The notes beneath the pieces are model-generated. The model saw only the letters and a program-made list of their open reading frames with translations. It was not told the origin of the DNA and ran no database searches. From Symmachiella macrocystis (GTDB taxonomy: Bacteria > Planctomycetota > Planctomycetia > Planctomycetales > Planctomycetaceae): a DNA stretch of 64,000 nucleotides. Position numbers and translations under genes: made by a program. The stretch spans positions 3,569,490 to 3,633,489 of the forward strand of contig NZ_SJPP01000001.1 of the NCBI RefSeq assembly GCF_007860075.1. The letters run 5' to 3'. Shown one piece after another: positions 1 to 64,000 of this stretch. Each line of letters opens with the position of its first letter. The first letter of the stretch is position 1.

Positions 1-633
1 TCGAAGAAGATGGTTGTTAGCGGAACGCATTCCGACAGCCCGGCATTCCAAGCGGGTCTGCGGCCCGGCGACGAAGTCCTCAAAGCGGGCAAAGTGGCTG
101 TGTCGGATCGGGCGGACTTCGAACGCGCGTTGTTGGGAATCAATCCCGGAAAAGAAGTGCCGGTCACGGTACGACGCGATGGCGCTGAAGTCGCTCTGCA
201 ACTTCGTATCGGACGCAACGGCGAACGCCCTCTCACGAATATCGTCGCCCGTGCCAACAATAGTGACACGACTTCATACCGTGGTGATACGCCGCAACAA
301 ATGGTCTGGCGGATTCTCGGTTTGCGATTCCGGACAATCAGCCAAAACCAACTGCCCAACAAATACCAAAAACACTATAAGGGCGGATTACAGGTCATCG
401 AAGTCCGTTCCAACGGCCCAGCGGCTGCCAAAGGGGTGAAGTCCGGCGATGTGGTTGTTGGCTTGGCGTTGTGGGAAGCCTACAAGATCACGCATGTGAC
501 GTACGCCTTCAAGCAACAACGCAAATCGCTAACCGCCAACTCAGCCGCCTCGGATATGGCACCTGTGAAGTGCCATATCATTCGCGGGGAGCAAATCATC
601 GAAAAAACATTGAGCCTTCCCCTGCAAGATTAA
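1..633 (+). CDS. PDZ-domain protein, C-terminal part (5' end outside window)
   Basis: The frame is open from base 1 and ends at TAA 631-633, so this is the tail of a longer gene. At least 210 residues are visible. Two PDZ-like modules can be read: one near the N-terminal end with GLRPGDEVLKAGK followed by a VPVTVRRDG strand, and a second with GPAAAKGVKSGDVVVGLAL. Tandem C-terminal PDZ domains are typical of HtrA/Deg-type periplasmic proteases and of other planctomycete trypsin-like or PDZ scaffold proteins. The protease domain, if present, would lie upstream of the window, so catalytic activity cannot be judged. An intrinsic terminator follows about 100 bases downstream, which suggests this is the last gene of its transcript. 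Confidence 0.8.
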   Translation, partial: SKKMVVSGTHSDSPAFQAGLRPGDEVLKAGKVAVSDRADFERALLGINPGKEVPVTVRRDGAEVALQLRIGRNGERPLTNIVARANNSDTTSYRGDTPQQMVWRILGLRFRTISQNQLPNKYQKHYKGGLQVIEVRSNGPAAAKGVKSGDVVVGLALWEAYKITHVTYAFKQQRKSLTANSAASDMAPVKCHIIRGEQIIEKTLSLPLQD

Positions 634-734
634 TGTCGCAGACGGTATGCACACGAATGAAAGTCGCTGCCTCTGCTGTGTGATACGAGGACTGTCATCA
701 CCTCGATTCACCGGCCGCAGCAAGACGTCCAACG

Positions 735-775
735 CCGGATCCCAGCGCCGTGGCTAGCTGGGGTCCGGTGTTTTT
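735..775 (+). terminator. Intrinsic terminator after the PDZ gene
   Basis: A 12-base arm at 735-746 pairs with 757-768 (one G-T type mismatch). The stem is GC-rich, the loop is ten bases, and a run of five T follows at 771-775. It lies between the PDZ gene and thiL and separates their transcription. Confidence 0.8.
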
Positions 776-870
776 ATGCGCCGAGCCGACCGGTCCTTCC
801 CAGCGCGTCGGTGCGGGCCTACAATTCGGGCGAGACTCTCTTCAATCTCAATCAGCTAAGGTCCACTCGG

Positions 871-1803
871 GTGAACACCGGCCGGCATGAATTTGAACTG
901 ATCGCATGGATTCGCCAACAGACCCGCGCCCACGACCGCATTCCTCTGGGAATCGGCGATGACACCGCAGCGTTGGCCTTTCCCAATCCGGCGAACTGCC
1001 TGGTCACCGTCGACATGCTGATGGAAGGGGTGCATTTTACGATGCCCCCGGCGACGCCTCGACAAATCGGTCATAAGGCATTGGCGGTCAATCTCAGCGA
1101 TATTGCCGCAATGGCCGGACGCCCTTTGGCAGCCGTGATCAGCCTCGCCCTACCCCGTGGCGTCCCCGCGAAATTGGCCGAGGAACTGTACGCCGGCATC
1201 GAGGAGTTGGCCGACCAGTTCGACGTCGCCATCGCTGGCGGTGACACCAATAGCTGGCAAGGTCCGCTGGTGATCAGCATCACCGCCTTGGGTGAAACAA
1301 CTGACCGCGGCGCCGTAACACGCAGCGGCGCTCGCCCAGGTGACGCGATATTTGTCACCGGAGGTTTGGGCGGCAGTCTGGCGGGAAAACACCTCGACTT
1401 CACGCCTCGCATCAACGAAGCCTCGAAATTGCATGAGGCCGTCGATCTGCATGCCATGCTCGATGTTAGCGACGGCTTGGCGGCGGATTTGCAGCACATT
1501 GTCGAAGAAAGCGGCGTGGGAGTTATTTTAGAGGAGTCGGAAATCCCCATCAGCCCAGCCGCCCAAACCGCCGCCGAGGAAGACGGTCGTTCTGCTTGGG
1601 ATCACGCCCTCTCCGACGGTGAAGACTTTGAGTTGTTGTTTACCGTCTCAGGCGATGACGCTGCGCGGTTATTGGCCAACTCGCCGCTAGAAATTCCCTT
1701 GTCGAGAATTGGCACGGTCGTTGATGGTAACGAAATGCAGTTACGCACCGCAGCCGGAAAGGTGATCCCCTTACCGGTGTCAGGCTGGAAGCATCTGTTA
1801 TAA
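871..1803 (+). CDS. thiL: Thiamine-monophosphate kinase
   Basis: ThiL phosphorylates thiamine monophosphate to the active cofactor thiamine diphosphate, using ATP, in the cytoplasm. The family signatures are visible: HEFELIAWIRQ at the start, GDDTAAL for metal binding, GGDTNSW in the middle, DVSDGLAADL and SDGEDFELLF toward the C-terminus. The frame opens at GTG 811, but homology begins just after GTG 871 (VNTGRHEFEL), so I use 871, giving 310 residues, close to the usual length. An AAGG stretch about ten bases upstream is a modest ribosome site. It is followed at once by tsaE, and the two probably share a transcript. No TPP riboswitch-like sequence was recognised upstream. Confidence 0.92.
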   Translation: MNTGRHEFELIAWIRQQTRAHDRIPLGIGDDTAALAFPNPANCLVTVDMLMEGVHFTMPPATPRQIGHKALAVNLSDIAAMAGRPLAAVISLALPRGVPAKLAEELYAGIEELADQFDVAIAGGDTNSWQGPLVISITALGETTDRGAVTRSGARPGDAIFVTGGLGGSLAGKHLDFTPRINEASKLHEAVDLHAMLDVSDGLAADLQHIVEESGVGVILEESEIPISPAAQTAAEEDGRSAWDHALSDGEDFELLFTVSGDDAARLLANSPLEIPLSRIGTVVDGNEMQLRTAAGKVIPLPVSGWKHLL

Positions 1804-1854
1804 TTGCCGACAGTTCCGTTCTCCGTAACTACCGCTGATCGAGAAAGCCCCACT

Positions 1855-2370
1855 GTGCCCGGCTCCGAATCGTCCCTCCCGACAACTTGGACGTATACGT
1901 CGCATTCAGAAGTAGAGACCGCTGCATTAGGCGCCGCCGTAGGGCACGCTGCTCAAGCGGGGGCGGTGATTGGTTTGGTAGGCAACCTCGGTGCGGGAAA
2001 GACGCGTCTGACTCGTGCCGTTGCCACGGCGCTTGAAGTCGACGAAAAGTTGGTCACGAGCCCGACATTCGTATTGATCCAAGAATACGCCGGTCGGCTG
2101 CCGGTATATCATTTCGATACGTATCGGTTGGGCAGCGTTGACGAGTTTCTGGATTTGGGCGTCGAGGAATATTTTGAGGCCGGAGGCGTCTGCTTGATCG
2201 AATGGGCGGACCGCGTTGCCGGTGTCTTGCCTGACGATGTGCTACGGATCGAAATCGACATTACGGGAGAAAGCACCCGCGTTTTCAAGTTCGCTGCCCA
2301 AGGACCAATCGCACAATCGATGCTCATCGACGTTGCTCGCAACGTCGCCGACGCGCATAAAGAAGGTTGA
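1855..2370 (+). CDS. tsaE: tRNA threonylcarbamoyladenosine biosynthesis ATPase TsaE
   Basis: TsaE is the ATPase that works with TsaB and TsaD to make the t6A modification at position 37 of ANN-decoding tRNAs. A Walker A motif GNLGAGKTRLTRAVA is present, then SPTFVLIQEY, HFDTYRL and a late EWADRV motif, in the order expected for the family. The open frame begins with TTG at 1804, directly after the thiL stop. GTG 1855 has GAGAAAG about seven bases upstream and gives 171 residues, nearer the family norm, so I prefer it. No tsaB or tsaD is in the window. Confidence 0.9.
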   Translation: MPGSESSLPTTWTYTSHSEVETAALGAAVGHAAQAGAVIGLVGNLGAGKTRLTRAVATALEVDEKLVTSPTFVLIQEYAGRLPVYHFDTYRLGSVDEFLDLGVEEYFEAGGVCLIEWADRVAGVLPDDVLRIEIDITGESTRVFKFAAQGPIAQSMLIDVARNVADAHKEG

Positions 2371-2393
2371 AATTGTGGAACTTGCGCCGGGCG

Positions 2394-3767
2394 TTAGAGC
2401 AATTCCGAAATCGGGGTGGGATCTTCCAGGACCGGGGTTGGGCGACCGCGATGGTCTAAGAGATGCAACGCCGGGTTGAGTCCCATGGCACGATAGATTG
2501 TGGCGTGGATATGTTCCGGACGAACTGCGCGGGTGAGCGGTCGATATCCCTTGCTGTCGGTCGAACCGATAATCTGCCCGCCACGAATGCCGCCGCCTCC
2601 CATCAGGCAGAACATCGATGCACCCCAGTGATCGCGACCGGGCGTCCCCTTACTCAACGGAGGACCGCCATTGCCGCCATCGTTGATCCGTGGCGTGCGG
2701 CTGAATTCACCGCAGAGCACAACCATGGTGCTTTCCAACAGACCGCGCTGGTCCAAGTCTTTGAACAAACCATACACGGCAGCGTCGACGCGCGGTAAAT
2801 AGGATTGCATGCCTGATTCGAGATTCCAGTGATGGTCCCAGCCGCCGAAATGGCAAGTGACAAACCGCGCGCCGGCTTCGACCAACCGTCGCGCCAACAA
2901 CGTGCTTTGGCCCCAAGTATGCCGTCCATAGAGATCGCGAATCCGTGGATCTTCACGGCTAAGGTCAAAGGCTTCCCGCGCGCGTTTTCCAGAGACGAAT
3001 TCAAATGCGTTTTTATCGAACCGATCCATCGCATCGAAGGTAGCGGTCTTTTCGACGTTGCGGGGAATCGTGTCGAGTTGTGTCAACAACCCGCGGCGAT
3101 CCTCCAACCGCGACAGAGACAACCCTTTCGCCAGATTCAGGTTTTTGACTTCGAATTTATCTTTGTTCGGATCCCCACCCGTCTGAAACGGATCGTGTTG
3201 CACGCCCAACCAGTTTCCGCCGAAGTAGCCTGGACGCAAGCCGATGCTACTGGCTACCGGCACGCTGATGTAGCTGGGCATGCCCGGACTTTTTGCACCT
3301 AACTCGCGCGTAATCACTGAACCGAGAGAGGGGAATTTACCCGTATTGTTCCCACCGCTGACACCCATCGCTTTGGAAGTCAACATACGATGGCCGCCGG
3401 CGAAGTGATCGCCCGTGCCGTGATGTAGCGAGCGGACGATCGAAAACTTGTCGGCGATTTTTGCTTGTTGGGGAAACAGTTCGCTGATTTCAAATCCCTG
3501 TACGTTCGTAGGAATGGGATTCCACATACCGCGAATCTCAGCCGGTGCTTCCGGTTTGAGATCGTATAGATCCAAGTGCCCCGGTCCGCCGTCGAGCCAC
3601 AGCAAGATAACTGAGCGATGCTGTTTACCCTCCGCTGCAGTTTCCTTGGCACGCAACACGTCCGCCAATCCTGCGGTGGCCATGCCGGCGACGCCCAACT
3701 GCACAAAGCTGCGACGACTCATGCCGTCACAGTACTTTCCTGTGTTTCCCATATCGACTTGCAGCAT
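2394..3767 (-). CDS. DUF1501 domain protein, probably Tat-exported
   Basis: Secreted DUF1501 proteins have an alkaline-phosphatase/sulfatase-like fold and are greatly expanded in planctomycetes. Their substrates are largely unknown. The N-terminus has MSRRSFVQLGVAGMATAG, an Arg-Arg followed by a hydrophobic stretch, as in Tat signals. Inside are LLWLDGGPGHLDLYDLKP, LHHGTGDHFAGGHRM, CHFGGWDHH and GEFSRTPRIN, all characteristic of the family and rich in possible metal ligands (Asp, His). The longest frame starts at GTG 3824, but ATG 3767 has GGGAGAG about seven bases upstream, so I start there (457 residues). The usual cytochrome-type DUF1549/DUF1553 partner is not adjacent. Confidence 0.88.
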   Translation of the reverse strand: MLQVDMGNTGKYCDGMSRRSFVQLGVAGMATAGLADVLRAKETAAEGKQHRSVILLWLDGGPGHLDLYDLKPEAPAEIRGMWNPIPTNVQGFEISELFPQQAKIADKFSIVRSLHHGTGDHFAGGHRMLTSKAMGVSGGNNTGKFPSLGSVITRELGAKSPGMPSYISVPVASSIGLRPGYFGGNWLGVQHDPFQTGGDPNKDKFEVKNLNLAKGLSLSRLEDRRGLLTQLDTIPRNVEKTATFDAMDRFDKNAFEFVSGKRAREAFDLSREDPRIRDLYGRHTWGQSTLLARRLVEAGARFVTCHFGGWDHHWNLESGMQSYLPRVDAAVYGLFKDLDQRGLLESTMVVLCGEFSRTPRINDGGNGGPPLSKGTPGRDHWGASMFCLMGGGGIRGGQIIGSTDSKGYRPLTRAVRPEHIHATIYRAMGLNPALHLLDHRGRPTPVLEDPTPISELL

Positions 3768-3918
3768 CGTCGGTCTCTCCCAACCAAAATGGGGGCAATC
3801 GTCCCGCGTCTTTGCGGGGCTCACAACGCATCACGCTGTATTGATGTGAATTCTACTCAAATCATTGCAATCCGTGCAACGTGATCTAGGGAATTTACCA
3901 GGGTAGTCGGCTGTGCAG

Positions 3919-4060
3919 AGTGGCCAGTGGATAGAGGCCAGTGGCCAGAAAAGGGGGAGCGATTACCCGCGATCAGTCACTGGGGCAGAAGCTCAAAGCC
4001 TAGTCCGCCAGTTTGAAGTGGACATCCCGCACACCACCTCAAACCTGTCGCTTTACGCCT
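3919..4060. repeat. Dispersed intergenic repeat, copy A
   Basis: It has two blocks. The first, 3919-3952, is built from repeated GTGGCCAGTGG units ending in GGCCAGAAAA. The second, 4037-4060, reads CCTCAAACCTGTC then CTTTACGCCT. Both blocks recur in the same order and orientation at 20038-20073 and 20116-20139. The second block is identical at 20 of 24 positions. The spacing differs (about 85 versus 42 bases), so only the blocks are conserved. Confidence 0.6.
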
Positions 4061-4134
4061 GTTTTACTCAAAAATAGACAAATTCCGCTCCCAATCGTAT
4101 CTTCCTAAACAGTCCGCGATTGAGCATTTCGCAG

Positions 4135-4162
4135 TTGTAGCCAAGTCATTGCGTGATAAAAT
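4135..4162 (+). promoter_or_regulatory. Candidate sigma70-type promoter for the secretin-N gene
   Basis: TTGTAG at 4135-4140 and TAAAAT at 4157-4162 are separated by 16 bases. This would give a leader of roughly 135 bases ahead of the start at 4305. It is sequence similarity only. Confidence 0.35.
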
Positions 4163-4304
4163 GGGAAATCGAGATTTCTTGCTCGCCGTGATTTCACAGG
4201 CAGGGCCCGTGTCGATCGACTCTTCCGTGAGTACTCACACTTGCGTGATACGGGTAAAAAATACCGTTCGGAATGCGTTCTCTAATACGAAAAGGTAGTC
4301 TCAC

Positions 4305-7217
4305 ATGCGCTCCATGCATCGCATATTTCTGTCAGCCGTTTGCGGGTTGTTGCTCAGCGGATTGCCCGAACTCTGTCATGCCCAAGATGCTGTTGTCGTC
4401 CCCTCTGGAGTACGGGGTCGACGGTCCACGCCCTCGCAACCGGGGCAGCCTGGCCAACCTCAACCGGGACAAGCAAAACCGGGTGATAAATCCAAGCCGG
4501 GTGACGACAAGAACAAAGACAAAAAACCGGACGAGAAAAAAGAGGAACCGGGAACCTCAGCCGTAAAGCGGCCCGCCAAACCGGATGAGGAGCCGAAGCC
4601 GGAAGATCTCAAACTACAGAGACTGGGCGACGGTGAAGTCCGCTTCAACTTCCGCGGCGCTCCCTGGCCGGTGGTGCTCAAGGAGTTGGCCGACGTCGCG
4701 CATCTCAACTTGGACTGGCAGGAATTGCCGGGCGACTATTTGAATTTTGTCACAACCCGCAGTTACGAGGTCGACGAAGCCCGCGACGTGATCAATCGCC
4801 ACCTGCTGGCGCGGGGTTACACCATGATCTTGCATGAAGAAATGCTCTCGGTGGTCAGCCTGAAGAAAATCAAAGAACTCAACCCGGCCGTTGTACCGGA
4901 GGTCACGCCCGAGGAACTTGCCAAATTGATGCCCCACGAATACGTCCGCACGTCGTTCGTGCTCGATACGTTGATTGCCAAAGAATTGGCAGAACAACTC
5001 AAACCGTTGATTAGCCCCGAGCATGGCCGTCTGAACGCGGTGGAGTCGCTCAATCGTCTGGAAGCGATGGATACGGTCGCCAATTTGCGGCAGATCCAAT
5101 CATATCTATTGATGGAGAAATCCGACATCGGACAAGACCGAGTGATGCAGGAGTTCTTTCTCAAACATACCCGCGCCTCAGAAACGTTGGTGCAATTGCA
5201 AGATCTGCTGGGGATCAAACGCACGGCCGAAGTCTCCGGCGCCGCGAATCCGCAGATGCAGCAGCAAATGCAACAAATGATGCAACGCATGCAGCAACAA
5301 CAGCAAAAAAAGGGTGGGGCTGCCGGTGCTAAGGCCCCCGAAGAGGTGCGACTGATTGTCAATTCCCGCAGCAACAGCATCATGGCGACGGCACCACCCA
5401 ACAAAATGGCCATCATTACGCAAGCCATCAAATCACTCGATGTGGCTGCCGATCCGGCCGACTCGCTGTTTAACAACATCGACCGCATGCAGACTTATCG
5501 TTTAGCGGCGACCGACCCCGAAACGTTAGTAAATATGTTGGAAGACCTGGGGGGCTTGGATATCGGCACGCAATTAGAAGTCGATAAAAAGAATAAAGCC
5601 ATCATCGCCAAGGCCTCTATGACCGACCATTTGATGATCCGCAAACTGATCGCCAAGCTCGACGGCAGCGGCCGGCGGTTTGATGTGATCAAATTGCGAC
5701 GACTAGACGCGGTCGAAGTCGCCGGCTCGATCAAATTCATGATGGGCGGCGAAGAAGAGAAAAAGGACAACAGTCGCTCGCGGTATTCGTGGTATGGCGG
5801 CTACGGATCGTCCAATCAAAAAGAGGAAAAGGAAGACAAATTCCGTGTCGATGCCGACATGGACAACAACCGCCTGTTGCTGTGGGCCAACGACATTGAA
5901 TTGGACTCAGTCGAAGGGTTGTTGGTCAAGTTGGGTGAAATCCGGGCTCCCGGCCAAAACCGCAGCAAAATGCGGTTGATGGAAGCGGTTTCCCCCGAAG
6001 ATTCCGAAAAGGTCTTAGAACGCCTGCGGAAGATTTGGCCGAACATTGCCCCCAACGAATTGATTCTCCCCGAACCGATTGAAACTCCGGAAACAGACGA
6101 ACCGACTAAGGAAAAAAAGGATGCAGCGGCCAAACCCAAGACCGCTGCCCTGCCGATTCAACCACGTCTGCAGTTGGCGAATTTCTATGAAGAAAAGACG
6201 GCGGCAAAAGAACCGGTCGAGGCCGCCGCAGCTGATGCGAGCGACAATCAACAAGCCAAACGTCCTGCGGGCACCCGCAAAGCCGAAGCGCCTCCCATCT
6301 CGATCCGCCGCACACACGATGGCCGTCTCGTCATCAGTTGCGACGACCCCGCCGCACTGGATGTGTTAGAAGATTTGATGGTCGACATCGCTCCGCCACC
6401 AAAGACTTACAAAGTCTTCTTCCTCAAATATGCGTCCGCCTATTGGGTCAGCTTTAATCTAGAGGACTTCTTCAAAGAAGAGGACGAAGACGACAAACCA
6501 CGTCGACCCTACTGGTATTACGACTACGGTTCCAACGATAAGAAAGACGAAACGCGAAGTTTATCCAAGCGCAAGAAGTTGAAATTCATCGTCGATACCG
6601 ACACGAATTCGATCATGGTCCGCGGCGGGGATTCCAGCCAATGGAAAACTGTTGAGGAATTAATTGAAATGTACGACAAGGCCTTGCCGCCCAACTCGCG
6701 TAATGTGCGACACGTACAAATCTTTAAGCTCAAACACAACAGCGCTAAGGACGTTTCCGAGGCGATCAAAGACGTTTATCGCGACCTGCTCAGCGCTAAT
6801 GACAAGGCGCTTGAAAATCAGCCGAAAAAACAAACTAACATTCGCTACGCCGACTATTATGGCGACGATGACAAGGATGAATTGAGCCAAGGCCGTTTCA
6901 AGGGGGACTTGTCGATCGGGGTCGACCCCAAGACGAATACGTTGATCGTCTCAGCCACGGAGGCCATTTTGCACAACGTGGGACTCATGATCAACGAACT
7001 TGAGACATCGGCGGCACCGCTGGAATCGAATATGCAGGTCGTCAAACTCAAGCCGGGAATGGATTCTGCGGCGATCCATGAGAACCTTTCCAAACTGCTC
7101 AACCCGCGACCGTCGGACGAAGAAAAGCAAAGACAAGAAGCGGAGAAGCAAAAACAAATGCAACGAAAGCAACAGCAGCAGCAACAAGATGCCGCAGCCG
7201 CAGCCTTGCTGAACTGA
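4305..7217 (+). CDS. Secreted protein with repeated secretin N-type (NolW-like) domains
   Basis: The 970-residue product starts with a signal peptide (MRSMHRIFLSAVCGLLLSG, likely cleaved after CHA). A proline/lysine-rich linker follows to about residue 100, then a secretin/TonB short N-terminal-like domain (RFNFRGAPWPVVLKELADVA), and several secretin_N-type modules with the recurrent pattern V-x-x-x-S-N-S-I-M/I-V. The beta-barrel secretin pore domain that normally follows was not recognised; the protein ends in a Gln/Lys-rich tail. It may be a periplasmic scaffold or a partner of a secretin encoded elsewhere. Odd features are acidic/Tyr-rich inserts around residues 480-505, 725-750 and 848-858, and a Gln-rich run near residues 320-345. 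AAAAGG about ten bases upstream supports the start. A terminator follows. Confidence 0.75.
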   Translation: MRSMHRIFLSAVCGLLLSGLPELCHAQDAVVVPSGVRGRRSTPSQPGQPGQPQPGQAKPGDKSKPGDDKNKDKKPDEKKEEPGTSAVKRPAKPDEEPKPEDLKLQRLGDGEVRFNFRGAPWPVVLKELADVAHLNLDWQELPGDYLNFVTTRSYEVDEARDVINRHLLARGYTMILHEEMLSVVSLKKIKELNPAVVPEVTPEELAKLMPHEYVRTSFVLDTLIAKELAEQLKPLISPEHGRLNAVESLNRLEAMDTVANLRQIQSYLLMEKSDIGQDRVMQEFFLKHTRASETLVQLQDLLGIKRTAEVSGAANPQMQQQMQQMMQRMQQQQQKKGGAAGAKAPEEVRLIVNSRSNSIMATAPPNKMAIITQAIKSLDVAADPADSLFNNIDRMQTYRLAATDPETLVNMLEDLGGLDIGTQLEVDKKNKAIIAKASMTDHLMIRKLIAKLDGSGRRFDVIKLRRLDAVEVAGSIKFMMGGEEEKKDNSRSRYSWYGGYGSSNQKEEKEDKFRVDADMDNNRLLLWANDIELDSVEGLLVKLGEIRAPGQNRSKMRLMEAVSPEDSEKVLERLRKIWPNIAPNELILPEPIETPETDEPTKEKKDAAAKPKTAALPIQPRLQLANFYEEKTAAKEPVEAAAADASDNQQAKRPAGTRKAEAPPISIRRTHDGRLVISCDDPAALDVLEDLMVDIAPPPKTYKVFFLKYASAYWVSFNLEDFFKEEDEDDKPRRPYWYYDYGSNDKKDETRSLSKRKKLKFIVDTDTNSIMVRGGDSSQWKTVEELIEMYDKALPPNSRNVRHVQIFKLKHNSAKDVSEAIKDVYRDLLSANDKALENQPKKQTNIRYADYYGDDDKDELSQGRFKGDLSIGVDPKTNTLIVSATEAILHNVGLMINELETSAAPLESNMQVVKLKPGMDSAAIHENLSKLLNPRPSDEEKQRQEAEKQKQMQRKQQQQQQDAAAAALLN

Positions 7218-7269
7218 CTCGCTGCACCGTTGGGTTTGCACAATCGGGTTTACACGTGACAGACGTATT

Positions 7270-7307
7270 CCCCCACCCCTCGTTTATCCGAGGAGTGGGG
7301 GATTTTT
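7270..7307 (+). terminator. Intrinsic terminator after the secretin-N gene
   Basis: Arms 7270-7282 and 7289-7301 form a 13-base stem with one mismatch and a six-base loop, followed by a run of six T at 7303-7308. The A-rich side is weak for the opposite strand, so it mainly serves the upstream plus-strand gene. Confidence 0.85.
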
Positions 7308-7317
7308 TATACGCGTC

Positions 7318-8526
7318 CTATTCGGCTTTCTCAAACCCGAAAATGTGACCCGACGGGGTGAGCATATATGCCTCCCCTTGTTCGTCTTCGCCGAATGACA
7401 TCACCGGCAGTGGGTCGACCCCTTCCGGCCAACTGATGCTGCGGTTAGCAGTCACGACTTTTTTGTCGGCGTCGTACTTCAAGGCCCAAATGCGGCCGCT
7501 CACGTAGTCGGCATACAAATACGAGCCGACCAATTCTGGAAACTTCTTGCCACGATAAACCTGTCCGCCGGTGATCGACTTGCCGATGTCGTGATGGTAT
7601 TCCCAAATCGGTTCGATCAAATCCTTGCGCGGCCCGACTCCGTTGGGGCCGAATTTGTGCTTCCCTTCACGAAGGTTCCAACCGTAGTTGCCCCCTTTGA
7701 CGATGATGTCAATTTCTTCCCAAATGTCCTGCCCCACATCCGCCGCCCAGCACAGGCCGGTTTTACGGTCAAAAGACAACCGCCAAATGTTACGAACGCC
7801 GTAGGCATAAATCTCGGGACGCGCACCGGGGGTCTTCACGAACGGGTTGTCCTTGGGAATCGAGTAGTTCTTTCCGTTGGACTTGTGGTCGACATCAATC
7901 CGCAAGATCGATCCCAACCATGTCTTTAGGTTTTGTCCGTTCCCCATCGGATCATTACCGGCTCCGCCATCCCCAAGGGCAATGTACAAATAACCGTCCG
8001 GCCCAAAGGCGATTGTGCCGCCATTGTGATTCCAAAACGGTTGTGGAATGCGGAGGATTTCGACTTCCGTCTTGGGATCCACCTGCTGAGGATTGTCGGC
8101 GGAGACGGTGAACCGGGAGACGACCGAGGTGTGCGGAGCATCGGTCGTTGTGTAATACACGAATAGATGGCCGTTCTCTTTGTATTTGGGATGAAACGCA
8201 AAACCTAACAGGCCTTCTTCGTTTTGGTTGTCCTTGTAGACCACCTTGGACTCGATGTCGAGAAACGGGCTCGACTCGGTGGCGTCCTGATCGTTTTTGA
8301 AGACGCGAATCACCCCTTCTTGTTCGGCAACAAAAACGCGATCACTGCCGTCGCCGGCGTAGGTCATTACGATCGGACGCCGAAACTCCAAATCGATGAA
8401 TGCCTGTGTCGCGCGGATGGCGAGCGGCGATTCATCAATTTCCGCCGCACGGCCGGTGGTGCTCAAAATAGAAACTGTCAAAGCCAGTGCGGAGAACACC
8501 AGCGTCATACGCGGAAACATCTTCAT
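7318..8526 (-). CDS. PQQ-dependent sugar dehydrogenase (soluble GSDH/YliI type), exported
   Basis: This family forms a six-bladed beta-propeller that oxidises aldose sugars with the quinone cofactor PQQ in the periplasm. The 402-residue product has a signal peptide (hydrophobic MTLVFSALALTVSIL, cleavage near GRA-AE). Family motifs are present in order: EEGLLGFAFHP, FWNHNGGTIAFGPDGYLYI with the conserved catalytic-type His, LGDGGAGNDP, GSILRIDVD, YGVRNIWRLSFD, ADVGQDIWEEI, GNYGWN and GGQVYRG. The start ATG 8526 has AGGTGG about eleven bases upstream. Whether PQQ is made by this organism cannot be seen here; some planctomycete members act on other polymers. Confidence 0.87.
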   Translation of the reverse strand: MKMFPRMTLVFSALALTVSILSTTGRAAEIDESPLAIRATQAFIDLEFRRPIVMTYAGDGSDRVFVAEQEGVIRVFKNDQDATESSPFLDIESKVVYKDNQNEEGLLGFAFHPKYKENGHLFVYYTTTDAPHTSVVSRFTVSADNPQQVDPKTEVEILRIPQPFWNHNGGTIAFGPDGYLYIALGDGGAGNDPMGNGQNLKTWLGSILRIDVDHKSNGKNYSIPKDNPFVKTPGARPEIYAYGVRNIWRLSFDRKTGLCWAADVGQDIWEEIDIIVKGGNYGWNLREGKHKFGPNGVGPRKDLIEPIWEYHHDIGKSITGGQVYRGKKFPELVGSYLYADYVSGRIWALKYDADKKVVTANRSISWPEGVDPLPVMSFGEDEQGEAYMLTPSGHIFGFEKAE

Positions 8527-8648
8527 CAGCGGACCACCTGTTGCGTGAATTGGTTAAAAAATTTCTTGTCAGGCGCGCAACGCAACGCACCTGCCTGGGT
8601 AGGTCGTATGAGAATAGAGCGAAGCGGCCCCGATTTCAAAGCGCACGG

Positions 8649-9479
8649 CTATTGAAATAGTTTCGGATCGACCGTCCACTGGCCGAAATCGTTCTCGCCC
8701 GGCTTGACCGTCACGGTCACGAGGCCTTTTTTCCAGGTCTGTGGCGCGTCGCCTTGGGAGGCTGCCGTGACGTCGGTCGGGACTTCGTGCCACACATGAA
8801 ACGTCCATTCACCGGCCGGGAGGTTTTTGATCGTAAAGCGGCCTTCCTTGTCGGTGACAGCCATATAGGGATGATCTTGAACGAGTAGCCAACCGGTCAT
8901 CCAAGCGTGAATCGAACAACTGACCTTCGCCGGCGCCCGCTCGACACGGCGCGCCGAGCGGCGGTCTTCGGTTTCGGGGGGAGAAACAGCGTTAAACGGC
9001 AGATTCCGCTTCAAATACGCAGCTGTGTTATGCGCGATCTTGTCGTCATTTTTAATCAACAATATTTGCGTGGTTCGCAGCGTTGTTACGTGTGGCACGA
9101 ATCGACAATCCTTGTTGGCCAACAAGACATCCGCCTTGGCCGATTCGGCATACGACTCATGAATCGGCGGCGTCTTACGTCGCGGCATTTCTAGCCAGAT
9201 CACGACGTTGGCGATGCCGCGACTCTCTTTATCGACCCGTAGTTGCTCTGAATGCAGATCGAACGGCCCGCAGAATTCGGCGTCCTTGTTGAGTTCCAAT
9301 GCTTCGGCCACCGGCGGTTCACCACCGTAAACGAATTGCCCGCTCAGGTCGCCCCATGCGTCGGCTGCATCATCTGCGGAAACCGTGCTCACCAGATCGC
9401 CGTGCGGAGAGCCAGTCCATCCGGCACAACAAAATGTGCCCACGACCAAAATGAAACCAATTGCCTTTGAGCCTGACAT
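8649..9479 (-). CDS. Exported carboxypeptidase-regulatory-like/cupredoxin-like protein
   Basis: The function is not known. The protein starts with a signal peptide (MSGSKAIGFILVVGTFCCAGW). The middle contains VVIWLEMPRRK and FVPHVTTLRTTQILLIKNDD, which resemble the beta-strands of plastocyanin-like or methylamine-utilisation-like proteins. The C-terminal part has YMAVTDKEGRFTIKNLPAG and EWTFHVWHE, the signature of a carboxypeptidase regulatory-like (Ig-type) domain. CSIHAWM may hold a metal or structural Cys/His pair. The frame can start at GTG 9491, but ATG 9479 has GAGGTG about nine bases upstream and gives 276 residues. It lies between a sugar dehydrogenase and a ManD-like enzyme on the same strand. 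Confidence 0.7.
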   Translation of the reverse strand: MSGSKAIGFILVVGTFCCAGWTGSPHGDLVSTVSADDAADAWGDLSGQFVYGGEPPVAEALELNKDAEFCGPFDLHSEQLRVDKESRGIANVVIWLEMPRRKTPPIHESYAESAKADVLLANKDCRFVPHVTTLRTTQILLIKNDDKIAHNTAAYLKRNLPFNAVSPPETEDRRSARRVERAPAKVSCSIHAWMTGWLLVQDHPYMAVTDKEGRFTIKNLPAGEWTFHVWHEVPTDVTAASQGDAPQTWKKGLVTVTVKPGENDFGQWTVDPKLFQ

Positions 9480-9579
9480 AACTAACGACACCTCGAATCA
9501 AGTTGACAACCGACAAAAGAATACGGTGTTATTTGATTGTATCGAACTTGGCGTCAGGAGGATACGAACGGCGGTGAGG

Positions 9580-10806
9580 TTACGGTTTGACACTGGTGCC
9601 ATCCGCGCGGCGATAATTGCCCCAGAACATGTCAAACGGCGGGGCGTCGGTGATCGGAAACTTCGCTGCTAATGTTTCGTCGATGTCGATCCCCAGTCCG
9701 GGACCATCATTCACATCGTAATATCCATCACGCAATTCCGGGCAGCCGGGGAACACATCTTGCTCGGCTTGGTTGAATTCGTGGGCTTCTTGAATGCCAA
9801 AATTCGGGACAGCCAAATCCAGGTGGATATTGGCCGCATGCCCGACCGGCGAGACATCCCCCGGCCCATGCCAAGCGGTCCGCACGCCAAACAGCTCACA
9901 CATGGCGGCCATTTTGCGGGCGGGGGTCAGTCCCCCGATTTGCGAAATGTGCACGCGCATAAAATCGATCAGTCGCCCGCTCACCAACGGTATCCATTCA
10001 TGCGGATTGTTGAATAACTCTCCCATGGCAAGCGGGGTGCTGCTTTGTTGCCGCAACTGCGAGAAATAACCGGCATCCTCCGGACTAAACGGGTCTTCCA
10101 AATAGAACAAACGATGTTGCTCCAAATCTTTGGCCAGTCCCATCGCCAATATCGGCGGTACGCGTTCGTGCACGTCGTGAATCAATTCCACTTCGTCGCC
10201 CAGTTGATTCCGCAGATGCTCAAACAATCGCGGAATCGCCCGGACGTAGGGGCGTGGTTCCCAGATTTCGGTGCGGCGATTTTCGGGAACATCATCTGCA
10301 CCTGTCGTCTCTCCACTGCCATAGGTCCCCATGCCGGGAATCGCGACCTGCGCCCGCACATGGCGGTAACCCGCCTGTAGAAATCCGCGGACTTGGTCCT
10401 CGACCTCTTGGAAATCACTGCCCGAGGCATGCCGATACGTATCGACAGCAGAGCGGCATTTGCCCCCCAGCAGTTGATAGACGGGCACTCCGGCGACTTT
10501 CCCCAGGATATCCCACAGCGCCATGTCGACACCGCTGAGGGCATTGTTCAGCACCGGACCATTCCGCCAATAGGAACTGACAAACGCCGACTGCCAGATG
10601 TCTTCGATGTCGAGCGGATTCTTACCGAGCAAGAACGGCCGCAAATACTCATCGACCGCCGTCTGCACGACCCGCGCACGTTGAGTAAAGGTCGCGCAGC
10701 CCAGTCCGTACAACCCCGGTTGGTCGGTCAGCACTTTGACCACGACCAGCCGAATCCCCGCCGGAGCAGTGAGGATCGTTTTCACATCGGTGATTTTCAA
10801 CGGCAC
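9580..10806 (-). CDS. Enolase-superfamily dehydratase, ManD/RspA-like
   Basis: Members of this branch dehydrate sugar acids such as D-mannonate or D-gluconate using Mg2+, or are of unknown function (RspA, called starvation sensing). The N-terminal capping region GLYGLGCATFTQRARVV, IEDIWQ, YWRNGPVLNNALSGVDMALWDI and YQLLGGKCR match the mannonate dehydratase subfamily closely. In the barrel, LIHDVHERVPP, YLEDPFSPEDAGYF and MGELFNNPHEW supply the expected Asp, Glu and Glu metal ligands, and TAWHGPGDVSPVGHAAN a late His/Asp site. Length (408) is typical. The start is GTG 10806. A glycerophosphodiesterase gene ends 28 bases upstream, so the two are probably co-transcribed. Confidence 0.85.
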   Translation of the reverse strand: MPLKITDVKTILTAPAGIRLVVVKVLTDQPGLYGLGCATFTQRARVVQTAVDEYLRPFLLGKNPLDIEDIWQSAFVSSYWRNGPVLNNALSGVDMALWDILGKVAGVPVYQLLGGKCRSAVDTYRHASGSDFQEVEDQVRGFLQAGYRHVRAQVAIPGMGTYGSGETTGADDVPENRRTEIWEPRPYVRAIPRLFEHLRNQLGDEVELIHDVHERVPPILAMGLAKDLEQHRLFYLEDPFSPEDAGYFSQLRQQSSTPLAMGELFNNPHEWIPLVSGRLIDFMRVHISQIGGLTPARKMAAMCELFGVRTAWHGPGDVSPVGHAANIHLDLAVPNFGIQEAHEFNQAEQDVFPGCPELRDGYYDVNDGPGLGIDIDETLAAKFPITDAPPFDMFWGNYRRADGTSVKP

Positions 10807-10834
10807 GCCCCTTTGGATCGATTGACATTCACAA

Positions 10835-11692
10835 TCACTTCGACTTCGTTCGATAGACCGGTTTCAACCGCGGGATGCCGACCTCGTCGGCCACCTTCAG
10901 CATTGCTGCCAGTTCGTCGACCAAGGGAAACTGGACGCCACTTTCAAACAACTGCTGCACGACCTCCGCATCGTTAACACAACAATAATTGATCCGCACG
11001 TGGTGCATCGTGAGTTTTTGCGTGTGGTCGGGAGAAACGGTTTTCCCTCGCAGTAATTGAATAAAGCCCGCCCCCATGGCGATCGTTTCATCGACGTACT
11101 GCAGGTTATTGCCTTGACGCTCCATATTGCAGATTAAAATTTCCTCATCAACCTGACGGGCGGCTTGGGCGGCTTTTTTGTTGCAGGCCAATAATGCCTG
11201 ATGCTGCCGCTCGTGAGCGATGATTCGTCGCGTCGTCTTCTCGGCCAATTCCGCATTCCCTTTCAGGTGCACGTTCAGCCAGATATTCTCCGGCATGATC
11301 TTCAAGGCTTCATCAAGCGTCGGGATTCGTTCTCCGGCAAACTCAGCCGACTTCCAACTTCCCGCGTCCAGTTTCTTGAGTTCCGCCAGCGTAAAGTCCC
11401 CCACCGGGCCGCTGCCGTCGGTGGTGCGATCGAGCGTGGGGTCGTGCAGCAACACCAGCTGTCCGTCCTTGGTGAGCGCCACATCGAATTCGATCATTTG
11501 CGCCCCCAATCGAATCGCCTCGCGAAACGCCGCCAACGTGTTCTCCGGATGCGTATTGCTCGCCCCGCGATGTGCGCAAATCCCCCGCTGCGGCATGTCA
11601 ACGCCCTGGGGAGACTCGGCAAACGATCTACAAACCCCCGTTGTGGCGATGGCGAGTGCACTGAAAAACAATAGAAAAAACGGCTGTCGCAT
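10835..11692 (-). CDS. Glycerophosphodiester phosphodiesterase, exported
   Basis: These enzymes hydrolyse glycerophosphodiesters to glycerol-3-phosphate and an alcohol. The 285-residue product has an N-terminal signal (MRQPFFLLFFSALAIATTG). The GDPD catalytic motifs are intact: CAHRGASNTHPENTLAAF with the HR and E-N, then MIEFDVALTKDGQLVLLHD with the E-x-D metal site and catalytic His, then LDRTTDGSG. AGAAAGG about ten bases before ATG 11692 supports the start. The same GDPD fold also occurs in sphingolipid-related enzymes, so the natural substrate is open. Confidence 0.88.
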   Translation of the reverse strand: MRQPFFLLFFSALAIATTGVCRSFAESPQGVDMPQRGICAHRGASNTHPENTLAAFREAIRLGAQMIEFDVALTKDGQLVLLHDPTLDRTTDGSGPVGDFTLAELKKLDAGSWKSAEFAGERIPTLDEALKIMPENIWLNVHLKGNAELAEKTTRRIIAHERQHQALLACNKKAAQAARQVDEEILICNMERQGNNLQYVDETIAMGAGFIQLLRGKTVSPDHTQKLTMHHVRINYCCVNDAEVVQQLFESGVQFPLVDELAAMLKVADEVGIPRLKPVYRTKSK

Positions 11693-11820
11693 GGTTGGCC
11701 TTTCTGCCTACGTAGGAATTCCCTGAAAGCGGAGTGGATGAACGGGGGAGGATTACACTAACATCAATAACGGGGCGGTCGCCGCCATTCAAGATTCCTC
11801 TCGATCCATCGAAACCCTCC

Positions 11821-13836
11821 ATGTCCGATCCTCCTGCCAGACCACAGGCACTACCACCGCGTCTCTCTTGGGCGCTCGGCATGGTTATTGGCGGCACGTT
11901 GGCCTATTGCATCGGCTTGCAGATGCTGCTTGAGGATCAATCGCTTTCCTCCAATATGATCAGTTCCGGCCTGTGGCGAAAGGTCGTCAGCATTTTTGGC
12001 GGCGAAGTCAAAGCCAATCCCGCCGCCAATGCACTCACAGCGGTCGTTCCCTTTTTCCGTTTGCTGCTGATCAATGGCACGGCGAGCGTTGTTACGTGGC
12101 TGGCTGGGGCGTTCTGGTTGAGTCGCAAACGCGGCGAAGAATACGTCGATTCGCTCGCCTATTGGGGCTGGCGAGGCTGGCCGTGGTTGTTGCTGCCGTT
12201 TGTCTGGCAAATCCTGTGGCTGATCTCCCTGGGTGGCACGTGGAATCCATTCGTCACCGCCAGCACGCCCTTCTGGTTGGCAATCAGCTGCGCCGGTTGG
12301 GGGGCCACATTTTTCACATTGGCTTTGCCGCGACAAGATTCCCAAACCATCGACGCCACTCCACCGCAGCGCGTTCCCTGGGCATTGTGGTTGGGAATCG
12401 CACTGTTCGTCGGCTGTTTCTTCGCCATGAACCGGCAACTGTATTACGGGCTGCAAACGCCACACGGCGATTCAGCGATGTACGAAGAGCATCTTTGGAA
12501 TCTCACGCACGGCAAAGGCTTTCGCAGCTTTCTGGATTACAACACCGAGCGGCAGCCGCCGGAGTTTCGTCTGTTTTTGGGCGAGCATATCCAAGTCGTG
12601 CATGTGTTGTTGTTGCCGGTGTATCTCATCTGGCGTTCGCATCTGACGTTAGAGTTGTGCGAAACCATTGCCTTGGCCAGCGGGGCGTTGGCGGTATTTT
12701 TCATCGGGCGGCGACATTCCGGTTCGCGCCGTGGTGCCGCCCTGCTCGCCGGCGCGTACCTGCTCTATTTTCCGCTGCATTTTTTGGATATCGAAATCGA
12801 CTTCAAAACGTTCCGCCCGATTTGTTTCGGCGTACCGGCGATACTTTTTGCGCTTGATCAATGGGAGCGCGGGCGTGTTAAGACGATGCTGTTGTTACTC
12901 GCCGTTGCTCTTTCGGCCAAAGAAGACTACGCGATGATTCTCGCCCCGCTGGGGATATGGATCGCCCTACACCGGCAGGCGGAGGCGGACCATCCTCTCC
13001 CGCGCAAACGGCTCTGGTGGCTGGGAGGATGTATGGCACTGTTTGGAGTGCTATATTTGATGTTGGTGATCAAATTCGCCATCCCCTACTTTCGGGGCGG
13101 CGATGTGCATTACGTGCGTTATTTCCCCGAAGATCTGGGCGCAACGCCCGGCGAAATGGTGCGCAATGTCTTTATCCATCCACTGCGAGTGGCCGGGTAT
13201 CTGTTCACGCCGGGCAATTTGCTGTTCGCGCTGTATTTGTTGTTGCCGCTCGGCGGATTGCCGTTATTGTCTCCCACGCGGTTGGCGGTGGCGGCTCCGT
13301 TGTTTGGTGTGCTGTGCCTGAATCAACTTGCCCGTGATACGCAACACCACTTCCATGCGCCGTTGATACCGATTCTTTTCTGGGCAGCGGCCGCATCGCT
13401 GACGACCACTGCACGATTTCGGCCGCGGTGGGCATTCGCCTGCGCGTTGTGTACGGGATTGTTTTTCAGTGTCGGGCCGACGGGAATCGCATTTTGGGAC
13501 CCCGCATCCGCCTATTATTGGGAGCGCTGGTACGTGCCGGGTGAACGGGCTGAGAAATTCGCGGAAGTGATCGAGCAAATCCCCGCCGAATCAAAAGTCG
13601 CCTCGACCGATTTCGTGCATCCACGCTTCACGCATTACGCGCGGTCGTATGACTACAGCGACTACCGCCCCGTCGTCCCGGATGACACGGATTACATCGT
13701 GATTGATACGCGGCATCGCTACAGCAACATCAAGCTGCCGAGTGAGGTCAAGGAATTTCGCGACAATCCGCAAACCTGGGAATTGTTACCTGATCGCACT
13801 GACGGTTACTTCATCGTGCTGCGTCGCCGCCGCTGA
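11821..13836 (+). CDS. DUF2079 multi-pass membrane protein
   Basis: This is a predicted inner-membrane protein of 671 residues with roughly a dozen hydrophobic segments from residue 20 to 570. It carries the DUF2079 hallmarks HGDSAMYEEHLWNLTHGKGF, LGEHIQVVHVLLLPVYLIW and DIEIDFKTFRPICFGVPAI. DUF2079 resembles GT-C type glycosyltransferases, but no reaction is established. The C-terminal 100 residues (VASTDFVHPRFTHYARSYDY) look extracytoplasmic. The open frame begins at 11734, but ATG 11821 starts the homologous part. It is divergent from the GDPD gene. Confidence 0.8.
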   Translation: MSDPPARPQALPPRLSWALGMVIGGTLAYCIGLQMLLEDQSLSSNMISSGLWRKVVSIFGGEVKANPAANALTAVVPFFRLLLINGTASVVTWLAGAFWLSRKRGEEYVDSLAYWGWRGWPWLLLPFVWQILWLISLGGTWNPFVTASTPFWLAISCAGWGATFFTLALPRQDSQTIDATPPQRVPWALWLGIALFVGCFFAMNRQLYYGLQTPHGDSAMYEEHLWNLTHGKGFRSFLDYNTERQPPEFRLFLGEHIQVVHVLLLPVYLIWRSHLTLELCETIALASGALAVFFIGRRHSGSRRGAALLAGAYLLYFPLHFLDIEIDFKTFRPICFGVPAILFALDQWERGRVKTMLLLLAVALSAKEDYAMILAPLGIWIALHRQAEADHPLPRKRLWWLGGCMALFGVLYLMLVIKFAIPYFRGGDVHYVRYFPEDLGATPGEMVRNVFIHPLRVAGYLFTPGNLLFALYLLLPLGGLPLLSPTRLAVAAPLFGVLCLNQLARDTQHHFHAPLIPILFWAAAASLTTTARFRPRWAFACALCTGLFFSVGPTGIAFWDPASAYYWERWYVPGERAEKFAEVIEQIPAESKVASTDFVHPRFTHYARSYDYSDYRPVVPDDTDYIVIDTRHRYSNIKLPSEVKEFRDNPQTWELLPDRTDGYFIVLRRRR

Positions 13837-13862
13837 CAGGCCGGTCATTCAACCTCGCTCGC

Positions 13863-14867
13863 TCAAAACCACTTCTCTTTGTCGGCCGGGGTCAAGAACT
13901 CTTCACCGTTGATGTAACGGCGAATATTCTCCAACAATGTTTCGGTATGTCGTTCGGCGATGCGCGGCGAGGCGGCCGCGACGTGCGGCGTGATGAGTAC
14001 GTTTTCCATGCCCCACAGCGGATGGTCGGCGGGGAGCGGTTCGACTTCAAACACGTCCAGTGCTGCGCCGGCAATCTGTCCTGCCTCGAGTGCGGTGGTC
14101 AGCGCCCCCAAGTCGACAATCGCACCGCGTCCAATATTAATCAGATAGGCCGAGTCTCGCATTTGCTGAAGCTGTTCGGTCGAGAAAAGTTTTTCTGTCT
14201 CCGGCGTGTGCGGGGCGGCGATTACCACAAAATCACTGGAGGCCAACAGGTCGGGAAGTTGGCGGATCGGCCATATTTCCGGCAGGACATCGGGGATCTC
14301 ACGGCGGACCGGATCGACGCCCAGCACATGCATGCCAAAGGCGCGGGCCCGGCAAGCGATTTCACCACCGATGCTCCCCACGCCGACAATCCCCAGCGTG
14401 CAATCAGCCAGATGCAGTGCGCCGCGGTCAATGGCATTGACTTGCCCCGGCCCGTTCACAAAATCGGCCCGGGCTTCTTCTCCACCGACCGGTGCCCACC
14501 GAGATTGCATTTGTTGCCGCAAATAAATATGGGAATTGCGCGCGAACATCAGCACGTAGCCGAGCACGTGATCGGCGATGACGTCGTAAAACAAGCCCCG
14601 CATATTTGTCAACTGGCAAGGATGCGCGACCAATTCTGGAAAGAGGTAATGCTCCAAACTAGCGGTCGGTGACTGCACCCAGTCCAACTGCTTTGCACGT
14701 GCCAACAGTTGTGGTGTCAGCTTTCCGAAGAACGCGGTTGCCTCGACGATTGCTTCGTCGGCGGTCGCTTGATCGGCTGCATTCACAACAACCATGTCTT
14801 GCGCCGCATCCTGAATTCGTTGCAGACGCAGATCGTCGACGGGCGGAAAGATGACAAGTTTTTTCAT
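13863..14867 (-). CDS. D-isomer-specific 2-hydroxyacid dehydrogenase
   Basis: It is predicted to reduce a 2-keto acid or oxidise a D-2-hydroxyacid with NAD(P). The Rossmann motif GIVGVGSIGGEIACRARAFG is intact. The catalytic set is visible: Arg in INIGRGAIVD, Glu in ALDVFEVEPLP and His in ITPHVAAASP. Length (334) fits the family. The substrate cannot be inferred from neighbours. The gene converges with DUF2079 (26 bases apart). Confidence 0.88.
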   Translation of the reverse strand: MKKLVIFPPVDDLRLQRIQDAAQDMVVVNAADQATADEAIVEATAFFGKLTPQLLARAKQLDWVQSPTASLEHYLFPELVAHPCQLTNMRGLFYDVIADHVLGYVLMFARNSHIYLRQQMQSRWAPVGGEEARADFVNGPGQVNAIDRGALHLADCTLGIVGVGSIGGEIACRARAFGMHVLGVDPVRREIPDVLPEIWPIRQLPDLLASSDFVVIAAPHTPETEKLFSTEQLQQMRDSAYLINIGRGAIVDLGALTTALEAGQIAGAALDVFEVEPLPADHPLWGMENVLITPHVAAASPRIAERHTETLLENIRRYINGEEFLTPADKEKWF

Positions 14868-15002
14868 AGCGTATCGGTTCTGGTTGAGGCGTCAAAGCAT
14901 TGCGTAATCACAAGCGCCGCGACTTAGTTTTGAGATTGAAATTTCACAGTTGTCCGGTCGGGTTCATTCCGTTCTCTACTTCGCAGCTTTGGTAATATGA
15001 TA

Positions 15003-15015
15003 CCACGTCACGTGG
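15003..15015. promoter_or_regulatory. Perfect palindrome CCACGT-C-ACGTGG, possible operator
   Basis: Two six-base half sites surround one base. It sits between a dehydrogenase gene and the csrA homologue, about 40 bases ahead of a promoter-like sequence. The binding protein is unknown. Confidence 0.35.
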
Positions 15016-15051
15016 CTGTTGTTTCATCACTTGGGTGCGCGCAAACGTAAT

Positions 15052-15080
15052 TTGTCAAGTATCGATTCCTAAAAATACAA
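15052..15080 (+). promoter_or_regulatory. Candidate promoter for the csrA homologue
   Basis: TTGTCA at 15052-15057 (five of six consensus bases) and TACAAA at 15075-15080 (four of six) are separated by 17 bases. Confidence 0.4.
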
Positions 15081-15223
15081 AGACTTTTTTCATCCATAAT
15101 CCGACGTTTTGGAGCTTGCTCTTCCGAGGACTGTTCGACAAAATGGGACACCAACGCATGACGTTCGATGCGTGTTTTCTGATTTCTTCTTTCGACTCTT
15201 ATTCAGATTCAAGAGGCTGGTTG

Positions 15224-15406
15224 ATGCAAGTCATCTCACGTGCTGAAAGCGAATCGATTCAGTTTGGCAAAAACTTGACCTTAACCGTGGTGGAGATCAC
15301 CGACGAATACGTCCGCTTGGGCATGACTTCCACGGATGGCGAACTGAACTACTGGGAAGAGATCCTGTACCTGCAAACACAAGAGGCGGAATTGCAGCTC
15401 AATTAA
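15224..15406 (+). CDS. csrA: CsrA-family carbon storage regulator, divergent
   Basis: CsrA is a small dimeric RNA-binding protein that controls translation by binding GGA motifs in leaders. The 60-residue product aligns along its whole length: MQVISRAESESIQFG matches the first strand, LTLTVVEITDEYVRLGM the middle strands, and YWEEILYLQ the last strand and helix start. The usual Leu4 is Ile and the critical Arg44 is Trp44, so classical RNA binding is doubtful. The frame is open from 15035, but ATG 15224 has AAGAGG seven bases upstream and begins exactly at the homology. It stands alone; no flagellar genes or fliW are near. Confidence 0.8.
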   Translation: MQVISRAESESIQFGKNLTLTVVEITDEYVRLGMTSTDGELNYWEEILYLQTQEAELQLN

Positions 15407-15453
15407 CACTTTGTGAGACAGCTCGAAATGACGCGTCCCTCTGCTGACCGGTA

Positions 15454-16278
15454 TTACTCATGGAAGCTGTGCGTATCGTCAGGAAACGAATTGTCACGAG
15501 TTTCCTGAATGTAATTCCGCACCGATGAGTCGACAATGCTTCGCAGGTCCGCGTACTTTTTGAGAAATTTTGGTGCGAATCCGGGGGTTAACCCCAGCAT
15601 GTCGTTGGTCACCAAAACCTGCCCATCGCAATCCGGGCCGGCGCCAATGCCGATTGTGGGAATCGTCAACGTGGCTGTGATTTCAGCGGCAATTTCCCGT
15701 GGAACGCACTCCAAAACAATCGCAAAAGCTCCCGCATCTTGCGCTGCTAAGGCATCGTTCAGCAACGGTTGTTTGTCACGCTGCACCTTGTAGCCGCCAA
15801 TTGAGAGTACGGATTGTGGTTTGAGCCCGACGTGAGCCATCACCGGCACATCAGCGCCCGTCAATTTTGCGATGGTGCCCGCCTGGTTGACCCCCCCCTC
15901 GAGCTTGACTGCTGCTGCGCCTGTTTCTTTGATCAACCGTCCGGCGTTTTCCAACGCTTGTTCGGGGCTGACATGAAACGACATGAACGGCATGTCCACG
16001 ATGACCAACGCCTGCTTGACCGCGCGGACAACCATCTCCGCATGGTAGATCATCTGCTCGACCGTGACCCGTAATGTGGAATTCCGGCCTTGGACCACCA
16101 TGCCCAGCGTGTCGCCGACAAGAATGGCATCGATGCCAATTTCATCCAAGAGCTGTGCCCACGTGAAGTCGTACGCCGTCAACACCGTGAGCTTACGGCC
16201 CTGTTGTTTTGCCGCTGAAAATTGAGGTACGGTCCAAGGGGAAGCGGGCTGTCCGCCGTTGTCAGCATCTGTAGTCAT
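15454..16278 (-). CDS. panB: 3-methyl-2-oxobutanoate hydroxymethyltransferase
   Basis: PanB transfers a hydroxymethyl group from methylene-tetrahydrofolate to ketoisovalerate, the first committed step to pantothenate and coenzyme A. Conserved segments include LTAYDFTWAQLLDE, ILVGDTLGMVVQG, VVDMPFMSFH, AAVKLEGG, VMAHVGLKPQS, IVLECVPREIA and TIGIGAGPDCDGQVLV, with the Mg2+-binding Asp residues in VGD and VDMP. Length (274) is slightly above the E. coli protein because of a short N-terminal extension. No panC or panD is adjacent, so the pathway is dispersed. Confidence 0.95.
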   Translation of the reverse strand: MTTDADNGGQPASPWTVPQFSAAKQQGRKLTVLTAYDFTWAQLLDEIGIDAILVGDTLGMVVQGRNSTLRVTVEQMIYHAEMVVRAVKQALVIVDMPFMSFHVSPEQALENAGRLIKETGAAAVKLEGGVNQAGTIAKLTGADVPVMAHVGLKPQSVLSIGGYKVQRDKQPLLNDALAAQDAGAFAIVLECVPREIAAEITATLTIPTIGIGAGPDCDGQVLVTNDMLGLTPGFAPKFLKKYADLRSIVDSSVRNYIQETRDNSFPDDTHSFHE

Positions 16279-16483
16279 CGGGTCGCGTCTTTTTTATCTT
16301 GGGTGATCTCAAAATCCATCCGTCGCGGCGATTCCCGGGGGATTCATGTCGCCACATGGAAAATGATTGCCGTCGGCACTCAACCCGTGTATCCTAACGA
16401 ACGAGGTCTCCGAAGTCACATAGGTTCGCCATGCCCGCTTCAGCAGGCTAGCAGACCTGTTTATTATCACATCAGGAGCACAG

Positions 16484-17275
16484 ATGATGCTGCGATCCCA
16501 TAACCTAGGGCAGGCGATGCGGTACAGCGCAATCGCGGTCGGATTGGTCGCACTAGCACTGTTGGCTGCAGAGTCGGCGTTTGCTCAAGATAAGACCACA
16601 AAGCCCGATCCAGCAAATACGCTGGCTGGAAAAATAAAATCCGTCGAGAAAAAAGGCCGCACGCTGGTGTTGTCGATCGAGACGGAGAACGGGGAAACCG
16701 TCGAGCAACTGCTCACAACGCGTACGCCCTTAATGATCAAGGGAGCCGGGGATTCTGGCTTTCTACGACCCGGGGCGGTCGTCTACACGAAGGCTTACCA
16801 AAGCAAAGATAAGAAGTTGTTCGGCAAGGAATTCAAAGTCTACTTGGATGGCTCGCGGTTTCGCGGTGTCAAAAAGGGCAAGACTGCTGAGGTCCTCGAG
16901 GTGATGGGGGTGATCGCTCAGCTGGATAAAGAGCAGATGACAATCAACGTTGGACGCGGTGGTCCGGGCATCGTGCAGTTGGAGGAAGGCTATAAGGTCA
17001 ATATCGAATCGGCTAACCACGCATTGATTGTTCCGGGAGCGGATGTCGTGTTGACTGGTAGGCCAACTCGTGGTCGTTTTAAGGCGACTGCTGTCGAGAT
17101 CAATCTGGAGAAGCCGTTGAACGCCGAAAAGTATTTTGCGACTCAGGAGAATGGCTCCAAGCGCGGCCGCAAACGTTCACGCGGGGCATCCACCGCCTCG
17201 AAGTCGGACAAGAAATCAGAAGGGGATTCGGTCGCCAATCCGTTCGCTGAGATCGACAAAAAAGAGAAAAAGTAG
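16484..17275 (+). CDS. Exported protein of unknown function
   Basis: I do not recognise a family with confidence. The 263-residue product has a signal peptide (hydrophobic AIAVGLVALALLAAESAFA, cleavage near AFA-QD). The mature part looks like two or three beta-rich modules (KIKSVEKKGRTLVLSIETENG; VMGVIAQLDKEQMTINVG), and the C-terminal 50 residues are Lys/Arg/Ser-rich and likely disordered. AGGAG lies five bases before ATG 16484; ATG 16487 is equally placed at eight bases. It probably is a planctomycete-restricted periplasmic or envelope protein. Confidence 0.65.
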   Translation: MMLRSHNLGQAMRYSAIAVGLVALALLAAESAFAQDKTTKPDPANTLAGKIKSVEKKGRTLVLSIETENGETVEQLLTTRTPLMIKGAGDSGFLRPGAVVYTKAYQSKDKKLFGKEFKVYLDGSRFRGVKKGKTAEVLEVMGVIAQLDKEQMTINVGRGGPGIVQLEEGYKVNIESANHALIVPGADVVLTGRPTRGRFKATAVEINLEKPLNAEKYFATQENGSKRGRKRSRGASTASKSDKKSEGDSVANPFAEIDKKEKK

Positions 17276-17524
17276 CTCGACAGATCCGACTGAGCACAGG
17301 GTATGTGCACAAAGCAGCGGGCACAGGGGGGTTGGGGCGTGTGTTGCGATACAATGCAAATGGCGCAAAATGATACGCTCGATTCCGCCCGGTGTTTTAT
17401 TATGGGACGATCCTTGCCGGTGCCCGTATCCACAGTCGCGTTCACCCAGGATATATGTCTTTTGAGTATGATGACTTACGTCCATTGACTCAAAACGGTG
17501 CGATTTGGCATCATTAATGCTTTA

Positions 17525-17530
17525 TATAAT
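17525..17530 (+). promoter_or_regulatory. Perfect TATAAT -10 box of a possible small-RNA promoter
   Basis: The hexamer matches the consensus exactly. No good -35 box sits at the ideal distance; TTGGCA at 17505-17510 is only 14 bases away, and TTGACT at 17486 is too far. Confidence 0.3.
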
Positions 17531-17580
17531 CACCGCCGTGGTGGTAAGCGTTGGCCCGCACTTCCGCCATTGGTACACTG

Positions 17581-17622
17581 GAAAACGTTCCGCACCTTGT
17601 TGTGCGGAACGTTTTCTTTTTC
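17581..17622 (+). terminator. Strong intrinsic terminator
   Basis: A perfect 15-base inverted repeat (17581-17595 with 17602-17616) has a six-base loop and is followed by T-rich sequence. It lies 306 bases past the nearest upstream stop codon, which is far for that gene's own terminator. Confidence 0.9.
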
Positions 17623-17784
17623 TTTGTGCCTTCAAATCTTGTCCGGAAATCTCGTAGCCGGGTGAGCTATTGATTGATCCTGATCTGTGGATTCTGCGTT
17701 TTAAGAGAGGCGAATTCGCTCGCTCGCGGGTTCTTAAAACCAGTCGCTTTTGTGAATCGATCATACTCAGCTCAAAGGCCGCCG

Positions 17785-18810
17785 ATGACCATCGAATTTC
17801 GTTGTGACTGCGGTTCTCGGTTACGAGTTTCCGACCAGCGCGCCGGTCAGGTCGTTCGATGTCCAGCCTGTGAAGAGCAGACGTTGGTTCCCAAGCTTGG
17901 CGAAGATGCTGACGCTTATTCTGTCGACGGCAGAACTCCCCTCAGTGACGATCTGGTTTCTGTACGAATGGACACGTCTCAGCGTTCCGCCGGGAAGCGA
18001 TCCAAATCGACATACCGGGCGGCCCGGTCGAGTGAGCCGCCGACATCGATCGCCGCTCCCTCCGCTTGGCGGTCGGCATCGCGGGAAAAGCGACGTTCCC
18101 AGCGACCATGGCTGGCCAGTTTCCAGTTCCCCTTCCTGGACGAAAACAAATTCACGCTTTTGGGATGGGGAATCGGCTTTGCGTTCGTCGCAATCATGAT
18201 GTCGATTCCGATCCCGTCGCTTGTTGCCAACATCGCTCGACTTTTCGTGCTGTTGATCGCTGCGGGATATTTTTTCCATTTTTTGAGCGAAGTCGTCCGC
18301 GTTGCCGCCGGAGGGGACAGCGAACTGCCTGAAACATCCTCCGGTGAGGACATGCTTCAAGATGCGGTCACTTGGTGTGGAGCCATTGTCTTGGGATTCT
18401 CTCCCTGGTGGGGATTTCACCTGCTCCGGTGGTGGTTTGCCTGGGATACGCCAGCGGAAGTCAGCGAAATCCTGCTGCTTCTCGGTGCGTTTTACTCACC
18501 TATGGCCTTGCTGGCCGCCACGTTATTCAATTCAGTGTTAGCCGCCAATCCGCTGTATGTATTCGGGGCGATTTTCAAATTGCCGCGGCAATATTTAACC
18601 TGTTGCTTGCTCTCAGCCAGTGTGATTGTCGTCTATTTCTTTTTGAGCGCCGTGATCATGGCCATGCTGGGGCCGGAAAGCCTGTTGATCATTTTATTCG
18701 TTCACACGATTTCGGCACTGCTGCTGGTTTATGTCTCCATCGTGGTCATGCATCAGCTCGGCACGGTGTATTACAAAAATCGCGCCAAAATCGGTTGGTT
18801 TCGCGATTGA
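17785..18810 (+). CDS. Zinc-ribbon multi-pass membrane protein
   Basis: The function is unknown. The first 35 residues form a zinc-ribbon-like finger with Cys pairs in FRCDCGSRLRV and VVRCPACEEQ. A polar, probably disordered linker (about residues 40-110) follows. The rest has five or six hydrophobic segments, among them FAFVAIMMSIPIPSLVANIA and LLVYVSIVVMHQLGTVYY, resembling DUF4013/Yip1-like membrane domains. The open frame begins at 17674, but ATG 17785 starts directly before the finger, giving 341 residues. Many planctomycete membrane proteins carry such N-terminal fingers. Confidence 0.72.
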   Translation: MTIEFRCDCGSRLRVSDQRAGQVVRCPACEEQTLVPKLGEDADAYSVDGRTPLSDDLVSVRMDTSQRSAGKRSKSTYRAARSSEPPTSIAAPSAWRSASREKRRSQRPWLASFQFPFLDENKFTLLGWGIGFAFVAIMMSIPIPSLVANIARLFVLLIAAGYFFHFLSEVVRVAAGGDSELPETSSGEDMLQDAVTWCGAIVLGFSPWWGFHLLRWWFAWDTPAEVSEILLLLGAFYSPMALLAATLFNSVLAANPLYVFGAIFKLPRQYLTCCLLSASVIVVYFFLSAVIMAMLGPESLLIILFVHTISALLLVYVSIVVMHQLGTVYYKNRAKIGWFRD

Positions 18811-18979
18811 GACCTCTGGGCCGACGCTTTTCCAATTGTCCAATCGCAGCTTTGGAAGCTGTGTTGCGGCGAAATGCTGATGCTGGTTGTCCTCGCGCCC
18901 GCTGGTGGAGTATCATTCCCCGCGCAAGGATTTTGAAAAAAATGAGCGAGTTTCAAGGACTTTTGGGGAGATACACCAC

Positions 18980-20032
18980 GTGGCTGAACGCGTAGTCATT
19001 ATCGGCTCCGGCCCCGCCGGATGGGCGGCCGCCATTTATACATCACGCGCCAATCTCGAACCGGTTGTTTACGAGGGGGCGGTGACCGAAGAGAACCGCT
19101 TGCAAGGGACGTTGCCGCTCGGGCAATTGGCCCTCACCACCGAGGTCGAGAATTACCCCGGATTTCCTGCCGGCGATCTGGGGGGCTACCTCGACAACTC
19201 GATCGACGAGTCGAAACGCAAATACATGGCCCCGCACCTCGAAGAAGGGGTCAGTGGGCCGGAGTTGATGGAACTGATGCGGCAGCAGTCCGTGAATTTC
19301 GGCACAAAAGTCGTGACGGACGACATCGTAGAAGTCGATTTTTCGGTGCATCCGTTCAAACTCAAGTCGCTGGAAGGTGCGGAGGTCGAAGCGCTCTCGG
19401 TGATTATTGCCACCGGAGCCCGCGCCAACTATCTGGGGCTCGATTCGGAAGAACGATTCAAAAACATGGGCGTCTCCGCCTGTGCGGTTTGCGACGGTGC
19501 GATTCCACGATTTCGTGACAAGCCGTTGGTGGTCGTCGGTGGCGGCGACAGCGCGATGGAAGAGGCGACGTTTTTGACGAAATTCGGCAGCAAGGTTTAC
19601 ATCGTGCATCGCCGCGATGAATTCCGCGCGAGCAAAATCATGGCCGATCGAGTCTTGGCCAACGAAAAAATCGACGTCAAATGGAACACCGTGGTTGATG
19701 AGGTACTTGGCAACGATAACGACGGGGTGACCGGCGTCCGGCTCCGCAGCACGACGGATGAGGAAAAAACAGAAGAGCTGGAAGCTGCAGGTTATTTCGC
19801 TGCTATTGGCCACACGCCTAATACCAACTTCTTGGCGGGCCAGTTGGAGATGAACGACAAAGGCTATCTCACCTGGACGACTCCGCAACGAACCTACACA
19901 AGCGTCGAAGGAGTCTTCGCTGCCGGGGATGTCGCGGACGATTACTACCGGCAGGCGATTACAGCTGCTGGAACCGGTTGTATGGCGGCCCTCGACGCCG
20001 AACGTTGGTTGGCGTCGAAGGGGTATGACTGA
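18980..20032 (+). CDS. trxB: Thioredoxin-disulfide reductase with an inserted segment
   Basis: TrxB uses NADPH and FAD to reduce thioredoxin. It has the FAD motif [17 protein letters not shown], the NADPH motif [14 protein letters not shown], the redox-active pair Cys168-Ala-Val-Cys171, and the C-terminal FAD motif [30 protein letters not shown] 18980 with GGGGAG nine bases upstream begins at the homology, giving 350 residues, about 30 more than the E. coli enzyme. Most of the excess is an insertion at about residues 64-89, between ENYPGFP and [11 protein letters not shown]. The cytoplasmic role is likely conserved. No thioredoxin gene is adjacent. Confidence 0.93.
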
Positions 20033-20037
20033 TAAAA

Positions 20038-20139
20038 AGTGGCCGGTGGCGAGTGGCCGGTGGCCAGAGAAACAGAAGTGTCAGGTTGTTGCGAGATTGG
20101 CTTACGATGGCGCATCCTCAAGCCTGTCACCTCACGCCT
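20038..20139. repeat. Dispersed intergenic repeat, copy B
   Basis: This is the second copy of the two-part repeat at 3919-4060. It lies between trxB and the peptidase gene. The first block (20038-20073) is again built of GTGGCCGGTGG units ending in GGCCAGAGAAA, and the second (20116-20139) contains CCTCAAGCCTGTC and CTCACGCCT. Confidence 0.6.
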
Positions 20140-20175
20140 CAGGCCTACAGTCGACGGCCTCCTGAATAGGAAAAA

Positions 20176-21363
20176 ATGATGTTAACCAAAGCGGGATGTT
20201 TAGCGCGGCGGGCTCGGTTGTGGGCGAGTGTGCCGGAGAGCGTGGAATGGTTGTTGGTGGCGGATCCGCGCCACGTGTACTACCTCAGCAATTTTCTGGT
20301 GAACCCGTATAGCTTTTCCGGAGGCGAACGGGGGTTGCTGTTACTGGAACGGGGTGGAACAGCGACGCTCTGTGCCGACAATTTCACCGTGCGCTCCGCC
20401 GCAGGCGAACATTTCGTGGATCGGGTGATCGAAGAAACGTGGTATAACCACCAGCATGCGGTCATCAACCGGGACCATGCGTTGTTCAAGGCGCTGGAAG
20501 CGATTGATGGACACATTCTCGGCCGCAACGGCGCGGTCGAGGCGGAATGGTTGCCGTTAGCCGCTTGGGAAGTGCTTTCGCCTGATCGCGAACGGCATTC
20601 CGTACAAGAACGCATCGCCGATGCCGTTGGTTCAGGACGTCCAGCGATTGACCTGGGATCGGTACTGCGTCGTTTGCGGCGGCAAAAGGAACCGGACGAA
20701 TTGGAACTGATGCGGGCCGCCATCCGTGCCGGCGAAGCGGGCCATGCGCGGGCGCGCGAAATTGTGCGTGCGGGGATCAGCGATTTTGACGTCTATTGCG
20801 AAATTCACGCAGCCGCCATGGAGGACGCAGGACGCCCGGTGATTCTCTATGGTGATTTTCGCGTCACCAATCCCAAGCAGTTTAAGGCGGGCGGATTGCC
20901 GACCGGAGAAATCCTTAAAGACGGCGATATGATGCTGATGGATTTTTCGGTCGTTATCGACGGCTATCGCGGCGACTTCACCAACGTGCTCAGCGTAGGG
21001 TCCCCCAGCGATGAACAAACCATGCTGATGGAGTTATGCCAAGCGGCCATGCAGAGCGGCGAAAAAGCGCTCAAGGCCGGCGCCGCTGCAAAGGATGTGC
21101 ATGCGGCCACTGAGCGGCCCCTCAAAGAGTCCGGCTACGGCGACACGTTCAACCATCACGCCGGGCACGGCATCGGCTTGGCGCATCCAGAACCACCGAT
21201 TTTGGTTCCGGAAAGTGAAGATATTTTAGTTGCCGGCGATGTGGTGACGTTGGAGCCAGGCCTGTATGTCGAAGGCATCGGCGGCATTCGCATCGAACAC
21301 AACTACCTCATTACCGAAACCGGGTATGAGCAATTGAGCAATCACTTGATCTCGCTTGCATAA
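20176..21363 (+). CDS. M24 family metallopeptidase (Xaa-Pro aminopeptidase-like)
   Basis: M24 enzymes cleave N-terminal residues next to proline, or related substrates such as creatine, using two metal ions. The N-terminal creatinase-like domain (LLVADPRHVYYLSNFLVNPY) is followed by the pita-bread catalytic domain from about residue 160. The five metal ligands are visible: Asp in LMDFSVVIDGYRGDFTN (two), His in GHGIGLAHPEPP, Glu in TLEPGLYVEGIGG and Glu in IRIEHNY. Length (395) is typical. AGGAAAA precedes ATG 20176. Confidence 0.87.
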   Translation: MMLTKAGCLARRARLWASVPESVEWLLVADPRHVYYLSNFLVNPYSFSGGERGLLLLERGGTATLCADNFTVRSAAGEHFVDRVIEETWYNHQHAVINRDHALFKALEAIDGHILGRNGAVEAEWLPLAAWEVLSPDRERHSVQERIADAVGSGRPAIDLGSVLRRLRRQKEPDELELMRAAIRAGEAGHARAREIVRAGISDFDVYCEIHAAAMEDAGRPVILYGDFRVTNPKQFKAGGLPTGEILKDGDMMLMDFSVVIDGYRGDFTNVLSVGSPSDEQTMLMELCQAAMQSGEKALKAGAAAKDVHAATERPLKESGYGDTFNHHAGHGIGLAHPEPPILVPESEDILVAGDVVTLEPGLYVEGIGGIRIEHNYLITETGYEQLSNHLISLA

Positions 21364-21432
21364 CGGTACGTCCTCCAGTCACTCTTTTATTGTTCGCGCC
21401 GCGATTGTGTCGGCCGGGAATCGCGTTTTCAC

Positions 21433-22617
21433 ATGTCCAATGCGTTGCCCTGGATCAATGAAGAGTTAGACGAGATTGAGCGTCGTGGTTTGCGGCGGCG
21501 ACGGCGGATGGTCGAACCTTTGCCGGGCGGCCGGTGCCGCATCGATGGCCGGGAGATGTGGAATTTCGCCGGCAACGACTATTTGAGTCTTTCGCAAGAT
21601 CCCCGGGTAATCGCCGCCGCGCAACAGGCCGCTGCGGAAGCGGGGACCGGGGCCACAGCCAGTGCATTGATCTGCGGACGAACACAATGGCACGCGCGGC
21701 TGGAAGAGCAACTGGCTCAGTTCGAGGGGACCGAGTCGGCGCTACTGTTTCCGACCGGTTTTGCCGCCAATATGGGGGTGATTGTCGCCGTCGTTGGTCG
21801 CGAGGATGCAGTGTTTTCCGATCGTTTGAACCACGCCAGTTTGGTGGACGGCTGCCGATTGTCCAAGGCGGCCTTAACGATTTACGACCGCAATTATCTC
21901 AGTGCTTTGGGCGAAGCATTGTCTGCAGCATCGTCGGTCCGCCGACGGTTGATCGTCACGGATAGCATCTTCAGCATGGATGGCGATGCGGCGCCGCTGG
22001 CCGACTTGTGCGAATTGGCCGAGTCGCACGATGCGATGTTGATGATTGATGAAGCGCACGCGACGGGCGTGTTCGGGGCACAGGGGAAAGGTTTTGCAGA
22101 ATTCGCGGGCGTCGAAGACCGTGTGCATTTTCGCGTAGGGACGTTGAGCAAGGCGGTGGGAGCGAGCGGCGGATTTGTCAGTGGCTCTCAATCGCTGATT
22201 GAATGGCTATGGAATCGCGCGCGGCCCCAAATCTTCTCCACAGCCTTGCCTCCGCCGGTTTGTGCGGCGTCATGTGCGGCAGTCGATATCATCCGAACGG
22301 AACCGCAGCGACGCGCGGAGTTGCTCCAACGGTGCACAGATTTCCGTGCCGCTCTGATCGCGGAAGGCTTTGCAACCATTCCCGCGGCCGTTGCCCCTAT
22401 CTTTCCGATTCTGCTGGATGACCCTCAATTGGCGGTGCAGACTGCCGCTGCGCTGGAGGAGCGGGGGTTTCTCGTGGGAGCCATTCGCCCGCCCAGTGTT
22501 CCGCCCGGGACGTCTCGTCTGCGGATTACGTTGTCGTGGGCGCACGACCGGCGGGTGATTGAGGATTTCACGACCGCGTTGAGTGACGTCTTACGCGACG
22601 TGGCCCTGGGAAGTTGA
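21433..22617 (+). CDS. bioF: 8-amino-7-oxononanoate synthase-type alpha-oxoamine synthase
   Basis: BioF condenses pimeloyl thioester with L-alanine using PLP in biotin synthesis. The family motifs are complete: FAGNDYLSLSQDP, GTGATASALICGRTQWHARLEEQLAQFEG, DRLNHASLVDGCRLS, MIDEAHATGVFG with the PLP-stacking His and Asp, and GTLSKAVGASGGFV with the Schiff-base Lys. Length (394) is usual. No other bio genes are adjacent; the next gene is an OleB-like hydrolase 56 bases downstream. Related alpha-oxoamine synthases (KBL, SPT) share these motifs, so a different acyl substrate is possible. Confidence 0.85.
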   Translation: MSNALPWINEELDEIERRGLRRRRRMVEPLPGGRCRIDGREMWNFAGNDYLSLSQDPRVIAAAQQAAAEAGTGATASALICGRTQWHARLEEQLAQFEGTESALLFPTGFAANMGVIVAVVGREDAVFSDRLNHASLVDGCRLSKAALTIYDRNYLSALGEALSAASSVRRRLIVTDSIFSMDGDAAPLADLCELAESHDAMLMIDEAHATGVFGAQGKGFAEFAGVEDRVHFRVGTLSKAVGASGGFVSGSQSLIEWLWNRARPQIFSTALPPPVCAASCAAVDIIRTEPQRRAELLQRCTDFRAALIAEGFATIPAAVAPIFPILLDDPQLAVQTAAALEERGFLVGAIRPPSVPPGTSRLRITLSWAHDRRVIEDFTTALSDVLRDVALGS

Positions 22618-22672
22618 TAGACTCTTTCGCAGTTGTTTGCCGAGCGGGTTTTGTTGAGTTATTGATGCCGTT

Positions 22673-23569
22673 ATGAATTCACGTGCTGGTTTTGAATCGG
22701 AATATCCGTTTGCGTCGAATTATCTCGACCTCGACGGTGCGCGCTATCATTATCTCGATGAAGGCACGGGCGAGACGTTGTTGTTCGTACACGGCAATCC
22801 GACGTGGAGCTTTGCTTGGCGGAATTTGATCAAGGACCTTTCGGCCGATTATCGCTGCGTAGCGGTCGATCATGTTGGCTGCGGGTTTTCCGACAAGCCG
22901 CAGGACTACCCTTACACGCTCGACCAACATGTGACCAATCTGACCCGTTTGATCGACACGCTCGATTTGAACAACACCACGCTGATTGCTCATGACTGGG
23001 GTGGCGCGATCGGCATGGGCGCCGCCACTCGATTGCCTGAGCGGTTTTCGCGGTTTGTGCTGATGAACACAGCAGCGTTTCGTTCAACATCGATTCCGCT
23101 GCGAATTGCCATCTGCCGTATTCCAATCTTCGGCACGCTCGCCATTCGCGGCATGAATGCGTTTGCCCGCGCGGCGATTTCGATGGCTGTGGAGAAACAC
23201 GAACGAATGACGCGCGCAGTCCGCGCCGGATTTCTGGCCCCTTACGGCAATTGGGCCGACCGGATCGCCACGTTGCGGTTTGTGGAGGATATTCCGCTCA
23301 AAAAGCAGCATCCCAGCTATGGCACGTTGAAGCAGATCGAAGAAGGTTTGCAGCAGTTTCGTGAATACCCGGTGCTATTTCCCTGGGGAGAGAAAGACTG
23401 GTGCTTTACGCCGCAGTTCTTAGAGGAGTTTTTAAATTTCTTCCCCGATGCCGAAACGTTGCGGATTCCCGAAGCGGGGCATTATGTGTTTGAGGATGCC
23501 CATGAGAAGCTCATCCCGCGGATTCGTGAATTCCTCGCGGCGCATCCCCTCAAAACTGTCGGCGTTTGA
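22673..23569 (+). CDS. Alpha/beta hydrolase, OleB/haloalkane dehalogenase-like
   Basis: The 298-residue protein has the haloalkane dehalogenase-type nucleophile elbow [12 protein letters not shown], with Asp as nucleophile, the oxyanion motif [14 protein letters not shown] and the catalytic His in [10 protein letters not shown]. Segments such as [21 protein letters not shown] and [16 protein letters not shown] look closest to OleB, the beta-lactone decarboxylase of head-to-head hydrocarbon synthesis, rather than to true dehalogenases. No oleA, oleC or oleD is near. It follows bioF on the same strand and may be co-transcribed. Confidence 0.78.
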
Positions 23570-23583
23570 ATCGTGCGACCGAG

Positions 23584-24393
23584 TTACGATTTCGGTTTTT
23601 GTTTCTTAAACACGATGATGTGCTGCCACGGCAAAACGTCGATGGTTTTGGACCACTTCAATTGATGCTCCGGCAGGCCGATTTCTCGTTTGACCTGGGC
23701 CTCACTCATTTTATGGACCCGCTTGATCGGCACGCTGGTGTCCTCCTTGCGGTACTCGACAAACACCACGCGTCCGCCCGGTTTCATCGCTGCGGAAATC
23801 CCTTGGACCATTTCGTAGGGGAAATCGAATTCGTGGTAGACGTCGACCATGATCGCCAAGTCGACAGTGGCTTGGGGCAATTGCGGTGATTTTGTTTTAC
23901 CGAGCACCGGCTTAATGTTTTTGATGCCCAGCCGATTGCATTTTGCTTTGAGGGCATCGAGCATTTTCTGTTGGACGTCGACTGCTAGAACCTTACCTTG
24001 GGGGGCGACTTTCTCAGCCATGAAGACAGAGATCACTCCACTCCCCGCGCCGATATCGGCGATCACCATGCCGGGTTTGAGTTGCAGCGCCTCAATTAAT
24101 TTTGAGGTGGCTTCTTCTTCCTCGCGTTCGTCCCGTTCCAACCAGGGCATCCCGGCAAAGCCCATGACGTGAGCGATTTCACGATCCATGTAGAACTTGC
24201 CGATGCCGTTGGGATCGTGGTCCTTGCGAAACGAGTAACGCTCCCCCGGTTTTGTCGCATCCTTATTAGCAGCCGGTTCGTCGCCGCAGGCGACTCGCAA
24301 GTCGCTGGCCAAGCCCACGGTCACGAGGACCGCCAACAGCGCCCAGGATGAGAATTGGTGGCGGCAACCTGAGTTCGAATGCGGAAGTCTCAT
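23584..24393 (-). CDS. SAM-dependent methyltransferase with signal peptide
   Basis: A class I methyltransferase core is seen from about residue 95: GMVIADIGAGSGVISVFMAEKV (SAM motif I), LAVDVQQKMLDALK, VLGKTKSPQLPQATVDLAIMVDVYHEFDFP and GRVVFVEYRKED. The first 40 residues contain a hydrophobic signal-like stretch (FSSWALLAVLVTVGLASD) and a short polar region ending in GDEPAANKD, so it seems exported or membrane-anchored. AAGGAAAG precedes ATG 24393. Substrate unknown; similar exported methyltransferases with an FYMDREIAHVMG motif occur in planctomycetes. Confidence 0.8.
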   Translation of the reverse strand: MRLPHSNSGCRHQFSSWALLAVLVTVGLASDLRVACGDEPAANKDATKPGERYSFRKDHDPNGIGKFYMDREIAHVMGFAGMPWLERDEREEEEATSKLIEALQLKPGMVIADIGAGSGVISVFMAEKVAPQGKVLAVDVQQKMLDALKAKCNRLGIKNIKPVLGKTKSPQLPQATVDLAIMVDVYHEFDFPYEMVQGISAAMKPGGRVVFVEYRKEDTSVPIKRVHKMSEAQVKREIGLPEHQLKWSKTIDVLPWQHIIVFKKQKPKS

Positions 24394-24425
24394 CGCGGCT
24401 TTCCTTTGTTCTGGACGCCGAGGGA

Positions 24426-24674
24426 TTACGTGGCTTCGAGCGGTTTCCCGGTTTGTGGATCGCGCTGATGCCGCGCCATCACGGCCGACCAGTCTTCAGT
24501 CGACAACTCGACCGCTTCGTCGACCAGCATAATGGGGATATCGTCTTTCACTTCGTAACGCAGCCGCGACTGCGGATCCGCGCTCACCAATAAGGACCCG
24601 TCAAGCACGAGGTCTGCCTTGGTCTTGGGGCAAACCAATTTAATTTTTTCGAGCGTATCTTGCGTAAATGCCAT
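24426..24674 (-). CDS. Trm112/UPF0434-like small protein
   Basis: The 82-residue protein shows the Trm112-like pattern: a short N-terminal helix, then LVCPKTKADLVLDGSLLVSAD and LRYEVKDDIPIMLVDEAVEL. Only one Cys of the usual zinc-binding set is present (the family often has C-P-x-C, here C-P-K-T), so it may not bind zinc. Trm112 proteins stabilise methyltransferases, and it sits 32 bases upstream of a methyltransferase gene on the same strand, although that enzyme looks exported. The role is inferred only. Confidence 0.78.
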   Translation of the reverse strand: MAFTQDTLEKIKLVCPKTKADLVLDGSLLVSADPQSRLRYEVKDDIPIMLVDEAVELSTEDWSAVMARHQRDPQTGKPLEAT

Positions 24675-24736
24675 GAATTTCCGGCGACGCTATTTTAGCG
24701 CGCCGTCCTTCGTAGGGAGTGGGGTGTTAAAACTTC

Positions 24737-25750
24737 TCAAAATCCACGGGCAGTGCGGATGTGTTCGAAGCCGCGTAATTCATAATCGATGCCGACATAA
24801 TCCAATACCGAACAAAGTCCGCGGCAAGCGACGCCCAAACCGTCTGGTCCGCTGAATCCGCCGAATTGTCCGCCCCCTTTGAGGTGCGGTTCTAATTCCA
24901 AAAAGACGCCGGGGACTCCCAGCTTCTTCATTTTTTTGTCGAGCTTGGTGACATGCTCGCGGAAATCTCGCAAGATCGCTTCGTGACCGGTGTCCCCCAC
25001 ATTGGCCGGCACAAAGTTTTTCAAGCGTTCTTCATCGACAACGCCGGTCCAGGACAACGTCGGGTCGACGGCGTAGTCTTTGATGTGCATCCAGCCGATG
25101 TGCTTACGCATGGCCTGGTATTCATCAAAACATTCGACCGGTGTGAGATTCTGGCAGGCGAGGTTGCCTCCGTCGAAAATGCAGACCATGTGCGGGCTGT
25201 TGACTTTCCGCGACAACTCGGCCAGCAGCCGCCCGTTCTGTCCGATCAGATTGGCTTCAACTTCTAACCCGAAGATCACGCCGCCCGCGGCACAGGCTTC
25301 GACGATTTGCGCGAGTTGATCGACCGCTTGATCAACGTGCTCAGCGGGATCGGTCCCGGCGGGATGATAAAACGAGAATCCGCGGATCAATTTGGTGTCC
25401 AATTGATTGGCGCGGTCGATTGCCGTTTTCACGTCAGAGGCCAGATATTTTTTGAAGGGGACGAACTTATTGTGCGATCCATCGTCGACATCCAGCAGTT
25501 TGACCTTGCCGATCGGCGAACCGATGCTCGTCACGTGCATGCCGTAATCGGCGTGCAGTTTGTTGAGTTTTTTGATTTCCTGTTTGGTCAGCGCCATCAC
25601 ATTTTTGACTTCGCCGGAAACATCGACGAAACGAGGGCTGTAGTATTCCAGCCCCAAGGCGGACAACGTGGCCATTTGTTCAATGGCCTTTTTGGACACG
25701 GCACCTTCGTCGGCGAAGGCGCTCAGGATGACTTTGGGATTTTGCGACAT
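24737..25750 (-). CDS. Sugar phosphate isomerase/epimerase-like TIM barrel
   Basis: This is an AP-endonuclease-2/xylose isomerase-like protein. These bind a divalent metal and isomerise or epimerise sugars or inositols. Readable segments are [92 protein letters not shown] and [13 protein letters not shown], with Glu, Asp, His and Glu in metal-ligand positions. The frame extends to 25864, but the homology begins at ATG 25750, so I start there (337 residues). No signal peptide is seen. Confidence 0.8.
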
Positions 25751-26060
25751 CGTCGGGAGCAATCTATCCGTATCGGGGAATTCGTGGAGTCTGAGATCAA
25801 CGCAGAAACAGCATCTGTTTCCCGGATTGTAAAGGATGAGCGCCCTAGGTAAAGCATGCGGCAAAAATGTCCGCCCCAGCAGGCCCTCAGCGGTAATTCT
25901 CGCTCTTCACACTCTGGGACGCTTGGGTTGTTGTTCCCGCCAGGATGCTCCACAATCATGAATGGGCGCATGGACGGTTTTTTAGCCTCCTCCTCAGATA
26001 GTCGCAGTCGCTAACCGCACCGAACAACATTGATTCACCCAAATCGGAAAATAGACCGGA
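25751..26060. other. Divergent intergenic region
   Basis: These 310 bases separate the TIM-barrel gene and the cytochrome gene, which point away from each other. It should hold both promoters, but I see no convincing -35/-10 pair, hairpin or RNA gene. Confidence 0.5.
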
Positions 26061-28286
26061 ATGAAGAAACGGATTTGGATAGGACTGATTCTCGCCGTCG
26101 CCATCTTGGCGATCATCGCGTGGCCGGCGCTGGATTGGTATGTCACCTTGCCGGAGGGCCGCACCGCGACTTTTGTGGGCCGGCAGTCCTGTATCGAATG
26201 CCATTCCTCGGAGTACAAAAAATGGCAAGGCTCGGATCACGATTTGGCCATGGACTTGGCGACGCCGGAATTCGTCTTGGGCGACTTCAATGACACGCAA
26301 CTGGAACATCACGGCATCGTTTCCAAAATGCAGCGTCGCGGCGACGATTATTTCGTCGAAACCCAAGGCCCCGACGGCGAGACAGCGGAGTTTCAAGTCA
26401 AATATGTTTTTGGCTACCATCCGCTCCAACAATACCTAACCGAGTTGGAGCGGGGCCAAGTCCAGGTTTTGCCGGTCACGTGGGACACGGAGGAGAAACG
26501 CTGGTATTACGCCAATCCCGATGCCCCCTTCGGACCGGACGATCCGTTGCACTGGACCGGGTCCGCGCAAAACTGGAACCACATGTGCGCCGACTGTCAT
26601 TCGACCAATTTCGCCAAAAATTACGACGTCAAAACCGATACGCATAACTATTCGTTTCATGAAATGGACGTCAGTTGCGAAGCGTGTCATGGACCGGGGA
26701 GCATTCATGAGGAGTTGGCGAATTCGAGTTCCCTGTTCTGGGACCGCCATTACGGATACGGATTGGCTAAGCTCAAAGGTCCCAATGCACGCGCGCAGCT
26801 AGAGACCTGCGCTCCCTGCCATTCGCACCGACAACACATTCATCCTGGTTTCCAACCGGGAGAGAAGTTTCTCGACCATTTCAATTTATCATTGCTCGAA
26901 GATCATCTGTATCACGCCGACGGACAAATTGACGAAGAGGTCTACGTCTACGGTTCGTTTCTGCAAAGCCTGATGTATCGCAAAGGAGTCCGCTGCACCG
27001 ATTGCCACGACCCGCACTCGACAAAATTAAAATTCGAGGGGAACAAGCTCTGCACGCAATGCCATTTGCCGGCGAAATACGACGGCCCGAACCACCATCA
27101 TCACAAGATCGGCACCGACGGTGCTTCTTGCGTGGAATGCCACATGCCGTCGAAAAAGTACATGGTCGTCGATCCCCGCCGCGATCACAGTTTACGCGTG
27201 CCGCGTCCCGACTTGACCGTGAAGATCGGCACGCCGAATGCCTGTAATGGCTGTCACACAAAACCAGAAGAATCCCCGCAGTGGGCGGCGGATAAAATTG
27301 TTGAATGGTACGGCCCGAAGCGGCGGCAGGATCCGCATTATGGTGAAATCATCGATGCCGGGCGAAAGAGTGCGCCGTCGGCGGTCCCCAAATTGGCCAA
27401 ACTGGCTCGCAATCGGAACGAAGGGGCTATTGTGCGGGCGACGGCGGTGTCGCTGTTAGCGACCCGTTTTAATACCGCCGCAAGCCGCACCGCGGTTTAC
27501 AAGGCGCTTGAGGATGGCGACCCCTTGGTCCGGACCGCGGCGCTGCGATTGTTTGAAGGCTGGCAACCACGGACTCGCGAAGAGGCGGACGAGCAAAAAC
27601 GCCGTTTGGCGCCGCTCCTGAAGGATGCGTCCCGGTTGGTTCGGGTTACAGCGGCGCGACTACTGTCTGGATTGCCGCCGGGGGTGTTGAATTCTACTGA
27701 AAGCCAAGATCTCGCAGCTGCATTGGCTGAATACCAAGCCGGACTCAACGCGCATACAGATCAATCGGGAGTCCACCTGAGCTTGGGGCTGTTGTATGCC
27801 AACCAAGGCAAACCGCAGCAATCGGCCGAGGAATACCGCACCGCGATTCGCTTAGAACCGAGCGTTGCCGGGCCGCGTTCGAATTTGGCGGGGCTGCTCG
27901 AACAACAAGGGGAGACGGATGAAGTCCGCAAGCTCCGCGAAGAAGAAGCGGAGATCCTCGCCCGCGATGCGCGGCTGCTGCCAAACAATGCGACGATCCA
28001 TTATCGTTTGGGATTGGTAAACTATTTGCTCGGGCGAGAGGAGCAGGCGACAACTGCGCTGGAGCGGGCCTACGTGCTTGACCCGACGAGTCCCGATTTT
28101 TTGATGATGCTCACCCTGCTCTATGAAAAGCAAGAACAATGGGACAAAGCGGTCGATGCCGCCGACCGGTTGATGCGATTACAACCGGGCAATCGGATGT
28201 TCTTGGACATGAAAACGCGGATCGAGCAAGGCGCAGCCCAGCGCCGCCGCCCGAGGATTGGTCCACCGGAAAAAGCGGGCAACTGA
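26061..28286 (+). CDS. Octahaem cytochrome c fused to HEAT-like and TPR repeats
   Basis: The 741-residue product has an N-terminal membrane segment (residues 5-24) and then eight CxxCH haem sites: CIECH at 44, CADCH near 169, CEACH near 206, CAPCH near 250, CTDCH near 312, CTQCH near 331, CVECH near 357 and CNGCH near 394. This layout resembles the cytochrome c554/multihaem nitrite-type families. From about 425 to 560 come HEAT-like helices (AVPKLAKLARNRNEGAIVRA), then TPR helices (HLSLGLLYANQGKPQQSAEEY, LGLVNYLLGREEQATTAL). It should lie in the periplasm, anchored to the membrane, in electron transfer. The reaction is not known. The only start candidate near is ATG 26061. Confidence 0.85.
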   Translation: MKKRIWIGLILAVAILAIIAWPALDWYVTLPEGRTATFVGRQSCIECHSSEYKKWQGSDHDLAMDLATPEFVLGDFNDTQLEHHGIVSKMQRRGDDYFVETQGPDGETAEFQVKYVFGYHPLQQYLTELERGQVQVLPVTWDTEEKRWYYANPDAPFGPDDPLHWTGSAQNWNHMCADCHSTNFAKNYDVKTDTHNYSFHEMDVSCEACHGPGSIHEELANSSSLFWDRHYGYGLAKLKGPNARAQLETCAPCHSHRQHIHPGFQPGEKFLDHFNLSLLEDHLYHADGQIDEEVYVYGSFLQSLMYRKGVRCTDCHDPHSTKLKFEGNKLCTQCHLPAKYDGPNHHHHKIGTDGASCVECHMPSKKYMVVDPRRDHSLRVPRPDLTVKIGTPNACNGCHTKPEESPQWAADKIVEWYGPKRRQDPHYGEIIDAGRKSAPSAVPKLAKLARNRNEGAIVRATAVSLLATRFNTAASRTAVYKALEDGDPLVRTAALRLFEGWQPRTREEADEQKRRLAPLLKDASRLVRVTAARLLSGLPPGVLNSTESQDLAAALAEYQAGLNAHTDQSGVHLSLGLLYANQGKPQQSAEEYRTAIRLEPSVAGPRSNLAGLLEQQGETDEVRKLREEEAEILARDARLLPNNATIHYRLGLVNYLLGREEQATTALERAYVLDPTSPDFLMMLTLLYEKQEQWDKAVDAADRLMRLQPGNRMFLDMKTRIEQGAAQRRRPRIGPPEKAGN

Positions 28287-28380
28287 ACTGAGTTTCACGC
28301 TTCCCCTCCGGGGGACTTTTGTGCAGGATAATGCTCGGGTGTTGTGGAATCTGTATCGATCAAATTTGAGGGAGCTTGTG

Positions 28381-29673
28381 ATGCGCTATTGCTGTTGGGT
28401 ATTGAGTCTTCTGCTTTTGACCGCGACCGGCTGTTCCCAGGAGGAACCGTTGCCCGCCGCCGTCGCCGATTCTCCAGTGGAGGAATCCGAAAAAGTGGCA
28501 GTGCCCTCCCAACCCGAGCAGGAAGCGGCGGTCGCCACACAGCACCGACCGTTGTCTCGCGCGGAGATTTCCGAGGGATGGATTCAACTGTTTGATGGCG
28601 AATCGCTGTATGGTTGGAAGGCGACCAACGACGTCAACTGGAGCGTTGAGAATGGCGAGATTGTCGCCACGTCGGGCGAACCAGGTTGGTTGAACACGAC
28701 CACGCAATTCGCCGACTACGAGCTCCGCTGCGAATGTTGGGTCGAAAAGGGAGGCAACAGTGGCTTGTTTTTGCGCGCACCGCTCGAACCCCAGGACCCG
28801 GCAGTCGATTGCTATGAATTCAATCTGTGCGACACGCATGAGGCATTTGCCACGGCTAGTTTGGTGACACGGCAACAGCCAGCGCAACTGGTTGCCAACG
28901 ATGGTGAGTGGGTGGCGTATCACATCACTGTGGGGGGAAATCAAATCATCGCAAAGGTCGACGGCAAAACGGTTCTCGATTTCACCGACGAGAGTCCTGA
29001 TCGGCCGGTCACCGGATACATCGGGCTGCAATTTCGCAAAGGGATGGTCAAATTTCGCAATATCGCTTTAAAGCCGTTGGGAACGTTGCCAATTTTCAAC
29101 GGCACGGATCTCACCGGTTGGCGCGTTGTCGAAGGGGGGAAAAGCACGTTTGAGGTCCAGGAGGGAGCCATTCACGTTTCCGATGGTCGGGGCTATCTGG
29201 AAAGTGAATCAACATGGGACGACTTTGTGTTGCAGGCGGAAATTATTTCCAACGGCGAACACCTCAACTCCGGCATCTTCTTCCGGGCGCTGCCCGCTCC
29301 CTCAGCCGATCAGATGAACGGTTATGAAGCGCAGGTCCGCAACGAGTGGAAAGGGGATGATCGCAATCAACCGGTCGATTTTGGCACCGGCGGCATCTAT
29401 CGTCGTGTTCCCACGCGGCGGGTGGTCAGTACCGATCACGAGTGGTTCACGATGACGGTGATCGCGCAGGCCGCTCACGTGGCGGTGTGGGTCGATGGTT
29501 TTCCCGTGACCGATTGGACGGACGAGCGCGCTCCGGCCGAAAATCCTCGCGAAGGATTGCGCACCGCAGCCGGACACTTCAGCATCCAAGGACACGACCC
29601 GACCACTGACTTGTCCTTCCGAAAGCTCCGCGTCGCCAAATTGCCCCCGCCGCGAATCAAAGAAATGCCGTAG
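28381..29673 (+). CDS. Lipoprotein with two DUF1080 (3-keto-disaccharide hydrolase-like) domains
   Basis: The lipobox LTATGC follows a short hydrophobic stretch, so the 430-residue protein is likely lipid-anchored. It carries two concanavalin-like DUF1080 domains: the first about residues 55-220 (GWIQLFDGESLYGWKA, GGNSGLFLRAPL, YIGLQFRKGMVKFRNIALKP), the second about 225-425 (LPIFNGTDLTGWRV, LNSGIFFRALPAP, FSIQGHD). DUF1080 proteins bind or cleave glycans; one group are 3-keto-disaccharide hydrolases. The frame is open from 28258, overlapping the upstream gene, but ATG 28381 with GAGGGA upstream and the lipobox fixes the start. Confidence 0.85.
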   Translation: MRYCCWVLSLLLLTATGCSQEEPLPAAVADSPVEESEKVAVPSQPEQEAAVATQHRPLSRAEISEGWIQLFDGESLYGWKATNDVNWSVENGEIVATSGEPGWLNTTTQFADYELRCECWVEKGGNSGLFLRAPLEPQDPAVDCYEFNLCDTHEAFATASLVTRQQPAQLVANDGEWVAYHITVGGNQIIAKVDGKTVLDFTDESPDRPVTGYIGLQFRKGMVKFRNIALKPLGTLPIFNGTDLTGWRVVEGGKSTFEVQEGAIHVSDGRGYLESESTWDDFVLQAEIISNGEHLNSGIFFRALPAPSADQMNGYEAQVRNEWKGDDRNQPVDFGTGGIYRRVPTRRVVSTDHEWFTMTVIAQAAHVAVWVDGFPVTDWTDERAPAENPREGLRTAAGHFSIQGHDPTTDLSFRKLRVAKLPPPRIKEMP

Positions 29674-29731
29674 GGGATTTCGACCGGCACGATTGGACAT
29701 CGTGTGAACGGGGCAGCGGATCCCTCTCGGC

Positions 29732-30724
29732 TCAGTACTGTTCCGGTTTGAGCAACCGTTGCATCTCTTCGGTGTTCATGTTTTTCGGCGTGGCGACGTA
29801 TTCGCCGGTGACAATTCGTTTTTCCACATCTTCGCCCTGGAGATGTTTCATCATCGACATCACTGCTTCGTAACCCATCTTGACCGGGTCCTGCAGCACG
29901 ATGCCGTGGACCTGATCGTTGGACAGTCCGTCAATCAACGGTTCGTTGGGGTCGAAACCGACAAATTTGACTTTGCCGGTCAGCCCCAATTGTTCAATCG
30001 CTTTGCGAACTCCTTCGCCGTTGGGTTCGCAGACAGCGAAGATTCCGTTGACCTGTCCTTCGTATCTCTGCAGGATCTGCGTGGCATTGGCAAAGGCTTC
30101 TTCCGGAGTGACTCCGGCGTATTGGTCCGAGGAAATCACATTGACTTCGGGATAAGCCTCTTTGAGTTTCGCCAGAAACCCTTCTTCGCGTTGTTCGGTA
30201 GATTCGCTGCCGGTCTTATACCGCAGCAGGATGACGTTCCCCTTGCCGCCGATACTTTCGGCCAAGGTCTGGGCCGCTAATTCTCCGCCGTGCCAATTGT
30301 CGGTCGCCACGTAGGAGACCGTATTCGATTCATCATCCAAGCCGCTGTCGAAAATGACGACGGGAATTCCCGCTTCTTTAGCGACGTTGACGTGCTCGAT
30401 GAGCGCTTGTGAATCGAGTGGCGCCAGGCAAATGCCGTCTACGTTTTTGACGATGAAATCCTGAACCACATCGACCTGACCTTTCGTGTCGGACTCCAGC
30501 AACGGGCCTTTCCAGAGCACCTCGACATTTCCCAATTCGTCAGCGGCGTTCTGGGCGCCGGCATGGACAGATTTCCAAAACACGTGCGACGTTCCTTTGG
30601 GGATCACGGCGATCGTATATTGTTTCTCGCCGGATCCGGTGTTTGTCTCGGGTGATGAGGTGTCGTCACCGCCGCAGCCGACGGCTAGGGCCAAAATACC
30701 AACGAGGAAAATGCGGGGCGTCAT
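29732..30724 (-). CDS. Sugar ABC transporter substrate-binding lipoprotein (RbsB-like)
   Basis: This is a periplasmic sugar-binding protein of the Peripla_BP_4 family. The lipobox AVGCGG lies after a hydrophobic signal (RIFLVGILALAVGC). Typical ribose/galactose-type motifs follow: IAVIPKGTSHVFWKSVHAGAQNAA, DGICLAPLD, GIPVVIFDSGLDDE, VATDNWHGGELAAQTLAE and VNGIFAVCEPNGEGV, with FVGFDPNEPLIDGL near the end. Length 330 is usual. No permease or ATPase genes are nearby, so it is an orphan binding protein. GGAG stands before ATG 30724. Confidence 0.87.
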   Translation of the reverse strand: MTPRIFLVGILALAVGCGGDDTSSPETNTGSGEKQYTIAVIPKGTSHVFWKSVHAGAQNAADELGNVEVLWKGPLLESDTKGQVDVVQDFIVKNVDGICLAPLDSQALIEHVNVAKEAGIPVVIFDSGLDDESNTVSYVATDNWHGGELAAQTLAESIGGKGNVILLRYKTGSESTEQREEGFLAKLKEAYPEVNVISSDQYAGVTPEEAFANATQILQRYEGQVNGIFAVCEPNGEGVRKAIEQLGLTGKVKFVGFDPNEPLIDGLSNDQVHGIVLQDPVKMGYEAVMSMMKHLQGEDVEKRIVTGEYVATPKNMNTEEMQRLLKPEQY

Positions 30725-31072
30725 GGGGGCTCCAACAAAAATCTCAATGAGGAATGATTCGACGTGTAGGGAAATCTATTAGCTGGTTGCATCGTACCAG
30801 CCTCGTGATGCGGCACCAAGTCAGCCGTGAATTCCGCAGCGGCCGGATGCTGTATTTGCTTGTTGAATACTTGAATTGCAGGTGTATCGAGCATTTATTG
30901 TTTCATTCTTAATTGCTGGAGTGCGACCGGTTTTGTTGGATGAAGACCCTGCTAATTTTTGGCGAATTTATCTGAGAACTTATCTTGCTGCGGATTTGGT
31001 GTTGAGATAGAATCGAGAGATTCGTTCGCTGTTATTTCTCCACTTTGCACCGAGAGTGCAAAGGAGTCGGTC
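30725..31072. other. Intergenic region with candidate promoter for the murJ transcript
   Basis: No gene is supported. A sigma70-like pair, TTGCTG (30985-30990) and TAGAAT (31008-31013), separated by 17 bases, points at the small gene at 31073. Confidence 0.5.
30985..31013 (+). promoter_or_regulatory. Candidate promoter upstream of the small conserved gene and murJ
   Basis: TTGCTG and TAGAAT with a 17-base spacer, about 60 bases ahead of GTG 31073. Confidence 0.4.
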
Positions 31073-31474
31073 GTGGCTTGTTTAAGCGTATACCAGGAAG
31101 GGCTTCGCGAAGCCGAGCGCCATAAGTGGATCGAAAGCGAAAAGCAGGGGTGGGACGTCGGATCTGTCGCCCTCGGGCAATGGTACGATCGCTATTGGCC
31201 CCACTATTGCCGCGGCAAATGTTTAGAGCATTTGACGGGCAGGCAACACTGGACGGAGTTCGGTGACAACGACTTCGGTCTGATTCCCCGACTGCTGGTC
31301 GAAAACGACCTACTGCTGGATCGCATCCTCGATCGCGTGCTACGCGGTTACGAAAACCTGGATGTGATTTGCTGGTCCTTGGAATGGGGTCTACCGATCG
31401 ATCCCGTTATGAGCATTCTGCACCAGTTGAATATCAACCGGGCACGGCTCGAACCGACTCCCGCCCGCATCTGA
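31073..31474 (+). CDS. Small conserved protein of unknown function
   Basis: I do not know its function. The 133-residue product has no signal or membrane segment. It is rich in aromatic and charged residues, with segments EAERHKWIESEKQGWDVGS, WPHYCRGKCLEHLTGRQHW and EFGDNDFGLIP; I believe I have seen similar proteins in planctomycete genomes. The frame opens earlier (TTG 30959), but GTG 31073 has AAGGAG six bases upstream, which decides the start. murJ begins 23 bases after the stop, so they very likely form an operon, suggesting an envelope-linked or merely co-expressed role. Confidence 0.7.
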   Translation: MACLSVYQEGLREAERHKWIESEKQGWDVGSVALGQWYDRYWPHYCRGKCLEHLTGRQHWTEFGDNDFGLIPRLLVENDLLLDRILDRVLRGYENLDVICWSLEWGLPIDPVMSILHQLNINRARLEPTPARI

Positions 31475-31497
31475 GGCATAGCGACCGGTTGACCTCT

Positions 31498-33141
31498 GTG
31501 CAGAATCCCTCCGAAACTGCGGCTGAATCCGGTATCGTCGGTGGCGAGGCGGATGCTCCCGCTCAACACCGGCAACGGCTGTTTTCCGGACTGCGAATCG
31601 TTAGCCTTTGCACGCTGCTCAGTCGGGTTTTAGGTCTGATCCGCGACATGGGCATGGCCGCTTTGTTTGGTCTCTCTCCCATCGCCGATCACTTTGTCGT
31701 TGCCTTCAGCATTCCCAATCTCGCCCGGCGTCTGTTTGGCGAGGGAGCCCTCTCCGCGTCGTTTCTGCCGGTGCTCACGCGGGAACTGCAAAAACCGGAT
31801 CGCGAAAACGTCTGGAGGCTCGTCAGCGCCGTCTTCGCGCTGTTGACTGTTACTTTGACAGCCTTGGTGCTTGTCGGTGAACTCGGTATTTGGGGACTGC
31901 TGAAATGGGGTAGCCGCGATACGGACATCCATATCCTCCTGGGCCTCACCGCGGCCATGTTGCCTTATCTGATTTTGATCTGCCTGGCTGCGCAGGTGAG
32001 TGCGGTTCTGCATGTGTTGGGGCATTTTACGTTACCTGCTTTGGTGCCGGTGATGTTAAATCTGTTTTGGATCGCTACGCTGTGGTTGGTCGCCCCATTA
32101 TTCGCTCCCGATGCGCTCAGTCAGGCCTATGCGATCGCTGCTGCCATTATCGTCGCCGGAGGCGTGCAAGTCGCCATGCAGTGGCCGCTGCTCAAAAAAT
32201 ACGGCTATCACTTTCGCACGGACTGGAGCTCAGCCATGCCCCGCGTTCGAGAAATCGCGTGGGCCACATTACCGGTCATGCTGGGCATGTCGACCACGCT
32301 GATCAATACCCTCGCGGACCGATTGATCGCCTGGGGCTTTGCCCGGTTTTTAGAGAACCCGCCACTCCAAGAGGGGGCAGCGGCGGCGCTCTATTATGCC
32401 CAGCGGCTCTACCAATTCCCGCTCGGCGTGTTTGGTGTCGCACTGGGAACGGTGTTGTTCCCCCTGCTTGCGCGGCATGCGGCACAACAACGCTATGACC
32501 TCTTGCGGAACGATTTGACATTGGGACTGCGGTTGGTGGTCGCCATCGGATTTCCTGCCAGTGTGGGGTTGGTACTGATGGCACGACCGCTGGCGACAAC
32601 CTTGTTTGAATACGGCGAATTTGACGCCGGTGACTCGGCGCGCACGGCTGGGTTGATTGCCGGATATGGCTGCGGCGTTTGGGCCTATTGCGGACAGCTC
32701 ATATTATACCGGGCCTATTACGCGCTCGATGACCGCACGACACCCCTCCGAGTGGGGCTAGCCAGTGTAGCTGTGAATCTGGCGCTCAATCTGACATTGA
32801 TCTGGCCGCTGGGCGGAGAAGGATTGGCGTACGCGACAACGATTTCCGCTACGCTACAAGTGCTTGTGCTGACGTGGATGATCCAATCCCGCGCCGGACA
32901 GATCGACGCTGGCCGCCTATGGAGGACGGTCTACAAAGCCGGCATAGCGACCGCCGTGATGTCAGCGGCTTGCTTCGTCGCCATGTGGATGTGCGGCGAT
33001 GCCCAAGGAATTCCATCCCGCGTGCTGAGCGTGGTGATTCCCGTCGCGGTGTCGGTAATCACCTATTACGCCGCCGCGACGCTGTTGGGCATGAACGAAC
33101 TAAAGATGCTCCTCCGCCGCAAGGTCGACGAGGAGCATTAG
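31498..33141 (+). CDS. murJ: Lipid II flippase MurJ
   Basis: MurJ flips the peptidoglycan precursor lipid II across the inner membrane. The 547-residue product has about 14 hydrophobic segments. The N-terminal signature LSRVLGLIRDMGMAALFG, the motif VAFSIPNLARRLFGEGALSASFLPV and QRLYQFPLGVFGVALGTVLFP are diagnostic of the MurJ/MviN group. The open frame begins at 31369 inside the upstream gene; GTG 31498 just past that gene's stop is the more likely start, though no strong ribosome site is seen. Its presence is in line with a peptidoglycan wall, which planctomycetes are now known to have. Confidence 0.9.
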   Translation: MQNPSETAAESGIVGGEADAPAQHRQRLFSGLRIVSLCTLLSRVLGLIRDMGMAALFGLSPIADHFVVAFSIPNLARRLFGEGALSASFLPVLTRELQKPDRENVWRLVSAVFALLTVTLTALVLVGELGIWGLLKWGSRDTDIHILLGLTAAMLPYLILICLAAQVSAVLHVLGHFTLPALVPVMLNLFWIATLWLVAPLFAPDALSQAYAIAAAIIVAGGVQVAMQWPLLKKYGYHFRTDWSSAMPRVREIAWATLPVMLGMSTTLINTLADRLIAWGFARFLENPPLQEGAAAALYYAQRLYQFPLGVFGVALGTVLFPLLARHAAQQRYDLLRNDLTLGLRLVVAIGFPASVGLVLMARPLATTLFEYGEFDAGDSARTAGLIAGYGCGVWAYCGQLILYRAYYALDDRTTPLRVGLASVAVNLALNLTLIWPLGGEGLAYATTISATLQVLVLTWMIQSRAGQIDAGRLWRTVYKAGIATAVMSAACFVAMWMCGDAQGIPSRVLSVVIPVAVSVITYYAAATLLGMNELKMLLRRKVDEEH

Positions 33142-33410
33142 CTGGTGTAGGTCATACTACGTACGACGTTGATTGGGGGCATGTGATATCTGCGCGTTTT
33201 GACTCGCCATTTTCGAGAGTTTTTTACAGCGACGGTTGGCAGATGTTTCTGAGGATCAGCGATTTTGAACTCACCGATTTTGGCTGATCCACTGTGCGTT
33301 TAGAGGGAGGGAAATGCCACTGTAACTCGGCGTACTATTCACAGTTGTCGCTATCCTTCGAAGCGAGGTTAATGTCTTTGGCCATTTGCTCGTTCGTTTG
33401 CGGCATTGAA

Positions 33411-34700
33411 TTAATGTGCAACTAGCGCACACGCGTCGCAGGTTTGGTTTGAACAGCCTCCGCCGAAGTGCCATGTCAGGCCCGTGCCGACCCAGTACGT
33501 GGCCAGTTCGTCTGAGGTGAAATCCCCAAAGGTCTCCGTGTCGCGAAACATGCCGCCGGCGAAGAAGTCCATATCGACGTTGGGAAGCAAGTCCTTAATC
33601 CCAAATCCACCTGTGAGACGATGACGGTTGAACGCCGGGAACTGCGCCTGCACGTAGCGGATGGCGGCTTGACCACCGGGAGGCGTCACGCCTCCAGCTG
33701 AATTCCCAACTTGCGTTCGTGTGGCGTTTTGAGCGTAAACATAACCCAGTCGCAGTTTGACGCGGTCGTTCACCGAATATTGGCTGCCGAATTGGAAAAC
33801 CCACTGGTCGTCGTAAACCGCCCCGAATAAATCCGTATCGGACCATTGCTTGAACAGGACGTCGGCTGCCAGCAGCAACCGCCCGTTCATCAGAGATTCA
33901 TCAGCGATGCCAAGCCCGTAGTTGTTCGGCAGATCGACAAAAATGTCAGAAATGATGGGATCACGCAGGGGCACATCGAGAATCGCCGCGTCGTCGAAGT
34001 TGTAGCTTTGTTTCGTTTGATAGTAAAAGCCGACCGTCGTCGCTGGCGCAATGTCGTAGTCGACACCGACCGACCCCCGTAATGCATAGTCATAGGCAGC
34101 TCCAGTCAGCCCCACGAACGGGCCGTCCAAAGTTCCATTGCCGAGTTGCAGCTTAGCACCAACCGACAATTCTTCAGTCACGTCAACGCCGGCCGCCACG
34201 TTGACATCCAGAAAGGCGAGAAAGGCTGAGGTGCCGTTGCTTTCGGGGACTTGGCGAAAGCTGCTACCGACCCCAGCGGAGCTGATCAGCCCCACACCTA
34301 GCGTGCCGGGAACACCCAGAGGACGCAGATCTTGCGCGACGGCGATGTTCCCCAACAGCGACCCTTGGCCTACGGACTTTGCCTCAAAAGGCCCCACGAG
34401 TTGGGAAAATAGACTCCCCGCTGGCGGATTGTTCGAGATGTTAAAGGTCGACTCGACCCATGATCCGCTGAACCCGAATGTGGTTCCGGTCAACCGTGCG
34501 ACCGTGGCAGGATTGCCGTTGATCGCCGACTGCACATCCTGCGGCCGTGCCAAACTCGCTCCACCCATCGCGCCGGACACGGGCATCATTGTGTTGTGTA
34601 ACTCGACGCCGAAGGCTTGCGCTTGCGCATTTTGAGCATTGATTGCGATTGTGCAAACTGAAATTGTCAGCACGATTAACGCTTGCAGATTGCGGTGCAT
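33411..34700 (-). CDS. FadL/OmpP1-family outer-membrane channel
   Basis: These 14-stranded outer-membrane barrels take up long-chain fatty acids or other hydrophobic compounds. The 429-residue product has a signal peptide (LIVLTISVCTIAINAQNAQA) and a mature start AFGVELHNTMMPVSGAMGGASLARPQDVQSAI, typical of the family with its plug and the N-P-A-x-x-A motif (INGNPATVARL). Alternating beta-strand patterns continue to the end. It ends with Cys-rich SNQTCDACALVAH rather than a terminal Phe, which is unusual for outer-membrane barrels. GGGGGAG precedes ATG 34700. Confidence 0.85.
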   Translation of the reverse strand: MHRNLQALIVLTISVCTIAINAQNAQAQAFGVELHNTMMPVSGAMGGASLARPQDVQSAINGNPATVARLTGTTFGFSGSWVESTFNISNNPPAGSLFSQLVGPFEAKSVGQGSLLGNIAVAQDLRPLGVPGTLGVGLISSAGVGSSFRQVPESNGTSAFLAFLDVNVAAGVDVTEELSVGAKLQLGNGTLDGPFVGLTGAAYDYALRGSVGVDYDIAPATTVGFYYQTKQSYNFDDAAILDVPLRDPIISDIFVDLPNNYGLGIADESLMNGRLLLAADVLFKQWSDTDLFGAVYDDQWVFQFGSQYSVNDRVKLRLGYVYAQNATRTQVGNSAGGVTPPGGQAAIRYVQAQFPAFNRHRLTGGFGIKDLLPNVDMDFFAGGMFRDTETFGDFTSDELATYWVGTGLTWHFGGGCSNQTCDACALVAH

Positions 34701-34740
34701 CGACGCTCCCCCGACTATGTTCTGAGATAGGCATTCACCA

Positions 34741-34767
34741 AGGCTCTCGTGAGCGAGGATAGAGCCT
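34741..34767. promoter_or_regulatory. Inverted repeat AGGCTCT/AGAGCCT near the FadL start
   Basis: Perfect 7-base arms are separated by 13 bases, 41 bases upstream of ATG 34700. It could be an operator or part of the leader; no factor can be named. Confidence 0.25.
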
Positions 34768-35155
34768 CAGGAAATTTGGTTGTGTCAATCAGGAAGAATC
34801 GGCAAAGTCCGATCCTTCGTCACAACTACTTCGATGCTTAAATTCGACCAATTCCAGAAACGGGCTATTGGAATAACGTCGAAAACTAGGTCAGAACGGC
34901 GGGATTAAGCGATTCGATCCGCAAAATCCGCAGAATCGATACCTTTTGACACTGACATGACATCCAGAACCGACATCAATTGGCGTCTTAGAATGCCAAG
35001 CAATGGGGGCCCAGAATGGGACGCCGGACATGCCGAGAAAATGTCTCATTGCGTAACAAATTATTCAGCATTCTAGCGAAGTAGAACGGTTGCTTGCTCT
35101 AGGACAGTCGATTGCTCAGATCTGCAAGAAGGTCGCCGTCTTCTCATGATCAACG

Positions 35156-35188
35156 AAAAAACCATCGACGTTTGCACGTCGACGGTTT
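35156..35188 (-). terminator. Terminator-like hairpin on the minus strand
   Basis: Arms 35159-35170 and 35177-35188 pair over 12 bases with one mismatch, and on the minus strand a T run follows. It lies about 115 bases beyond the tRNA terminator, so it may be a backup or belong to an unrecognised transcript. Confidence 0.5.
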
Positions 35189-35301
35189 GGATTCAAGATT
35201 CGATTAATAGGCAGCCTACTGCCGTCTGCGTCGGATCCTGTGACGAATTGAAGGGATGTTTCTAATTGGTTGTTCGAAACATCGGGAACGCTCAATCTAC
35301 T

Positions 35302-35334
35302 GAAAAAGAGCCCTAGGATTGCAATCGAAGGGCT
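35302..35334 (-). terminator. Intrinsic terminator of tRNA-Thr
   Basis: AGCCCT and AGGGCT pair, with an inner GATTG/CAATC pair, and on the minus strand the stem is followed by CTTTTTC. It starts eight bases past the tRNA 3' end. Confidence 0.8.
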
Positions 35335-35341
35335 TTTGTAG

Positions 35342-35414
<73 letters not shown>

Positions 35415-35462
35415 TTGGAGTGTAGGCAGTTCCTGCGGATTTTCGCGGAACGTCACAGCAAT

Positions 35463-35491
35463 GGTATATCTTACGTTGGCCGGTTTTGCAA
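35463..35491 (-). promoter_or_regulatory. Promoter of tRNA-Thr
   Basis: On the minus strand TTGCAA and TATACC are separated by exactly 17 bases, about 50 bases before the tRNA 5' end. Confidence 0.6.
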
Positions 35492-35548
35492 GCCGAATGG
35501 CGGGGGGCGGCAAACCCTTTGGGGGACTGTTGATAGGGTGGTTTTCGC

Positions 35549-37048
35549 TTAGCCGTTATGTGGCGGTTTTTTGTCTTCTCGCGAGGGAATCTGGCCGATT
35601 TTGTAGTCCGGCCAGCGGCGTTCGATGAGGTCGACAATCTCCTGCGGCATGTCCAATTGCGCCGGCCAGGGGCGTGATTGGGTCTCTTCTGGGAATTTCG
35701 TGGTCGCATCCAGGCCGATCTTGGCCCCGGTTCCGGCAATTGCATTGGCATGGTCCAGGTAGTCGGCTGGGCCGCTGGTCTGTAAGACGTCTCGCGCGGG
35801 ATCTAGGTTCGCGCCGACTTGAAACCAGACTTGCTCCTCGTTGAGCAAATCGACACCCGCATCGACCACCACCACCAGCTTGCTGTACATCAATTGGTTC
35901 AGGCTCCAGATGCCGTTCATCACTTTGCGAGCCTGTTGCGGGTAGGTTTTGTTGATCGAAACAAAACAGATGTTCCGCCCTGCTCCGCTGCGGGGTAGGT
36001 GGAAATCTTCGATCTCGGGCAAGAACAATTTGATCAACGGCCGAAAAATTCGCTGGACTGTGCGGTTCATCCAAAACTCTTCACGCGGTGGTTGACCGAA
36101 CACCGTCGTGGGGAAGACCGGATTGGCGCGATGCGTGAGCGCGGTGAGTTGTAACAGTGGTCGCGGCATGCGGGGTGCATAATACCCTGTTCGACTGCCA
36201 AACTCGCTCCCCGGTTGCAGTTCGTGCAGGGCATCGATGTAGCCTTCCAGGACGATTTCCGCATGTGCGGGCGCCTGCAATTCCACACTACGGCAGGCGA
36301 CGACTTCGATGTTTTTATCTCGCAAAAATCCGCCGAAGACCAACGGGTCGCTATCGGCCGGCAGCGGCAGCGTGCAGACGAAATCTAGCAGTGGGTCGCC
36401 TCCCAGCGATACCGCCACGGGGGTCTGCTTGCCAAGCTGGCAGGTTTTTCGAAAATTTTGAAACCCGACGTCGTGTGGTGTCCAATGCACCAGCGCCGAG
36501 GTCGCTCCGCGGATCTCCAACGGCACGTTGCCGACATGTCGCGTCCCGGTCACCGGATCGACAGTATGAATCTGGCCGCGGGTAATAAACGGCGCAGTCT
36601 CTTTGGGACGGCAATGGAGTTGCGGTAACTCTCCCAGATCGATGTCGCGGCCGACTTTAACGACCTGTTGGCTGATCGCTGTGGCAACTGTTTTGGGTGG
36701 CAGATTCGTCAACTGCGAAAATTGAGGCAACAGCTTGAGTTTCTCCAACCAACCGTCGGGAAGTGCGGGACTGATTAAGCCGGCGACGCGGTGAGCCACC
36801 TCTTCGACATCGGCAACCCCCAAAGCGCGGCACATCCGTTTTTCGCTGCCCAATAGATTGACTGCTACCGGTAGCGCGGTCTGTTTGACGTTTTCGAAGA
36901 GGAGTGCCGGCCCCCCGTCTGCGGACTGTGTGATGCGGTCGGTGATTGCGGCGATTTCCAAAACGGGATCGACCTCAGCCGCCACGCGGATCAACTCGCC
37001 GGAATCGTGGAGGTCGGACAAAAAATCAGCGAGATGATCGTACGGCAT
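35549..37048 (-). CDS. UbiD-family decarboxylase
   Basis: UbiD enzymes decarboxylate aromatic or unsaturated acids with prenylated FMN, for example in ubiquinone or menaquinone (futalosine route) synthesis. The 499-residue product shows MPYDHLADFLSDLHDSGELIRV, GGPALLFENVKQTALPVAVNLLGSEKRM, GRDIDLGELPQLHCRPKE, VSLGGDPLLDFVCTLPLPA, EIVLEGYI, SEFGSRTGYYAP, CFVSINKTYPQQARKVMNGIW and VVVVDAGVDLLNEEQVWFQV, all in family order with the E-x-x-x-E type catalytic region. No ubiX or mqn gene is in the window, so the substrate is open. Confidence 0.88.
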   Translation of the reverse strand: MPYDHLADFLSDLHDSGELIRVAAEVDPVLEIAAITDRITQSADGGPALLFENVKQTALPVAVNLLGSEKRMCRALGVADVEEVAHRVAGLISPALPDGWLEKLKLLPQFSQLTNLPPKTVATAISQQVVKVGRDIDLGELPQLHCRPKETAPFITRGQIHTVDPVTGTRHVGNVPLEIRGATSALVHWTPHDVGFQNFRKTCQLGKQTPVAVSLGGDPLLDFVCTLPLPADSDPLVFGGFLRDKNIEVVACRSVELQAPAHAEIVLEGYIDALHELQPGSEFGSRTGYYAPRMPRPLLQLTALTHRANPVFPTTVFGQPPREEFWMNRTVQRIFRPLIKLFLPEIEDFHLPRSGAGRNICFVSINKTYPQQARKVMNGIWSLNQLMYSKLVVVVDAGVDLLNEEQVWFQVGANLDPARDVLQTSGPADYLDHANAIAGTGAKIGLDATTKFPEETQSRPWPAQLDMPQEIVDLIERRWPDYKIGQIPSREDKKPPHNG

Positions 37049-37378
37049 ATGTGTCGCTGCGAATTTAGGGTACGGAAGTCGAATCGTCTTGATCGGAATG
37101 GGGAGGATTATAACAACTTCCCCACCCGTTGACTTGTGCTCGCCCCCCGGATTTCAGTTGAATGGCGGCGGTGGGATGTTTTGTGCGAGCTGCCGCTCGA
37201 ATTGGCAGCGGTCGTTTTTGGTGGGTTGCCTCTTACCTCCATGACGGCAGGCGGGAGCCCGCCCTACCGTTGCACTGTATTTATTGGTTGCTGCAACAGC
37301 GCTTCCGCTGGACTGCTGCAAACGTTCGCCGTTATGATTTTGGAAAGACCACTCAACGATATTAGGAGTCCTCGAGAA
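37049..37378. other. Divergent intergenic region with a small hairpin
   Basis: No gene is supported in these 330 bases. At 37250-37263 GGCGGG-AG-CCCGCC forms a perfect short hairpin, followed by CTACCG; phrases of this kind are common between planctomycete genes. AGGAG at 37364-37368 is the ribosome site of the next gene. Confidence 0.5.
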
Positions 37379-38743
37379 GTGCAAATTCGCTCATTGCTGC
37401 TGACGGCCGCTACCATTTCACTAATCTTTTCCGGTACGATCACGAACGCCTTTGCGGGCGACGGTGCTGATAAGAAGGCGATTGAAGAAGTGGCCTCCGG
37501 GAAACGGACAACTGCCAATGCCGCTTGGTGGGGTTTCGATGCTGAAGATGCCACCGATACGTTGCAAGCTGCGATTGATTCGGGCGCCAAAAAAGTGATT
37601 GTCCCCTACGTGGGGCAACCCTGGATTGTGCGGCCGATTCAGTTGCATGGAAATCTGGAGCTGGTCTTTCAGCCCGGCGTGTTGGTGTTGGCTAAAGGCG
37701 GGGAATTCCGCGGCGGCGGAGACTCGTTAATCCGCGCTGAAGACGTATCGGACATCACCATTCGTGGGTACGGCGCGACGCTCCGCATGCGCAAAAAGGA
37801 TTACCAACAGCCTCCCTATGAAAAAGCGGAATGGCGAATGGGCTTGCGTATTGTCGGCTGTCAGCGGGTCGATATTTCGGGACTGCGTGTTGAAAGTTCT
37901 GGCGGCGACGGAATTTATATCGGTTCCAGCGGCAAAAACCGTTGGTGCACCGACATCACGATTCGTGATTGCGTCTGCCACGACAACCACCGTCAAGGAA
38001 TTAGCGTGATTAGCGCGGAAAACCTGTTGGTTGAAAATTGCATTCTCTCAGGGACAGACGGGACCGCTCCGGAAGCGGGGATCGATCTCGAACCGGATAG
38101 TCCGGATGAGCGGTTGATGAATTGCGTGGTTCGTAATTGCGTGATGGAAGACAACTCGGGGCACGGGATTTTGGTGTATCTCAAACCGCTGTCTGCGGAG
38201 TCGGAACCGGTCTCGGTGCGGTTTGAAAACTGTCTCACGCGGATGGGCAAACCGGGCATGGCAGCGGATGATTTCACCGATCCCCAGATGCGCGGTTGGG
38301 CCGGCATGGCGGTCGGGACCGCGCGGGATGACGGGCCGCAAGGTCTGATCGAATTTATCAACTGCACCTCAGAAAATACCGGCAAGGAGGGGGCGAAGAT
38401 CTTTGACAAATCAGCCAAGAGCGTGAAAGTCCGGTTTGTGGATTGTAACTGGCGAAACTCTTGGGTCGCACGGCACCAGGATTATGGTGGACCGCGGCCT
38501 GCCGTCTTCTTTCACCTACGGCGGCCCGAAATTGTCACCGCACCGGGTGGGGTCGAATTCGTCAACTGTCATCTGTACTACGACGCAATTGGCCCGGCTT
38601 TGGATTATGTCGATGATCATGGCGGGCATGATTTGCAGGACGTCACCGGAAAGATCACACTGCACCGGCAACACAAAGTCCCCAACCAACTGGGGGACGC
38701 GGCGAATCATGTTAATCTGCAGTTGATTGAAGTTGAAAAATAG
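37379..38743 (+). CDS. Secreted right-handed parallel beta-helix protein
   Basis: The 454-residue protein has a signal peptide (MQIRSLLLTAATISLIFSGT, cleavage near AFA-GD). The rest is a beta-helix with repeated short strands such as DITIRGYGATLRM, VDISGLRVESSGGDGIYIGSS, DITIRDCVCHDNHRQGISVIS, NLLVENCILSG and RFENCLTRMG. This fold is shared by pectate lyases and other polysaccharide-acting enzymes; no definite catalytic triad was identified. The frame begins at 37136, but AGGAG ten bases before GTG 37379 and the signal peptide favour that start. Confidence 0.75.
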   Translation: MQIRSLLLTAATISLIFSGTITNAFAGDGADKKAIEEVASGKRTTANAAWWGFDAEDATDTLQAAIDSGAKKVIVPYVGQPWIVRPIQLHGNLELVFQPGVLVLAKGGEFRGGGDSLIRAEDVSDITIRGYGATLRMRKKDYQQPPYEKAEWRMGLRIVGCQRVDISGLRVESSGGDGIYIGSSGKNRWCTDITIRDCVCHDNHRQGISVISAENLLVENCILSGTDGTAPEAGIDLEPDSPDERLMNCVVRNCVMEDNSGHGILVYLKPLSAESEPVSVRFENCLTRMGKPGMAADDFTDPQMRGWAGMAVGTARDDGPQGLIEFINCTSENTGKEGAKIFDKSAKSVKVRFVDCNWRNSWVARHQDYGGPRPAVFFHLRRPEIVTAPGGVEFVNCHLYYDAIGPALDYVDDHGGHDLQDVTGKITLHRQHKVPNQLGDAANHVNLQLIEVEK

Positions 38744-38744
38744 C

Positions 38745-38935
38745 CACGGATTCACACAGATAAAACACGGATTCAAACCTCCCAAAGTAGGGTGCGTCGC
38801 GACGCACCTTTCAATTCAGGACGGTAGATTCACAATAAAAAAGTTAGCGTACAAAGACACGAAGCCGGAAAGAACAGGGAGCGGAGAGCCCCCTTTTTTC
38901 CCTTTGCAGCTCAGCGCCTTTGCGTGAGTTTTTCT
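38745..38935. repeat. Intergenic repeat block with perfect 18-base palindrome
   Basis: It holds a direct repeat CACGGATTCA (38745-38754 and 38766-38775), a perfect palindrome GGTGCGTCGCGACGCACC at 38791-38808, and then the phrase CAGCGCCTTTGCGTGAG near 38913-38930. These phrases belong to a type of degenerate intergenic repeat I know from planctomycete genomes. No transposase is linked. Confidence 0.55.
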
Positions 38936-38993
38936 TCTTTCGTTTTTAATTTGAATACGAATTATCACTGGCAAAACCTGGAACGATTCCACA

Positions 38994-39905
38994 ATGACGA
39001 CAACCGCTGAGCTAACTTTGAATGGCGTTTCCATTGTGGATACGTTTGCTGAGGCGTTTCCGACGATGGCGGCGCGGGTGATTGTGACGGCTGCCAATGC
39101 CCATTGGGCTGATGTGGCCGGGACGGTGATGACCGGTTATGCGACCAGCGTGATTGCCTGCGACGCCGAGGCTGCCGTCGAGCGTCTGCTGTCGGCTGAT
39201 GAAACGCCCGATGGGCGGCCGGGGGTGAGCGTGTTGGTTTTTGCCTTCAATCGCGATGCCTTGGCAAAGGCCGTTGTCGGACGCGTCGGGCAATGCGTGC
39301 TGACGTGTCCGACGACCGCTTGTTACAACGGACTGTTGGATACGCCAACGGACAAACAGTTCTCCGTCGGCGGGCAATTGCGGTTTTTCGGTGACTCGTT
39401 TCAACAATCCAAAAAAATTGGCACGCAACGACTTTGGCGGATCCCGGTGATGGATGGCGAATTCGTTTGCGAGGATCGTTTCGGGTCCCTCAAGGGGGTC
39501 GCGGGCGGCAATCTCATTATCGCGGGACGTTCTCCCCAAGCCGCCTTATCCGCATCAGAAGCGGCGGTGACTGCGATTCGTGAGATTCCCAACGTGATCC
39601 TGCCGTTTCCTGGAGGGATTGTCCGCAGCGGCAGTAAGGTTGGTTCGCGATACAAAAAACTCAACGCCAGCACGAACGATGCTTATTGCCCGACACTACG
39701 AGGCATGACCGACCTGGCGATTCCCGAAACCGTGGAGGCAGTCTATGAAATCGTCATCGACGGCTTGGCTGCCGACGATGTTCAGGCAGCCATGCAAGCG
39801 GGCTTGCACGCTGCTTGCAGTGTGGAGGAGATCGAATTGGTAACGGCTGGAAATTACGGTGGCAAGCTTGGCCCGCACCATTTTTACCTCAAGGATCTCC
39901 TGTAG
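38994..39905 (+). CDS. ftr: Formylmethanofuran:tetrahydromethanopterin formyltransferase
   Basis: Ftr (also FhcD in methylotrophs) moves a formyl group between methanofuran and tetrahydromethanopterin in C1 oxidation. The 303-residue product matches at full length, with LNGVSIVDTFAEAFPTMAARVIVTA, CDAEAAVERLLSADETPDGRPGVSVLVFA, CVLTCPTTACYNGL, GGQLRFFGDSFQ, ILPFPGGIVRSGSKVGS and DGLAADDVQAAMQAGL. The H4MPT-linked C1 pathway is known in planctomycetes. No fhcA, fhcB or fhcC is adjacent, so the formyltransferase/hydrolase subunits must be elsewhere. Confidence 0.92.
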   Translation: MTTTAELTLNGVSIVDTFAEAFPTMAARVIVTAANAHWADVAGTVMTGYATSVIACDAEAAVERLLSADETPDGRPGVSVLVFAFNRDALAKAVVGRVGQCVLTCPTTACYNGLLDTPTDKQFSVGGQLRFFGDSFQQSKKIGTQRLWRIPVMDGEFVCEDRFGSLKGVAGGNLIIAGRSPQAALSASEAAVTAIREIPNVILPFPGGIVRSGSKVGSRYKKLNASTNDAYCPTLRGMTDLAIPETVEAVYEIVIDGLAADDVQAAMQAGLHAACSVEEIELVTAGNYGGKLGPHHFYLKDLL

Positions 39906-39950
39906 CCGTTCGTTATTTGAGACGAATCCGGTGTGCCTATTGCTATTGCG

Positions 39951-40544
39951 CTAATCCTTCTGTTCTAACTCGCGGCGCAGAGCGGCGAGTTCGTCTTCGA
40001 TGGCGGGATCACGTCCGGTGGGAGCATCGGCAGAAACATCGTCGTCCGCCTCTGTGCCGAGGACTTGGGTGTCGTCCAGCAGATTGTCGACGGTGTCGTT
40101 GGCGGAGGATGCGTTGGATTGGCTGAGAATTTGTTCTTGCAGCCGCCGCGCTTCCGCAAGTCGTGCTTCTAGGGCGCGGCGGGTGGTTTCCAATTGCTCG
40201 CTGGTGGAGACGGCGGCTGTGTGTTGTTGCAGCAGTCCGGCAATCAAGTCTTCGACTTCCCGTTTTCGCATCAACGCTCGCCGTGCAGCTTCCTCGTGAC
40301 CGGCTGACAGTTCCTCGCGGGCTTTGTCCTGCCAATGTGCGATGTGTCGGCGGTGTTCGTCGATTTCGGATTGAATCCGCTGTTGATTCGAGGTCGCGGT
40401 CGCGACGCTACGATTAGCGCCGGCGACACCCGCTTCCATTTCGCGGAGGATACTCAAGATGGCCGCATGTGGGTCGGCCTCCCGATCAAGCAATTCATTC
40501 AAATTACAGGTGACTATGTCACTGAGCCGGCTGAAATAGGTCAT
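39951..40544 (-). CDS. PspA/IM30-like coiled-coil protein
   Basis: PspA/IM30 proteins bind and protect the inner membrane and are ESCRT-III relatives. The 197-residue product begins MTYFSRLSDIVTCNLNELLDREADPHAAI, as in the family, followed by long heptad-rich helices (REMEAGVAGANRSVATATSNQ; EEAARRALMRKREVEDLIAGLL). The C-terminal 40 residues are acidic and likely flexible. The frame extends to 40634, but ATG 40544 has GGAG eight bases upstream and matches the homologous start. It is shorter than E. coli PspA (222). The ECF sigma factor gene upstream on the same strand could be its regulator but this is a guess. Confidence 0.8.
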   Translation of the reverse strand: MTYFSRLSDIVTCNLNELLDREADPHAAILSILREMEAGVAGANRSVATATSNQQRIQSEIDEHRRHIAHWQDKAREELSAGHEEAARRALMRKREVEDLIAGLLQQHTAAVSTSEQLETTRRALEARLAEARRLQEQILSQSNASSANDTVDNLLDDTQVLGTEADDDVSADAPTGRDPAIEDELAALRRELEQKD

Positions 40545-40883
40545 CGCCGCTACTCCGATTCCTTCATAACGCGTCTCAAAATCGTCTGCTGTTTGGTTGT
40601 GTTGATTCTGGTGAATTCCCCAGACCGTGCACAACCGAATTTTGAAACGGGTTCTCGTGGGCCGTTAAAAAAAGTCCCGATGCTTCGCTGGTGCGTCGAG
40701 AGCATCCCTTGGTAACGTCAAACCGCTGAAAATGGTTCACTCATCAGCTCATATTCCATCAATTTTTAATGGAATCTTCCCATCGCCCTCTGGGAGATGC
40801 CATCTGTGATCATTCTAGGCTGCGAGTGTTGTTTTTTGTCATCACATTTTTCTGAGATTTCGCTAAACGATAACTGTCGATCG
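40545..40883. other. Intergenic region upstream of the PspA-like gene
   Basis: No gene is supported. A perfect AT-rich hairpin (arms 40753-40759 and 40769-40775) lies in the middle, without a T run, so it does not look like a terminator. Confidence 0.45.
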
Positions 40884-41492
40884 TCAATAGTCTTCGGCCG
40901 GCCCGCGCACGCCGCGGGAGAGTAATTTTTCTTGGAGTTTTTCACGCGCCAAACGCAAGCGGCTTTTGGCGGTCGAAGTCGTCGTCTCTGTGGCATCGGC
41001 CACTTCCGAGAGCGTCAAACCAGCGTAGTGATGCATCACAAAGGTCGTTCGCTGCAGCTCGGGCAATTGTTGCAGCAAATTATCGACGATTTGCGCCAGT
41101 TCCTTCACGTGTGTTTGATCTTCAGGAGAAACGACCTCGCCTACCAGCCGCGCAAGAGCGTTGTCGTCTTCGTCGCGAGATTGCACTGCGCGAATCAGTG
41201 CGTCGTGTGACTGGCGGCGAATGCTGTCAATCATCAGGTTGCGGGCGATTCGATACATCCACCCGCGAAACCGTCCCATGGGGAGGTAATCCCACGATTG
41301 ATTGTAGACTCGCAGTAGCGTTTCTTGCGTCAAATCCTCCGACATTTGTCGGTCGCGCGTATTTCGGAAGAAAAACCCAATCAGCGGTGCTTGGTAACAG
41401 ACGACCAACTCTTCAAAGGCGCAGGAATTCCCGGCCTGAATTTCGATCATCAGGCGATCGTCGTTATTGGTGACTGTTTCCGGTTCCGGCAC
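40884..41492 (-). CDS. ECF-type RNA polymerase sigma factor
   Basis: The 202-residue product has sigma region 2 at about residues 25-95 (FEELVVCYQAPLIGFFF, DLTQETLLRVYN, FRGWMYRIARNLMIDSIRR) and region 4 at about 130-190 (LPELQRTTFVMHHYAGLTLSEVADATETTTSTAKSRL), with a region 3 absent, as in ECF factors. No anti-sigma gene is next to it; the PspA-like gene lies downstream and a LarA-like gene is divergent. GAGAAG about eight bases before GTG 41492 supports the start. Confidence 0.9.
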   Translation of the reverse strand: MPEPETVTNNDDRLMIEIQAGNSCAFEELVVCYQAPLIGFFFRNTRDRQMSEDLTQETLLRVYNQSWDYLPMGRFRGWMYRIARNLMIDSIRRQSHDALIRAVQSRDEDDNALARLVGEVVSPEDQTHVKELAQIVDNLLQQLPELQRTTFVMHHYAGLTLSEVADATETTTSTAKSRLRLAREKLQEKLLSRGVRGPAEDY

Positions 41493-41694
41493 GGCATTCT
41501 TCTCGCGCTACAACTTAACTGTTGAATCTCCCAGACTGGTCTCCCGGCCGCCATACGCGCCGCCCCAGTTGACGTCTCAGTACTTCCCACTATAGTGGCG
41601 CCAGCGTCGGATGTCACTAATACGTTCCCGTAAGTTTCGTCCTCTGGCTGTTGGGTGTGTGGTGTTTTGAGGATTATTCGGCGAGTTTTTTACT

Positions 41695-42915
41695 GTGTCC
41701 ATTTCACTGCATTACGGCCAACGCCGCGTTTATGAATGCGATTGCGATCCCTCGCAACTCCAGGCGCAACTAGCGCTTCCGCATCCCACGGCGGATTTTG
41801 GTGCGGATCTCAAGACGGCTTTCGAGCAGCCGCTCGATTTTCCTCCGCTGTCACAGTGCGTCGTGCCCGGTGACAAAGTGGTACTCGCCGTCGACCATCA
41901 CACACCGCGGGCAGCGGAGATTGTCGACGCTGTTTGCGAGATCCTCATCGCCAGCGGCATCGAACCGGGTGATGTGACGATTTTGCAACCCGCGTCGACC
42001 GGCAATGGTTTATTGATCGATCCCCGCAGCCAGTTGGTCGATTCGATCCAAGCGCAAATCGAATGGGAAATCCACGACCCGGCTGATGAAAACCAAAACG
42101 CATATGTCGCAACGACGGCGGGAGGCCAGCGGATTTATCTTTCCCGCAATTTGGTCGAAGCCGATTTTGTGCTGAGCATCGGTCAAATCACCTTCGATCC
42201 GGTCATGGGATACCGCGGAACCAATAGCGTGTTTTATCCAGGTCTCTCCTCAGCCGATGCATTTGGCCGCGCGCAGGGACAAGGACACAGTGAACTCGGT
42301 CCCGATGAAGAACGTCCCTTTCGGCAACTCGTCGACGAAGTCGCTTGGTTGCTTGGCACGCAGGTGAGCGTGCAGGTGATCGCCGCCGGGCGTGGCGAAG
42401 TGTTGACTGTGTTGAGCGGAGCCAACGAGTCGGTTTTACGACGCGGCATTTCTTTGTTGGGTGATCATTGGCGACTGCAAGTCGATGAACGTGCCGAGGT
42501 CGTCGTGGCGGCCGTTAGTGCGGATGCGGGTGGGCACAGCTGGGAACAATTTGGGACGGCAGTGGCGAATGCCCGACGGCTGGTTACGCGGGGCGGCCGG
42601 ATTGTGATCCTTTCGGAATTGTCCGCCGAGCCGGGCGATGGCATGCAGCTGATCCGTGGCAGCGACGAACCTCGCGATGCGATTCAACCGCTCTGTGATC
42701 TGTCCCCACCGGACCTCATTCCGGCCCTGCAATTGGCCGATGCTCTCGACTGGGCGGAGGTGCATTTGTTGAGTCATGTCCGCGACAGCATCGTCTCGGA
42801 ATTGCATATGCAGCCGTTAGCCAGTGAGAGTGCTGTTGATGCGATCGTTGCCGAGGCGGGATCCTGTATTTTCCTGGATGGGGCGCAACACGCGTATGGG
42901 AACGTGCGGTCTTAA
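41695..42915 (+). CDS. LarA-like (DUF2088) protein lacking the pincer ligands
   Basis: LarA is a lactate racemase with a covalently bound nickel-pincer nucleotide. This 406-residue homologue keeps the overall order: AVDHHTPRAAEIVDAV, VLSIGQITFDPVMGYRG, FYPGLSSADAFGRAQGQ and a C-terminal domain. However, the LarA motif with H174 and K184 (SHFFAGFSGGRKSVLPG in L. plantarum) reads FDPVMGYRGTNSVFYPG here, so the His is Asp and the anchoring Lys is Ser. It may be a different activity or a non-racemase paralogue. No larB, larC or larE is in view. The start is GTG 41695; a PIG-L deacetylase gene follows after 39 bases. Confidence 0.75.
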   Translation: MSISLHYGQRRVYECDCDPSQLQAQLALPHPTADFGADLKTAFEQPLDFPPLSQCVVPGDKVVLAVDHHTPRAAEIVDAVCEILIASGIEPGDVTILQPASTGNGLLIDPRSQLVDSIQAQIEWEIHDPADENQNAYVATTAGGQRIYLSRNLVEADFVLSIGQITFDPVMGYRGTNSVFYPGLSSADAFGRAQGQGHSELGPDEERPFRQLVDEVAWLLGTQVSVQVIAAGRGEVLTVLSGANESVLRRGISLLGDHWRLQVDERAEVVVAAVSADAGGHSWEQFGTAVANARRLVTRGGRIVILSELSAEPGDGMQLIRGSDEPRDAIQPLCDLSPPDLIPALQLADALDWAEVHLLSHVRDSIVSELHMQPLASESAVDAIVAEAGSCIFLDGAQHAYGNVRS

Positions 42916-42954
42916 TACATCCGTCTGGATTTCTTCGAAGATGGCGAGAGACTC

Positions 42955-43662
42955 ATGACTGATCCGGAAACCCCGCTCGATGTGCTTGTCGTTGCACCGC
43001 ATCCCGATGATGCGGAGATCAGTGTCGGCGGCACCATCCTCCTCAGTCGGCAACAGGGGCTGCGGGTCGGCGTCGTGGAATTGACCAGCGGAGAACCGAC
43101 ACCGCACGGCACACCGGCGATTCGCCAACGCGAAACCGCAGCGGCTACGAAAGTGCTGGGACTCGATTTTCGCGAAAATTTGGGACTCCCTAACCGCAGC
43201 CTGGAACATACTCTGCAAGCGCGGCGGGCATTGGCGGGTGTATTTCGGCGGACACGTCCGCAAACGATTTTGGCGCCGTACTGGGACGATGCGCACCCCG
43301 ATCATGTGGTGGCGAGCGCTCTGTGTGATGCGGCACGGTTCTGGTCAAAACTCTCACGGACCGATCTGCCGGCTCAGCCATTTTGGCCGCCGCGCATCCT
43401 CTATTTTTGGAGCATCCATCTGCGGATTCATCCGAAGCCATCGCTGGTGCTTGACATCAGTGAGCACATCGAGACCAAAATGGAATCGATCCGTTGCTAC
43501 GAAAGCCAAGTCCTCATCAACCGGCCCAAGGAATTCCCCACGATTCTTGACGACATTCAGGATCGCGCGCGGTATTGGGGATGGACCATCGGCAAGGGAT
43601 ACGGTGAGCCGTTTGCCAGCCGCGAGGAGATTGGGCTGGGCAGTTTGGAATCACTGATTTGA
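42955..43662 (+). CDS. PIG-L/LmbE deacetylase, BshB1-like
   Basis: PIG-L enzymes are zinc-dependent N-deacetylases; BshB1 removes acetyl from GlcNAc-malate in bacillithiol synthesis. The zinc motif VVAPHPDDAEISVGG and the second site DDAHPDHVVASALCDAARFW are clear. The C-terminal part FWSIHLRIHPKPSLVLDISEHIETKMESIRCYESQV is close to BshB1-like proteins. Length is 235. No bshA or bshC gene is adjacent, so the exact substrate is uncertain. It follows the LarA-like gene and may be in the same transcript. Confidence 0.85.
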   Translation: MTDPETPLDVLVVAPHPDDAEISVGGTILLSRQQGLRVGVVELTSGEPTPHGTPAIRQRETAAATKVLGLDFRENLGLPNRSLEHTLQARRALAGVFRRTRPQTILAPYWDDAHPDHVVASALCDAARFWSKLSRTDLPAQPFWPPRILYFWSIHLRIHPKPSLVLDISEHIETKMESIRCYESQVLINRPKEFPTILDDIQDRARYWGWTIGKGYGEPFASREEIGLGSLESLI

Positions 43663-43687
43663 ATCTCACAGCATGACCGCGGCTGCA

Positions 43688-44647
43688 TTAAAACGGCAAC
43701 GGTTTGCCGATTCGCTCTTGCGTTGCCAAGTCCAAGAGTTTTGCTGCCAGGGCGACATCCTCAATCGCCAGTCCGGTCGATTTGAACAACGTGACGCTAT
43801 CCTTTTGCGGACGGCCTGTGTTGCGGCCGGTGACGATTGCTGATAGTTCGTGCATCAGCGGCCAATCGATCGCGTGTTCTGTGAGTGCCGCTGAGAAATC
43901 GCCCGCCTCTAATTGACATTGGGCAATGCTGTCGCAGGCAATGACATCGGCGCGGCGAACCGTGGTGACGTCGATTTCCGCTTTCTGCAAAAAATTCGAA
44001 CCGACCACGTTGAGATGCGTCCCTTCGTCCAAAACGCGACCGTCGAACACCGGAGCCGAGCTGCCGGTGGCGGTGATCACAATATCCTTCTCCGTCGCAG
44101 CCGTGTCGGGCGCATGGACCGGTTCGACTTCGGTGTTGCACAATTCAGACATCTCGTCGGCGAAACGGCGGCGGTTTTCGTCGTTGCGGCTGTAGACTTC
44201 GACATAATCAATCTTGCGCGTTTCGCAGACTGCTTTTAACTGGGTGCGAGCCTGTTTGCCGGTGCCAAAAACACCAACGACTTTGGAATCGGGCCGCGCC
44301 ATGTAGTCGGTGGCGACACCGGTAGCCGCGCCGGTGCGGAGTTGTCCCAAGTAATCGGCCTCGATCAACGCTAACAGTTTGCCGCTTTCGATCGAGTACA
44401 GACCAACAAGAAAGTCGACATGCCCGGGCCGGCTGGAGTAGTTTTTCCATCCGGCGACACCCAGATAGTCAGCCGAGGCTGACATGGTGTGCAAAAAGAA
44501 CGGGCCAGGTGCGAAGGCGCGTGCGCGCGGCACGTTCTCCGCGGTTCCTTCGGCAAGAGCGACAAACGCCTGTTCCACGACTTCGATGGCCGTTTCCATA
44601 TCCAACAGGTCGCGAACCTCTTCTTCAGTAATGAACAGTGCAGCCAT
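43688..44647 (-). CDS. Ornithine cyclodeaminase/mu-crystallin family protein
   Basis: This family includes ornithine cyclodeaminase, alanine dehydrogenase and ketimine reductases, using NAD(P). The 319-residue product has ITEEEVRDLLDMETAIEVVEQAFVAL, the Arg-Pro-type binding region SSRPGHVDFLVGLY, and the Rossmann motif VVGVFGTGKQARTQLKAV. LRTGAATGVATDYMARP and TATGSSAPVFDGR fit too. The exact substrate cannot be told. It converges with the PIG-L gene. Confidence 0.87.
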   Translation of the reverse strand: MAALFITEEEVRDLLDMETAIEVVEQAFVALAEGTAENVPRARAFAPGPFFLHTMSASADYLGVAGWKNYSSRPGHVDFLVGLYSIESGKLLALIEADYLGQLRTGAATGVATDYMARPDSKVVGVFGTGKQARTQLKAVCETRKIDYVEVYSRNDENRRRFADEMSELCNTEVEPVHAPDTAATEKDIVITATGSSAPVFDGRVLDEGTHLNVVGSNFLQKAEIDVTTVRRADVIACDSIAQCQLEAGDFSAALTEHAIDWPLMHELSAIVTGRNTGRPQKDSVTLFKSTGLAIEDVALAAKLLDLATQERIGKPLPF

Positions 44648-44808
44648 GCCATCTCTTTCATTCGTGTGGGATGCGAAACTGCGAGCTTAAGTCATTCTAG
44701 CGGGGAGGGAACAGAGGGGCGCTCGTAAATCGTTAAAAAATGAGAATTCCTGCGAACAGATGCGTGCGGTTGTGTTTGCTCGTTTCATGGATTCGACATG
44801 ATAAAAAA

Positions 44809-46344
44809 CTATGATTCGACCAACTCGGCAATGGCCGCGTAGTTCTCCTTGAGGGATTGATACAACTTGCCATACAGGGGATAGGCGCGGTTGTAGGCGG
44901 CTTTGGTTTTGCGGTCGGGAGTGGTGCGGCTAGTTGTGTCGATGGCCGCTGCACATGCTTCGACGACGTCTTTATAGGCACCCGTTCCGGCTGCGGCGAG
45001 CAAGGCGACACCGAACGCGGGGCCCTCTTCGGCGTTGATGGTCATTACCGGCTTGCCATAAATATCCGCTTGCATTTGCCGCCAAAAGGGGCTGCGGGCG
45101 CCACCACCGGAGAGACGGATTTCGCGGACGGGGATTTTCATCCCCTCGATGATTTCCAGGCAATCCCGCATGGCGTACGTCGCGCCTTCCATCACCGAGC
45201 GAATCAAATGCGGTTTGCCGTGCCTCAGTGATAACCCAATCCAAGCGCCGCGAGCATGTGGGTCCGCGTGCGGTGTCCGTTCGCCGGTTAAATAGGGGAG
45301 AAAATACAACCCTTCGCAACTCGCCGGCGCCTGGGACGCCTCGGCGGTCAGCAATTCGTAGGGATCGATTTTTTGACGACGGGCGGCTTTCACTTCAGCG
45401 GCACCCAGTTGATTTCGATACCATTGAAAACTGCCACCTGCCGAAAGGACGACTCCCATCACATGCCACTTGTCACGGACCGCATGGCAAAAAGTATGCA
45501 CGCGCCCTTGGGGATCGATTTGAACTTCGTCACTGTGCGCGAAGACAACGCCGCTGGTGCCCATTGTGGCGGAAATTACACCTCGGCGGACGATGCCGTT
45601 GCCGATCGCACCGGCCGCTTGGTCTCCCCCACCTCCAACCACCGGCACACCGGCGGCAAGGCCCATTTGTTTGGCGGCGATCGGCGAAAGCTTGCCGCTG
45701 ACCTCTTCGGATTCAAATACCGGCGGCAGCAGTTCCTGGTCAATGTCCAATTTCTTGAGCAGCGGTTTACACCACCGCCGGCGTTTGACATCCAATAACA
45801 ACGTTCCCGATGCGTCACTGACCTCCGTGGCGAATTCACCGGTGAGCCGGAAACGAACGTAGTCCTTCGGCAAAAGAATCTTCGCCGTTCGGGAATAGTT
45901 GCGGGTTTCGTGTTCGCGGAGCCAGAGGATCTTGGGAGCCGTGAATCCGGTCAGCGCTGGGTTGGCGACCATGTTGATCAGTTTTTTGCGTCCACCGGCC
46001 TTAGATTCGATCTCGGCGCATTGGGCGGCGGTCCGCTGGTCGTTCCATAAAATTGCCGGGCGGATGACATTGTGGTCGCGGTCCAAAAAGACGCTGCCGT
46101 GCATTTGTCCGCTCAGGCCGATCCCAGCGACCTCAGCCGGTTTGAATTTTCCAGCTTTGAGAACCTGCTTGACGGTGCGTACGGCAGCCTTCCACCAATC
46201 GGCCGGGTTCTGCTCGGACCATCCCGGTTTGGGGCTGTCGAGGGGGTATTCCGCTGTGGCGGATGCAACGATCTGACCGTCTTCTCGTATAGCCAACGTT
46301 TTCGTGCCGCTGGTGCCCACGTCGATGCCCAGATAAATTCCCAT
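44809..46344 (-). CDS. xylB: Xylulokinase
   Basis: XylB phosphorylates D-xylulose for entry into the pentose phosphate pathway. The FGGY kinase features are all present: [15 protein letters not shown] at the start, [48 protein letters not shown], and the C-terminal [20 protein letters not shown]. The open frame reaches 46608, but ATG 46344 opens exactly at the ATPase motif, with AAGGA about nine bases upstream, giving 511 residues as expected. No xylA or transporter is adjacent. Confidence 0.92.
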
Positions 46345-46611
46345 CGCTGTGAATCCTTGTTGCGAAATGTGACGGTCAATGAATGAAATGGTCTGCCCAT
46401 TGGTTGATTGTCGTGTGGCAACTCGCCATTGCAGGGCGAAACCTGCCAATGAGATTCGCGCGCGCCACCGCATACAACAGAACATTTCTGGAGGAACGCC
46501 GTCAGCAAGATGCCGCGAGCGATTCTGCAGCATCGGCGACGAATTGTCCAGCAACAATACAGCAGTAGGGCCTACTGCCACCACGATGCCGCGTAAAGTG
46601 CCAAACATCGA

Positions 46612-48120
46612 TCACGGCAACATCATCGGAAACAACCCCACCGGGTAGTCCGTATTGATGTCGGGCGGCGTGACTTCGGAGGCAATTTCTCCAGGGGCTC
46701 CTAGACCTTCGGAAATCAGCAATCCCTGCAGGCGGACGACGCTCAACCACAAGGCCGTTTGTATTTGCACCGCTGCGAGACTTTGGCGAAAATAGGTCCG
46801 CTGCGCGGTGAGCAATTGCAAATAATCGAGTTGTCCTTCTTTGTAGCCACGGCTCACCAGATCGAGATTCTGCTTGGCTTTGGGCAGGATTTTATCGCGA
46901 TAACTCTCCATTTGTATCCGCGCGTTTTGATAGCTTTGAAACGCGGTGGCGAGACGGTCGCGCAGGTCCAACCGCAGACGTTCAATTTCGCGGCAGGCGC
47001 GAATATGCTCGGCTTGGGCGGCGGTGATATTGCCTTGATTGCGGTTGTGAATCGGGATCGGAAAACCGACTTGAATGTTGACGATGGTATAGTCCGTGGC
47101 GAAATCTTGTGCGATACCGAGTTGAGCATCCATGTTGGGAATCGGTTCGGCTTCGGCGCGTTGGATCGCCCACCGAGCGCGATGAACATTATAATACGCC
47201 GCCTGCAGTTCTGGGCTGTTTTCCGTCAACCAGTTCCAGACCGAATCGAATTCCAGATCCGGCGGGGTCTGGTCGAGACTGCCAACGAGGTTCTCTGGCT
47301 GTAATGCGGGGGAACCAACAGCCAGCGATAAACGTTTCAGCGAGGTTTGACGCACGACGCGCGATGTTTTGACCAGATTCAAATTACTCTGGGCTTCGAT
47401 CTCGGCTTGCAGCACTTGCGAATAGGTCCCTTCCCCTGCTTTTTCCAAACTGCCTGCTATTTTCGCAGCCTGTTGCGCCAACTGTTGTAAGTCCAACGCT
47501 AGTTCCAACGTTTTATGTGCGCCGAGCGATTCATAAAATCGGCGGCGGACGGTGTTGATGACGCGATGTTGTTGCGTTTCTCGCCTCCAACGGGCTTGTT
47601 CAACAGCACTGCCTGCGACGGCGCGGTTCAATTCTAATTTACCGCCGCGAACAAATTCTTGCCCAATAAACAGTCCTTGTTGGCCGGCGTAACCCTCATT
47701 GCCGACTTCCGCTGCCTGATAACCCATGATCGGATTAGGACGTAGCCCGACTTGCTCACGCACACCATTGAGCCGCATGATCTCGGCGGCCGCTTGCTGT
47801 AATGTCGGATTGGTCGCCAGGGCCAACTCTTCCAATTCCGACAGCGAATAGGCGACCCCCGGTTCGGGCTGGATCGCATCCGGCGGAGACGATTTGATGG
47901 TGGACATGCTGGCATCGGAAAAATCGATAAACAAATCCGCGTTGGAAAGATGGACGACTCCCGAATCATCGGCCCGCGCCGCATCGACTTGACCAGGCAG
48001 CGGTTCATCAGCTTGTACGTATCGTTCGCGTGCTGGCAACGCCAAGACTAACGGTGCAGCGCTGAGGAGAACGAGTGCGAAGCGGCGCACGCGCTGGTAG
48101 GATCGTTCCATGGACTTCAT
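46612..48120 (-). CDS. TolC-family outer-membrane efflux protein
   Basis: TolC-type proteins form trimeric outer-membrane/periplasmic tunnels for efflux pumps. Two OEP-type repeats are readable: first LEELALATNPTLQQAAAEIMRLNGVREQVG, second NSPELQAAYYNVHRARWAIQRAEAEPIPN, with the conserved QVGFPIPIHNRNQGNITAAQAEH. It resembles the CzcC metal-efflux branch. The N-terminus has a signal peptide (RRFALVLLSAAPLVLALPA). The frame opens at 48162; I prefer ATG 48120 for a normal signal-peptide length, though neither has a good ribosome site. No RND or membrane fusion gene is adjacent. Confidence 0.85.
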   Translation of the reverse strand: MKSMERSYQRVRRFALVLLSAAPLVLALPARERYVQADEPLPGQVDAARADDSGVVHLSNADLFIDFSDASMSTIKSSPPDAIQPEPGVAYSLSELEELALATNPTLQQAAAEIMRLNGVREQVGLRPNPIMGYQAAEVGNEGYAGQQGLFIGQEFVRGGKLELNRAVAGSAVEQARWRRETQQHRVINTVRRRFYESLGAHKTLELALDLQQLAQQAAKIAGSLEKAGEGTYSQVLQAEIEAQSNLNLVKTSRVVRQTSLKRLSLAVGSPALQPENLVGSLDQTPPDLEFDSVWNWLTENSPELQAAYYNVHRARWAIQRAEAEPIPNMDAQLGIAQDFATDYTIVNIQVGFPIPIHNRNQGNITAAQAEHIRACREIERLRLDLRDRLATAFQSYQNARIQMESYRDKILPKAKQNLDLVSRGYKEGQLDYLQLLTAQRTYFRQSLAAVQIQTALWLSVVRLQGLLISEGLGAPGEIASEVTPPDINTDYPVGLFPMMLP

Positions 48121-48360
48121 CCCTGGGGAGAGGACGAGTGACTGCGGTGGGGTTTGGGTCATCTTACAACAGCGCTAGGTGCGGACCATGCGCATGACGT
48201 TTGTATCGACGGTAACAGTCATTGGGATTGAATGTTTCCTAAGGGTGGCTGGGTCTCTCTTGGCCGAGGTTGGCCAGAGCGGCGACAATTGTTGATCTTT
48301 TGGCTGCCACATGGTACAGACCCTGTTCACTCTCAAAACACGTGATGTGGAGTCGAGACT

Positions 48361-49218
48361 ATGAAAATTGCCGGTGTGCAGATGGATGTCGCATTGGGAC
48401 AACCCGCGGCGAATCTGACAAAGATTATCTCAAAATTGACCCAGACCGCCGCTGCCGGCGCGACGCTGACCGTGTTTCCTGAATGCGCACTGACGGGATA
48501 TTGTTTCGACAGCCGCGAGGAAGCGCTCGAATCTGCCGAGACGATTCCCGGACCGTCAACGCAACGACTCGCCGAAGCGTGTGCAGCGACCAATAGTTTT
48601 GCCGTCGTCGGCATGCTGGAAGCAGCGGGGGAGAGTCTCTACAACGCTGCAGTGTTGGTTGGTCCCGCGGGGGTCTTGGGAAGTTACCGCAAGGTGCATT
48701 TGCCGTTTCTGGGCATCGACCGGTTTACCAGTTATGGCGATCGTCCCTTCGCTGTGCACGCTGCCGGCGGAATGAACGTTGGTATGAATATCTGCTATGA
48801 CGCATCGTTTCCCGAGGCGGCTCGTTGCTTGGCATTGCAAGGGGCGGATTTGATCGCCTTGCCTACCAATTGGCCCCCCGGTTCCGAGTGTGCCGCTGCC
48901 AGCGCGATTAACACGCGTGCTTTGGAGAATGGCGTGTATTACATTGCCGTGAACCGTGTCGGTGAGGAAAATGGGTTTCCATTTATCGGACACAGTTGCA
49001 TTGCCGACCCGACTGGAGCCACGTTGGCCACATTGCCTCACGACAACGAAGCCATTCTCTACGCCGAAATCGACCTGTCGCGTGCACGGAATAAACATTA
49101 TGTTCGAGTGCCCGGCAAACACGAAATTGACCGCTTTGCTGACCGCCGTCCGCATCTCTACGGCCCGGTCATCGAGCCGCATGGACGAACGCCGCCGGGA
49201 CGGACTGACGTCGATTGA
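48361..49218 (+). CDS. Carbon-nitrogen hydrolase (nitrilase superfamily)
   Basis: These enzymes hydrolyse nitriles or amides with a Glu-Lys-Cys triad. Here the triad is complete: Glu in [11 protein letters not shown], Lys in [16 protein letters not shown] and Cys in [17 protein letters not shown]. Length (285) is standard. The specific substrate (omega-amide, nitrile, N-carbamoyl compound) is not decided by the sequence. GGAG precedes ATG 48361. The next gene begins 291 bases further on. Confidence 0.9.
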
Positions 49219-49509
49219 GAATTGGCGAAAGGAATGCAGCAATCTCATGAAATCTACACTTAGCCCCGGGCGAAGGGATCGCCATTTTGTGGCTGCCAAG
49301 ACTGGCGACAGGCAGCGGTTACGGTCGGCTGATACTGAGGCTGCGCATTGGACGCCGACTACTGGATTGTTGTAGGATAGGGGGGAACACAAATCTAGGT
49401 CCTTTGACGAATGCGGCCACCATGCTCCGTTTTTAGTCCGCGAACTTGTCACACAGTGAAAAACGTCGCTCATCTAAAGAATCATTTCATTCTCGAACCC
49501 CTCCCGTAA

Positions 49510-51963
49510 ATGTCACCGCAGAATCCACAACTGCTCTACTTCTTGGCGCTGGCCGTCATTCCGGTGATATTGCATTTTCTGTTACGGGCCAAACCCAAAA
49601 AGTTGCTGTTTCCCGCGTTGCGGTTGATTCAGATGCAACGACGGGCCAACCGTCGGCGGATGCGATTGCGGCATTTATTGCTGTTGTTACTACGCATGGC
49701 CGTGATTGCACTGATAGTAATCGGGCTGGCGCGGCCCACGGTTCCCTCAGCCAATTATTCGCCGTCGATGAGTGAAATCGTGACGACGCTCTTCATTCTC
49801 GCAGCCGCGGCGGGCGGGTATTGGGCGATGTTGCGTTTTTGGCGCCGTAAACAATTACCGGAGTATGACTTGGCCCAGCGGCGGTCGTTTTTACGCGGAG
49901 GCGTTGCTGTTGGAACGTTGGTGCTGCTTCTGCTGCTTGTTGTTTGGCCCTTTCAACGGCGGATATCCGCGGCGATATCACAACCGACCATTCAACAGGC
50001 GGAAAACCTGCCCGTCGCAGCGGTGTTCCTGTTCGACACCAGTCTGAGCATGGACTTCAAATATGAAAATAAGACGCGGCTAGAACGTGCGGCAGAAATT
50101 GCCACGGAGCATCTGAATAACCTCCCCGGATCAAGTCGCATCGCCATTAGTGATACGGCATCCAATGAACCGATCCATTTCAGTCCCGATCGTGCTATCG
50201 CGCAAACACAGATTCAGGAATTGAAATCGTCAGCAATCTCCGCGGCCATCAATGACCGCATTCGCGCAGTGGTCGACCTGCAAGTGGACGACATTAGTCG
50301 CGGGCAAGGTGCGGTTGCTGACGGGGAGAAATTTGAAGATCAATTTGTCCGGGAATTGTACATTTTCACGGACTTGGCCCAGCACGCTTGGCAGCCAGAA
50401 GGAGCGCGGTTATTGCAAAATGAACTGGAACGCTTAGCGGCCTTGGGGGTGTATTTGATCGACGTTGGTGTCGAGGAACCCTCGAACACCAGTTTGACCG
50501 ACTTGCGACTGTCCAGCCAAGCGGTTCCGCAAGGGGGTGTGGTGACGGTCGATGCAGCCGTGACCGGCAGCGGAACCGGCAGTGGTGTTAAGACTGTTGG
50601 GATTTCGATCCAAGGTCCTGGAGGTGAAATGATCGACCAGGGGAGCACCGACGTGCAGGTCGACCAAATCGCCACCCGCGCGCGGTTCCCCCTCAGCGGT
50701 TTGACCGGGCCGGTGGTCCAGGGAGAGGTCCGGTTAGAAACCGACGATTCGTTGTCGTTTGACGATGCCATTTCATTCACCATCGAAGTTCAGCCTCCCA
50801 AGCAAGTGCTGGTCGTCTCGGACAATTATGCGACGAAAGCCAATTTCTTCCGGACCGCTTTGTCGCCGGAGGAATTGGAACTCTCGGGGGATTCGCCGTA
50901 TCGCACTAAAGTCATCGACTCGGCGAAGTTCGCTGCTGAGGATTTGAGCCGTTTCGATGTGGTCTGTTGGCTGGACGTGGGGCAGCCTGGATTCGCTGAT
51001 TGGCGGGCTCTGCAACGATTTTTAGAGGCTGGCGGAGGGGCCGTTCTCTTTTTAGGCCCGAACGTCAACCAAGCCAGTTACCTCGATGAAACCGCTCAGG
51101 CTATTTTGCCGGCGGACTTATTGGCGAATCGTCCTTTCAAAGAAACCGAACAATTCGATCTGCGAAACCTCACGCATCCACTGTTGCGGACATTCGCCGA
51201 ATGGGATACGAGCGAATTGGCGAGCGTAAACGTCACACGACACTGGCGGACAAAACCAGCCGACGATGCGACCGTGATCGTACCCTACACCGACGCGAAC
51301 GAAACCCCGGCGATCATTGAACGCACCGTCGGCCAAGGCCGTGTCGTGATGATCACCACGCCGTTTGACCGCAGCGAATGGAGTAATCTAGTGACCTCCG
51401 TGAATGTCGCCGTGGTGCTCAGCGATCAGTTGGCGCAATACGTTTCCCGGCACGACGATGAGCGTTACAACTATACCGCCGGACAAATTCCCGTCATCAA
51501 ACTCTCCGACGAATTCGAGATCAAACAGTTGCTGATCCGAAAGCCAGATCGCACACAACCGGGCAAGGATCTTCCGCCCGGCGCGGACGAAGTGGTGATT
51601 GACGATGCGCGGCTGTTGGGGAATTATCGCCTCATCCCTCGTAACGCCGACATTCAATTCGAACGAGGTTTCAGCATCAATGCCGTCGCCTCGGAAAGCG
51701 ATCTTTCGCGTTTGGGCACCAGTGATCTTGATGAATTGTTCGGTGAAGGACGGTATGAAGCGGCCCGCGATATCGACAACCTCACACGACAAGTCCGGCA
51801 AGGCCGTGTCGGACGAGAAATTTTCCCTTGGGTGTTGGCAATAATGATTGGGATTTTTGTCGCTGAGCATTTCGTGGCCAATTATTTCTACGAAACCGAG
51901 ACGACCGCCGCGGAAGATATCGCGCGCGGGATGTCATCAAACGCTGATCAACCAGCCGTCTAA
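49510..51963 (+). CDS. BatA/VWA-domain membrane protein
   Basis: The 817-residue protein starts with the BatA (aerotolerance) N-terminal module, LALAVIPVILHFLLRAKPKKLLFPALRLI, with two membrane segments and the Arg-rich loop RRANRRRMRLRHLLLLLLR. Further membrane segments lie near residues 100 and 140. A VWA domain follows with intact MIDAS motif FDTSLSMDF, then a glutamine amidotransferase-like fold (VVCWLDVGQPGFADW, GGGAVLFLGPNV), and a C-terminal membrane anchor (WVLAIMIGIFVAEHF). In other bacteria BatA-like genes go with MoxR ATPase and DUF58 genes; these are not here. The next gene is a paralogue-like partner 20 bases downstream. Confidence 0.82.
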   Translation: MSPQNPQLLYFLALAVIPVILHFLLRAKPKKLLFPALRLIQMQRRANRRRMRLRHLLLLLLRMAVIALIVIGLARPTVPSANYSPSMSEIVTTLFILAAAAGGYWAMLRFWRRKQLPEYDLAQRRSFLRGGVAVGTLVLLLLLVVWPFQRRISAAISQPTIQQAENLPVAAVFLFDTSLSMDFKYENKTRLERAAEIATEHLNNLPGSSRIAISDTASNEPIHFSPDRAIAQTQIQELKSSAISAAINDRIRAVVDLQVDDISRGQGAVADGEKFEDQFVRELYIFTDLAQHAWQPEGARLLQNELERLAALGVYLIDVGVEEPSNTSLTDLRLSSQAVPQGGVVTVDAAVTGSGTGSGVKTVGISIQGPGGEMIDQGSTDVQVDQIATRARFPLSGLTGPVVQGEVRLETDDSLSFDDAISFTIEVQPPKQVLVVSDNYATKANFFRTALSPEELELSGDSPYRTKVIDSAKFAAEDLSRFDVVCWLDVGQPGFADWRALQRFLEAGGGAVLFLGPNVNQASYLDETAQAILPADLLANRPFKETEQFDLRNLTHPLLRTFAEWDTSELASVNVTRHWRTKPADDATVIVPYTDANETPAIIERTVGQGRVVMITTPFDRSEWSNLVTSVNVAVVLSDQLAQYVSRHDDERYNYTAGQIPVIKLSDEFEIKQLLIRKPDRTQPGKDLPPGADEVVIDDARLLGNYRLIPRNADIQFERGFSINAVASESDLSRLGTSDLDELFGEGRYEAARDIDNLTRQVRQGRVGREIFPWVLAIMIGIFVAEHFVANYFYETETTAAEDIARGMSSNADQPAV

Positions 51964-51983
51964 GGGCCTACTGCGGATTCCCC

Positions 51984-54263
51984 ATGTTCGACATCTTCCC
52001 CGACAACCTGCAACCCCGGATTGAACCCATCTGGCCCTGGCCGGTGGTGGTCGTGGTTTCGATTGTGTTGTTGGTGATCGTCCTGCGTTCCTATCGGCAG
52101 CGGGTCGCGCATTTATCACGGGGCACGCGATTCTGGTTGTTGGGGCTGCGAACGGTGGCGGCGTTGCTATTGATTTGGGCAATGTTCCGACCCTCGTTGG
52201 TTCTAACGGAAACCGATGAGCGCTCCGGGCAGTTGGTTCTCGTACACGAAAACTCGCGGAGCTTGGATCTCGCCGACGGTCCGGGTGGATTGACGCGCTG
52301 GGAGACGATTCTAAAAACATTGGCTGACAATCAAGACTTGTTGGACCAGATTAAAGAAAAGGTTGAGGTCGTACATTACGAGTTCAATAGCGAAATCACT
52401 CAGGTGGACAAGCCCTCCTCGGCCGCCGATGGGGAAATGACGGCCATCGGTCATGCCTTGGAATACCTGACCCGTACCCTGCAACCCGATGTCGTGACCG
52501 GTGTGTTTCTGTTTAGCGATGGAGCACAACGAGCGCTGCCGCCGTTCGACATCGATCCGCGCGGAGCAGTCCGCCAATACCGGGCGGCGCACAATGCGCC
52601 GATACACACCGTCGGCGTCGGTTCATCGAGTCTCACCGATTCGACGATGGATCAAATCGCTGAGGATTTGAAGGTCAATCCGACGGTGTTTGAAAAGAAC
52701 CAAGTGCTGGTCGGAGCGAATATCCGCGCCTTGGGGGTCGCCAATCGCGATTTGACGGTCAAATTGATGGTCGAAGATCCCAGCATTCGTGATCCCAACA
52801 AGAACAACATGAAACTAGCGGCACCGGCGCAGAAGCTGCGCACGACACGCACACAAGACGTGCTGCCGGTCGAGTTTACATGGACGCCGCAATACGCGGG
52901 CGAATACAAAATCTCTATTGAAGTCGAGCCGCTTGAAGGCGAGTTGATTACCAGCAACAATGTGCTCACCACCTTTGTCACGGTGCTCAAAGGTGGGTTG
53001 AGCGTCGCTTACTTCGATATTTGGCGGCCAGAAATGGGAAAGCTGGCCGAGGTTGGCCGCTCTCCCGATATCCAAATCGACCGGCAAATCGTCCGCTATC
53101 GGGGCGAGGCTGAGCCGACGAAAATTCAAGACGAATGGTTCGAACCGGGCCGATACGACGTCTACATCATCGGCGACGTCCCTGCCAAGGTTTTTGGCGA
53201 ACGGAACCTGAGGCGATTGGCCGAAGCTGTCAGTCAAGGTGCCGGTTTGATCATGACCGGCGGATTTCACAGTTTCGGTGCCGGCGGCTATGCGACGACA
53301 CCGCTACAGGATCTGCTCCCGGTGGTGATGTACCCCACGGAGATCCTCAATGAGGATGAATTGGACGAGAGTTTGCAAATCTCCAATCCGGTACAAATGT
53401 TGCCGACCATCGAAGGTCGCGGCGATTTTGTGATGCGAATGGGGAATCTCGGCGACGAAAGTACCGGTTGGGAACAACTTCCCAAACTGGAAGGAGCAAC
53501 CAAACTCACGCCCAAAAAGCTGGGACTGGCCCGCGTGCTGGCGGAAACTGAGACGCAACAACCGCTATTGATCGCCCAAGAATACAACCCCGGCCGCGTG
53601 ATGGCTTTTGCCGGCGACACCACGTATCTGTGGTATCTGGCGGGATTCGCCAATGAGCAACAACAGTTCTGGCGGCAAGTGATCTTGTGGTTGGCGAACA
53701 AGGACTCACAAGGCGATGACTCGGTGTGGGTCAAACTCGAAGGACGGCGGTTTCGTCCCGGACAAAAAGTGCCCTTCACCTTCGGCGCTCGCGACGAAGA
53801 AGGTAAGCCGCTCACCGATGTCGAATTTCAAACACAAGTAGTCGGCCCGGAGGACAAACGATATCCCGTGGCTCCCCAACGCAGCGGTGATTTGAATTTC
53901 GGTGAATTCGCCGAATCCGCTTTGCCGGGTGAGTATCGCGTGGAAGTCAGCGCGGTGCGAAATGGAAAACCGTTGGGTTACAGTGCCAAAGCGCGGTTTG
54001 TGGTTTTCGAACAAGATTTGGAAATGTACAACCCGGCGGCCGACCCGTCACTGTTGCAAGAGATCTCGTCGGTCACGCAAGGACGGTTTCTATTGCCGGA
54101 AGATTTTCGCGGTTTTCTTGAGGAATTGATCGACAAGGGCATCAATCGCCAACTGACGCAAAACAAAGTGGTTTCGCTGTGGGACAACTGGATCTTATTG
54201 GTCTGTTTTGTCGGTGTGATGTCGACCGAATGGTTTCTCAGGAAAAAACGGGGAATGGTTTGA
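51984..54263 (+). CDS. Membrane protein with degenerate VWA and glutamine amidotransferase-like domains
   Basis: Two membrane segments open the 759-residue protein (PVVVVVSIVLLVIVLRSY, GLRTVAALLLIWAMFR). A VWA-like region follows in which the MIDAS D-x-S-x-S reads ENSRS (in VLVHENSRSLDL), so metal binding is doubtful. Around residues 385-470 is the class I glutamine amidotransferase-like fold seen in related proteins (VYIIGDVPAKVF, GAGLIMTGGFHSFGAGGY), without a recognisable catalytic Cys. A C-terminal membrane segment closes it (LLVCFVGVMSTEWFL). It is surely co-transcribed with the previous gene, and both probably form one envelope complex. Confidence 0.8.
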   Translation: MFDIFPDNLQPRIEPIWPWPVVVVVSIVLLVIVLRSYRQRVAHLSRGTRFWLLGLRTVAALLLIWAMFRPSLVLTETDERSGQLVLVHENSRSLDLADGPGGLTRWETILKTLADNQDLLDQIKEKVEVVHYEFNSEITQVDKPSSAADGEMTAIGHALEYLTRTLQPDVVTGVFLFSDGAQRALPPFDIDPRGAVRQYRAAHNAPIHTVGVGSSSLTDSTMDQIAEDLKVNPTVFEKNQVLVGANIRALGVANRDLTVKLMVEDPSIRDPNKNNMKLAAPAQKLRTTRTQDVLPVEFTWTPQYAGEYKISIEVEPLEGELITSNNVLTTFVTVLKGGLSVAYFDIWRPEMGKLAEVGRSPDIQIDRQIVRYRGEAEPTKIQDEWFEPGRYDVYIIGDVPAKVFGERNLRRLAEAVSQGAGLIMTGGFHSFGAGGYATTPLQDLLPVVMYPTEILNEDELDESLQISNPVQMLPTIEGRGDFVMRMGNLGDESTGWEQLPKLEGATKLTPKKLGLARVLAETETQQPLLIAQEYNPGRVMAFAGDTTYLWYLAGFANEQQQFWRQVILWLANKDSQGDDSVWVKLEGRRFRPGQKVPFTFGARDEEGKPLTDVEFQTQVVGPEDKRYPVAPQRSGDLNFGEFAESALPGEYRVEVSAVRNGKPLGYSAKARFVVFEQDLEMYNPAADPSLLQEISSVTQGRFLLPEDFRGFLEELIDKGINRQLTQNKVVSLWDNWILLVCFVGVMSTEWFLRKKRGMV

Positions 54264-54321
54264 TGCGGAGTTCTGATTGTCTCCGCCAACTCTGCTCAGT
54301 CGCCATGTGAGCGAAATCGCT

Positions 54322-55446
54322 ATGCCAGCTAGAACATTTTCTGACGCAGAAGCCGCCATGCGCCGCGCCTTGGAAATCGCCGCCTGGGGGACCGGGCGGG
54401 TCGAACCGAATCCGCAGGTCGGGGCGGTGATCGTTGATGAGCAAGGAACGCTGATCTGTGAAGGACACCACCAACAATTCGGCGGCCCTCACGCAGAGGT
54501 CAACGCCATCACCGCAGCCGCCGGGAACACCGCCGGGAAAACATTGTTTGTCACGCTAGAACCGTGTTCACATCACGGGAAAACACCCCCCTGCTCCCAA
54601 GCGGTGATTGATGCGGGATTTGCTAAGGTCGTTGTCGCAATGCTCGATCCCTCGCCGCACACAGCTGGTCGTGGAGTGCAGCAGCTGCGCGAAGCGGGGA
54701 TCGAGGTCGAGGTGGGGTTGCTGGAAACCGACGCCCGCGCATTGATCGCCCCGTTTTTAAAATTACTCACAACCGGTCGGCCGTACGTACACGCCAAATG
54801 GGCCATGACGCTCGACGGAAAGTTGGCGTCGCGGACCGGGCATTCCCAATGGATTTCCAGTCCTGAATCAAGAGCGATTGTGCATGAATTGCGAGGACGA
54901 ATCGATGCGATTGTCGCGGGGGCGAAGACTGTCGCCGGCGATGATCCGTTACTGACCGCACGACCGGTCGGCCCGCGCACCGCGACCCGCGTTGTCGTTG
55001 ATTCGCAAGCGGAACTGCCGCTCAATTCGCAGCTGGTCAAGACCATTTCCGAAGCCCCCTTGCTGTTGGCGACGCGCCACGAAGCCGCGCCGCAGCGCGT
55101 GGAACAACTACAAACTGCGGGCGTAGAAGTGGTCCAATTCGCCTCCCCTGCGGGAACCGGCGTTCCACTTGGCGAGTTGTTGGATGAATTGGGGCGGCGG
55201 CAGATGACCAACGTGCTGTTCGAAGGGGGCGGAACCGTGCTGGGATCGTTGTTCGATGAACAGCTCGTCGATGAAGTACACGTGTTCGTCGCTCCCAAAA
55301 TTGTGGGAGGCCTCTCCGCCATCACCCCGGTTGGTGGCCTGGGTCTGGAACAGATCCCTGCTCTGCCGTCGCTGAATATACCGTCGATGACCATCGTGGG
55401 CGGGGACGTTTATATTCACGGGCGTGTGAACCAAGCCGATGCCTGA
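54322..55446 (+). CDS. ribD: Bifunctional riboflavin biosynthesis protein RibD
   Basis: RibD deaminates and reduces the pyrimidine intermediate of riboflavin. The N-terminal deaminase has zinc ligands in GGPHAEVNAI and TLEPCSHHGKTPPCSQAVIDAG, and RVEPNPQVGAVIVD. The C-terminal reductase region begins about residue 150 (RPYVHAKWAMTLDGKLASRTGHSQWISS; DAIVAGAKTVAGDDPLLTAR; NVLFEGGGTVLGSLF). The frame opens at TTG 54277; ATG 54322 gives 374 residues, near the usual length. Other rib genes are absent from the window, and no FMN riboswitch was recognised. Confidence 0.92.
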   Translation: MPARTFSDAEAAMRRALEIAAWGTGRVEPNPQVGAVIVDEQGTLICEGHHQQFGGPHAEVNAITAAAGNTAGKTLFVTLEPCSHHGKTPPCSQAVIDAGFAKVVVAMLDPSPHTAGRGVQQLREAGIEVEVGLLETDARALIAPFLKLLTTGRPYVHAKWAMTLDGKLASRTGHSQWISSPESRAIVHELRGRIDAIVAGAKTVAGDDPLLTARPVGPRTATRVVVDSQAELPLNSQLVKTISEAPLLLATRHEAAPQRVEQLQTAGVEVVQFASPAGTGVPLGELLDELGRRQMTNVLFEGGGTVLGSLFDEQLVDEVHVFVAPKIVGGLSAITPVGGLGLEQIPALPSLNIPSMTIVGGDVYIHGRVNQADA

Positions 55447-55557
55447 ATGCCGCCGGTTAGCGTCGCAATTTCGCACGACCGTAGTAGAATGGGCTTGCTA
55501 TTCATCCAGCAACGGCTAAGAGTTTCTCAGCCATCCTTTTATAGAATTCGTCTCCCT

Positions 55558-57210
<1,653 letters not shown>

Positions 57211-57260
57211 ACGCACGCCAGTTGAGCGCCTGGCGGCTTCGCTACAAAAACTAAAAGATG

Positions 57261-57353
57261 AACCACGAAAAAAACGAAAGACACGAAAACGATAAAAAAG
57301 AAGACTAGAAATAACCCCTTTCTTTTTTCGTGTATTTCGTGCCTTTCGTGGTT
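57261..57353. repeat. Imperfect inverted repeat of TTCGTG units
   Basis: The left arm 57261-57288 (AACCACGAAA, then CGAAAGACACGAAA) pairs with the right arm 57326-57353 over about 28 bases with a few mismatches. It is an intergenic repeat of a kind I associate with planctomycete genomes. No transposase is linked. It could also act as a bidirectional terminator. Confidence 0.6.
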
Positions 57354-57430
57354 ATTTTTTTCAAACCCACTCCAGACGCCGCTTAACGCACAACCAAGTC
57401 ATTAGTTTTTCGGCTTAAAGGTCCACCAGT

Positions 57431-58666
57431 ATGTCATCTACCATCATCGCCGGTCGTTTTGTGAATCCCGAACGGGAATGGACCGGGCAAATCCGACTTG
57501 AAGGCGACACGATTGTCGAAGTTGGTGAGCGACTCGGGACGCCGGATGTGGAATTCGGTGAGGACTGCTATGTCTTTGCCGGGATGGGAGATATTCATAT
57601 TCATGCCCGCGATGACCAGAGTGAGACGCAAACCTATAAAGAAGATTTCCGCACCGCCGCAGCCGCGGCTGTGAATGGTGGGGTCGTGCAAGTCGCCGAT
57701 ATGCCCAACAATCCGGTAGCGCCGATTGATGATGCTTCATATCGGGCGAAGCAGCAGCATCTGGCGGCGCGCGATGTGCCGATACAAGTCACGCTTTACG
57801 CAGGAATCGGTCCCGGGACGCGGCCGCTGTCATTTGCCGTGCCGTATAAGGCCTACATGGGGCCGAGTGTGGGGGATTTATTTTTCTCGACGTTAGCAGA
57901 TTTGGATGAAACCCTCGCGCATTATCGTGGGCAGTGCGTGAGTTTTCATTGCGAGGATCCCGAACTGCTCGAACAACACAAATCAGCCGCGACGCACGAA
58001 CAACGACGACCGGCAGAGTGCGAACTTTCAGCGACGCGGTTTGCGCTACAGATGATCGAAAAATATGAACTGCGCGGCAAGCTGTGCCATTATTCCGTGG
58101 GCGAAGGGCTGCCGTTGATACGTGCGGCGCGTGCCAAGGGGTTGGACGTGACGTGCGAAGTGACGCCGCACCATTTGTATTACGATGTTTCTGATCTCAC
58201 CGACGAAAACCGCGGATGGATGCAAATGAATCCCCCCTTGCGAGACATTGCCGACCGCAAGGCGATGCTGGCCGCACTCCGGGACGGGACGTTGGATTAT
58301 CTGGCCACCGATCACGCGCCGCACACGCTGGAAGAAAACACCGCCGGCATTTCCGGGCAGCCACACTTGGATACCTACGGCGAATTCGTCACCTGGTTGA
58401 TAGCCGAGCAAGGTTTTACCGCCGGGCAGGTCGCCGCGTTTTGTGCGGAGAACCCAGGTCGGTTTGTGAATCCTTATACAGCACCGCTAAAATTCGGTCG
58501 CATCGAGCCGGGATATGTCGCATCACTGACGGTATTAAATCTCGCCCGCCCCACAACCATCCGCCGCGAGGACCTCAAAACCAAATGCGGCTGGTCCCCC
58601 TTCGAGGGAGTCACCTTCCCCGGCAGCATCGAAGCCGTCTACGTCCGTGGCGAATGTCTCAAATAA
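57431..58666 (+). CDS. Dihydroorotase-type amidohydrolase
   Basis: The cyclic amidohydrolase fold is complete: DIHIHARDD with two zinc His, YKAYMGPS with the carboxylated-Lys site, VSFHCEDPELL and TPHHLYYD with His ligands, and YLATDHAPHTLEEN with the catalytic Asp. Size (411) and motif order fit dihydroorotase of pyrimidine synthesis, but allantoinase and related enzymes share most motifs. No pyr genes are near, so the pathway is unproven. AAAGG lies about ten bases upstream. Confidence 0.82.
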   Translation: MSSTIIAGRFVNPEREWTGQIRLEGDTIVEVGERLGTPDVEFGEDCYVFAGMGDIHIHARDDQSETQTYKEDFRTAAAAAVNGGVVQVADMPNNPVAPIDDASYRAKQQHLAARDVPIQVTLYAGIGPGTRPLSFAVPYKAYMGPSVGDLFFSTLADLDETLAHYRGQCVSFHCEDPELLEQHKSAATHEQRRPAECELSATRFALQMIEKYELRGKLCHYSVGEGLPLIRAARAKGLDVTCEVTPHHLYYDVSDLTDENRGWMQMNPPLRDIADRKAMLAALRDGTLDYLATDHAPHTLEENTAGISGQPHLDTYGEFVTWLIAEQGFTAGQVAAFCAENPGRFVNPYTAPLKFGRIEPGYVASLTVLNLARPTTIRREDLKTKCGWSPFEGVTFPGSIEAVYVRGECLK

Positions 58667-58739
58667 ACAATTCCAAACCGAGGACTTGTCGTATTCGACG
58701 GGCATGATGTCGGCAGGCATGATTTTCAAACGGCGACAT

Positions 58740-58912
58740 AGAATTTCGAGGACCGCATCACCCCCCGTTAAATCCACCACCCCGGAACGCCGCCGCGAAA
58801 AACCCCAAAGGGGTTTCACATCATAGCCCAGGGTAAGCGGCAAAGCCGCGCCACCCTGGGAATGAAAGCCGACATCAAACAAACCCTGAAAGGGTTTTTC
58901 AATCGTTGGGCT
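58740..58912. repeat. Intergenic repeat with nested hairpin
   Basis: It contains CCCCAAAGGGG (58803-58813), then CCCAGGGT (58827-58834) pairing with ACCCTGGG (58853-58860), with an inner GCGGC/GCCGC pair (58837-58841, 58845-58849), and then AACCCTGAAAGGGTTT. Units like these are known to me as dispersed intergenic elements in planctomycete genomes. It lies between two convergent genes. Confidence 0.6.
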
Positions 58913-58931
58913 GACTGGCGATCCCTCCGCA

Positions 58932-60047
58932 TTACAGTCGCAAAAAGATTTTGTTGCGGTAGAGCACATACAAGAACAACCAGACCAGAAAAATTTCGCC
59001 GCCGGCCCACATCGCGGGGTGGATTTTGTGTTGGCCTCGCTGGAAGAGCAACTCAAAGATGGCGGGGAAGTCGACGAATTCGCGGACCATATAAATCGTG
59101 ATTGCGTTCATGCCGATCACGATGAAGGGAAAGGCCAATTTTTTCCAGCCCCAAACATCGACAAACAAATACGAAATCGATAAAGCGATACAACTCCAGC
59201 CGGTTGTGTACAACACAAACGAACTGGTCCACAGGTTTTTGTTGATCGGAAACCAAGGGTTCCACAATCGAGCCAAGGCAACACAGGCGACGCCGGCGGC
59301 AAAGAGCGTGATCGTTTTCTGTTCGCCTTCCTTTTTGCTCAACTTCAACCAATGCCCGGCTAAGACTCCGGTGAGCACCGTGGCGATTGCCGGAATTGTA
59401 GAGAACAAACCTTCCGGGTCGCGGACCTCTTTGTAGAGCACGCCCGGCATGATTATTTGGTCGATGTATCCGCTCAACGTGTGCCCCGGTGTCCAGTCAC
59501 CGGCACCGAAGCCGGGGACGGGGATAAATCGCATCGCCGCCCAATAGCCGATCAAAATGCCGACGATCCAAATCACCTGCCCGCGGATATTGGTATTCAG
59601 TGCAATGAATGCGGCAAACATATAGCTCAACCCAATGCGGCCCAACACGCTGGCATAGCGTTGATTTTCAAAGTCGAGCAGCAGCATGCCGTTAAATATC
59701 GCACCAAAGAGCACCAGCAACAGCCCACGGCGTATCACGCGGGCATACAGTTTCGATGGTGGCGTTCCCGTATCTCGTTGCCGTAGCAACGAAAAGGGCA
59801 TGGCGACGCCGACGATGAACATGAACAACGGAAAGATCTGATCGTAGGCGGTATACCCATTCCACTCGGGATGTTCGGTGAGGAACGCCACCTTTTCGCC
59901 CCATTCGGGTTTCATCGCAGCGGCAACGGCTTCGACAAATCCCGCGCCGCCGATGATCCAAAACATATCGAAACCGCGAAGGGCATCGAGCGACATCAGC
60001 CGTGGAGAGGGTTGTTCGGCAGCAGCTTTGGGGGAGGCAGCGGGCAT
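58932..60047 (-). CDS. HGSNAT/NagX-like membrane acyltransferase (DUF5009-type)
   Basis: These proteins resemble heparan-alpha-glucosaminide N-acetyltransferase and transfer acyl groups across a membrane. The signature RLMSLDALRGFDMFWIIGG is followed by DQIFPLFMFIVGVAMPFSLLRQ, and about ten hydrophobic segments cover the 371 residues. The frame opens at GTG 60065; ATG 60047 is the better start, though its ribosome site is weak. The protein converges with the dihydroorotase gene and is divergent from the large dehydrogenase. The substrate is unknown; a sugar amine in glycan breakdown is plausible. Confidence 0.8.
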   Translation of the reverse strand: MPAASPKAAAEQPSPRLMSLDALRGFDMFWIIGGAGFVEAVAAAMKPEWGEKVAFLTEHPEWNGYTAYDQIFPLFMFIVGVAMPFSLLRQRDTGTPPSKLYARVIRRGLLLVLFGAIFNGMLLLDFENQRYASVLGRIGLSYMFAAFIALNTNIRGQVIWIVGILIGYWAAMRFIPVPGFGAGDWTPGHTLSGYIDQIIMPGVLYKEVRDPEGLFSTIPAIATVLTGVLAGHWLKLSKKEGEQKTITLFAAGVACVALARLWNPWFPINKNLWTSSFVLYTTGWSCIALSISYLFVDVWGWKKLAFPFIVIGMNAITIYMVREFVDFPAIFELLFQRGQHKIHPAMWAGGEIFLVWLFLYVLYRNKIFLRL

Positions 60048-60297
60048 CTTCACGGTCTTTCGCACGGGACAGCAGTTCTAAGGGGATCACGGCTGGAGAT
60101 CATCAAGGTAGCAAAACCAGCCCCACCGCCGCCAGCGAATTCGCCGAATGCTAAGCGAAACTCACCACCGTGTGAGCCGCAGTCACGGCGGTCTTGTTGC
60201 GTCGATGCGGCGAAATACGTAACCTGAATAGGTTGCGATCAACGATTCTGACGATCGCGACCAGCTGCATTGAAACCAATGAGGAGATGACCGACCC

Positions 60298-63200
60298 GTG
60301 ATTATTCGCTACGCGACCTGCTTATTTTTTGTTATTGCCACACAGATTCTCACATGCGTTGCCGCGACCGCTCAAGAAGCGGAATTTGACTACAACAATG
60401 TCCAAGCCCCGCCCAAACCGGCGCCGGGGTGGGTCAAGATGATTGACCAAGGGACGTTGAATCCCGAATTGGCCGGCTATCAAACGCCAGCGGGTATCAA
60501 AGTCGAGATCGTGGCGACGGAACCGGAAATCGTCAATCCCGTCGGCATGCGATTCGGACCGGACGGCACGCTCTACATACTGGAATGGGTCAAAGGCAAG
60601 TCGGCCGAGCAAACCTACTACGATGTGACCCTTAAAGATGGCACACAACTAAGCATTTTGCGGATGACTAAAGACGTGCCCGATGTGTTGAAAACGCTCC
60701 AAGACACAACCGGCGACGGCAAATATGATGCGGCGCAGGTCGTTTTAGATGATCTTGAGTTGTCCTCGTCGGTGGCTTTTCATGATGGCTGGACGTACTT
60801 GCCGTCGGTGGGGCACGTGATTCGTCGCAAGCAATCCAAAGCCGAGGGGCCGTTCGATCTCCAGGAAGAAGTCCTGCGTGGATTTTGCGGATTTCACCAT
60901 CATCAAATCTCCGGCGTGACTTTTGGCCACGACGGGGGGATGTATGTCACCTCCGGCGACAATGACAATCGCGGCGAAGGGGTCGACGGGACGCGCGTCG
61001 ATGTCATGCGATGCGGCGTGGTTGTCCGTAGCACACCGGACGGGCGGCAGTTGACGGAATTTGCTCGCGGATTTCGCAATCCGTACCGCGACGTGGTCTT
61101 TGATGAAAACTTCAACATGTTCCATGTCGACAACGACCAGGAAGACGGGTCGAAGTTCATGGGCGTCCGCATCATGCATGTGGTGGAAGGGGCCGATTAC
61201 GGATGGCGGTTGTTTCCCGAGGTCGAATGTTGTCGCAGCGACTTTCAACGTGGAGCGGTCAATGGCGAGTTGCCCGGCAAGTTACCTTCGATGATCAAAA
61301 CCGGTCGCGGTGCGCCGGCCGGGCTGTTGCATTACACCGGCACAGCATTTCCCGAAGAGTTTCGCGGCGTCTTCATTTATCCTGATGTCTATCGCAAATC
61401 GGTGCGTGGGTATTTCGTCGAACCGCAGGGAGCCACGTTCCGCATCACAAAAGAATTCACGCTGATGCAGTCGGACGACGATTATTTCCGGCCCTGCCAA
61501 GCAGCGATGGGACCGGACGGCGCGATTTATGTGCTCGACTGGCGGACGGACTCCGGCGGTGCGGGCAAATTGTGGGGAGACGGCGTGCATGGGCGGTTGT
61601 ATCGACTGAGTTGGGCCGGCACCGACGAGATGCCGGCCATTCCACTTCAGCCGGCCGACAGTTGGGCCAAGCTGGCAGCGGCCGATGATGCGCAGTTGGT
61701 CGAAATTCTAAAAACCGGCGATTTCGAACAACGCAGCCGCGCGACGGACGAACTTGTCAAACGCGGTGAGAAACACCGTGCGACGTTTTTGAAAATCCTT
61801 GCCGACGAAAAAGCACCGATTCATGCCAAACTGCACGCGTTGGGAGGCATGCAGCGATTTTGGGACGCAAGCGTACAAGCCGCGCTGGTGACGGCGCTGC
61901 AGCATAAAGATGCGAACATCCGCCGGTTGGCGGCCGACGGATTGGGTAATCACTTGCGATATGCGCCGGAGGGCCAAACGCCGCAACATGGGTATTTGCC
62001 GGCCGATACGACCGTCTCTCGTGGGTTGGAATTACAATTCCGTACCGAGACCGATTTGGCGGTCAAACGGCAAACGGCACTGGCACTGGCCAAAATTTAC
62101 GGTGCCCGCGTTGCCCCGTTGATTGCCAATGCCTTGTATCACGAGGACGCAAACGATGTCTATTACCGCGACGGATTGATTCGTGCGTTGGAGCATACTG
62201 GTCGAGCGGGGATTTCTAAGTTCACAGGCTGGTTGCAGTCCGATGATCCAGCAGCGCGGGAAACAGCTGTCCGGGTCTTCGAAGCGCTACGGACACGCGA
62301 GGCCGCCCATGAGTTGGCCATCGCCATTGAACACTCCGATAAACTGACGAGTGAGCAACGCATCCGCCTGTTCGCATCCTACCGCAACTATCAACTCAAT
62401 CCGCCCATCACAGGCGATGCTGTTGCCAACTGGCTGGAGCAACATCCGGCCGCCGGCGTTGACGAAACTCTGGCGGGCCTCAATGCGGTTTCGCTGGTCG
62501 GGGGTGTTGCGCCGGAGCGACTGCAGGCGATGATTCTCAAGCTAATCAACTCCGACGAAGCAGACGTACGGCTGACGGTGATGCAAAGCATTCGTGATCT
62601 GGGGCTGATCGCCGCCATCGATGCGCTGGCGGCCAATTTGAAGTCCGAACAAACATCGCTGGAAGAAAAACGGGAAATCCTGAAAACCTTCGGCGCGCTG
62701 CGCGCCAATGAAACGATCGGCCTGCTGGTGGAATGGACCGAAAAAGAAGGTCCGCTTCGCGCCGATGCGTTGGAGGCGCTCACCGAAGTCGATTTCCGCC
62801 GTGCTTTGGCGGTCTCCAGCGAAACCATCGCCACCACCAAAGATGTGGCCTATCAAGCGGCTGCGATCCGCGTGTTGGGGAGTACCCCGGAACGGGCAAA
62901 GTTTGCCGGGACGCTGTATGCGGACCGACGTCTGCCGGTCAGTTTGTTGCCAGTGGTCTCCGAAGCACTCCGCAAACATGCGGACAAGGACCCGCAAGTT
63001 GCCGCTGTCCTCAAACGCGTGCTTGCGGGCGGCTTGGCGTTGTCGTTGGACCCCCAAGAGGTCAAACGCGTCGAAGAGATGGTGGCCACCGTCGGCCGTC
63101 CGCAAAACGGTATGGGAGTATTTTTGGACAAAAATAAGGTCAGTTGCGTCGGTTGCCACTCGTTGGAAGGGGTCGGCGGAAACACCGGGCCTGATCTGAC

Positions 63201-64000
63201 CAAGATCTGGGAAACGCACTCGATCCCCAAGATTATGGAATCGATGATCGACCCGTCCAAGGAAATCAAAGAGGGCTATCAAAAGTTCATCGTCGAAACA
63301 GCACAAGGCCGCGTGCATACCGGGTTAAAAGTGCTGGACAACGACCAAGAAGTCGTGATCCGTGATGCGCAGGGCAAGGAGACGCGCATCGCTAAAACCG
63401 ACATCGAGTTTTTAGAGCCGGATGAAAAAAGCTTGATGCCGGACAACGTGATCGCTCTGCTGAACTATCAAGAATTCATCGACCTCGTCGCGTTTCTCAA
63501 AGATCGCGACGCGCAAGAAACATTGCGGACACGCAATTTTCATTGGTGGGTCGCCGGGTTGTATCCGGGCGAATTGGAAACGGCCTATCCGCCGGAGCAA
63601 AATCCCGATCCCCAGCAACCGGTGAACGATGCCGAAGGCAATCCACTTCCATGGCGGTCGACACTCGTCTCGGCCAGCGGCTTATTGGATTTGGGGGCTA
63701 TCTTTGGCGCGCAAGCGGACGTCTCGGCCTATGCGTTGACCTATGTGCATTCCCCTCAGGATCAAGACGCGGTCCTCTCGGTCGGATCGAATGACCAATG
63801 TCGCGTTTGGCTCAACGGAAAATTGGTTCACAAGCAAACGGCCGGCCGCACGGCACGCCCGGACCAGGACAAAGTCAGCATTCGCCTCAAACAAGGTTGG
63901 AATCCGATCTTGGCGAAAATCGTCAACGAAGGGGGCGCGCATCAGTTCTATATGAAAATTCTCGGCCCCCGCGATATCCGCTTCAACCGCGAACCCAAAT
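60298..64000 (+). CDS. Large secreted dehydrogenase with HEAT-like repeats and haem-binding domain (3' end outside window)
   Basis: The frame is open from GTG 60298 to the end of the window (over 1,230 residues), so the gene is partial. GAGGAG lies eleven bases upstream. A signal peptide (MIIRYATCLFFVIATQ...) leads into a propeller-like domain: GMRFGPDGTLYILEWVKG, GVTFGHDGGMYVTSGDNDN, FRNPYRDVVFDENFNMFHVD and GADYGWRLFPEVE. From about residue 470 come HEAT-like repeats, then one haem site, VSCVGCHSLEGVGG at about residue 948, with GPDLTKIWETHSIPKIMESMIDPSKEIKEGYQ after it. The end looks like a beta-rich domain (VWLNGKLVHKQ). This matches the planctomycete membrane-bound dehydrogenase/haem-binding pair of TIGR families. 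Likely oxidises sugars or alcohols outside the membrane. Confidence 0.85.
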   Translation, partial: MIIRYATCLFFVIATQILTCVAATAQEAEFDYNNVQAPPKPAPGWVKMIDQGTLNPELAGYQTPAGIKVEIVATEPEIVNPVGMRFGPDGTLYILEWVKGKSAEQTYYDVTLKDGTQLSILRMTKDVPDVLKTLQDTTGDGKYDAAQVVLDDLELSSSVAFHDGWTYLPSVGHVIRRKQSKAEGPFDLQEEVLRGFCGFHHHQISGVTFGHDGGMYVTSGDNDNRGEGVDGTRVDVMRCGVVVRSTPDGRQLTEFARGFRNPYRDVVFDENFNMFHVDNDQEDGSKFMGVRIMHVVEGADYGWRLFPEVECCRSDFQRGAVNGELPGKLPSMIKTGRGAPAGLLHYTGTAFPEEFRGVFIYPDVYRKSVRGYFVEPQGATFRITKEFTLMQSDDDYFRPCQAAMGPDGAIYVLDWRTDSGGAGKLWGDGVHGRLYRLSWAGTDEMPAIPLQPADSWAKLAAADDAQLVEILKTGDFEQRSRATDELVKRGEKHRATFLKILADEKAPIHAKLHALGGMQRFWDASVQAALVTALQHKDANIRRLAADGLGNHLRYAPEGQTPQHGYLPADTTVSRGLELQFRTETDLAVKRQTALALAKIYGARVAPLIANALYHEDANDVYYRDGLIRALEHTGRAGISKFTGWLQSDDPAARETAVRVFEALRTREAAHELAIAIEHSDKLTSEQRIRLFASYRNYQLNPPITGDAVANWLEQHPAAGVDETLAGLNAVSLVGGVAPERLQAMILKLINSDEADVRLTVMQSIRDLGLIAAIDALAANLKSEQTSLEEKREILKTFGALRANETIGLLVEWTEKEGPLRADALEALTEVDFRRALAVSSETIATTKDVAYQAAAIRVLGSTPERAKFAGTLYADRRLPVSLLPVVSEALRKHADKDPQVAAVLKRVLAGGLALSLDPQEVKRVEEMVATVGRPQNGMGVFLDKNKVSCVGCHSLEGVGGNTGPDLTKIWETHSIPKIMESMIDPSKEIKEGYQKFIVETAQGRVHTGLKVLDNDQEVVIRDAQGKETRIAKTDIEFLEPDEKSLMPDNVIALLNYQEFIDLVAFLKDRDAQETLRTRNFHWWVAGLYPGELETAYPPEQNPDPQQPVNDAEGNPLPWRSTLVSASGLLDLGAIFGAQADVSAYALTYVHSPQDQDAVLSVGSNDQCRVWLNGKLVHKQTAGRTARPDQDKVSIRLKQGWNPILAKIVNEGGAHQFYMKILGPRDIRFNREPK

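Follow-up and report, generated by a model that had tools for sequence, protein, structure and literature searches.

The window, that is, the whole 64,000-nucleotide stretch of Symmachiella macrocystis DNA analysed here, contains a short gene for a divergent relative of CsrA that lies between two genes on the opposite strand and is preceded by several small candidate regulatory elements. The features of the locus are as follows.

13863..14867, minus strand: gene for a D-isomer-specific 2-hydroxyacid dehydrogenase (Pfam 2-Hacid_dh_C), the divergent neighbour, conserved with the csrA clade described below
15052..15059, plus strand: TTGTCAAG box, which precedes the -35-like hexamer by about 57 bases
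15116..15144, plus strand: promoter-like site, TTGCTC (15116-15121), a 17-base spacer and CAAAAT (15139-15144)
15154..15173, plus strand: palindrome, presumably the one in the original prediction
15213..15216, plus strand: Shine-Dalgarno sequence GAGG, of a type common to most of the clade and holding no GGA
15224..15406, plus strand: divergent csrA paralog of 60 aa (ORF translation, Pfam match, clade tree)
15353..15355, plus strand: codon 44 of that gene, TGG (Trp), where Arg is replaced (ORF translation)
15454..16278, minus strand: panB (ketopantoate hydroxymethyltransferase), the convergent downstream neighbour, found in this place in seven clade rows, all W44

The start codon at 15224 is supported by the GAGG. 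In the window, the csrA frame remains open further upstream (15035-15223) as far as a GTG at 15035. The sister species G001 shows the same, but in the congener G002 the open frame reaches only 12 codons up. This extension is probably not coding, because the promoter-like site lies inside it.

The original prediction described the product as a 60-residue CsrA homologue that aligns without gaps with E. coli CsrA, and this description holds. The Pfam CsrA family (PF02599) matches the window protein with 28.4 bits, above the cut-off of 27, over residues 1-34 only, and it matches all 20 members of set A1 at E <= 0.001. A profile of 20 clade rows aligns with the solved E. coli CsrA (1y00) from residue 1 to 58 with E = 2.1e-13, and the alignment is free of gaps throughout, including strands beta1-beta5. 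Together with the translation, it confirms the predicted Ile at position 4 and Trp at position 44. Displacement of the Arg by one position is excluded; the only Arg residues are 6 and 31, and none follows residue 31. Beyond positions 4 and 44, the protein departs from E. coli CsrA at Q2, A7, S36, E40, N42 and Y43. The NCBIfam models for CsrA (NF002469 and TIGR00202) match it detectably over residues 1-38, but the scores of 26.7 and 24.2 bits fall far short of the cut-offs of 73 and 70.1, and the protein is therefore no CsrA equivalog. These profile scores put it within the CsrA superfamily but outside the equivalog. At its C-terminus (15389-15403) it reads ELQLN, and endings of the kind ELQLN or ELQLQ are found in several clade members, chiefly those with W44. 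Leucine at position 59 occurs in 22 of the 30 W rows and in four R rows, a covariation with residue 44 that may reflect phylogeny. An ELQLN-type C-terminus is possibly a short binding motif.

The gene is one of several of its kind in the genome (7.57 Mb, 6 contigs). A PF02599 search places ten genes, the window gene included, above the cut-off, one of which passes only together with its frame neighbours. A canonical csrA elsewhere in the genome had been raised as a check on the original prediction, and such genes are indeed present, for example L001 and L002, which are classical csrA genes scoring 95.3 and 90.5 bits. All nine of the other CsrA-domain genes have Arg, as judged by eye, at the place of residue 44, in L008 and L010 across an insertion. 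L008 (C1:2063578-2063763, minus strand) encodes a CsrA-domain protein whose core is interrupted midway by an insertion, and L010 (C1:3405346-3405435, minus strand) belongs to a 117-codon frame made up of a CsrA start, a long insert and a weak second CsrA-like piece.

Searches of 59 related genomes and of the 170 genomes of the family show a recurring divergent protein marked by the motif P-x-Y-[W/R]-E. Its rows were taken from the best-scoring listed places in the family, mostly one per genome and above roughly 62 bits, and were made non-redundant; weaker members are therefore under-sampled. In a 99-row csrA tree, which is unrooted, is built on 60 columns and has many inner forks unresolved, a branch with 96/93 support separates 81 rows from 18 rows of canonical and other CsrA proteins. 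The clade carries the signature P41-x-Y43-[R/W]44-E45, to which L41-N42-Y43-W44-E45 corresponds in the window protein. A search of 297 genomes of the class, family included, at E <= 1e-17 gave matches in two genomes outside the family, both with copies that appear canonical by eye, and a search of 246 genomes of the phylum at E <= 1e-19 gave no match outside the window's family. These cut-offs are strict enough that some members within the family were missed too, and at this strictness the divergent group has been seen only in the window's family. By sequence comparison, the window gene belongs to an ancient lineage of CsrA paralogs that share common descent and are retained across one planctomycete family.

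Most members of this lineage share a neighbourhood as well as a signature, a context that the original prediction had missed. The dehydrogenase gene lies divergently upstream in 47 of 81 clade rows, uppS lies downstream on the same strand in 62, and cdsA then follows in 55 of those 62; uppS and cdsA are genes for cell-envelope lipids. One or both of the dehydrogenase and uppS neighbours are present in 74 rows, and neither is present in the remaining seven. Neither neighbour is found beside any of the 18 non-clade csrA rows, at least two of which (L029 and L118) lie at contig ends. The ancestral layout was probably a dehydrogenase gene pointing one way and csrA, uppS and cdsA following one another in the other direction. 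In seven rows, all of them W44 and including the window and two congeners, panB stands in place of uppS; the uppS-cdsA pair of the window's own genome is on another contig, where (L185:2504-4153) it adjoins a gene that by eye resembles formylmethanofuran dehydrogenase subunit A. The dehydrogenase gene itself is present in 106 of 170 family genomes (E <= 1e-70). Inspection of 40 further regions upstream of it revealed seven more clade csrA genes, two of them cut by contig ends, all with R44 by eye and outside the 81-row counts, and 33 regions without a clade csrA.

How is the gene likely to be expressed? The original prediction proposed a leader with a promoter-like sequence and a palindrome, and of these the promoter-like sequence stands. 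Of 48 representative leaders, 26 contain the pattern TTG[CT][CT][CT], 16-18 bases, [CT]ANAAT, where shuffled leaders give 0.3 on average and 2 at most; in 20 of the 26 it lies 91-108 bases ahead of the start codon. The TGTCAAG of the upstream box is present in 30 of the 48, against an average of 1.6 and a highest count of 6 after shuffling, and in 24 of the 30 it lies 147-171 bases ahead of the start; both patterns were written after viewing the same leaders, which flatters the contrast with the shuffles. The form CTTGCTCTT-N14-16-CARAAT has a single match in the window's own genome, the window site. A simple scan with the standard sigma-70 consensus gave 0 matches, and the case for the promoter-like site therefore rests on its conservation, which extends to about half of the representatives. 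If the site is used, the leader would be about 70 bases long, not 135. Even the congener G002 lacks a conserved counterpart of the palindrome, which is probably incidental. Two other readings of the upstream region were rejected. First, a sigma-54 promoter was considered; COG1551 is described in excerpts of PMC12316311 as enriched among sigma-54 targets in Planctomycetia, but the window has 100 sigma-54 matches against 117.75 expected, with none in 14868-15223. Second, the TTGTCAAG box was considered as the -35 element of the divergent dehydrogenase gene, but visual inspection of the window and two other leaders found no fitting -10, and the box persists in genus g56. The box is kept in g56 rows that have no divergent dehydrogenase gene; its reverse complement holds TTGACA. 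Folding of the 48 representative leaders showed no clear excess: the mean z was -0.44, where three control segments taken further upstream gave -0.19, -0.33 and +0.18. Rfam gave no match at gathering scores in 13800-16400, and terminator-like sites numbered 2 against 1.2 in shuffles.

Purifying selection acts on the gene, and W44 copies are constrained like R44 copies. Between the window gene and that of the sister species, dN is 0.014 and dS 0.110, a dN/dS of about 0.13. Over pairs with dS of 0.1-1.5, the median dN/dS is 0.116 within g56, the W44 genus (37 pairs), and 0.105-0.178 in three R44 groups (15-33 pairs). These values bear directly on the idea that the paralog is decaying or drifting without a function. 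Such a fate could explain the weak Pfam score, the loss of known functional residues and the absence of uppS linkage in the window's genus, but it sits badly with the low dN/dS, both against the sister species and within g56, with the conservation of the promoter-like site and of synteny, and with near-invariant residues at Y43 and E45. Decay is highly improbable and for the most part already refuted. The original prediction had allowed for either a different ligand or a loss of classical activity; classical RNA binding that has been altered or lost is the reading favoured here, whereas loss through decay is contradicted by dN/dS of about 0.1-0.2.

Which residues of the RNA-contact face have changed? 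According to excerpts of PMC6692469, the mutants of E. coli CsrA with the strongest effects on RNA binding are R44A, V42A, L2A, I47A, V40A, L4A, R6A and R7A. Of these eight positions, the window protein retains I47 and R6 only. In place of the hydrophobic pocket for GGA (L2, L4, V42) it has Q2 and N42, with I4 a mild change. The same positions are altered across the clade. L2 is present in 4 of 81 clade rows and L4 likewise in 4 of 81, against 18 of 18 other rows in each case, with Ile or Val, again a mild change, at position 4 in 53 of 81. A36 is rare in the clade and universal in the other 18 rows. Position 40 is mostly E, T, A or S in the clade, where 15 of the 18 others have V or I, and position 42 is mostly S, A, P, Y or T, where all 18 have V or I. 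Conversely, Y43 occurs in 79 of 81 clade rows against 2 of 18 others, and E45 in 78 of 81 against 11 of 18. The clade is also acidic: residues 1-47 carry a median net charge of -5, compared with +1 in the other rows, and the median pI is 4.34, compared with 5.92. For E. coli CsrA the pI over residues 1-58 is 8.21 and the core charge is 0, so the contrast in core charge with E. coli is smaller. Part of the RNA site survives, since Arg44 is present in 45 of 81 rows, R6 in 71 of 81 (18 of 18 others), E46 in 62 of 81 (18 of 18 others) and Ile or Val at position 4 in most. On these aligned residues, W44 belongs to a broader remodelling in which most of the ANGGA-reading residues of canonical CsrA are replaced in the clade. 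The view of W44 as the sole defining change was thus too narrow, with R commoner at 44 and the entire RNA-reading face altered.

Arg44 is held essential for RNA binding by CsrA in excerpts of PMC7366521 and PMC7652899. Across the 81 clade rows residue 44 is R in 45, W in 30, Q in 3, Y in 2 and F in 1. It is thus Arg or aromatic in 78 of 81, and Arg in 18 of 18 non-clade rows. The original prediction asked whether W44 might be a trait of a subfamily, and its occurrence in 30 of 81 rows bears this out. The Arg44 codons in the clade are CGC (25), CGA (13), CGT (4) and CGG (3), and CGG alone is one base from TGG. The R/W state changes at least 7 times on a dehydrogenase tree (44 labelled rows) and at least 6 times on a UppS tree (55 labelled rows), both quick trees with many weak forks that are independent of the csrA alignment, and at least 11 times on the best csrA tree built without column 44; on the csrA tree, a single W44 group is not rejected (AU p 0.077). 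W44 is probably a common, recurrent state of the subfamily, not a one-off. Thirteen of the 30 W rows lack the uppS neighbour, compared with 3 of the 43 R rows that remain once two with less than 900 bases after csrA are dropped (Fisher p 0.0004). With 2 independent pairs on supported branches, a tie between W44 and loss of the uppS neighbour is not established.

Could the protein still bind GGA? Canonical CsrA recognises GGA largely via backbone contacts (excerpts of PMC6692469), and it has to be considered that the clade consists of classical GGA-binding translational regulators of lower affinity, with Trp44 stacking as Arg44 does and the beta5 backbone reading GGA. The R6-E46 pair, said in excerpts of the same source to be indispensable in RsmE, is mostly kept, position 44 is almost always Arg or aromatic, position 4 is mostly aliphatic and the Pfam CsrA model still matches. 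This reading is nonetheless unlikely, given the acidic core and the replacement of L2, A36, V40 and V42 in most rows. The leaders point the same way, although not uniformly. ANGGA occurs 0.12 times per leader in clade csrA (shuffled 0.24, n=48) and 0.19 times in the dehydrogenase genes (shuffled 0.25, n=26), no more than in shuffles, and slightly more than in shuffles for uppS (0.40 against 0.25, n=15) and cdsA (0.39 against 0.22, n=23). In canonical csrA leaders the figure is 1.31 (shuffled 0.39, n=13). These leaders give no sign of GGA-type autoregulation of the window gene, and the ANGGA contrast is partly due to the type of Shine-Dalgarno sequence.

The dimer-forming strands were predicted to be intact, and the core hydrophobic positions are indeed kept (I14 in 75 of 80 rows, V22 in 74 of 80, V30 in 78 of 80 and L32 in 66 of 80). 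Two single-chain AlphaFold2 models (mean pLDDT 74.6 and 66.9) place strands at 11-14, 18-25, 29-36 and 42-49 and have no C-terminal helix H1 after beta5, with low pLDDT past residue 50. Foldseek ranks CsrA chains first for the model with a weak E of 0.1, and VIA-align gives CsrA a Z of 4.1, tied with unrelated chains; because of these weak matches and tied scores, assignment of the CsrA fold rests on sequence. The conserved core is also compatible with an action through protein contact, in which the paralog would pair with the cell's own canonical CsrA chains in mixed dimers, or contact another partner, and blunt or redirect them. Each CsrA site combines beta1 of one chain with beta5 of its partner, which means that a single defective chain ruins both sites. 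Among the protein-based alternatives, such mixed dimers come first. The core hydrophobic positions are conserved and the RNA-contact positions are not, the genome offers potential partners in its nine further CsrA-domain genes, and CsrA surfaces that include H43 and R44 bind the protein CesT (excerpts of PMC5864733). However, the predicted lack of the C-terminal helix would remove a known protein-binding element, in the region where CesT and FliW bind (excerpts of PMC5864733 and PMC7829508), and protein contact is unlikely as the main mode of action.

What, then, might the lineage do? Most likely it consists of functional CsrA-fold paralogs from which classical GGA reading has gone. With a probability of roughly 0.57, the window gene would be an ancient, kept CsrA paralog that retains the dimer, binds a ligand other than GGA with its beta1/beta5 face and acts as a local regulator of nearby genes. 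First, the protein would retain the core of beta strands and the intertwined dimer of CsrA. Second, the beta1/beta5 surface (Y43, W/R44 and E45, with R6-E46 mostly kept) may bind something besides the classical GGA hairpin; the retention of Y43, E45 and an Arg or aromatic residue at 44 argues that it is still a binding face. Third, the near-constancy of Arg or an aromatic residue at 44 suggests that a flat side chain stacks on the ligand there, so that R or W could serve alike by planar stacking. Fourth, the protein would most likely regulate adjacent genes of envelope-lipid and central metabolism, either by way of an altered RNA target or through a partner protein. The paralog of the window's genus would have left uppS-cdsA and kept the dehydrogenase neighbour alone. 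A more specific version, in which the lineage ceased to read GGA and became a dedicated regulator of the uppS-cdsA and 2-hydroxyacid dehydrogenase locus, binding a new RNA motif or a protein while its key position toggles between Arg and Trp, is possible but can be put forward only tentatively.

A conserved lineage, often with Trp44 under purifying selection and with a remodelled contact surface, amounts to a natural experiment on the re-tooling of a global RNA regulator, and it supplies clear positional orthologs for testing. A link between lipid-carrier synthesis in planctomycetes and regulation at the post-transcriptional or protein level is suggested as well. No description of the lineage was found among the literature matches listed, which comprise titles and abstract openings, with subscription journals largely outside.

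How does the lineage compare with known systems? The phage CsrA-like regulators phrog_5527 and phrog_9500 match the first 39-47 residues of the window protein weakly, but the window gene differs from them in being chromosomal and syntenic across the family. A phage origin of the gene was considered and rejected, as the phage collection searched gave weak matches only, the best by tblastn with E 0.07 and 37% identity over 38 residues. Divergent CsrA proteins of the RsmN/RsmF type are CsrA-fold paralogs with altered architecture. With the CsrA/RsmA/RsmE family (PF02599) the clade has in common a gap-free alignment, a comparable length and the R6-E46 pair. It differs from that family in having W or R at 44, in having L2, A36, V40 and V42 mostly replaced, in being acidic, in its predicted lack of the C-terminal helix, and in forming a clade of its own with a neighbourhood of its own.
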